Shown piece by piece: positions 1 to 32,234 of a stretch of DNA of 32,234 nt (position 1 is its first letter; each line of letters starts with the position of its first letter). The notes under the pieces are model-generated. The model ran no database searches and was not told the DNA's origin. It saw only the letters and a list, made by a program, of their open reading frames with translations. The stretch is from assembly GCA_900299345.1 (NCBI GenBank), contig OMJM01000083.1:1-32234 (forward strand), in the 5' to 3' direction. The stretch is from a bacterium. Lineage in GTDB: Bacteria; Fibrobacterota; Fibrobacteria; UBA11236. Both the position numbers and the translations under genes were made by a program.

Positions 1-1060
1 CCGGCGCGCCGCGACCGCGCGATGCGGCGCCGGGAGCTCCACCCTGGCCGATCTCACGAATGCGTTCTTTTTCCTTGTCCTTGTCGCGATCGGATTTTCC
101 ACCGCCTGTGACAACGCCCGCTTCTTGCGCGCGCAAGGCATAAATATCCTTGGGCGAATCAAATCCGGGACGATCCGGTCTGGGACTGCGACCGGGACCC
201 AATCCTCCGGTTCTCGGACCTCCCGGACCACCGGGTGATGAACGATAAGGTCCGCTAGGGCCACGACCCGGGCCACCACCGCCGGGACCGCGAGGTCCGC
301 CATAACCACCACCGCCAGATCCAGGTGTGTAAGGACCGCCACTGCGGCCACCTGTTCCGCCTTCACGACCGGGTCCTCCAGGACGTGGACCTCCGGGAGG
401 CGCGCGATGCAACTGACCGGAATATCCCTGCTCGCGCTCTTCACGGCTGCGGAAACGCGCAGCGTTCTCAGCACGCGACTTTGCAATGCGCGCCAGCAAT
501 GCGGCATCGGGTTTTTCCACCGACACCTTGAGTTCGGAATGCAACTGACGCGCCTTGGCTTCAGCGTCCGCCGGAGTCGAAACAGACTTTGCGGGAGCCG
601 CCGCAGGTTCCACGGGAGCGGAAGCTGACGGAGGCTCAACGGGTTTGACCTGCGGAATTTCCGGGGCTGGCGTTTCAACTTTTGCTTCAGGAACGATCGG
701 CTTGGGCGGAATAACTTCGGCCACGGGCTTGGGTTCCGGAACAACAACCGGCGGAGGTTCCGGCGTCTTCTTTTCTTCCAGCACGGGTTTGGGAGCCGGC
801 GGCGGAGGTGGAGGGGGTGCTTTTTTCAGCACCGCCTTCATCGGAATCTTCTTTCCGGACTTGACCAACTCCTCGCGCTGCTTCTTTTCCTTCTCGGCGT
901 CGAGGAACGGCTTGACCTTTTGCACTCCAGCGGCGTCGAGCATACTCGACGCAGTTTTCGCCTCGAGGCCCGCTTCTTTGACAAGGCGCAGGAACACCTC
1001 GCTCGTGACTTCGAACTCCTTCGCCAGCGAGGAGATGCGTTTCTTGCCGTTATCGGTCAT
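1..1060 (-). CDS. infB: Translation initiation factor IF-2, N-terminal part (gene continues past the left edge)
   Basis: IF-2 is the GTPase that places initiator tRNA on the 30S subunit. Only the first 353 codons are in the window. Residues 1-55 form the IF2_N helical domain (RISSLAKEFEV, then FLRLVKEAGL). A charged linker follows, then seven consecutive prolines at residues 82-88, a Pro/Glu/Val/Ala-rich stretch, and a Gly/Arg/Pro-rich stretch over roughly residues 220-320. The GTPase domain is not reached. The ATG at 1058-1060 is the only reasonable start, since upstream in-frame codons give no alternative, but it has no clear Shine-Dalgarno. It lies 51 bases after nusA, so it is probably translated from the rimP-nusA-infB mRNA. 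Identity rests on the N-terminal domain plus the classic gene order. Confidence 0.93.
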   Translation of the reverse strand, partial: MTDNGKKRISSLAKEFEVTSEVFLRLVKEAGLEAKTASSMLDAAGVQKVKPFLDAEKEKKQREELVKSGKKIPMKAVLKKAPPPPPPPAPKPVLEEKKTPEPPPVVVPEPKPVAEVIPPKPIVPEAKVETPAPEIPQVKPVEPPSASAPVEPAAAPAKSVSTPADAEAKARQLHSELKVSVEKPDAALLARIAKSRAENAARFRSREEREQGYSGQLHRAPPGGPRPGGPGREGGTGGRSGGPYTPGSGGGGYGGPRGPGGGGPGRGPSGPYRSSPGGPGGPRTGGLGPGRSPRPDRPGFDSPKDIYALRAQEAGVVTGGGKSDRDKDKEKERIREIGQGGAPGAASRGRGAP

Positions 1061-1111
1061 GATTCGTGTCCAATCTAGTATTCGGGGGAAATTCCTTCGT
1101 CCGTTTCCCCG

Positions 1112-2326
1112 TTATTCCCCATCCGTTTTCTTCTTGGCAAACAACGACTCCAGTTCGGAGAATTTTCCGGACGCGGGTGCCGCAACCACCGCTTCTGCGC
1201 CGGTCTCAATACCCGCGCGCGGCTTGAACAACGCATTGCGCTCCTCTTCCGGCATGTCGTTGAATTCGGTCTGTCCGTAGATGTCGAGTTCGCGTCCCAC
1301 CATCTTGCTGGCGAGCCGCACATTCTGACCGCCACGACCGATGGCCTGCGACAGATCCTCGTCCGCCACGATCACGACCACGCGGCCGTCACCGATGTCG
1401 GTGATCTGCCGGATGTTGGCGGGCGACAATGAGCGGCGGATGTACACGCTGAGATCTTCGCTCCAATGAATGATGTCGATGCGTTCGTTGCTGAGTTCGC
1501 GCACGATGGCCTGCACGCGGTTGCCCTTCATGCCCACGCAAGCGCCGACCGGATCGATACGATCGTCTTTGGTGGACACCGCGATTTTGGCGCGGAAGCC
1601 GGGATCACGTGCCACGCCCTTGATGGTCACAACACCGTCGTTGATCTCCGGGACTTCCAGCTCGAACAGGCGCGCAAGAAGATCCGGATGTGTGCGCGAA
1701 AGCAAAACCTGCGGGCCCTTGACATTGGTGCTCACGTTGGCGATGAGTACTCGCACCGTGTCGCCCTGACGATAGCGCTCCTTGCGAATCTGCTCCTTGA
1801 GCGGCAAGATGCCTTCGGTCTTTCCAAGACTGATGAGAATGTTCCCGCGATCCACCTGCTGCACCGAGCCGGAAACCATGGTTCCCACCTTGTGCTGGTA
1901 ATCCTCGAAAATCTTTTCACGCTCTGCGTCGCGCACTTTCTGCAGCAGCATCTGCTTGGCCGCTTGGATGGCCGCACGCCCGAAGTTCTCTACAGGGATT
2001 TCCATTTCGAGATAGTCGCCTGCGACCGCATCTTCGTTGTATTCGTGCGCTTCTTCGACAAGCATGTATTTCTCGTCAAACGCAGCCACGTCCTCGGCCG
2101 ACATGTCTCCGGGAACATCGGGATAATCGTCCACCACGGTGACGCGCAGGTAAACCTTGATCTCCCCGGCTTTTGGATCGACCTCGGCTTCAATGTTCTT
2201 CTGGAGGTTGAGATACTTCCGGGCCGCATTCACCAGCGCTTCTTGGAGCGTGGACACGACCGCACCGTTGTCGAGATTCTTCGACTTGGCGATCAGGGTG
2301 AGGTTTTCCAGAATGTTGGTTTCCAT
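1112..2326 (-). CDS. nusA: Transcription termination/antitermination factor NusA
   Basis: NusA binds RNA polymerase and nascent RNA and controls pausing, intrinsic termination and antitermination. The 404-residue product has the N-terminal polymerase-binding domain (about 1-130), an S1 domain (about 135-205, GTMVSGSVQQVDRGNILISL), KH1 (about 210-280, with VGMKGNRVQAIV) and KH2 (about 285-350, with AIGRGGQNVRLA). There are no C-terminal acidic repeats, so it is shorter than the E. coli protein, as in most non-proteobacterial NusA. The ATG has a good AAGGAG six bases upstream and lies 11 bases after rimP. Because the operon leader contains an intrinsic terminator, NusA may influence its own synthesis; that is inference from similar architecture in enterobacteria. 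Confidence 0.97.
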   Translation of the reverse strand: METNILENLTLIAKSKNLDNGAVVSTLQEALVNAARKYLNLQKNIEAEVDPKAGEIKVYLRVTVVDDYPDVPGDMSAEDVAAFDEKYMLVEEAHEYNEDAVAGDYLEMEIPVENFGRAAIQAAKQMLLQKVRDAEREKIFEDYQHKVGTMVSGSVQQVDRGNILISLGKTEGILPLKEQIRKERYRQGDTVRVLIANVSTNVKGPQVLLSRTHPDLLARLFELEVPEINDGVVTIKGVARDPGFRAKIAVSTKDDRIDPVGACVGMKGNRVQAIVRELSNERIDIIHWSEDLSVYIRRSLSPANIRQITDIGDGRVVVIVADEDLSQAIGRGGQNVRLASKMVGRELDIYGQTEFNDMPEEERNALFKPRAGIETGAEAVVAAPASGKFSELESLFAKKKTDGE

Positions 2327-2337
2327 CGGGATCTCCT

Positions 2338-2796
2338 TCAGGGGATTTTGATTTCCAGTTTGGCCAGCGCGACCTGATTCAGGGGGATGTTCTGCTTCCG
2401 CCCGCCACAGTCGAGTTGAACCGTGTTTTCGTCCACCGTTTCCAAACGGCCTTGATATTGAAACTTTCCATCGACGGGTTCACGACAGGTGACCCGCACC
2501 TCGCGACCCAGATTACGACGCCAGTCGCCCAACGTTTTGAACGGACGATCCAGCCCAGGCGAGGAAACTTCGAGAGTGTACGCTTCGCCCTCAAGAACAT
2601 CCTCGGCATCCAGCAAGGTGGAAAGTTCGCGGCTGACACGGGCGCAATCTTCAACGCCGACGCCAGAGGCTTTGCCGATGTAAAGCCGCACCATCCTGCG
2701 CCGGCCTGCGCGAAACAGCTCAATGTCCACCAACTCCACGTTGTGGGTTTCTGCGACACCGCGCGCCAGGGCTGAAATTTTTTCCAAAACGTCCAT
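2338..2796 (-). CDS. rimP: Ribosome maturation factor RimP
   Basis: RimP assists late assembly of the 30S subunit. The 152-residue product has the usual two-domain layout. The N-terminal alpha/beta domain includes ALARGVAETHNVELVDIEL, the motif VEDCARVSRELSTLLDAED, and the characteristic YTLEVSSPGLDRPFKTLGDW near residues 75-95. The C-terminal SH3-like barrel ends in LNQVALAKLEI. The ATG at 2794-2796 has GGAG six bases upstream. It is the first gene of rimP-nusA-infB, the conserved bacterial order, and is preceded by a structured leader of about 140 nt with an intrinsic terminator. Confidence 0.96.
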   Translation of the reverse strand: MDVLEKISALARGVAETHNVELVDIELFRAGRRRMVRLYIGKASGVGVEDCARVSRELSTLLDAEDVLEGEAYTLEVSSPGLDRPFKTLGDWRRNLGREVRVTCREPVDGKFQYQGRLETVDENTVQLDCGGRKQNIPLNQVALAKLEIKIP

Positions 2797-2936
2797 TTAT
2801 TTCTCCACAGGATCGCCCTGAAAGCAAAAAACCCCTTTCGGGGTCGCCGAAGGGGGCCGATCCCGGCAAGCCTGTTTTCCTCTCAGACCTGCCTTTGATG
2901 TTCAGGAAGCACGCCTCCCAAAGCATCCATTAACGG
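2797..2936 (-). ncRNA. Structured 5' leader of rimP-nusA-infB, attenuator-like
   Basis: Read on the minus strand, the untranslated leader can fold into three successive elements. First is a short GGAGG/CTTCC hairpin enclosed by CTTTG/CAAAG (about 2926-2896). Second is a 10-bp stem GGCAGGTCTG/CAGGCTTGCC with a purine-rich loop AGAGGAAAA. Third is the intrinsic terminator at 2843-2826. Transcription must pass the terminator to reach rimP, so it looks like an attenuator. A rimP-leader attenuator is known in enterobacteria; similarity here is in arrangement, and sequence homology is not claimed. No leader peptide is evident. Confidence 0.65.
2826..2843 (-). terminator. Intrinsic terminator inside the rimP leader
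   Basis: On the minus strand CCCC-GAAA-GGGG is followed at once by TTTTTT, 30 bases before the rimP start and downstream of the rimP promoter. The four-base GAAA loop makes it compact. It is positioned to cut most transcripts short unless antiterminated. Confidence 0.75.
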
Positions 2937-2942
2937 GGGGAT

Positions 2943-2971
2943 ATAATAGTAGCTTTGGCTTCCGATGACAA
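2943..2971 (-). promoter_or_regulatory. Sigma70-type promoter of rimP-nusA-infB
   Basis: On the minus strand, TTGTCA (2971-2966) and TATTAT (2948-2943) are separated by exactly 17 bases, each one mismatch from consensus. The predicted start is near 2936, giving a leader of about 140 nt. The -10 overlaps a perfect TATAAT on the plus strand (2942-2947) facing the 71-residue membrane protein gene. Confidence 0.75.
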
Positions 2972-3013
2972 CCCTTGGGAATCGTGGAAATTCAATGAAA
3001 TCAGGTCTAAATC

Positions 3014-3229
3014 GTGTTTAAAGCATTGATCTTGATTATCGTGGGAGCCGTCGGAATGTGGTTCAGCTTCCGGCATTTGGGACGCAACTGGCAGGATTAC
3101 CGTTCCAAGCCCAAGGGATCTGTAAAGGCTTGGGATTTGGTGTTCAACTACGGTCTTGGTTTCCTTTGGTTTGCCTACCTCTTCGTCTTTTTCGGGGGCA
3201 TCATCGTCAACAACCTGTTGATCAAGTAG
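3014..3229 (+). CDS. Small two-helix membrane protein, unknown function
   Basis: A 71-residue product with two hydrophobic segments: residues 3-20 (LILIIVGAVGMWFSF) and about 47-67 (LGFLWFAYLFVFFGGIIV). A basic middle loop (RHLGRNWQDYRSKPKG) separates them. I do not recognise the family. The start is GTG, with AGG eight bases upstream. The gene is divergent from rimP, with a plus-strand TATAAT at 2942-2947 about 65 bases upstream but no good -35. Its last eight bases overlap the 3' end of mazG on the other strand. The hydrophobic pattern and intact frame across the overlap support it being real. Confidence 0.7.
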   Translation: MFKALILIIVGAVGMWFSFRHLGRNWQDYRSKPKGSVKAWDLVFNYGLGFLWFAYLFVFFGGIIVNNLLIK

Positions 3230-4040
3230 CCCGTTTTTTCACTTCGTTCCACAGCGTTTCCATCTCCGCAAGACTCAAGTCTTTGAGGGCGCCGCCTCTC
3301 TGTTCCGCCAACGCCTCCATGGCACGGAACCGCGCTACGAATTTCGCATTGCTCCGTGCCAGCGCGCGCTCGGGATCAATGTCGAACACCCTGCCAAGAT
3401 TGACAACGGTGAAGAACAGATCACCCAGTTCCTCCTCCAGCGCATCACGATCGCCACCCTTGGCTTCCGCTTCAAACTCGATCAGCTCCTCACGCACCTT
3501 CGCGGCCACACCGGTCCAGTCGGGCCACTCAAAGCCGGCCTTCACGGCGCGTTTCGAAATCTTCAACGCCTTGAGCAATGCGGGCAAATGCCTGGGAATT
3601 TCGCCCAGCGCGCCGGGTGTTTGCACGGGTGCCGGGCTGCCCGTAACTTCTTTCTCTGCCTTCTTAATTGCTTCCCACTGAACCATGACCGCGTCTGCGG
3701 TGTCCGCCGTGGATTCCCCGAACACATGCGGATGGCGCCGCACGAGTTTTTCACAAAGCTCCTGAATCACATCGTTGATGTTAAAGGTTCCGCCTTCGCG
3801 GGCCATTTGGGAGTGAAACACCACTTGCAATAACAAGTCGCCGAGTTCTTCACGCATGTTGAGCGTATCCCGTTTCTCCACGGCGTCCACGAATTCATAT
3901 GCTTCCTCAATCAAGCAACTCAGGATTGATTCATGGGTCTGCTCTTTGTCCCAAGGGCAACCATCAGGTGCGCGAAGACGGGCCATGATATTCAGTAAAT
4001 CGGCAAAGGAGTATTTGGGAGAGGCTTTAGGACTCGTCAT
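3222..4040 (-). CDS. mazG: Nucleoside triphosphate pyrophosphohydrolase MazG
   Basis: MazG hydrolyses (d)NTPs to NMP and pyrophosphate, cleaning the nucleotide pool and, in E. coli, lowering ppGpp under starvation. The 272 residues carry two MazG folds. The N-terminal one has LRAPDGCPWDKEQTHESI near residue 22, then the metal-binding EEAYEF and EELGDLLLQVVFH. The C-terminal one has GFEWPDW, EELIEFEAEA and EEELGDLFFTVVNLGR, which in the family is the more active domain. Length matches the two-domain class. The ATG at 4040 has no clear Shine-Dalgarno. It is divergent from dprA (72-base gap) and convergent with the small membrane protein gene. Confidence 0.95.
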   Translation of the reverse strand: MTSPKASPKYSFADLLNIMARLRAPDGCPWDKEQTHESILSCLIEEAYEFVDAVEKRDTLNMREELGDLLLQVVFHSQMAREGGTFNINDVIQELCEKLVRRHPHVFGESTADTADAVMVQWEAIKKAEKEVTGSPAPVQTPGALGEIPRHLPALLKALKISKRAVKAGFEWPDWTGVAAKVREELIEFEAEAKGGDRDALEEELGDLFFTVVNLGRVFDIDPERALARSNAKFVARFRAMEALAEQRGGALKDLSLAEMETLWNEVKKRAT

Positions 4041-4077
4041 AGGGCCAAATTTGCAATTTTTGGGTTAAAATTGGGGA

Positions 4078-4106
4078 TTGAATAGTGCTTATTTGTTCAG
4101 TAATCT
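4078..4106 (+). promoter_or_regulatory. Candidate dprA promoter with leaderless spacing
   Basis: TTGAAT (4078-4083), a 17-base spacer and TAATCT (4101-4106), followed after six bases by the dprA ATG. The predicted transcription start coincides with the ATG, and there is no Shine-Dalgarno, so the mRNA may be leaderless. Confidence 0.5.
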
Positions 4107-4112
4107 TTAGAA

Positions 4113-5309
4113 ATGAACCCTATTTTCCCCGCACTGAATCCGGAAGAACAAACCCTGTACGCGTGTCTGGCCTTGCAACACAAGGTCGGCTACGCGGGCT
4201 TCACACGCCTCATGGAAGTTTTGAGGTCGCCTGCTGCGGTGTACGCTGCATCGGCGGAACAACTCAAAACCATTCATCCGCGCATGACAGATGAGACGGT
4301 CGAGTCGATTCAAAAAGGACCGAACCGAACCTCATGGGAAAAAATCGCGGAGCAATGCGATAAGCTCCGTGTCAAAATTGACGCTCCAGGCAGCCACGAT
4401 TATCCTGCACCATTACTGCAATTAAACGCGCCCCCACCTTTGCTTTTCATTCAAGGATCCTGGCAACCGCAGGATGCCATCGCCGTGGCGATCGTGGGAA
4501 CGCGTCAACCCACTGACTATGGACGCAAAGCCGCGTTCACTTTGGCGAACGATTTGTCGCGCGCAAGAGTCACCGTAGTATCCGGTTTTGCCGTGGGGAT
4601 CGATGCCGAAGCGCATGCGGGAACCCTGGACGCAAATGGCAGAACCCTTGCCGTCATTGGTTGTGGGGCCGATATTCCCTACCCTCTTGAAAACCAGCAT
4701 TTGCGCGAACGCATCGTTCAAAACGGGGCCATCATATCCGAATTTCCTCCCGGAGCGAGTCCTCGCCGCGATCATTTCCCGCGTCGCAATCGAATTCTCA
4801 GCGGGCTTGCCAAGGCCATCGTGGTGGTTGAGGCGGGAAAGCGAAGTGGTGCCTTACTGACGGCGGCGCACGCGCGCACGCAGGGCAAGACGCTTTTCGC
4901 CATGCCGGGATCCGTTTTCAGTTCGGCGTCTTCCGGAACACATACCCTGCTGAAACGCGACGCGAAGCTGGCTGTTTCTGCTGAAGACATTCTGCCCGCA
5001 CTGGAAGACAAACCCGCACCCGCACAACCGGAACGAATAACCTCTTCATCAACAACTCTGAGCACAACTCCAACCGTGGGACTTTCAATCGCCGGAAACG
5101 AACCGGTGCTGGAATTATGGCGTGATGAGAAGATCTGCGGGTTGGATCGCCTCATCGCGCGCTCACTAGAACTCAATCTGTGGCCCGCAGGAAACACGTT
5201 GGCGAATTTGATGCAGTCCTTGTTGCGGCTCGAACTGCGTGGCCTCGTGCAGCGTCTTCCCGGTCCGACCTTCCGAAAAATTATTCCGCGATTACCTTTT
5301 CAGGCATAA
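4113..5309 (+). CDS. dprA: DNA processing protein DprA (Smf)
   Basis: DprA protects incoming single-stranded DNA and loads RecA during natural transformation; in non-competent bacteria its role is less clear. The 398-residue product has an N-terminal helical region, then the Rossmann-like core: VAIVGTRQPTDYGRK (about 125-139), SGFAVGIDAEAHAG (157-170), DHFPRRNRI (220-228), SGALLTAAHA (245-254) and the PGS loop (265-267). A C-terminal winged-helix follows after a Ser/Thr-rich linker (about 310-340). The segment after PGS reads GTHTLLKRDAKL, a little degenerate compared with the usual GxNxLIxxGA. Its stop overlaps the ftsB-like start (TAATG), so the two are likely translationally coupled. No other competence gene is nearby. 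Confidence 0.95.
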   Translation: MNPIFPALNPEEQTLYACLALQHKVGYAGFTRLMEVLRSPAAVYAASAEQLKTIHPRMTDETVESIQKGPNRTSWEKIAEQCDKLRVKIDAPGSHDYPAPLLQLNAPPPLLFIQGSWQPQDAIAVAIVGTRQPTDYGRKAAFTLANDLSRARVTVVSGFAVGIDAEAHAGTLDANGRTLAVIGCGADIPYPLENQHLRERIVQNGAIISEFPPGASPRRDHFPRRNRILSGLAKAIVVVEAGKRSGALLTAAHARTQGKTLFAMPGSVFSSASSGTHTLLKRDAKLAVSAEDILPALEDKPAPAQPERITSSSTTLSTTPTVGLSIAGNEPVLELWRDEKICGLDRLIARSLELNLWPAGNTLANLMQSLLRLELRGLVQRLPGPTFRKIIPRLPFQA

Positions 5310-5632
5310 TGGCGAAGAATGAAAAAAAGCGGTTCCCGTGGATACGTTGGGGTCTGCTGCTCTTGGCCTTGATCTCGTTGTACCACGTCTTCGCCGGGAA
5401 AAACGGCATTCTCAAGCTGCAGGAACTGGGCCGCGAAAAGCATGCAGCGCAACACCGCGCCGACAGTCTCGCGATTCGCAAACAAGAATTGGCCGCTGAA
5501 AAAAACCGTCTGTTGACCGATTCCGCGTATCTTGAAAAATTGGCACGGCAGGAACTGGGCATGGCAAAGCCCAAGGAAAAAGTTTACCGCTTCGTGAGCC
5601 CTGGCGGAAAGTCCGAATCCCCGGCGAAATAG
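5309..5632 (+). CDS. FtsB/DivIC-family septum formation initiator
   Basis: A small bitopic cell-division protein of 107 residues. It has a basic cytoplasmic start (MAKNEKKRFPWIRW), one membrane helix (about residues 13-29), and a periplasmic coiled coil (about 35-80) with heptad-like LQELGREKHAAQ and KQELAAEKNRLL. It ends in the family signature YLEKLARQELGMAKPKEKVY. In E. coli FtsB pairs with FtsL and FtsQ to license septal peptidoglycan synthesis. The ATG at 5309 shares its first base with the dprA stop; a longer in-frame extension into dprA is rejected because it overlaps dprA coding sequence and the family starts here. Whether it is the FtsB or DivIC orthologue cannot be settled from sequence alone. 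Confidence 0.88.
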   Translation: MAKNEKKRFPWIRWGLLLLALISLYHVFAGKNGILKLQELGREKHAAQHRADSLAIRKQELAAEKNRLLTDSAYLEKLARQELGMAKPKEKVYRFVSPGGKSESPAK

Positions 5633-5657
5633 CCGCATCGACACATGCCGGATTTTT

Positions 5658-5663
5658 TATAAT
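5658..5663 (+). promoter_or_regulatory. -10 box TATAAT six bases before the DUF486 start
   Basis: A perfect TATAAT lies six bases before the ATG at 5670, with no Shine-Dalgarno. No convincing -35 is visible at 16-18 bases; TCGACA lies at 5638-5643, only 14 bases away. It fits a leaderless transcript. Confidence 0.4.
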
Positions 5664-5669
5664 CCGACC

Positions 5670-5996
5670 ATGCTCACATTCTTCCTGCTTCTAATCTCCA
5701 ATGTTTTCATGACCTTTGCCTGGTACGGCCACCTGAAGTTCAAGCAGTCGCCGCTATGGATCGTGGTGCTGGCCAGTTGGGGGCTCGCCTTCTTCGAATA
5801 CTGCCTGCAAGTTCCAGCCAATCGCTACGGCTCTTACCGCTTCGCGACGGTGGAACTCAAGGTGATTCAGGAAGCGCTTTCCCTGGTGGTCTTCGCGGTG
5901 TTCTCGTTCCTTTACCTGAAGGAAACGCTGCGGTGGAACCACGCGGTCAGTTTTGTGTTCCTGCTCGGGGCGGTGTTCTTCGCGTTCAGGAAATGA
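5670..5996 (+). CDS. DUF486 / DMT-superfamily small membrane protein
   Basis: A 108-residue protein with four hydrophobic segments: about residues 2-19, 27-45, 64-82 and 88-106. The family signatures are FMTFAWYGHLKF near the start, FFEYCLQVPANRYG in the second helix region, and QEALSLVVFAVFS. DUF486 (COG3169) proteins are full-length at this size, and their substrate is not established. The start ATG follows TATAAT by six bases and lacks a Shine-Dalgarno. The 3' end overlaps the lgt stop by 11 bases on the opposite strand. Assignment to the family is firm; function is not. Confidence 0.88.
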   Translation: MLTFFLLLISNVFMTFAWYGHLKFKQSPLWIVVLASWGLAFFEYCLQVPANRYGSYRFATVELKVIQEALSLVVFAVFSFLYLKETLRWNHAVSFVFLLGAVFFAFRK

Positions 5997-6843
5997 TCTG
6001 AACGCCGGACACCCTGCGGCGCCACCACACGAATCCCGCTCCCAGCAGCATCATGGCCACGCACAATGCCTGGCCCATGGAGAATTTTCCAAAGAACACC
6101 AACCCCAATTGGGCGTCGGGTTCGCGGAAGAATTCGATGAAGAAGCGGAAAAATCCGTAACCGATCAGATACAACCCCGCGAAGGAACCTTTGGGAAACG
6201 AGCGCTTGCGAAGCGACCACAGGATCAAAAACAAAACCACGCCTTCGAACAAGGCTTCATAAAGTTGCGACGGATGGCGCAGCATCGGGCCCGGCGCTTC
6301 GGGAAACCGCATGCCGATGGCGGAGTCCGTGGTGCGGCCCCACAACTCTCCGTTGATGAAGTTGGCAATGCGCCCGAAGGTGTAACCCAGCGGCGCGGAC
6401 GGAAAGAACAAATCGGAAAGGTTCCAGAAATCCGCCTGATACTTGCGGCAGTACCACGCGCAGGCAAGCACGCAACCCGCCAAACCACCGTGATAGGACA
6501 TTCCCGAGATGCCGCTGAAATGGACACCCTCGGCGCCGGAACGGAACGGAAGAATGATCTCGAACGGATGTCCGGCATAATAAGGCAGGTTGTAGAACAG
6601 CACGTACCCCAGCCTGCCGCCGATCAAAACGCCGAGAAAGGCATACGTCATGATATTCTTGAGCAACTCGTCATCGTAGGGAAAGCGCGTTTCTTTGCGC
6701 GTGCGAGAACGGGCGATGATGTACGTGACAGCGAACGCCACCAGATACATGAGTCCGTACCACTGCAGCCGGAAGGACCCGAGACGCAGAATGACCGGAT
6801 CCATGTGCAGGGGAAGGTTTTGCCAGAACGAGTGAAAATCCAT
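5986..6843 (-). CDS. lgt: Prolipoprotein diacylglyceryl transferase Lgt
   Basis: Lgt is the inner-membrane enzyme that moves diacylglyceryl from phosphatidylglycerol to the lipobox cysteine of prolipoproteins, the first step of lipoprotein maturation. The 285-residue form has about seven membrane helices and the family motifs WYGLMYLVAF, GGRLGYVLFY, SGMSYHGGLAG, the Lgt signature GRIANFINGELWGRTTD and HPSQLYEAL. I chose the ATG at 6841-6843 (MDFHSFWQNLP) because GGAG lies eight bases upstream and the N-terminus matches the family. The longer frame to 6927 would overlap the start of divergent hemF. Confidence 0.95.
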   Translation of the reverse strand: MDFHSFWQNLPLHMDPVILRLGSFRLQWYGLMYLVAFAVTYIIARSRTRKETRFPYDDELLKNIMTYAFLGVLIGGRLGYVLFYNLPYYAGHPFEIILPFRSGAEGVHFSGISGMSYHGGLAGCVLACAWYCRKYQADFWNLSDLFFPSAPLGYTFGRIANFINGELWGRTTDSAIGMRFPEAPGPMLRHPSQLYEALFEGVVLFLILWSLRKRSFPKGSFAGLYLIGYGFFRFFIEFFREPDAQLGLVFFGKFSMGQALCVAMMLLGAGFVWWRRRVSGVQIIS

Positions 6844-6925
6844 TTCCGAAGCTCCAAGGCTTGTAAACGAAACGCAAGGCAAAGTAGCAAGGAGAAGGCC
6901 CGAAGCCGAAAGTAGATTTAGCCGC

Positions 6926-7807
6926 ATGAAGGCCTTTCGGGATCAAGTGGCGGAACGCTTCCGCGGCGTGCAGGATCACATCTGCGCGTTTCTCGACGCG
7001 GAAAACGGAACCGGATTCCGTGAAGACAACTGGAATTACTCCAAAGGCGACGGCGGAGGGCGTACCCGGGTCTATGAAAGCGGTCTGCTGCTGGAAAAAG
7101 GCGGCGTGAATTTCTCCGCCATCCTCGGTTCTTCCTTGCCCGCCTCCGCGGCCTCCGGTTTCCGGATTCCCGAAGGCACGCCCTTCTTCGCCACGGGCGT
7201 CAGCCTGGTCCTGCATCCGCACAATCCACATGCGCCCACCATTCATCTGAACATCCGTTACTTCGAAGCCGGGGATGTTTACTGGTTCGGCGGTGGTGTG
7301 GATCTGACGCCGTACTATCCCGAAGAAGCGATGGTGGTTTCCTTTCATCGGTCCTTGAAATTGTTTTGCGAGCGCATGAAGCGGGATTACGGCACGTACA
7401 AGAAGCTCTGCGACGAATATTTCTTCAACAAGCACCGCAATGAACCTCGCGGTGTGGGCGGATTGTTCTTCGATCATTTGCGCGGCCCCAAGGAAGAGGA
7501 GCTGGCTTTCGTGGAAGAACTCGGTCTGTTGTTCCCCGATCTATACCGACCCTTCGCAGCCCTGCGCGACAAGCCGTTCACCGACGCGCAACGGCAATTC
7601 CAGCTGCATCGCCGTTCGCGTTACGCCGAATTCAATCTGGTTTATGATCGCGGAACCCTGTTCGGCCTGCAATCCGGAGGGCGCTCGGAATCCATTCTGA
7701 TGTCGCTTCCACCCGTATGCCGTTGGGTCTATGACTTCACGCCCGACCCCGGCAGCGCCGAAGCGCGGTTGACGGATTACTTCCTGAAACCAAGGGATTG
7801 GGTTTGA
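6926..7807 (+). CDS. hemF: Oxygen-dependent coproporphyrinogen III oxidase HemF
   Basis: HemF decarboxylates coproporphyrinogen III to protoporphyrinogen IX using O2, late in haem synthesis. The 293-residue product shows family blocks throughout: GDGGGRTRVYESG (about 41-53), GVSLVLHPHNPHAPTIHLN (about 90-108), RYFEAGDVYWFGGGVDLTPY (about 109-128), HRNEPRGVGGLFFDH (about 170-184) and RRSRYAEFNLVYDRGTLFGL. It is full-length. A TAGATT box seven bases before the ATG and no Shine-Dalgarno suggest a leaderless start. It opens a three-gene unit with a Nudix hydrolase and an aminotransferase, each joined by a TTGA overlap. Its O2 requirement implies an aerobic or facultative host. Confidence 0.96.
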   Translation: MKAFRDQVAERFRGVQDHICAFLDAENGTGFREDNWNYSKGDGGGRTRVYESGLLLEKGGVNFSAILGSSLPASAASGFRIPEGTPFFATGVSLVLHPHNPHAPTIHLNIRYFEAGDVYWFGGGVDLTPYYPEEAMVVSFHRSLKLFCERMKRDYGTYKKLCDEYFFNKHRNEPRGVGGLFFDHLRGPKEEELAFVEELGLLFPDLYRPFAALRDKPFTDAQRQFQLHRRSRYAEFNLVYDRGTLFGLQSGGRSESILMSLPPVCRWVYDFTPDPGSAEARLTDYFLKPRDWV

Positions 7808-8469
7808 ACTCGAAATCAAGTTCATGGCGGGATGAACCCGTGGTTCAAGCCTGGGAACAAAGCCTCCGCGATGCAGGCTGCACCGTTGACTCCCTGAAGC
7901 CGTTGAATCTCCTGAACAAACGCAACGGCGATTTCCTGTTTGCGTTGGTCGAAGCCCAAGGCCGCGATCCCGAAGACAAACCCCTGCTGCCTTATGCCTT
8001 GCTGCGCGGCTCCGCCTGTGTCGTGGTGCCGCTGTGCCGCAACATGGAGACCAACGAGCGGCGATTTCTCATGATCCGTCAACGCCGCGTGGGTAATGGC
8101 CATATGAGTCTGGAATTTCCTGCCGGGATGATAGATGGGGAGCACGATCCCATCGCCACCGCGGTGCGCGAACTGGAAGAAGAAACCGGGATGCGCGTCG
8201 ATCGCTCGCAACTGACGTCACTGTGGGAGCGTCCCTTGCACAGTTCTCCAGGTCTTTCTGATGAAAGCATTTACTTCTACGCGGTCGAGATCGAAATGGA
8301 TGAGAAGGCTTGGATCGCTCTAGAAGGCTCCGAAGCGGGCCACACTCATGAAGGGGAATTCATCACAACCACTCTCAAGACATTTGCCGAAGCGGCTTCG
8401 GAACTCGCCAGCCTCCAACCGTTGCTGGCGTTTCTCCTGTACGAACGGAAATTCGGAGCATTGCCTTGA
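7804..8469 (+). CDS. Nudix hydrolase (ADP-sugar pyrophosphatase-like)
   Basis: Nudix enzymes hydrolyse nucleoside diphosphates linked to another moiety; the context FLMIRQRRVGNGHMSLEFPAG resembles the ADP-ribose/ADP-sugar branch. The 221-residue product has its Nudix box at about residues 108-130 (GMIDGEHDPIATAVRELEEE then TGM). The catalytic REUxEExGU half is intact, but the usual Glu at box position 7 is His, with Glu at position 6. I chose TTG 7804 because it overlaps the hemF stop as TTGA with AAGGG seven bases upstream; TTG 7798 is the alternative. The next gene uses the same TTGA overlap. Substrate is not determined. Confidence 0.85.
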   Translation: MNSKSSSWRDEPVVQAWEQSLRDAGCTVDSLKPLNLLNKRNGDFLFALVEAQGRDPEDKPLLPYALLRGSACVVVPLCRNMETNERRFLMIRQRRVGNGHMSLEFPAGMIDGEHDPIATAVRELEEETGMRVDRSQLTSLWERPLHSSPGLSDESIYFYAVEIEMDEKAWIALEGSEAGHTHEGEFITTTLKTFAEAASELASLQPLLAFLLYERKFGALP

Positions 8470-9668
8470 AGCGCACGGCAACCGCCGTTCGAAGTGGTGC
8501 GCAACGGCTGCGGCAATTCACCGAATCGGTGATCCGCGAACAAACGCGCATGGCGATGGAACACAAAGCCATCAACCTCGCGCAAGGCTTTCCCGATTTT
8601 CCCTGTCCTCCCGTGCTGAAAAAACTGGCTAATGACGCGCTGGCCGCTGATTGGAATCAATATTCCATCACATGGGGGCTTCCGGGTTTGCGGCAAGCCA
8701 TCGCGGAAAAAGCCAAACGGTACAACGGGATTCAAGCCGATCCTCATTCTGAAATTACCGTGACCTGCGGTTCCACGGAAGCGATGATGTGCGCTTTCCT
8801 GGGGTTGGTGGATCCGGGTAGCGAAGTGATTTTGTTCCAGCCATTCTACGAGAACTATCACCCTGACAGTTATCTCTCGGGAGCCAGACCGCGTTACGTG
8901 TCTCTCCGGCCGCCGGATTGGTCGTTCGACGAAACCGAACTGCGCCGCGCATTCGGACCGAAAACATCGGCCATCGTCATCACCACGCCACACAATCCCA
9001 CGGGCAAGGTTTTCTCGCGTGCGGAGCTGGAAGTGATTTCAAAGCTTTGCCAAAAATGGAACGTACGGGTTTTCTCCGACGAGATCTACGAGCACATCCT
9101 CTATGACGGCGCACGGCATATCAGCCCGGCATCCATTCCCGGTCTGGAAGATCGCACCGTAACCATCAACAGCGCGTCCAAAACCTACGCGGTCACAGGA
9201 TGGCGCGTGGGATGGGCCATCGCAGCGAAACCTCTCAGCGACGCAATGCGCAAGGTCCACGATTTTCTCACCGTTTGCGCGGCAACACCCTTACAGGTGG
9301 CGACACAAGGCGCGTTGGCATTGCCAGCCTCCTACTATCGCGATCTCGCGAAAGAATACTGTGAGCGCAGAGACTATTTGATTGCGGGACTCGAAGATGT
9401 TGGTTTTCGTTGTTTCAAGTCACAGGGCGCCTATTACGTCATGGCCGAAGCCGGAAAATTCCTGAACAAAAAACTGAAGGACGACACGGCATTGGCACGA
9501 CATCTCGTTTCCAATGTCGGCGTGGCCGCGGTTCCGGGTTCCTCGTTCTACCAGCAAAGCGGGAAGAACGCAAGGAACGATTTGCTGCGGTTTTGTTTTT
9601 GTAAGAAGGAAGAAACGTTGAAGGAGGCGATCGGGCGACTCAAAAAGCGAATGGCAGTCGCGCCTTGA
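8466..9668 (+). CDS. PLP-dependent class I/II aminotransferase (kynurenine/methionine aminotransferase-like)
   Basis: A 400-residue fold-type I aminotransferase. Visible elements are INLAQGFPDFPCPP (about 36-49), YSITWGLPGLRQAI (67-80), TPHNPTGK (174-181), SDEIYEHILYDG (204-215), the Schiff-base lysine K239 in SASKTYAVTGWRVGW, and a C-terminal Arg in DLLRFCFC. The N-terminus RLRQFTESVIREQT and the GQGFPDF-type motif resemble the KAT/YbdL branch, which transaminates methionine, glutamine or kynurenine. The TTG start at 8466 overlaps the Nudix stop as TTGA; conserved residues before the first ATG (residue 29) support the TTG. Its 3' end overlaps the convergent glutaminyl cyclase gene by 29 bases. 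Substrate is uncertain. Confidence 0.88.
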   Translation: MKRTATAVRSGAQRLRQFTESVIREQTRMAMEHKAINLAQGFPDFPCPPVLKKLANDALAADWNQYSITWGLPGLRQAIAEKAKRYNGIQADPHSEITVTCGSTEAMMCAFLGLVDPGSEVILFQPFYENYHPDSYLSGARPRYVSLRPPDWSFDETELRRAFGPKTSAIVITTPHNPTGKVFSRAELEVISKLCQKWNVRVFSDEIYEHILYDGARHISPASIPGLEDRTVTINSASKTYAVTGWRVGWAIAAKPLSDAMRKVHDFLTVCAATPLQVATQGALALPASYYRDLAKEYCERRDYLIAGLEDVGFRCFKSQGAYYVMAEAGKFLNKKLKDDTALARHLVSNVGVAAVPGSSFYQQSGKNARNDLLRFCFCKKEETLKEAIGRLKKRMAVAP

Positions 9669-10413
9669 ACATCTTCGGCCAGTTCTTCCCAGTAATGAAA
9701 AACGATTTTTTGCGCGCATCGTAAGCCACGCCATTGAGCACGTCGTCACGGGAACGGCGGCCACTTTTTGCTACCAGCGCCGATGCATCCACCAAGGCCA
9801 GCACACGTCCGTCACGGGGATCGACGATGACCAAAGAATCCGAGTACCAGATATTAGCCACGATTTTTCCGGAAACCGCCTCCAGCTCATTCAGACGATC
9901 CACGGGATTCGCTCCCAGCTTCACCGCGACTTTTTCCGTGATCCGAAACGCGCCGTTGCGACGGTACAAGGTATCGGAGCCGTTGCTCATCCAGAGATAG
10001 GGGCCCATCGAGGTCAAGCCCCAACCTTCGCCGCGATATGAAAATTTGGCCAGATGATCCCAGTTCTTGATCGGGTAGCGGAAAGCCGTCTCTTCTTTCC
10101 ACGTCAGCTGGATCAACTCTCCGTGAAACTGCGCCAATCCTTCGGCGAAATACTGATGGGGCACGGTGTGAATGCGCAATACCGCGCCTGTGGTGGGATT
10201 CAATTCGCGAAGTGAGGAACTTCCGTACAATCCCGAACTCTCGTACAACCTGCCGTCCAACCAGAGAAGCCCCTGTGTGAAGGAAGTGGAATCATGCGGC
10301 AACACGGCCAGAATCTCCGGGCGGATGACCTTGGGCGCCGCCTGTGCAAACGTCAAACAAACGCTGACAATGGTGAGAACCCGGAAAACAAAGGCGAAGC
10401 GGAAGGACGACAT
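9640..10413 (-). CDS. Secreted glutaminyl-peptide cyclotransferase (five-bladed beta-propeller type)
   Basis: This enzyme cyclises N-terminal glutamine of exported proteins to pyroglutamate, protecting them from aminopeptidases. The 257-residue product starts with a signal peptide (MSSFRFAFVFRVLTIVSVCL, cleavage likely at TFA/QAAP). It then shows the family blocks FTQGLLWLDGRLYESSGLYG, FAEGLAQFHGELIQLTW, YRGEGWGLTS, LNELEAVSGKIVANIWYSD, VLNGVAYD and FFITGKNWPKMF. I chose the ATG at 10411-10413 because it gives the signal peptide; the longer frame runs into the subtilase gene. It lies 37 bases after the subtilase and is probably co-transcribed. The predicted mature enzyme itself begins with Gln. 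Confidence 0.92.
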   Translation of the reverse strand: MSSFRFAFVFRVLTIVSVCLTFAQAAPKVIRPEILAVLPHDSTSFTQGLLWLDGRLYESSGLYGSSSLRELNPTTGAVLRIHTVPHQYFAEGLAQFHGELIQLTWKEETAFRYPIKNWDHLAKFSYRGEGWGLTSMGPYLWMSNGSDTLYRRNGAFRITEKVAVKLGANPVDRLNELEAVSGKIVANIWYSDSLVIVDPRDGRVLALVDASALVAKSGRRSRDDVLNGVAYDARKKSFFITGKNWPKMFKARLPFAF

Positions 10414-10450
10414 GGGATGAAAATGTACTCTCCGCGCTACTGCCGCGTTT

Positions 10451-12010
10451 TTACTGTGACATTCTCCAGACGTAAACACCGGCAGCCTGATCGTGCGCAG
10501 GATCGATCCAGAATACCGGAAGCGCACCGCCGCCATGGGCTTGAATTGTGCGGCCACGCATGTCCCAAAGCCGGATTCCGGCGGGATCCACGCCCAATCT
10601 CCACGGGATGAAGACGCGACGAGCACTTTGTTCCCATCCCAGCAATCCTTTTTTCGAATCTCGTTCCTCCTCGAGCGCGTGAATTATGGCGCTGGAGGAT
10701 AATGCCTTGTGCGCTTCGTTGGCGCGCACGAGACCATAGCCTCCGGCGCTGTCAGGACGTTGGGCATTGCGCGCCGTGGCGATTAGCGCAAGACGGATGG
10801 TCTGCGAAGACACAGCGGGGTGCAACTGGCGCAACAGCGCAGCAATGCCCGCTATCACAGGTGCTGCGAAACTCGTTCCTCCCTGATATTCAACTCCCGA
10901 GGCTGTCTTGGGATCCACCGTGGGTGCAGTGCAGGAATTGGTTCCAATCGCAGTCACTTCCGGTTTGATACGTCCATCATACGTCGGACCTGTGCTGCTG
11001 TAATTGCAGGGCCGTTGATTCAAATCCATGATACCCACGCTGATTACACTGTCCGCGTCGGCAGGCGCGGTGATGTTCGGACCCGGATGTGCCACGCCTT
11101 CGTTGCCCATGGCAATTGAAAGCAGGACTCCACGGCGTGCCGCAGCCACGGCGGCTTTAGAAGAAGGACGCGTCCGTCCATTCATTGAGGAATACGGAAG
11201 GTTGGCACTGCCGTTGGTGTAATCGTAACGATATCCCAGGCTGATGTTGATCACCTGTGCGCCCGAATCCACGGCGCGTTCAATGGCCGCCGCCACGTAA
11301 TCCTCTTCGACATAGGTTTCACTGGCCTCGTTCTCAGCGCGGTAGAGAAGATATTTGGCTTCCGGAACCAGTCCCTCGAGCGTGGACGTCTTGGCAGCCA
11401 ACAGAGAGAACACCGCCGCGCCGTGGCTTTCGCCGAATGTGTCGCGCACCGTGGCGCGTTGATTGAGCACAAAGTCCCATTGATCGGCGATACGTCCCAA
11501 CTTTACATACGCGAATGCATCGTGCTTGAGATAAAAGTCAGCATCGATGATCGCAATGCGAAGATTCTGGCCCGCGCCTTGTCCTGAGGGCAATGCCGCG
11601 CGCACCGTCGTGGCCTGCGTGGTGTCAAAGCTCTGCTGGAACACACCGAACGTCAATGCAGCGGACGTCTTGGACAAAGTTTTTTCAAATCCGAAGTGTG
11701 GCAAGCGGAGATATGCCGCCTTGCGCGGCATGCCTTCAACGCTTTGAACCATGGGCAGGCGTTGTAACGCTGCGAGGTTCGAGGATTCGATCCATCCAGA
11801 CACGCGGTTCTGCCATTTGAGCGCAACATCGGGTGTGAACCCCGCCTTGCGCAGTTGTTGCAAATATGGTGCATACACCGGCGCATTTTCCCACGCCAAT
11901 CCATCACCCCGGACGGACCCTTTGTCCCGCAATTCCACCCACACCTTCACCGGAGAGGCTAAGGCTGTCATCACGGCGAATCCACAGGCCAAAAACCAAA
12001 GCGGGCGCAT
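10451..12010 (-). CDS. Secreted subtilisin-like serine protease (S8) with C-terminal sorting-like domain
   Basis: A 519-residue exported protease with a signal peptide (residues 1-18, cleavage near ALA/SPVK) and a propeptide-like region with WIESSNLAALQRLP and VQSVEGM. The S8 catalytic domain has Asp in LRIAIIDADFYLKHDAF, His in GESHGAAVFSLLAA, the oxyanion region IAMGNEGVAHPG, and Ser in GGTSFAAPVIAGIAALL. The last 50 or so residues (GIRLWDMRGRTIQ through AAGVYVWRMSQ) resemble the beta-sandwich sorting domains of FCB bacteria. The ATG at 12008-12010 has no usable Shine-Dalgarno; TAGTTT lies six bases upstream. It is divergent from trpE (46 bases) and followed by the glutaminyl cyclase gene. 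Substrate is unknown. Confidence 0.92.
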   Translation of the reverse strand: MRPLWFLACGFAVMTALASPVKVWVELRDKGSVRGDGLAWENAPVYAPYLQQLRKAGFTPDVALKWQNRVSGWIESSNLAALQRLPMVQSVEGMPRKAAYLRLPHFGFEKTLSKTSAALTFGVFQQSFDTTQATTVRAALPSGQGAGQNLRIAIIDADFYLKHDAFAYVKLGRIADQWDFVLNQRATVRDTFGESHGAAVFSLLAAKTSTLEGLVPEAKYLLYRAENEASETYVEEDYVAAAIERAVDSGAQVINISLGYRYDYTNGSANLPYSSMNGRTRPSSKAAVAAARRGVLLSIAMGNEGVAHPGPNITAPADADSVISVGIMDLNQRPCNYSSTGPTYDGRIKPEVTAIGTNSCTAPTVDPKTASGVEYQGGTSFAAPVIAGIAALLRQLHPAVSSQTIRLALIATARNAQRPDSAGGYGLVRANEAHKALSSSAIIHALEEERDSKKGLLGWEQSARRVFIPWRLGVDPAGIRLWDMRGRTIQAHGGGALPVFWIDPAHDQAAGVYVWRMSQ

Positions 12011-12056
12011 GCCCTTAAACTATTATTAGCACACCGATTTTAGCGGAGATTTCAGC

Positions 12057-13532
12057 GTGATTATGTCTCTGGAACAAACCCGTTCCCTTGCGGTGCGGGG
12101 CAATGTCATTCCACTCGTCCGGGATTTCCTCCCAGACTTGGAGACGCCCATTACGGCTTTGTTGAAACTCCGCAAAGCCGGCAGCCGCACCTTTCTGCTG
12201 GAAAGCGTTGAGATCGGCGAAAAGCTGGCCCGTTATTCTTTCCTCGGACGCGATCCACTGTACGTCTTCCGCGCCCGGGGCCGCAAAATCGAAATTCAAG
12301 GAAAGGAATCCCGCTCTTTCGAAGGCGATGCGCTGGCGGAGTTCCGTTCCTTTCTCTCGCGCTTCAAGGGCGTCGAGGACGCGGATCTTCCCGCCTTCGC
12401 GGGCGGCGCTGTGGGTTTCTTCGCTTACGATGCCATCCGCTTGATGGAAAAAATTCGCGCACAAGGCCGCGATGATTACGGTCTGAACGATCTCGACTTC
12501 GGCGTTTACGAAGCCTTCGTGGTTTTCGATCACCTGAAGCACCGATTGCGCATCGTCGCCAACGTCATGCCGGATGAATTTGGCGGAATCGAACCTGCTT
12601 ACAAGCGCGCGGTTGGCTTGATCGATTCGTTGGAGAAAGAGCTTCGTTCTGCTCCAAGCAGCCCGCCCATTCTTTCCAATGGAAAAACCGGCGGATTGGA
12701 ATGGAAGTCCAATGTGACGCGGGAACGCTATCTCACGGGCGTGACCCAATGCCAGGAATACATCAAGGCGGGAGATGCCTTTCAGATCGTTCTGTCGCAA
12801 CGCTTCGAGGCCAAAACCTCCTCGGATGCAATTTCGATCTATCGCCATCTGCGAAGCATCAATCCTTCACCGTACATGTATTACCTCGACTACGGAAATT
12901 GCGAGATCGTGGGCGCTTCACCGGAAACGCTCGTGAAGGTTCAGAACGGACTGGCGGAAACCAAACCCATCGCGGGCACACGGCCGCGCGGCGCGGATGA
13001 AGCCACGGATAATGCGTTGGCCGATGAATTGTTGAAAGACCCAAAAGAGGTTTCCGAGCACATCATGCTTGTTGATTTGGGCCGGAACGATCTAGGACGT
13101 GTTTGCTCCTATGGCAGTGTGCACGTGCCGCAGTTCATGCAGATCGAGCGCCTGAGCCACGTCATGCACATCGTGTCCATCGTGCGCGGCCAGTTGAAAG
13201 AAGGCGCGCATTCGCTTGATGCACTCATGTCGTGCCTTCCTGCGGGCACGCTTTCCGGAGCACCCAAGATTCGCGCCATGCAAATCATCGACGATCTGGA
13301 ACCCACACGCCGCGGCATTTACGGCGGTGCGGTATGCTATCTCGATTTCCGGGGAAACTTCGATTCCTGCATTGCCATTCGCACCTTGCTGCTCAAGGAC
13401 GGGATCGCGTATGTGCAGGCAGGCGCTGGCATCGTGGCCGAGTCCGTTCCCAACACCGAATACGAGGAAACCAAACACAAAGCGCGCGCTGCCATGCTGG
13501 CCGTTGAAATGGCGTCGGGTGGCGCAACATGA
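12057..13532 (+). CDS. trpE: Anthranilate synthase component I
   Basis: TrpE makes anthranilate from chorismate with ammonia supplied by TrpG, the first committed step of tryptophan synthesis. The 491-residue product has the Trp feedback-site motif LLES near residue 48, [16 protein letters not shown], and the chorismate-binding C-terminal half with [46 protein letters not shown] and YGGAVCYLD. Start: GTG 12057 has GGAG eight bases upstream; ATG 12063 is the alternative. Its stop overlaps trpG as ATGA. With only 46 bases to the divergent subtilase gene, there is no room for a trp leader peptide, so control is likely by feedback inhibition or a repressor. Confidence 0.97.
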
Positions 13533-14098
13533 TCCTGTTCCTCGACAACTACGATTCGTTCACATACAACCTTGTCCAATACCTGGGCGAGATGAATCCC
13601 GATCTGCGCGTGGTGCGCAACGACCAGATGACGGTGGCGGAAGTGCTGAAGCTCAAGCCCTCGCATATCGTCGTGTCCCCAGGTCCCTGCACGCCCGCCG
13701 AAGCTGGCATTTCGATCCCATTGATTCAAGCCGTACCGAACTCCATTCCCCTGCTCGGCGTGTGCCTTGGCCATCAATCCATCGGCGCGGCCTTCGGCGG
13801 AGTTGTGAGCCGCGCTCCGGCACCCATGCATGGCAAGACGTCGGTGATCGAAACCAACCAACGTGACCTATTCGCGGGTTTGCCCAGGACTTTCACGGCC
13901 ACGCGCTACCACTCGCTGATCGTGGAACGCGCCGGGCTGCCCGCGGAACTGGAAATCACCGCCAGCTGCGGCGATCTGATCATGGGACTGAAGCACAAGA
14001 CACGACCCGTGTATGGTGTGCAATTCCATCCGGAATCGATTCTCACCGAACACGGCAAGGCGATGCTTCGCAATTTTCTGGCGATGAAAGGGTCGTGA
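13529..14098 (+). CDS. trpG: Anthranilate synthase component II (glutamine amidotransferase)
   Basis: TrpG releases ammonia from glutamine for TrpE. The 189 residues form a class I glutamine amidotransferase with [16 protein letters not shown] at the start, [13 protein letters not shown], the nucleophile Cys in [11 protein letters not shown], and the His-Glu pair in [13 protein letters not shown]. It is not fused to TrpD. In some bacteria such a subunit also serves para-aminobenzoate synthesis (PabA); nothing here decides whether it is shared. The ATG overlaps the trpE stop (ATGA), giving tight coupling, and trpD begins one base after its stop. Confidence 0.97.
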
Positions 14099-14099
14099 C

Positions 14100-15116
14100 A
14101 TGGACACCGCGCTGTTGGGCAAACTGATACGGGGCGAGAACCTCGCCTTCTCCGAAATGGAATCGGCGATGGATTCCATCATGGAAGGCAAGTCCACCCC
14201 GGCGCAAATCGCAGGCTTCCTGATCGCGTTGCGCATCAAGGGTGAAACGCCTGAAGAAATCGCCGCGGCCGCGCAAACCTTGCGCTCCAAGGCTGTCATC
14301 GTTCCGGTCATGCGTCCGAATGTGATCGACACCTGCGGCACCGGAGGTGATCACAGCGGTACGTTCAACATCTCCACCGCCGCCGCCATCGTGGCCGCGG
14401 CCGCCGGAGCCGCAGTGGCCAAGCACGGCAACCGCGCCATCAGCAGTCGCTGTGGTAGCGCCAACGTGTTGCAAGAACTGGGTGTGAACCTGGAACTGAC
14501 TCCGGAGCAGGTCGGCGCCTGCATCGACAAACACGGCATCGGATTTCTCTTCGCACCAAAACTCAACCCTGGCATGAAGCATGTGGCCGGTCCCCGGCAG
14601 GAACTGGGTCAGCGCACGATTTTCAATGTGATGGGTCCTTTGCTCAACCCTGCGCGCGCCAAGCGGCAGGTGATGGGTGTTTTTGATAATAACCTGACGC
14701 GCGTGCTCGCCGAAGTTTTACAGCGGCTGGGATCGGAACACGTGCTGATCGTGTCCGGCACGGACGGGCTCGACGAGATCAGTCTGTGCGCCCCGACCAA
14801 AGTGGCGGAATTGAAGAACGGTTCAATCACCGAATACATCCTGAATCCACAAGACCTCGGCTTCTCGCTGGCCACTCCCGCCGATCTACTTGGGGGAGAT
14901 GCACCGCAAAACGCAGCCATTCTGCGCGACATCTTCAACGGTGCCAAAGGTCCCAAACGCGACGTAGTGGCGCTCAATGCGGCAGCCGCGTTGTACGTAT
15001 CCGGCGTGGCGTCGAACCTGAAAGACGGCGTGGCCAAGGCCCGTCAGGCACTGGATTCCGGTGCGGCGAAGGCGACCTTGGAGGCGTGGGTCGGATTTTC
15101 CAACAACCCTTCCTGA
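14100..15116 (+). CDS. trpD: Anthranilate phosphoribosyltransferase
   Basis: TrpD transfers phosphoribose from PRPP to anthranilate. The 338-residue product has the helical N-terminal domain with STPAQIAGFLIALRIKGET, the PRPP-binding motif DTCGTGGDHSGTFNIST (about 79-95), KHGNRAISSRCGSANVLQ (about 109-126), GPRQELGQRTIFNVMGPLLN, and the metal-site region SGTDGLDEIS. It is full-length. It sits one base after trpG and three bases before trpC in a single operon. Confidence 0.97.
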   Translation: MDTALLGKLIRGENLAFSEMESAMDSIMEGKSTPAQIAGFLIALRIKGETPEEIAAAAQTLRSKAVIVPVMRPNVIDTCGTGGDHSGTFNISTAAAIVAAAAGAAVAKHGNRAISSRCGSANVLQELGVNLELTPEQVGACIDKHGIGFLFAPKLNPGMKHVAGPRQELGQRTIFNVMGPLLNPARAKRQVMGVFDNNLTRVLAEVLQRLGSEHVLIVSGTDGLDEISLCAPTKVAELKNGSITEYILNPQDLGFSLATPADLLGGDAPQNAAILRDIFNGAKGPKRDVVALNAAAALYVSGVASNLKDGVAKARQALDSGAAKATLEAWVGFSNNPS

Positions 15117-15119
15117 TTC

Positions 15120-15911
15120 ATGGAAGACATCCTCTCGCAAATCATTCAGCGCAAGGCCGGACGCCTGTCCGAGCGCAAGAAGCTGTTGCCTCCCGTGGAG
15201 GCCGAGCAGCAGGCACGGGTGATGCCGCCGCCACGCTTCAACCTGTTGCAAATCTTGAAGAGCGCGGCCCCAAGCGGGATCCATGTCATCGCCGAGGTGA
15301 AAATGGCTTCACCGTCCAAGGGCATCATCCGCGAGGACTTCAAACCGCTGGAGATTGCGGAAGCCTATGCGCGCGGAGGAGCCTCGGCTCTTTCGGTGCT
15401 GACGGAAGAGGATTTCTTCCTCGGTTCAGATGAATACTTGCGTGAAATTTCCGCGACCGTCGCCTTGCCGACCTTACGCAAGGATTTTCTCACGGATCCG
15501 TATCAGGTCTTCGAGGCCAAATTGCTGGGAGCCTCGGCGTATCTTCTGATCGTCGCCTGTCTGGAACCTTCCGTTCTGCGTGACCTGATCGCGTTGGGTC
15601 AGGATATCGGCCTCACGCCGCTGGTGGAAGCACACGACGAACGTGAAACCGAAATCGCGTTGACCGCCGGAGCACCGCTCCTAGGCATCAATAACCGCGA
15701 CCTGCGCACATTCAACACCACACTCGATACGACGACGCGGTTGCGCAAGCTCATCCCTTCCGGCATTCCGCTGGTGTCCGAATCCGGCATCTTCACGCGC
15801 AACGACGTGCTGCGGCTGCAGGCCGAGGGCTCGCAGGCCATTCTCGTGGGCGAAAGCCTGATGCGGGAAAACGACGTGTCCGCCAAGCTGCGCGAACTTC
15901 TCGGCGCATGA
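15120..15911 (+). CDS. trpC: Indole-3-glycerol phosphate synthase
   Basis: TrpC closes the indole ring to give indole-3-glycerol phosphate. The 263-residue TIM barrel shows IAEVKMASPSKG (57-68, catalytic Glu59 and Lys61), SVLTEEDFFLGS, LRKDFLTDPYQ, the catalytic Glu in PLVEAHDE, LGINNRDLRTF, and the phosphate site VSESGI and VGESLM. It is monofunctional: no TrpF is fused. Its stop overlaps the phosphatase gene start (ATGA). trpF, trpB and trpA are not in the window, so the pathway must be completed elsewhere. Confidence 0.97.
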   Translation: MEDILSQIIQRKAGRLSERKKLLPPVEAEQQARVMPPPRFNLLQILKSAAPSGIHVIAEVKMASPSKGIIREDFKPLEIAEAYARGGASALSVLTEEDFFLGSDEYLREISATVALPTLRKDFLTDPYQVFEAKLLGASAYLLIVACLEPSVLRDLIALGQDIGLTPLVEAHDERETEIALTAGAPLLGINNRDLRTFNTTLDTTTRLRKLIPSGIPLVSESGIFTRNDVLRLQAEGSQAILVGESLMRENDVSAKLRELLGA

Positions 15912-16378
15912 CTCGCCTTTTATTTGTTTGCATGGGAAACATCTGCCGCTCGCCGCTGGCGGAGGGGATTTTCCTGCACCTTGCCGCGCAAAGCGGACAA
16001 CGGGATCGCTTCGAGGTGGATTCCGCTGGCATCGGCGATTGGCACGTAGGCCATGAACCGGATCCCCGTTCACAGGCTGTGGCGAACAAACACGGCATCA
16101 CGCTCGTCTGCCGCGCACGGCAAATCGAATCGCCGGAGGATTTCGAGAACTTCGATCTGCTGCTGGCCATGGATCGCCAGAACCACAGAGATTTGATTTC
16201 GCTATCGCCGTCGGAGCATCAGGGGAAAATCCATCTCATGCGGGAGTACGATCCCGAAGGCGGGAACAAGGCGGAAGTTCCGGATCCATATTACGGTGGC
16301 CCGCGCGGATTTGATGATGTTTATCAGATGCTTTATAGGTCTTGTGAAAAATTGCTGGAGGATTTGGTAAAGCGATAA
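15908..16378 (+). CDS. Low-molecular-weight protein-tyrosine phosphatase
   Basis: A 156-residue cysteine phosphatase of the LMW family. The P-loop CMGNICRS lies at residues 8-15 with the nucleophile Cys8 and phosphate-binding Arg14, and the catalytic Asp is in DPYYGG (about 125-130). Family helices such as SPLAEGIF and FDDVYQML are present. These enzymes dephosphorylate phosphotyrosine on proteins, often exopolysaccharide kinases, but no kinase or polysaccharide gene is nearby. The start overlaps the trpC stop by ATGA, so it appears to be the last gene of the trp operon. It ends 26 bases before the convergent rapA stop, with no obvious terminator hairpin between. Confidence 0.93.
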   Translation: MTRLLFVCMGNICRSPLAEGIFLHLAAQSGQRDRFEVDSAGIGDWHVGHEPDPRSQAVANKHGITLVCRARQIESPEDFENFDLLLAMDRQNHRDLISLSPSEHQGKIHLMREYDPEGGNKAEVPDPYYGGPRGFDDVYQMLYRSCEKLLEDLVKR

Positions 16379-16404
16379 GAACTTAGGATGTGGAATCACT
16401 TTCT

Positions 16405-19197
16405 CTACATCCCCATCTTCCCCATCAACACCAACCTCACCGCATCGAGACGCAACTCCGCCTGCGCAATATGCCGCAGGACTTCGTCCGCATGCCGCCC
16501 GGCGGCATCGACTTCCGCGTCGGAGACGGCCGGGTTCATGGCCTGAAGATCCCGCAGGCGATCCCGTTCCGCGATGAGCCGACGTCCGGCTTCCTGATGC
16601 ACCGACTTCTTCACCGAGGCTTCCTTTAACGCAGCCTGTTCCCGCGCCGCGTCGAGCAGTTTCGGAACCAGCTCCTCGAAGAGAGTGTGATGCTCCTCGA
16701 GCAACAAGGCCGAGGCCATGTCCGGTTCCGCCGCGTCCATTGCCGCCAACAGTGAGATCAGATTCTCGCCCTTGTCGTTCACCAGCACTCGGATCGGCGT
16801 GGGTGGCAGAAAGCGATCGATATGCAACGCGCCCGGAGCCGCAGCTTCGAGCAGAAACACGGCCTCCAATGCAAGGCCGCGCTTGGGCGCTGAAACCCAC
16901 TCCACGAACCCCGTGGTTCCATCCTCGCCTTCCAGCAGTAGATCCACCGCCGATCGCACCAACGGGTGATCGATGGAGGCGAACGCCAGATCCTCGTGCG
17001 TCAATGCCGCGCCGCGATCATAGGTAAGGCCCAGACCCGATTCCGGAATTCCGGGAAAGGTATCGAGCAGCATGCGCTCGCCGGGAAACACGAACTGGCC
17101 GCGCGGCACGGCCGTGTCCTGCACGTCGAGGCCGAAATGATCGAATACCTCGGTGAGATATTCCTGCAGCGCTTCGTTCCCATCGCCCTCGTGGATCTCC
17201 GCGATGAGATCCGTGGCGAGATCAGATTTATTGCTGTTGAGTTCCAGCAATCGATCCCTCCCCTTCTCCAAAGTCTCCCGCACTCGTTGCACCAGTTCCC
17301 GGGTTTCCTCGAGCAAATTCTCCAGAAGATCGGAGGATTCACACGCGGCAAGAAGTTTTCCAATCAACGCCTCGTGGAAATAGTCCGCGCCCAGCACGGT
17401 GTCCTGGAAGGCATTGATGCCCTCATGATACCAGCGGAACACGACTTCGTGCGGCGTGCTGCGCAGATACGGAATGTGGATGTGGATATCGCTTTTCTGC
17501 CCGATGCGATCCAAGCGCCCGATGCGCTGCTCCAACACACTGGGATCGAGCGGCAGATCGAACAACACCAGATGATGCGCGAATTGGAAGTTGCGTCCCT
17601 CGCTGCCGATCTCCGAGCAAATCAGCAGTTGCGCGCCGTCGGGCTGGGCGAAATACGCCGCGTTACGGTCGCGCGTCGTCATGGTGAGGTTTTCGTGGAA
17701 CGACGCAAACGTAGCCGTGGTCAATGTCGGCAGTGCTTCCTGCAAGGCGAATACCACGGACTTGTGCGCGCACAACAGCAGCACCTTTTCGTCCGAATGC
17801 TCCTTGAGAAATTCCACCAGCCACAGCAAACGCGGATCGCGGGGTGGAACCTGCGACATGACCTGCACTGGATCAATTCCCGCATGTTCGGATCCGGGCT
17901 CCAGCGGCACGGGATGGACGATACGCTTGGGAAATCCACCCAAAGCCTGACGCCGGTTACGGAACATCATGCGTCCGGTGCCATGGCGATCCACCAAATC
18001 CTCGATCAATTTTTCAAGCGATCCGGGTTTCCGATCCAGATATTCTGACACACGTGACTGCAACGCCGCGTCGCCAGGAAACGCTTTTCGCAAACCTTGC
18101 GCGATTTCGGCTTGCGGCTCCACGGAAGAAAGCAAACCATCCGCCAAAACCGCAATTTCTTCGTACCGCTGGGTTTCCGCGAGATAGGCATTGAGATTAG
18201 AGAATCGATCCGGATCGAGCAAGCGAAGCCGCGCAAAATGACCGGCCTGCCCCAATTGGATCGGTGTGGCGGTAAGCAGCAAAACACCGTTCGCAGCTGC
18301 CGCCAGTTTTTCCACCGCTGCATATTCAGGCGAGGATTTTTCCGCAGACCACTGCAAGTGATGTGCTTCGTCCACAATCAATAGATCGATCCCGGCAGCA
18401 ACGGCTTGTTCCACCCGGCGCGGTGACGCGGCGAGAAAATCCACAGCGCACAAAACCGTCTGGCGATCTGCAAAAGGATTTTTCGACGAATCCCCTTTTT
18501 CCTCGGCGCGGCAGAGATCCTCATCCAACACGGTGAACATGTGGTTGAAACGACGGTACATCTCCACCAGCCATTGGTGCACGAGCTGCGACGGTGCGGC
18601 GATGAGTACGCGACGGGCCTGTCCTGTGACGTGCAATCGATGGAAAATGAGGCCGGCCTCAATGGTTTTTCCGAGTCCCACCTCGTCCGCCAGCAACACA
18701 CGAGGACGGTGACGCGACGCCACCTCATGCGCAATGGACAACTGGTGCCGCAGCAGTTCCATGCGCGAACCCGCGAGGCCGCGCACGCGCGACCCCAGCA
18801 TTTCACGACGGAATTCCTGCGTGCGCAACCGCAACGCAAACGCACGCGGCTTGCCGACCTGTCCCGCGAGCAGGCGCTTGTCCGGATCGGAGAAACTCAT
18901 GCGGTCGAGCAGTTGCTGTTCGGGCAAAGTTTCGGTGTGGCCGCAATAGGTGAGCAGACCTGCGCTTTCCTTCACCTCGCGCACCACGAACACCTGTCCG
19001 TCGCGGCCGCGGGCGCGATCCCCGGGACGGAGCCGTGCCCGACGCAGCGGAGCATTGCGATGCATGTATACGCGGATTTCACCGGCCGCCGCAAAGCGAA
19101 TTTTCACATCGCGGAAGCCGGTTTCAAGAACCTCGCCCAGTCCAAGTTCGGGTTCGCTGTCGCTGACCCAGCGCTGGCCGGGGATGAACTTGTTCAT
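16405..19197 (-). CDS. rapA: RapA-like SNF2/Swi2 ATPase (RNA polymerase recycling factor)
   Basis: RapA binds RNA polymerase and uses ATP to remobilise stalled or post-termination complexes. The 930-residue product matches the RapA plan. It has N-terminal Tudor-like domains beginning FIPGQRWVSDSEPELGLGEV, then HQLSIAHEVASRHRPRVLLA. The helicase core has Walker A DEVGLGKTIEAG (about 170-181), DEAH box VDEAHHLQWS (about 275), TATPIQLGQAGHFARLRLLD (about 309) and motif VI EQRIGRLDRIGQ (about 550). A long C-terminal RapA-specific region follows. Length is close to E. coli RapA (968). Its ATG overlaps the leuA stop (ATGA), so it appears to be co-transcribed with leuA behind the leucine attenuator, an unexpected partnership. 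Confidence 0.92.
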   Translation of the reverse strand: MNKFIPGQRWVSDSEPELGLGEVLETGFRDVKIRFAAAGEIRVYMHRNAPLRRARLRPGDRARGRDGQVFVVREVKESAGLLTYCGHTETLPEQQLLDRMSFSDPDKRLLAGQVGKPRAFALRLRTQEFRREMLGSRVRGLAGSRMELLRHQLSIAHEVASRHRPRVLLADEVGLGKTIEAGLIFHRLHVTGQARRVLIAAPSQLVHQWLVEMYRRFNHMFTVLDEDLCRAEEKGDSSKNPFADRQTVLCAVDFLAASPRRVEQAVAAGIDLLIVDEAHHLQWSAEKSSPEYAAVEKLAAAANGVLLLTATPIQLGQAGHFARLRLLDPDRFSNLNAYLAETQRYEEIAVLADGLLSSVEPQAEIAQGLRKAFPGDAALQSRVSEYLDRKPGSLEKLIEDLVDRHGTGRMMFRNRRQALGGFPKRIVHPVPLEPGSEHAGIDPVQVMSQVPPRDPRLLWLVEFLKEHSDEKVLLLCAHKSVVFALQEALPTLTTATFASFHENLTMTTRDRNAAYFAQPDGAQLLICSEIGSEGRNFQFAHHLVLFDLPLDPSVLEQRIGRLDRIGQKSDIHIHIPYLRSTPHEVVFRWYHEGINAFQDTVLGADYFHEALIGKLLAACESSDLLENLLEETRELVQRVRETLEKGRDRLLELNSNKSDLATDLIAEIHEGDGNEALQEYLTEVFDHFGLDVQDTAVPRGQFVFPGERMLLDTFPGIPESGLGLTYDRGAALTHEDLAFASIDHPLVRSAVDLLLEGEDGTTGFVEWVSAPKRGLALEAVFLLEAAAPGALHIDRFLPPTPIRVLVNDKGENLISLLAAMDAAEPDMASALLLEEHHTLFEELVPKLLDAAREQAALKEASVKKSVHQEAGRRLIAERDRLRDLQAMNPAVSDAEVDAAGRHADEVLRHIAQAELRLDAVRLVLMGKMGM

Positions 19198-20777
19198 CCT
19201 ATCAACCGGTTCATCCCGTTGAACAACGCCTTGACGTTGGCCTTGATCGTATCCTTGTCCTTGCCACGCCCGATGGCCACAGGACCTTCGGGTGGGTTGC
19301 CGGAACCGGACTTGCGCTGCAGCTTGATTTCGGACAGCGCATAAGCCGCGAAATCGAGATGCTCGATGTCCACCGCATGCTGGGCGTATTCGATCAGATG
19401 GAAATACAGTCCGATGCTTTCCACCGCATGCATGCAGGCATCCACCGGACCGGTTCCCCGGCCGATCAAGGTTTGTTCCTTCCCCTTCCAGCGGACATCA
19501 AAGGAAAATTGCTTCTCCTCCGGGTTCATCTCGTCGGGAGTGACACGCAACGCCTTGAACTCCAGCGCGCCGGTAGTGGCCAGCAACACCTCATCATAGG
19601 CCCGCACCAAATCCGCATCCGCCAACTCGCCCTGCTTCTCCTCGGAGATCTTCTTCAGCACCGGCTGGAGTTGCGCGGCTTCTTCCACGGTGATGGGCAG
19701 ACCCAAACCCTGGATGATCTCATGCACCGCCGCCTTGCCCGACTGGCTGGTGAAAACCAGCTTGTCCGACTCTTTGCGGCCGATCAAGTCGGCTTCGAAG
19801 GCGCGATATGCCCCCTTCTTCATGCCCTTGGTCTTGGCCGCGCCGTCCTGATGGATGCCGCTGCGATGCGCCACTACGTCGGACCCGACCAGCGGAGCCT
19901 TTTCGTAAATCGGCACGCGTGACCATTCGGAGATCAGCAACGCGGTCTCGTAAATCTCCTCCATGTTCAAACCCGTGTCGATTCCGCAGTTGTGCAGCGA
20001 CACCGCGACCTCATACATGTTGGTGTTGCCTGCGCGCTCGCCCAAACCGTTCAAGGCGCATTCCAGCTGCGTGGCTCCGGCGAAGAAACTCTCCACCGTG
20101 GTGGCTGTGGCCATGCCCAAATCGTTATGAGTATGCACTGCGATGGTGATGTGTTTCGGCAACGCCGCCACAACCTGATTCACCATGTCCACGAACACCA
20201 TGGGACGATAGCGCTCCACCGTGTTGGGCAGATTGATCACCGTGGCCCCTGCCGCGATCACGGCCTGAAAAGTCTCGATGACGAAATCCATGTTGTCGAC
20301 GCAATCGCCGAAATGCTCCGCCGAGAACTGGATGCTGCCGCGCCCGTTCATCAACTTCTTAATCAAGGCCACCGAATCGACGGCGCGTTTCTGCACCTGA
20401 TCCGGCGTCATGCGCAACACGTGCTCCATGTTGTACTCGGACGTGGTGATGAAGGTGTGAATACGCGGATTGGGCGCGTGCTTCACTGCCTCCCACGCCC
20501 GCTCGATGTCGCGTGGCACGGTGCGGGCCAGGCTAGAAATCACCACATTCTCCGGACCCATTTTGGCCAGATGCTCCACAGCGACAAAATCCATCTCGCT
20601 CGCCCCGGCATAGCCCACTTCGATGCCCTGCGCGCCCAGTTTCAGGAGCTGGCGGAATACCCGCTCCTTCTCGTGGAGATCCCACGGGTGGCGCAAAGCC
20701 TGATTACCGTCGCGCAAGGTGACGTCGTAGAAAAAGGGCTGTCTTCCCGTCTTTGCTGTCTGTTCACGCCCATTCAT
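19194..20777 (-). CDS. leuA: 2-isopropylmalate synthase (LeuA-type)
   Basis: LeuA condenses acetyl-CoA with 2-ketoisovalerate, the committed step of leucine synthesis. The 527-residue product has the catalytic barrel with FFYDVTLRDGNQALRHPWDL (15-34), GIEVGYAGASEMDF, HTFITTSEYNMEHVLRM, the metal-binding AVHTHNDLGMAT and NGLGERAGNTN, and HRSGIHQDGAAK. The C-terminal LeuA allosteric domain (about 395-525) has ATTGALEFKALRVTP and GRGTGPVDACMHAVESIG. Citramalate synthase is the main alternative, but the RDGNQAL type with this C-terminal domain and the leucine-rich leader peptide favour LeuA. The ATG has GAGAGGAG six bases upstream. rapA overlaps its stop. Confidence 0.88.
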   Translation of the reverse strand: MNGREQTAKTGRQPFFYDVTLRDGNQALRHPWDLHEKERVFRQLLKLGAQGIEVGYAGASEMDFVAVEHLAKMGPENVVISSLARTVPRDIERAWEAVKHAPNPRIHTFITTSEYNMEHVLRMTPDQVQKRAVDSVALIKKLMNGRGSIQFSAEHFGDCVDNMDFVIETFQAVIAAGATVINLPNTVERYRPMVFVDMVNQVVAALPKHITIAVHTHNDLGMATATTVESFFAGATQLECALNGLGERAGNTNMYEVAVSLHNCGIDTGLNMEEIYETALLISEWSRVPIYEKAPLVGSDVVAHRSGIHQDGAAKTKGMKKGAYRAFEADLIGRKESDKLVFTSQSGKAAVHEIIQGLGLPITVEEAAQLQPVLKKISEEKQGELADADLVRAYDEVLLATTGALEFKALRVTPDEMNPEEKQFSFDVRWKGKEQTLIGRGTGPVDACMHAVESIGLYFHLIEYAQHAVDIEHLDFAAYALSEIKLQRKSGSGNPPEGPVAIGRGKDKDTIKANVKALFNGMNRLIG

Positions 20778-20859
20778 GGGTCGCTCCTCTCTTTTGTCCC
20801 GTGGGTTACCGGCTCGCTCTTCGCGTCCGGATTCCGAATCCCCGGGAGGGCCCCCAATG

Positions 20860-20891
20860 AAAAAAGCCCACTCCGGGGAGTGGGCTTTTTT
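20860..20891 (-). terminator. Attenuator terminator of the leuA leader
   Basis: On the minus strand, GCCCACTC-CCCG-GAGTGGGC (20885-20866) is followed by TTTTTT. It lies between the leucine leader peptide and leuA, about 80 bases before the leuA ATG. Its 5' arm (CACTCC) can instead pair with GGAGTG just after the leader-peptide stop (20907-20902). A-tracts on both sides would also allow function in the plus direction. Confidence 0.85.
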
Positions 20892-20910
20892 CCAAACGCG
20901 TCACTCCTCC

Positions 20911-20967
20911 CTAGCCAAGATGGCTAAGCAGAAGTCCCAGAGCGTTCATCGGGGTCACGAATGACAT
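20911..20967 (-). CDS. Leucine leader peptide (leuL-like attenuator peptide)
   Basis: An 18-codon frame, MSFVTPMNALGLLLSHLG then TAG, lies between a promoter and an intrinsic terminator upstream of leuA. Five codons are Leu (CTG, CTT, CTG, CTT, CTT), four of them within five consecutive codons. The last six codons and stop can form the hairpin TAGCC-ATCTT-GGCTA (20926-20912). This is the classic layout for ribosome-mediated attenuation: when charged Leu-tRNA is scarce the ribosome stalls in the Leu cluster, letting the antiterminator form. The ATG at 20967 lies six bases after the -10 box, so it may be translated from a leaderless mRNA. The inner ATG (codon 7) is an alternative start. Confidence 0.75.
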   Translation of the reverse strand: MSFVTPMNALGLLLSHLG

Positions 20968-20973
20968 GCCCTT

Positions 20974-21003
20974 ATGATACATAATCACGCCGAGGCGTGG
21001 CAA
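20974..21003 (-). promoter_or_regulatory. leuA leader promoter with palindromic spacer
   Basis: On the minus strand, TTGCCA (21003-20998), 18 bases, then TATCAT (20979-20974); each box is one mismatch from consensus. The spacer and the end of the -35 contain the palindrome CACGCC-TC-GGCGTG (20999-20986), which could be an operator or a weak terminator stem for the upstream gene. The predicted start is at the leader-peptide ATG. Confidence 0.6.
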
Positions 21004-21008
21004 GGGGG

Positions 21009-21743
21009 TTAAAACGCCAGCGCGAGGCGCATTCCGCTGAAATCGGGGCTGATCAACGGATCGAAATGAAGGCCAATACCTTTGCCGCTAGTGCGCCGGT
21101 ACACGCGAAGAGTGTGGGCAATGGCCACCACGCGATTTAAGGCCAGCGCGCCCACGGCGAACGACATTGCCACGTTGGCCCCGCGATAATACCGCATCAC
21201 AGATTGGAACTCGCGCCAACGCGCTGTGTTCTCCGGTGAGCTTGAACTGCCGAAATCCCAGGTATTGCCCTGCGCTGACACATCGTATTGGCCATTGCGA
21301 ACGCCGGAGATTACTTGCGTCAATTCATAGCTGTCCTGACGGTGCTCGTATTCCTCATACGAACGGTAGCTGGCAAGATTTTCAAGGTAAGCCGCGCTCT
21401 TTCCCGAAGCGTCCACACCTGAAAATTCCGAGGCGTAATTACGGCCTGATTGCAGATAGCTTTCCCGCACCTGCCACGCGACGAACAGGCTGGCCCAGAA
21501 CCCAACCTCGACGAGAACAAAATTCCGCGCGCTTTTATTTTCGCGAAGATAGGCTTCGCCCGTACCGGGAAGCACTGCAGAGCCGAGCAAAGCCAAACCC
21601 AGTGATTTATCCTTGTTGGCGGTCTGGGAAGAGTCGACCTCGATCGTGATTTCCTTGGACGGCACGCCGAAGGATTCCGGACCGGACTGCGACCAGACAG
21701 ATATGGCGGCCAGCAAGATCAAAATGGAAATAACACGGATCAT
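21009..21743 (-). CDS. DUF5683-like secreted/membrane protein B
   Basis: A 244-residue protein of unknown function. It has a signal peptide (MIRVISILILLAAISVWS, cleavage likely before QSGPES). Two hydrophobic segments follow (about residues 50-67 with LALLGSAVLPGTGEAYL, and 75-93 FVLVEVGFWASLFVAW), then a Tyr/Ser-rich soluble stretch (about 97-180), and a third helix with GANVAMSFAVGALALNRVVA. The pattern (G-x-A-VLPGTGEAY, long loop, helix ending NRVVAIAHTLRVYRR) parallels its upstream neighbour, so the two look like diverged tandem paralogues. ATG 21743 lies two bases after the neighbour's stop, indicating an operon. A start at 21785 would lose the signal peptide. Confidence 0.7.
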   Translation of the reverse strand: MIRVISILILLAAISVWSQSGPESFGVPSKEITIEVDSSQTANKDKSLGLALLGSAVLPGTGEAYLRENKSARNFVLVEVGFWASLFVAWQVRESYLQSGRNYASEFSGVDASGKSAAYLENLASYRSYEEYEHRQDSYELTQVISGVRNGQYDVSAQGNTWDFGSSSSPENTARWREFQSVMRYYRGANVAMSFAVGALALNRVVAIAHTLRVYRRTSGKGIGLHFDPLISPDFSGMRLALAF

Positions 21744-21745
21744 GA

Positions 21746-23101
21746 TCAGAACGACAACGTGGCCTTCATCATCGTGCGCGGCCACCCCTGTTCGAAAACC
21801 AGTCCGCCGTCGACATTCAAACGATCATACCACGCGGACTCCGTCTCGTAAAGTTTTCGGTTGTAATGCCGCGCCGTCAGTGCGGCATCCAACGCCGAGG
21901 CGATGTGGTTGATGACGATGCCGCCCACGAACCAGGCCTGCATGCGGGAATATTGATTGGCCTTGGCGCGCATGGAGATGTACTCGTCACGGAAATCGCT
22001 AGTGCCCGCGAAACCGGAATCCTTGTCGAAAGCCACGTTCTTCGCGTCCCGCCAGCCGGCGATGAATTCCTGATCCTGCCCGATCATTTCGTAAAAAGCA
22101 TAGGGGTCCGGGAACGCCGCACGAATGGCGTGGTTGGTATCCGGATTCGTGGTCTCACGATTGTGGACGTACTGGCTGAATGAGGCATAGTCGGCCGGAT
22201 CGCCAGTGGGATCCTTGCAACCGTTGTAATAGGTCACTCCCGTTCCGGTGGCCTTTTCCTGAACGGCATCGCAGTAATTCTTCCGGGCGAATTCGCGCTC
22301 ATCGGTGCCCTTCACGCTACCGGCGCTGGCTTCATACTTGTCCTGGCTCCAGTTGGCATCCGCGAATGACCGGTACTTGCTCACTTGGCGATCATGCTTG
22401 ACCACCACGTATTCGTACCAGAAAGCTCCCAACACAATATCGGTGCTGAAGTAGATGGCGGCGCGAGAATAGGTGAATACGCTCTGCCCCACATAGGCCT
22501 GTCCCAACCCCGGAACCAGCAACGACATGAACAAGGCCCTCTTGGGACTCCGGTATTTTCCCTTCTGGCTGATAGAATTGATGTTGGTTTCTCGAACCAC
22601 CTTTGTACGCGGTTTGGGGACACTATCCGCAGCAACAGTCGGAGATGGGGTTGGTGCGGAAGGCGCAACGATGGCAGGTGTTACAACCGCTGCCGGAGAC
22701 TTGACGGAATCCACCTTGACTTTGGAAACCGTGTCCTTGACCGGCACACTTTCTTTTTTAGCAGCAACGATGGACTTCTTGACTGACGTATCCGGTTTCA
22801 CGGCTGCTTTGGCAGTTGTATCCTTCGGGGCCGCAATCTTCTTCTTCAGAACCGTCGTATCCTTCACGGCCTTCGGCTTGGAGATTTTCTTGGGAGCCGC
22901 CACCGTGTCGGCTTTGGGTTTGGCCGCAACAGGTTCCGCAGGTTTGGGAGCAGGCTTTACAGAATCGGCCTTGGAAGGCATGGAGACGCCATACGGATCA
23001 TCATCTGCCGTGCCTTGTGCAAAGGGCATGGATATGAATGGCAGGGATACAACCCCGACGAAGAGCAGTAAACGCAAATAAAACCCCGTTTTCGGGGTCA
23101 A
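21746..23101 (-). CDS. DUF5683-like protein A with long Lys/Pro/Ala-rich linker
   Basis: A 451-residue envelope protein of unknown function. After a signal peptide (about residues 1-29, possible cleavage PFA/QGTAD), residues 34-175 are low complexity: Lys, Ala, Pro and Val with recurring DTT, DTV and DSV units. That looks like a periplasm-spanning linker. Next comes the DUF5683-like core SPKRALFMSLLVPGLGQAYV (about 187-206), two hydrophobic helices, a soluble loop (about 240-370) and a final helix with FVGGIVINHIASALDAALTA. The start is TTG whichever codon is used; TTG at 23077 (MRLLLFVGVV) is the main alternative. A terminator-like hairpin (23097-23084) covers the beginning of the frame. It follows dapB and is coupled to its paralogue downstream. 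Confidence 0.7.
   Translation of the reverse strand: MTPKTGFYLRLLLFVGVVSLPFISMPFAQGTADDDPYGVSMPSKADSVKPAPKPAEPVAAKPKADTVAAPKKISKPKAVKDTTVLKKKIAAPKDTTAKAAVKPDTSVKKSIVAAKKESVPVKDTVSKVKVDSVKSPAAVVTPAIVAPSAPTPSPTVAADSVPKPRTKVVRETNINSISQKGKYRSPKRALFMSLLVPGLGQAYVGQSVFTYSRAAIYFSTDIVLGAFWYEYVVVKHDRQVSKYRSFADANWSQDKYEASAGSVKGTDEREFARKNYCDAVQEKATGTGVTYYNGCKDPTGDPADYASFSQYVHNRETTNPDTNHAIRAAFPDPYAFYEMIGQDQEFIAGWRDAKNVAFDKDSGFAGTSDFRDEYISMRAKANQYSRMQAWFVGGIVINHIASALDAALTARHYNRKLYETESAWYDRLNVDGGLVFEQGWPRTMMKATLSF
23080..23097 (-). terminator. Terminator-like hairpin at the start of the DUF5683-like gene A
   Basis: On the minus strand, CCCCG-AAAA-CGGGG is followed by TTTTATTT. It lies 43 bases after the dapB stop but overlaps the first codons of the next gene. 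It could terminate dapB, in which case the real start of the next gene is downstream, or it could control that gene. Confidence 0.5.
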
Positions 23102-23139
23102 TCTACAAATCGGGGGATATTAAGGCACGATATTGGGAT

Positions 23140-23931
23140 TCAAAGCCCAAGAACGTCCGTCATGGTATAAAGACCGGGTGCCTTGCCCTTGAGGAACAGA
23201 GCAGCACGAACCGCACCTTGCGCAAAAATCTGGCGGCCATGGGCCACATGGCGTAGCTCGATTCGCTCCCCGTCACCTGCAAACAGCACCGTATGATCCC
23301 CGGCGATGTCGCCGCCGCGCACCGCATGAATCCCGATTTGCCCCCTGGGACGTGCACCCGTCATGCCGACACGGCCATAAACGGCAACCTGTTCCAGCGA
23401 TTCATCCAGACCGCGAGCGACGGATTCCGCAAATCCCAGGGCCGTGCCGCTGGGCGCATCTTTCTTCTGGTTGTGGTGCGCTTCAACGATCTCGACGTCG
23501 AAGTCGAGACCCAGCGCCCGTGCCACGTTTTCCGCAGCCTTGAACAGCACGTTGACTCCGATGCTCATGTTGGGTGACATCAGCAAGGGAATCTTCTTCG
23601 AGGCGCTTTCGATACGATTCTTCTGATCCGCTGAAAAACCTGTAGTACAGATGATATGTGCCGCACCCACGCGTTCAGCAACTTCCAAAGCAGCCATGGT
23701 GGATTCGACAGACGTGAAATCAACAACGGCACAACCGGGGCGGATTACCGTCTCCAGAGAGTCGGTCAAGATTACATCGAGATTTTCAATGGAAAGCTTC
23801 TGCCCCACACCGGGCGTTCCCTTGGCCTCAACGGCGCCAATCACCTTCACGGATTGATTCTTCGCACAGGCGGCAAGCACCATCTGGCCCATGCGCCCGC
23901 GGGCGCCAAGGACTACGATTTCAACAACCAT
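23140..23931 (-). CDS. dapB: 4-hydroxy-tetrahydrodipicolinate reductase
   Basis: DapB reduces the product of DapA with NAD(P)H in the diaminopimelate/lysine pathway, feeding peptidoglycan and lysine. The 263-residue product has the nucleotide motif GARGRMG (9-15), VVDFTSVESTM, CTTGFS, SPNMSIGVN, the catalytic block EAHHNQKKDAPSGTA (His151, Lys155), and IGIHAVRGGDIAGDHTVLFA then GERIELRHVAHGR. It is full-length. The ATG lacks a Shine-Dalgarno and has TAATTT eight bases upstream, another possible leaderless start. It follows the rplI terminator, so it begins a new unit with the DUF5683-like pair behind it. Confidence 0.97.
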   Translation of the reverse strand: MVVEIVVLGARGRMGQMVLAACAKNQSVKVIGAVEAKGTPGVGQKLSIENLDVILTDSLETVIRPGCAVVDFTSVESTMAALEVAERVGAAHIICTTGFSADQKNRIESASKKIPLLMSPNMSIGVNVLFKAAENVARALGLDFDVEIVEAHHNQKKDAPSGTALGFAESVARGLDESLEQVAVYGRVGMTGARPRGQIGIHAVRGGDIAGDHTVLFAGDGERIELRHVAHGRQIFAQGAVRAALFLKGKAPGLYTMTDVLGL

Positions 23932-23951
23932 GGAATGGGAAATTAGGAAAC

Positions 23952-23994
23952 AAAAAAGGGTCGGGGCAATCCTTGCGGTTGACCCCGACCCTTT
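23952..23994 (-). terminator. Intrinsic terminator of rpsF-rpsR-rplI
   Basis: On the minus strand, AAAGGGTCGGGG (23994-23983) and CCCCGACCCTTT (23966-23955) form a 12-bp stem with a 16-base loop that leads into a T-tract. It lies 12 bases after the rplI stop and just before dapB. Confidence 0.85.
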
Positions 23995-24006
23995 CGGTTC
24001 AATTCT

Positions 24007-24459
24007 TTACTTCGACTCGTCGGAAATGACCCACAACTTCACCTTGGTCTCGACCTCTTTGTGAAGCTGGAGTTTGATGGTGTACATGCCGAGCTGTTTG
24101 ATGGGCTCAGGCAGCAACACCGCCTTCTTGTCGAATTCGTATCCGGTCTCGCGGAGCTTGGCCGCGATGTCCGCCGCGTGGATGGAACCGAAGAGTTTCT
24201 CGCCATCGTGCACCTTGGCCGCGATGGTGATCGACATGTCCTTCAGTTTCTCCGCCTTGGCCTGGTACTCCGCCTTCTCACGCTCGTAGCGCGCTTCAGC
24301 CTTGGCGCGCAACGCGTCAAGCTGCTTGCGCGAAGACGGCGTGGCGAGCTCCGCCAGACCGCGCGGGAACAGGTAGTTGTGCGCGTAACCGTTCTTGACC
24401 TTGACGACCTCGAGCGACTTGCCCAAGCCGGCGATTTCTTCTTTCAGAATGACTTCCAT
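24007..24459 (-). CDS. rplI: 50S ribosomal protein bL9
   Basis: bL9 binds 23S rRNA near the L1 stalk and reaches to neighbouring ribosomes. The 150-residue protein has the N-terminal RNA-binding domain MEVILKEEIAGLGKSLEVVK and the family signature VKNGYAHNYLFPRGLAELAT. A long central helix (about 50-80, rich in Lys, Glu and Ala) and the C-terminal domain (SITIAAKVHDGEKLFGSIHA onward) follow. It is full-length. GGAAGGAG precedes the ATG. It is the last gene of rpsF-rpsR-rplI; a terminator follows. Confidence 0.97.
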   Translation of the reverse strand: MEVILKEEIAGLGKSLEVVKVKNGYAHNYLFPRGLAELATPSSRKQLDALRAKAEARYEREKAEYQAKAEKLKDMSITIAAKVHDGEKLFGSIHAADIAAKLRETGYEFDKKAVLLPEPIKQLGMYTIKLQLHKEVETKVKLWVISDESK

Positions 24460-24477
24460 GTTAAACTCCTTCCCGGC

Positions 24478-24732
24478 TCAGCGCATGTTCTCTGCCACGT
24501 AGGGCAGAAGAGCGAGGTGACGGGCGCGTTTGATGGCGGTGGCGAGCTCGCGCTGATGACGCGCCGAGGTTCCGGAAAGCTTGCGGGAAACAATCTTGCC
24601 GCGCTCATTGATGAACTTGCGAAGCAGGCGATCGTCCTTGTAGTCCACGTGCTCGATCTTGTTTTCCGTGAAATAGCACGTTTTGCGCTTGCGGATCTTG
24701 TTTTCTTTTTCTTTCTCTCTCGGGGCGGGCAT
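24478..24732 (-). CDS. rpsR: 30S ribosomal protein bS18
   Basis: bS18 pairs with bS6 on the 30S platform. The 84 residues include a basic N-terminus, [19 protein letters not shown], the core [20 protein letters not shown] and [20 protein letters not shown]. These are family hallmarks. It carries a single Cys (residue 19), so no zinc-binding set. Its ATG shares a base with the rpsF stop (TAATG), consistent with coupled production of the S6:S18 pair. Confidence 0.97.
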
Positions 24733-25100
24733 TACTCGTCTCCTTCCTTGGACTTGTCCTCATTGGATTCCACAACCGGGGCTCCGTCAGGAGACGGCGC
24801 CGGGGGAATGCCGCAGGGATTCTCAGCCACGGTCAGCCACCGCAGCACGTTTTCATTGATGCGAAAGCGCTTCTCCAGCTCCGAGGGAAGCGAGGTGTCC
24901 GCTTCGTAGTAGAAGGCGGCATATTCGCCATGGCTGCGCTTGCGGATGGAATAGGCCAGACGGCGCTTTCCCCAGCGATCCACGCGCACGATTTTTCCCT
25001 GGGACTCGATGAGTTTGGTCACCGCATCGAATTCCGAGGCGATGGATTCGTCGGGGATCATCGCATCCACGACCAAAACAGTTTCATATTGCTTGGACAA
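24732..25100 (-). CDS. rpsF: 30S ribosomal protein bS6
   Basis: bS6 is a platform protein that binds as a heterodimer with bS18. The 122-residue product has [12 protein letters not shown] at the start, the RNA-facing block [20 protein letters not shown] (about 42-61) and [10 protein letters not shown] (about 80-89). An acidic and proline-rich C-terminal tail follows (about 95-122). The start codon is TTG (25100-25098), with AAAGGA seven bases upstream; no in-frame ATG is available. It is the first gene of rpsF-rpsR-rplI and has a leader of about 90 nt with three hairpins. Confidence 0.96.
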
Positions 25101-25192
25101 TTGCGTTTCCTTTGGTCTTCCGCCAGGAACATTCCCGGTGGATTGGCCTTCCGTCAGGCGAAAGGCAGGGATTCCCGGAGAGTCCGGGAAGG
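25101..25192 (-). ncRNA. Structured 5' leader of rpsF-rpsR-rplI (probable S6:S18 autoregulatory leader)
   Basis: The leader can form three hairpins in a row: TTCCCGGA-CTC-TCCGGGAA (25190-25172), GCCTTTCG-CCTGA-CGGAAGGC (25166-25146), and CCGGGA-ATGT-TCCTGG flanked by CC/GG with an unpaired A opposite C (25141-25120). The Shine-Dalgarno follows. Feedback by the S6:S18 dimer on its own mRNA is known in several phyla. The CCG-bearing third hairpin is the candidate site here, which is inference. Confidence 0.5.
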
Positions 25193-25198
25193 GGGCAG

Positions 25199-25227
25199 AA
25201 CTTATCTAAAACGTTGGATTTGTTCAA
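25199..25227 (-). promoter_or_regulatory. Candidate rpsF promoter
   Basis: On the minus strand, TTGAAC (25227-25222), 17 bases, then TAAGTT (25204-25199). The -35 is good and the -10 weak; an alternative -10 such as TAGATA is possible. It lies directly after the terminator hairpin of the preceding gene. Confidence 0.4.
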
Positions 25228-25258
25228 GATGAAATGCCCGGAAAACGGGCTTTTCATC
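25228..25258 (-). terminator. Hairpin after the CsgG-like/PEGA gene
   Basis: On the minus strand, GATGAAA-A-GCCCG-TTTTC-CGGGC-A-TTTCATC forms a long, nearly symmetrical stem that includes the stop codon. The trailing T-run is broken (ATTTCATCTT), so termination may be modest. The same hairpin has a better T-tract in the plus direction, where there is no gene to end. Confidence 0.5.
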
Positions 25259-26429
25259 ATTTTTTAGCGGACCAGAATACAGCCAAACCTGCCGCCAAAA
25301 GCGCCAATCCGCCAATGACGATGACAATCGTTTTTGTGGACAGGCCCTTGGAATTTTGGGAATCCTCGGAAGGATCCCTTAAATCGTCGTCCCAGTTGGG
25401 CTTGGGGGTGCCGGAAGACTCTGTTTCCTTTTCACCACCCAGACGGGGAAGCACGAAGGAATAAGTCACGGCCGCCAATTTTTTCACATCGAAATCGCGG
25501 CAGCGGGTCTGATAGCCCGGGCTGGTTCCGCACACCGTGTGTTTGCCGGGGTTGACAGGAAACCGTCGATCCGAGGAAGGCAGGGGAGTTCCGTCCAAAG
25601 AAAGACTGGTGTTGCTCGGCTGTACTGTGAGATTGAGCCACGCCGCCTCCTGATTCTGCACGGCTTGCGCCAAATCCGGAAGTCCGGCAGTCAGTACACG
25701 AGCCAGTTCCCCGGTGTAGACTTTGCGCAACACTGTAGTGTTCTGACCGGTTTCCGCGGACACGAGCGCCAGTTGAAAGGTGAACACGGAATCGATGCGC
25801 GCGACCTCGCCCATGATCATGTATTCAACCATCAAACGACGGGCGATATCCAAACGACAATCGCGATCCTGGCACGTCTCCGGCTGTTTGCGCAGTCGAC
25901 GCAATGTCTCCGCCACCGACGCGCGATCCAAGGTCCGGAAAATCGGAACTTTTTCCATCTCACCGATGAACTGGTTGGTGATGTCCACGCGCTCCTGCGG
26001 TGTAAAACCGAATCCTTGAAAGTCAAAGATCACCAGTGGCGGCACCAATGCCTTCCCGCCCTTGCGCTTCTGATATTCCCGCCGGATGTTCTGGAATCGG
26101 CTCATGATGGCGTTGCTGGCGTAGGTATCGAATAACGAGGCAAATGGATCGAGATCCAGCAGATGTTGAAACAAGGTATCCGCTTTGCCTTGCTTTTCTG
26201 GCGTGGAAGCGTACAAGACACCGAGATTTTTCAGGAGATAGACGCTGTCCTGATAGGTGACTTCACCGGGTCGATTGAGAAAAGCCAACATGGACTGCTC
26301 CGCCTTGTCCAAATCGCCCTCGGAGAGGTAGGCCTCAATTTGATCGCGGGATACGACCTGGGCATGAACAAAGGCTGAGCATAGAAGCATCAAGCCTGTA
26401 ATCCACATGATGCCACGCGAGTGAGTCAT
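25257..26429 (-). CDS. Secreted CsgG-like/PEGA-domain envelope protein
   Basis: A 390-residue envelope protein of unknown role. It starts with a signal peptide (THSRGIMWITGLMLLCSAFV, cleavage likely VHA/QVVS). A helical, TPR-like region (about 30-120, with DLDKAEQSMLAFL and DTLFQHLLDLDP) follows. Next is a CsgG/LpoB-like alpha/beta domain (about 130-270: PPLVIFDFQGFGFTPQERVD, FRTLDRASVAETL, LMVEYMIMGEVARI), then a PEGA domain (about 270-340: LTVQPSNTSLSLDGTPLPSS). An acidic linker and a C-terminal membrane helix (about 366-386) end it. I chose ATG 26429 because it overlaps the ParA stop (ATGA) and gives the signal peptide. Coupling to ParA suggests a shared function. Confidence 0.75.
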   Translation of the reverse strand: MTHSRGIMWITGLMLLCSAFVHAQVVSRDQIEAYLSEGDLDKAEQSMLAFLNRPGEVTYQDSVYLLKNLGVLYASTPEKQGKADTLFQHLLDLDPFASLFDTYASNAIMSRFQNIRREYQKRKGGKALVPPLVIFDFQGFGFTPQERVDITNQFIGEMEKVPIFRTLDRASVAETLRRLRKQPETCQDRDCRLDIARRLMVEYMIMGEVARIDSVFTFQLALVSAETGQNTTVLRKVYTGELARVLTAGLPDLAQAVQNQEAAWLNLTVQPSNTSLSLDGTPLPSSDRRFPVNPGKHTVCGTSPGYQTRCRDFDVKKLAAVTYSFVLPRLGGEKETESSGTPKPNWDDDLRDPSEDSQNSKGLSTKTIVIVIGGLALLAAGLAVFWSAKK

Positions 26430-27238
26430 ACCGTGGCGCGCTCCCGCATCTTTTGTTGCACCGCTTCGGCGGAAAGCCCGAACAACTCGAAACACAACGC
26501 ATACATGTCAAGCGCCGAAGAGGACGCTGGGGCGTGCTCAAACACACTGAGTCCGAGTCGTGCCGCTTCTGCGAAATCGATGGTGAGACGCACCTTCTGT
26601 TTCGCCACGCGGCCGGGGTAGGTCGCCTCGATGCGCTCCGCCAGCACCTTGTGCAACTGGGTATTACCGCGATACATGTTGATGACGATACGGAAAAGCT
26701 GTGCCGTGGCCGTCATGCGATCCAGCCACGGCACAAGATCATCCAAACCTTGCAGCGCATATGCCTCGGGCTGGGTGGGAACGATCACTTCCGTCGTCGC
26801 CATGAGCGCCATGCGCGTCAACCAGTTCAAGGCGGGCGCGCAATCCACCAGCACATAATCGTACTCCGGATACAACGGCGCGAGAATGGACTGCAGACGC
26901 GCGGGTTCACGCGTGAGCCGCGGATCAAGCAAAGGGAGATCATCGAGCTCCGGGCTTCCTGCCAGCACATACAGGCCCGGATATCCTGTCTCCATGACGC
27001 ACTCCGGAGCTTCCCGGCGGCGCAGCAGCACTTTGGATATGTCGGCAAGACCGTCCTTGCGGAAGTCCTCTCCGAATTTTTTGACCAGCAAGTGCTTGGT
27101 CAGATTGGACTGCGCATCCAAATCAACCAACAAAGTTTTGAATCCTGAAAACGCAAGGGCGTGCGCGCAATTCAACGCGAAAGTGGTCTTCCCCACTCCC
27201 CCCTTCTTGGACAACAGGCAGTAGGTCTTGGCGGCCAT
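26426..27238 (-). CDS. ParA/MinD-family ATPase, orphan
   Basis: A 270-residue deviant-Walker ATPase. It has Walker A KGGVGKTT (residues 12-19, with the signature Lys before GG), LLVDLDAQSNLTKHLL (switch I region), and DYVLVDCAPALNW (Walker B/switch II). The C-terminal half has PTQPEAYALQGLDDLVPWL, as in ParA/Soj. ParA proteins form ATP-dependent dimers that position cargo such as plasmids, chromosomes or protein clusters. No ParB or parS-like repeat is visible, so cargo is unknown. I chose ATG 27238 because GGAGG lies six bases upstream and the family starts here; it is one base after the murA stop. The next gene overlaps by ATGA. Confidence 0.88.
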   Translation of the reverse strand: MAAKTYCLLSKKGGVGKTTFALNCAHALAFSGFKTLLVDLDAQSNLTKHLLVKKFGEDFRKDGLADISKVLLRRREAPECVMETGYPGLYVLAGSPELDDLPLLDPRLTREPARLQSILAPLYPEYDYVLVDCAPALNWLTRMALMATTEVIVPTQPEAYALQGLDDLVPWLDRMTATAQLFRIVINMYRGNTQLHKVLAERIEATYPGRVAKQKVRLTIDFAEAARLGLSVFEHAPASSSALDMYALCFELFGLSAEAVQQKMRERATV

Positions 27239-27239
27239 C

Positions 27240-28553
27240 TTATTCCTCCACAACCTGAATGGAAGCCCCGAGGGCCCGGAATTTTTCCACCACACGATCA
27301 TAACCACGTTCGATGTAACGCACTCCGCTGATGGATGTGCGCCCTTTGGCCAGCACCGCAGCAACCAGGTAGGAGAATCCCGCGCGAAGATCCGGGATTT
27401 CGATCTCCGCGCCCTGCAACGGTGTCGGGCCCCAAATCACGGCGGAATGCTGATGATTCAACTGACGGAAACGACAATCGCGACCACCCAGGCATTCACT
27501 GAAAACTTGAATCTTCGCCCCCATGCGGTTCAACGCTTCCACGTAACCGAAACGATTTTCGTACACGGTCTCATGGATCACCGACATGCCCTCGGCCTGC
27601 GTCAGTAAAATGACCAGCGGCTGTTGCCAATCGGTCATGAGGCCGGGATGCACTCCGGTCTCCGCAGCAATAGACTTGAGTTTGCGATCGCGGCCGTAAA
27701 AACGGATGCCGTCGGGACGCACCTCGAACTCGCCACCGGCACGGCGCATCCAGTTGAGAAACGCCAGCAAATGCAGTTGATCCGCGCCGCGAATAAACAC
27801 GTCTCCGCGCGTCGCGACAGCTGAAGCGGCAAACGACGCCGCCTCGATGCGATCGTTGAGCACCCGGTGGTCAGCGGGCCGCAGGGAATCCACACCCTGA
27901 ATCATCCATGTGCGATCGGTCTCTTGCGAAATGATGGCACCCATGGCCTGCAGCAGCAAGGCGAGATCCACGATCTCCGGCTCGATGGCCGCATTACGGA
28001 TTTCCGTGGTGCCGCGTGCCATCGTGGCCGCCATCATCAGGTTTTCCGTAGCACCGACGCTGGGAAACGGCAGCGTGATGCGCGTTCCCGTCAGTTTGTC
28101 GGCGTTGAAGTGATATGCGCCGTCCCGATATTCGGCTTTGGCACCGAGGCTCTGAAATCCCTGTAGGTGAAAATCGAGAGGACGCTCCCCGATGCCACAA
28201 CCGCCCATCATGGGAATGACCGCGCGACCGAAGCGATGCAGCAACGGCCCGGCCATCAGGATGGGAATGCGGTTCAATCCGGAATATTCGGCGGGAACTT
28301 CGGGAGTGGCGAGCGACGAAGTGTCAGATTCGAGGGTGCCGGCTTCAGCATCGTGCGTGATCTTGCAGCCAAGGGATTCCATCACCCGGCGGGTGATGTC
28401 GACGTCCCCAATGTCGGGAACATTGCGAAGGCGCGTGACGCCGGGCGCAAGGAGCGACGCCACCATTTCCTTCGTGACGGCGTTCTTGGCCCCCCGGATG
28501 GTGATTTCACCTTCCAGATTGCTCCCGCCTTCGACGATGTATTTGCGAGCCAT
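27240..28553 (-). CDS. murA: UDP-N-acetylglucosamine 1-carboxyvinyltransferase
   Basis: MurA adds enolpyruvate to UDP-GlcNAc, the first committed step of peptidoglycan synthesis. The 437-residue product has the two-domain EPSP-synthase fold: GEITIRGAKNAVTKEM (Lys23, Asn24), the active-site loop MMGGCGIGERPLDFH with Cys119, SVGATENLMMAATMARG, the catalytic Asp region MTDWQQPLVILLTQAEG, and a C-terminal DLRAGFSYLVAAVLAKGRT. Cys119 means the fosfomycin-target residue is present. The ATG lacks a clear Shine-Dalgarno. It lies 40 bases after the beta-propeller gene and one base before parA, so murA-parA-PEGA looks like one unit. Confidence 0.96.
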   Translation of the reverse strand: MARKYIVEGGSNLEGEITIRGAKNAVTKEMVASLLAPGVTRLRNVPDIGDVDITRRVMESLGCKITHDAEAGTLESDTSSLATPEVPAEYSGLNRIPILMAGPLLHRFGRAVIPMMGGCGIGERPLDFHLQGFQSLGAKAEYRDGAYHFNADKLTGTRITLPFPSVGATENLMMAATMARGTTEIRNAAIEPEIVDLALLLQAMGAIISQETDRTWMIQGVDSLRPADHRVLNDRIEAASFAASAVATRGDVFIRGADQLHLLAFLNWMRRAGGEFEVRPDGIRFYGRDRKLKSIAAETGVHPGLMTDWQQPLVILLTQAEGMSVIHETVYENRFGYVEALNRMGAKIQVFSECLGGRDCRFRQLNHQHSAVIWGPTPLQGAEIEIPDLRAGFSYLVAAVLAKGRTSISGVRYIERGYDRVVEKFRALGASIQVVEE

Positions 28554-28593
28554 TCAGCCCACAAATTTACACTGTCGATTTCCCAAGGTGGAA

Positions 28594-30765
28594 CTAAAAC
28601 AACGCCACGGGACGTGAGAAGGTCTTGCCGCCCACGCGAACCTCGACCACATAACCGCCCTTGGCCATATCCGCGACAGGGATCAGCAAGCGCTGGCGAC
28701 CCGCAATGGCATTCACGCGCGCATGTACCTTGCCCTGCAAATCCCGGACGAAGATGGAGGACGGCTGCTCGAAAGGCAGGTTCAACGCGAGATTGGACCC
28801 GGAACGCAGCACCTTGAATTCCTGCGCTCGGTTCTCGGCAGAAAGCAACCGGGGATCCACGATGGCCGTCGAGGCAAAGGCGCTGTCCGGGGAAATGAAA
28901 TTCAGCGTGTACCACGCGGTAATGACAGAAGGCACGGCACCCGCAGTAGCCGGTTCACCCCAGGGTTTTTCACCTATGGAAGACAGAATATTCGATCCCT
29001 TGAAGTACACGACCCGGTTGTTGCCGCTGCCAGGAGCCGTGATGGGTGCGTTGGCAACGGGCCGCACGGATGGGACGGGCATGGACGCAAGTTGCAGGAA
29101 CACACGCAGAGAGTCCGATGCGATGCGCACATTACTCACGGAAAGCGTCGCATTGTTCATCTGATTTCCTGCACCATAGGATTCGATACTCATCTGATTG
29201 ACCCAGGTCTGTACCTGGTAATTGGAAGCCACTCCGGCCGAAGGGCCGACTTTCTTCGTGAACTGCAGTTCAAACCCGTTCACACGCGAACGCACGGCCA
29301 GCAATTCAAAAACTGTGGTGTCTTTCGGCACGAGTTTGAAAAAATCATAGACGGAATTACAGCCGCCATTTTTACCCCGGGGCATCAAGTCCGCGGCGAG
29401 CGCCCCCGTGCCTCCTCCTCCGCCATAACACCAATTGCCCGACGCCTGATCATTGCCTCCGGCCTGACTTCCCGCATACAGGGCGCCATCCGGACCAATC
29501 TTCAAACGGCCGACCCCCGCATGGAATCCTCCGGAATGCACGAAGACAGCCCCCTGCCATTCGTTGTTCACCTTTTCCAGAAACACGCGCTGGATGCCGC
29601 CGAATGTCACGTCTCCATACAGCAACTGCCCCGCGTAAACGCCTTGGGTCAGATATACAAGTTCGCCGGGATTGTTGGCGATGTCCGAGTTGGCTGGTGC
29701 GCCGCTAGCGACACCCTGATTCAAGGCCACTGCAGGAAAGGATTCCGGAATTCCACGCGTATGTCCGTAGGGATTGTTGACATCGCAATGCATTCCGAAG
29801 AAGCGTCCGGGACGGTAATTGACGATCTTGTTCACGGCGTTGTAATTCCCCTGAATGTCCGAGCCGAAGATCTCACCCTCCGGTCCGAATACGAATCCAT
29901 TGGGAGATCGCAAGCCCCCGTCAACGACTTGCTGGGTGCCGTTCCTGGGATCGATCTTCAACAACGCGCAGCGATCGCGCCCCTGCTCCGTGCGCGTCGT
30001 GGCGTTGTCATATTGACCGATGGTTCCCGCATACAGAAACCCTTGCGCATCCCGAATCAAACCCGTGGTAAAGTGGTGCCAGCGTCGACCGGTACCGGAG
30101 GTATCGGCGGAATTGGCGTAGGTCACCGGAGGGTGCGCGGTAAAACTCTTATAGAGTCCGGGGCCCACCGAATCCGCCGAGCAAACTTGAGCATGGCAGG
30201 TGTTGATCACCTTGATGGGATTCACGCCATTGGTATAAGGCCCCGTGCCGATGAAGCGGAGCAAGCCCGTTTTGGTGATGGTGTAAATGGTGTCGGAATC
30301 GCTGGCGGTCGCACGGCGAGCCACAAAGATGCCCAGCGGCTCCCACAGGCCGGCGTAAATCTTTTGAACGTTCGACGACGTGATGCTCGTGCCCGAAGTA
30401 CCCGAGATGATATACAAGCCGCCGAGACCTTTACCATTGGGCGGTCCCTGAATGTCACCGTAATAGGTTCCGTTGTTGTTTCCCGTCGTCACATAGGATT
30501 GATCCGAAACCCAGTTGACCGCCACCATCCGGCCATCCGAAAGCCAGTCGATGCCCCCGAATCGGAAACCGGTGTCGATGGCATTGCGAAACGAGACCAG
30601 CGTATATCCCGGGTGGACGCCGGGACCGCTGGGACTTGGGACACCGTTGGCGCCATTAGTGCTCGTGGACGTGCCCAATGCGGCATTTCCCAAGGGGGTA
30701 GAACGGCCTAGTGAATATTGAATCACTCCGGTCAAAAGCAGACCTGTCAAAACTATTCCGCGCAT
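28594..30765 (-). CDS. Secreted beta-propeller protein (sugar-dehydrogenase-like) with C-terminal sorting-like domain
   Basis: A 723-residue exported protein with a signal peptide (about residues 1-20, MRGIVLTGLLLTGVIQYSLG). It has repeated propeller-like blades of the type seen in glucose/sorbosone dehydrogenases: GIDWLSDGRMVAVNW, TTGLIRDAQGFLYAGTIGQY, GLRSPNGFVFGPEGEIFGSD, GELVYLTQGVYAGQLLYGDV and GVGRLKIGPDGALYAGSQ. A middle region resembles beta-sandwich modules. The end (SSIFVRDLQGKVHARVN through GKTFSRPVALF) resembles an FCB sorting domain. The exact substrate or cofactor is unknown. A Shine-Dalgarno AGGGGG precedes the ATG. A 662-codon antisense frame over it is a shadow. Confidence 0.72.
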   Translation of the reverse strand: MRGIVLTGLLLTGVIQYSLGRSTPLGNAALGTSTSTNGANGVPSPSGPGVHPGYTLVSFRNAIDTGFRFGGIDWLSDGRMVAVNWVSDQSYVTTGNNNGTYYGDIQGPPNGKGLGGLYIISGTSGTSITSSNVQKIYAGLWEPLGIFVARRATASDSDTIYTITKTGLLRFIGTGPYTNGVNPIKVINTCHAQVCSADSVGPGLYKSFTAHPPVTYANSADTSGTGRRWHHFTTGLIRDAQGFLYAGTIGQYDNATTRTEQGRDRCALLKIDPRNGTQQVVDGGLRSPNGFVFGPEGEIFGSDIQGNYNAVNKIVNYRPGRFFGMHCDVNNPYGHTRGIPESFPAVALNQGVASGAPANSDIANNPGELVYLTQGVYAGQLLYGDVTFGGIQRVFLEKVNNEWQGAVFVHSGGFHAGVGRLKIGPDGALYAGSQAGGNDQASGNWCYGGGGGTGALAADLMPRGKNGGCNSVYDFFKLVPKDTTVFELLAVRSRVNGFELQFTKKVGPSAGVASNYQVQTWVNQMSIESYGAGNQMNNATLSVSNVRIASDSLRVFLQLASMPVPSVRPVANAPITAPGSGNNRVVYFKGSNILSSIGEKPWGEPATAGAVPSVITAWYTLNFISPDSAFASTAIVDPRLLSAENRAQEFKVLRSGSNLALNLPFEQPSSIFVRDLQGKVHARVNAIAGRQRLLIPVADMAKGGYVVEVRVGGKTFSRPVALF

Positions 30766-30894
30766 AGCCGCCCCCTGCTGAAACCCGCCATATTCAAAGT
30801 CGGAGAAAATCTAAGGGGTTCCCGCAAAAATTGCCGGGAGTTTCGGAAAAATCAGAACCTGCGAATGCTTGCCATATACGGCAAACGTCTCAAA

Positions 30895-32234
30895 TCAACC
30901 TTTTTCCTTGCCGGGCTTCAGAGTGCGAACGAAAAGTCGGCTGTCCTTGAGATAACGAATAGCCGCATCCACCTGAGGATCGTGGCGGACTTCGAAATCG
31001 GTTCTTGCGTCATCGCCCAGTGTCGCGCCCAGCAACTCTGCCTTGAGCTGGCGCTTGATGAATTCGCGATTGGCGTCGAACTCCTTGGAGACTTCAGCAC
31101 GCAGCAAGGTTTTCAGAGCGGTGGCAGCCTTGTCGAATTCCATCGAGGCGGTATCGGCAGTGGAATCACGATCGCGGCGTTCCTTTTTCCATGCGTCCCG
31201 GGAATCTTCCAGGGCCAGCAGGGCCGTGCTTTGAAAATGGCTGAAGGCAGAATCGGAAAAAACGAACTCACGGAATTCTTCCAACAGTTCCGGAGTCACC
31301 TGAAAGTCGGAAGTGATCCTGGTCTTCGCCGAAATTTCTCCACGCTTGCGAATCACGAAACCAAAGAACATGGTTTTGCGGAACAACTCCTGGGCGAAAC
31401 GGGTGTAATGCGGATCCGGAATCACCACATCCGGCGCGATGCCGCCGGCAGCGGACACCTTTCGCCCGGCCTTGGTGACAAACTTGGTTGTGTCCGGATG
31501 AAACGAAGAGTCCTTCGCCTCGCGCTCCCGCTTGAAGCGCACGGCATTCTCCGGCTTGTTGATGCAACGGCCCGAAGGCGTGTAGTAATAGGCCGTGGTC
31601 AGCTTGAGCGTGTTGCCGTCGCCGTCCAGCGGAAGCAAGGTTTGCACCGATCCCTTGCCGAACGTTTCCTCGCCGATCACCACTCCGCGATCCCAATCCT
31701 GAATCGCGCCGGCCACAATCTCGGAGGCAGACGCGGAATTCTCATTCACGAGTACCACGAGACGACCGTCCCATGCCGGATCGCGCTGGCTGCGGTATTC
31801 CTGCACTTGTGATTTTTCGCGTCCGCGCGTGAACACAATCAGCGCATCCTTTTTCAGGAACAATTCCGACACGGCCACGGCTTGATTCAGCAGACCGCCG
31901 GGATTCACGCGGAGATCAAGGATGATTCCCTGCGGATTTTTTTTCTTCAAATCGGCCAGTTTCTTTTCCAGATCCTCGCCTGTGCGCTTGGCGAACTGGG
32001 TCACCTTGACATAGCCGATGGAGTCCCCGATCATACCGGCAAAGGGGACGCTTTCAACACGGATGATTTCGCGGGTAATGACGAACTCCATAGGCTTGGG
32101 CACGCCTTCGCGCAGGATCTGCAACTTCACCGCTGTGCCCGGTTTGCCGCGCAGCCGGTCCACCGCATCGTCGATGGTGAGATCGCGGGTGCTCAATGTG
32201 TCGATACGGAGAATCTTGTCACCCGCCTGCAGTC
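30895..32234 (-). CDS. C-terminal processing peptidase (S41, CtpA/Prc family), N-terminus beyond the right edge
   Basis: S41 peptidases are periplasmic, PDZ-gated proteases that trim C-termini and control cell-wall hydrolases. The window holds about 445 residues. It begins inside the PDZ domain (LQAGDKILRIDTLSTRDLTI), which continues through KPGTAVKLQILREG. The catalytic domain has GYVKVTQFA, ILDLRVNPGGLLNQAV, the catalytic Ser in NENSASASEIVAGAIQD and the catalytic Lys in EETFGKGSVQTLLPL. A long C-terminal extension (about 190 residues) is rich in charged helices. An apparent start at 32196 is only an internal TTG; coding continues to the edge. It lies upstream of the beta-propeller gene with about 130 bases between. 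Confidence 0.93.
   Translation of the reverse strand, partial: LQAGDKILRIDTLSTRDLTIDDAVDRLRGKPGTAVKLQILREGVPKPMEFVITREIIRVESVPFAGMIGDSIGYVKVTQFAKRTGEDLEKKLADLKKKNPQGIILDLRVNPGGLLNQAVAVSELFLKKDALIVFTRGREKSQVQEYRSQRDPAWDGRLVVLVNENSASASEIVAGAIQDWDRGVVIGEETFGKGSVQTLLPLDGDGNTLKLTTAYYYTPSGRCINKPENAVRFKREREAKDSSFHPDTTKFVTKAGRKVSAAGGIAPDVVIPDPHYTRFAQELFRKTMFFGFVIRKRGEISAKTRITSDFQVTPELLEEFREFVFSDSAFSHFQSTALLALEDSRDAWKKERRDRDSTADTASMEFDKAATALKTLLRAEVSKEFDANREFIKRQLKAELLGATLGDDARTDFEVRHDPQVDAAIRYLKDSRLFVRTLKPGKEKG

Follow-up and report, generated by a model that had tools for sequence, protein, structure and literature searches.

Attenuation by leader peptides is an established mechanism in Proteobacteria and Actinobacteria; according to a survey of 2010, it had been shown in no other group before the Firmicutes case presented there (PMC2965389). 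Among the systems closest to the one described here, Streptomyces lividans carries leaderless Leu leaders before leuS (LeuL2) and leuA (LeuL1), of which LeuL2 has an intrinsic terminator behind it and LeuL1 lacks a typical one (PMC8079986), and the actinobacterial LEU element likewise stands before leuA (PMC1262725). The ilvB leader of Corynebacterium is a three-hairpin attenuator (PMC11857589) and is leaderless in C. diphtheriae (PMC5784534), and a leucine-rich attenuator peptide is reported for the branched-chain operon of Staphylococcus aureus (PMC5794164). Our literature search found no report of attenuation with a leader peptide in Fibrobacter or Fibrobacterota, although its coverage was incomplete and such an absence is weak evidence; the mechanism that we propose here is classical, and in Fibrobacterota it appears not to have been described before.

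The window, the whole stretch of 32,234 nucleotides that was analysed, is contig C83 of a metagenome genome (2.24 Mb, 91 contigs) from the phylum Fibrobacterota, class Fibrobacteria. Upstream of its leuA gene, which encodes the first enzyme of leucine synthesis, lie the elements of what we are highly confident is a ribosome-mediated transcription attenuator sensing charged leucyl-tRNA; they and the neighboring genes are as follows.

21009 to 21785, minus strand: upstream gene, uncharacterised protein without a match in Pfam or NCBIfam.
20998 to 21003, minus strand: −35 element TTGCCA (sequence, consensus scan); most relatives have CTTGC or CTTGT at the equivalent place.
20974 to 20979, minus strand: −10 element TATCAT (sequence, consensus scan), six bases ahead of the leader ATG.
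20911 to 20967, minus strand: leader peptide frame MSFVTPMNALGLLLSHLG followed by a stop codon (translation), with its predicted start at +1.
20922 to 20935, minus strand: arm 1, ACTTCTGCTTAGCC, holding the Leu codons CTT CTG CTT (folding).
20903 to 20916, minus strand: arm 2 of the 1:2 hairpin, GGCTAGGGAGGAGT, within which lie the stop codon of the leader and the larger part of the antiterminator 5′ arm (folding).
20902 to 20907, minus strand: antiterminator 5′ arm GGAGTG, 3 to 8 nt past the leader stop codon, pairing with CACTCC.
20877 to 20899, minus strand: remainder of the antiterminator (folding), with the 3′ arm CACTCC at 20882-20877.
20860 to 20891, minus strand: intrinsic terminator A6-GCCCACTC-CCCG-GAGTGGGC-T6, 14 pairs (sequence, folding).
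20784 to 20790, minus strand: Shine-Dalgarno sequence AGAGGAG of leuA (sequence).
19194 to 20777, minus strand: leuA, 2-isopropylmalate synthase with a LeuA allosteric domain (NF042434, 593.7 bits against a cut-off of 500; HMGL-like and LeuA_dimer domains).
16405 to 19197, minus strand: rapA (NF003426, 988.4 bits against a cut-off of 576; synteny), overlapping leuA by 4 bases (ATGA).

The window also contains, on the plus strand at 12064-16378, trpE, a second gene (13529-14098, probably trpG), trpD, trpC, and then a low-molecular-weight phosphatase-like gene; we saw no leader or attenuator before trpE, where there is no room for one.

In its layout the locus resembles leuL of enteric bacteria (RF00512, Proteobacteria), with a run of Leu codons, arms predicted to pair as 1:2, 2:3, and 3:4, an intrinsic terminator, and a position ahead of leuA, but the two have no sequence relation, the leader studied here lacks a ribosome-binding site, and the unit is much shorter. 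A search of Rfam found no family at its cut-off, and at E values of up to 10 there were only sub-threshold matches to other leaders, one of which, to Thr_leader, fell on both strands owing to the palindromic terminator. RF00512 (Leu_leader) itself scored 16.6 bits on the opposite strand against a cut-off of 50, and the locus does not match that family. With the actinobacterial leaders it shares the Leu richness and, by prediction, the leaderless character and, with LeuL2, the intrinsic terminator; yet phylum and sequence differ, and the actinobacterial leuA leaders, which may adopt a pseudoknot, have no terminator of the typical kind, whereas leuA here has a complete terminator and antiterminator. 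The Corynebacterium leader is leaderless, as the one here is predicted to be, with a three-hairpin attenuator and a role in branched-chain amino acids, but it regulates ilvB rather than leuA or cimA, and ilvB has no leader in family f1. In S. aureus, leucine codons are likewise reported to control branched-chain synthesis by attenuation; that system differs in belonging to a Firmicute, in controlling a branched-chain operon, and in having CodY as a second regulator.

The original prediction, made from the letters of the window, had named most of these parts, and every one that it named is where it was placed. Translation confirms the 18-codon frame at 20967-20911 (minus strand; ATG at 20967-20965) with its five Leu codons (CTG CTT CTG CTT CTT), the promoter TTGCCA-18-TATCAT has its coordinates right, with a spacer of 18 nt, and the arm GGAGTG (20907-20902) is indeed complementary to the CACTCC of the terminator at 20882-20877. 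Two structures were underestimated. The hairpin proposed over the last codons (20926-20912) is present but belongs to a longer 1:2 hairpin spanning 20935-20903, in which 20935-20922 pairs with 20916-20903 through 13 pairs and one G.G mismatch (z −2.6), and in which the Leu codons CTT CTG CTT pair with GGGAGGAG. The terminator, taken to be an 8-bp stem with six T (20885-20860), was correctly located, its core GCCCACTC/GAGTGGGC lying at 20885-20866 and its T6 at 20865-20860, but it actually extends to 14 pairs because A6 (20891-20886) pairs with T6; the 12 pairs that were folded give −18.6 kcal/mol (z −5.2), a value reached by 0 of 200 shuffles. Folding makes this terminator and the antiterminator mutually exclusive. 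The latter gains additional pairs between GC (20899-20898) and GC (20885-20884) and between TTT (20896-20894) and AAA (20889-20887), and this pairing of GC and TTT with the 5′ side of the terminator accounts for the strict conservation of GCGTTT...AAAAGC. Across the 11 members of family f1, 100% of the cells are paired in the terminator and 95% in the antiterminator; for the 1:2 hairpin, counted within f1 only, 76% are kept in the register used, the register being variable and the covariation weak, and in f2 this hairpin is not recognisable by folding. On these foldings, the pairings 1:2, 2:3, and 3:4 form the classical attenuator set. The antiterminator 5′ arm starts at +3 nt from the first base after the stop codon in the window and between about −24 and +7 nt across the regions compared, so that a ribosome at the leader stop codon could reach it, while one stalled at the control codons would leave it free.

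Taken alone, five Leu in 18 codons is unremarkable, and it is conservation across the class, not the statistics of the window, that makes the Leu-rich leader certain. The class Fibrobacteria offered 73 leuA upstream regions long enough to judge, and 66 of them, from 13 of 15 genera and from families f1, f2, f3, and f5, have a Leu-rich leader, terminator, and antiterminator; f1 contributes all 11 of its members and f3 nine genera, and f2 and f5 have it too. The finding that had been named as capable of refuting the idea, relatives that keep leuA without the frame, was looked for and concerns the remaining seven regions, which lack the leader: six in genus g14 (L038, L040, L043, L045, L046, and L047) and one in g12 (L049), where leader and terminator were either lost or never present. 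In the other classes of the phylum, the leader is absent from the LeuA homologues (about 35% identical). One genome, G006, has two leuA copies (L007 and L035, on contigs C121 and C33), and a separate Leu leader with attenuator precedes each of them. The leader sequences are highly divergent, as in MSKAHAQLLLLGLSG, MRKTLNLLLLLSIATEARF, MCYRNLLLSLTFIRF, and MQVKTGALLLLGLLTELDGGLR, with the Leu codons, terminator, and antiterminator kept.

Evidence for the antiterminator also comes from its two arms, 2 and 3, which covary across families. They change jointly, from GGAGTG/CACTCC in f1 to GAAGCG/CGCTTC or GGAGCG/CGCTCC in most of f3; all six pairs are kept in 55 of 59 scored regions, and two of the six swap GC for AT on both sides. 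Within f1, whose arms hardly vary, the covariation is weak and provides no evidence, so that we relied on tests across families: the arm 2:arm 3 duplex exceeds that of dinucleotide shuffles with a Fisher combined p of about 8e-14, an indicative value, as the 24 representatives are not fully independent. The f1 representatives taken alone do not reach significance in this test, as their arm 2 is rich in GC and hardly varies. A further indication lies in codon choice. CTA makes up 36 to 37% and CTT 38 to 45% of the Leu codons in the leaders; in the leuA genes, CTA accounts for about 0 of about 1,245 Leu codons and CTT for 2 to 12%. The use of a rare codon at the control site is consistent with a sensor of tRNA charging, and E. 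coli leuL also uses rare CUA codons.

The placement of the leader ATG at the predicted +1, which the original prediction had listed among the possibly new points, is supported as a prediction by comparison with relatives. Judged from the window by itself, the promoter match lacks significance, since the consensus scan gave 4 matches in 10 kb where 2.9 were expected. When the best −10 box was sought in the 30 bases before each of the 66 leader ATGs, however, its distance to the ATG was 6 to 7 nt in 58 of them, a spacing at which transcription would start (+1) on the A of the ATG, and none of the 66 leaders has a Shine-Dalgarno motif, compared to 64 of 66 in the 45 nt upstream of leuA. We therefore describe the leader of the leuA attenuator as a conserved, predicted leaderless frame.

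Could these elements be explained differently? The terminator might merely end the upstream gene (21785-21009), the short frame being a chance open reading frame; this gene stops 118 nt ahead of the terminator and is the neighbor of leuA in most of f1. Yet the unit stays with leuA in L006, in L010, and in all f3 genomes, where tblastn did not find the upstream neighbor, and the Leu-rich frame, the rare CTA codons, and arm 2 are retained along with leuA. That the unit is conserved along with leuA whether or not the upstream gene is there refutes this explanation, to which we assign next to no probability. It is slightly less improbable, but still very hard to credit, that a regulatory protein, a riboswitch, or a T-box, rather than a translating ribosome, runs the switch. 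Alternative hairpins by themselves do not reveal what moves them, and the actinobacterial leuA leaders are partly nonclassical; against this stand the failure of any Rfam family to reach its cut-off, the maintenance of Leu codons and reading frame while the nucleotides of the leader diverge, and the copy before cimA, which carries Ile codons instead.

A milder alternative accepts the attenuator and has its leader translated from a short 5′ untranslated region that measures between a few and about 15 nt and lacks a Shine-Dalgarno sequence. Our start sites derive solely from the −10 box, and in a few relatives the gap widens to 8 to 14 nt, which leaves this reading some room, but the gap of 6 to 7 nt in the large majority of leaders makes it unlikely, if clearly less so than the two preceding explanations.

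Leucine attenuation of leuA, as originally proposed, is thus the reading that we favor: the identity of the codons, the preference for a rare one, the three alternative structures, and conservation throughout the class all support it. What the sequences themselves show is the set of parts, how these can pair in alternative ways, how they are conserved, and the biased codon usage; from this we infer that the promoter is used, that transcription starts at the predicted +1, and that stalling, termination, and read-through occur. RNA polymerase would start on the A of the leader ATG or on an adjacent base, and a ribosome would load on the leaderless start codon. When leucine is plentiful, the ribosome would reach the stop codon and cover arm 2 (GGAGTG), the antiterminator would be blocked, and the 14-pair terminator would halt transcription ahead of leuA. 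When leucine is short, a ribosome stalled on CTT-CTG-CTT would cover arm 1 and leave arm 2 free for arm 3, and the resulting antiterminator would let the polymerase continue into leuA and, here, probably into rapA too. If no ribosome is present, the 1:2 hairpin would lock arm 2, allowing the terminator to form.

As to rapA, the suggestion that RapA is placed under leucine control is the least secure part of the original prediction. The gene does overlap leuA here, but the adjacency is not conserved beyond genus g1: by tblastn, rapA lies near the downstream end of leuA only in the four genomes of this genus, with an overlap in the window and gaps of 9, about 200, and about 980 nt in the others, and it was not found downstream of leuA in g2, f2, or f3. 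The gap of about 980 bp, in the closest relative (L031, 4570-5551), holds an open antisense frame of at least 200 codons. Since the adjacency occurs in a single genus and is close in two of its four species, any leucine control would be a local matter that we only infer; control of RapA by read-through is possible in the genome of the window.

A covariance model built from the f1 leuA leaders recovered, from the genomes that were searched, the leuA copies of f1 and also matched upstream of the citramalate synthase gene cimA. The remaining matches were mostly plain terminators. The leader frame before cimA reads MKSTLAIRIIITPPGSGL in the genome of the window and MESTKHTFRMGQLIRIISPLRSGL in a congener, with an antiterminator and terminator of like type behind it, and similar Ile-rich leaders precede cimA in the other readable f1 genomes.

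G000 contig C47, 34872 to 34964, minus strand: Ile leader of cimA (locus L125; also L131, L143, L157, L159, L163, L164, and L202, family f1).

Citramalate synthase feeds isoleucine, and the Ile codons of its leader thus indicate that codon identity follows the pathway product. In most relatives, the ATG of the cimA leader lies 6 to 7 nt behind a −10-like box. The Ile leader is absent from the cimA genes examined in Fibrobacteraceae (f3, L165-L219). There, cimA itself looks leaderless, with the Shine-Dalgarno motif missing in 36 of 37 and, in most, a TAxxTT box 6 to 8 nt before the ATG, so that leaderless initiation may be common in the lineage. The upstream regions of ilvB, ilvD, and leuC were also searched for attenuators and none was seen, so that only the committed steps of branched-chain synthesis seem to be attenuated. 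In the titles and abstracts searched we found no relevant report of cimA with leader-peptide attenuation, which seems not to have been reported previously.

The attenuator before leuA is well supported by these comparisons, and its points of interest are the conserved predicted leaderless initiation and the isoleucine counterpart. We lean, by a modest degree, toward the broader view that leaderless leader peptides are the standard form of attenuation for committed branched-chain steps in Fibrobacteria, Leu at leuA and Ile at cimA, in a phylum that may use leaderless initiation widely; the loading of a ribosome on the 5′ end as it emerges would then form part of the timing of the switch. If the leader is leaderless, the first ribosome must load on the emerging RNA without a Shine-Dalgarno site, a form of transcription-translation coupling that would be directly testable in the culturable genus Fibrobacter. 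On this reading, leader-peptide attenuation would extend to Fibrobacterota, where two branch-point enzymes would share one architecture that differs in its codons, Leu at leuA and Ile at cimA, and its sequence signature may serve the annotation of start sites and small proteins in this phylum.
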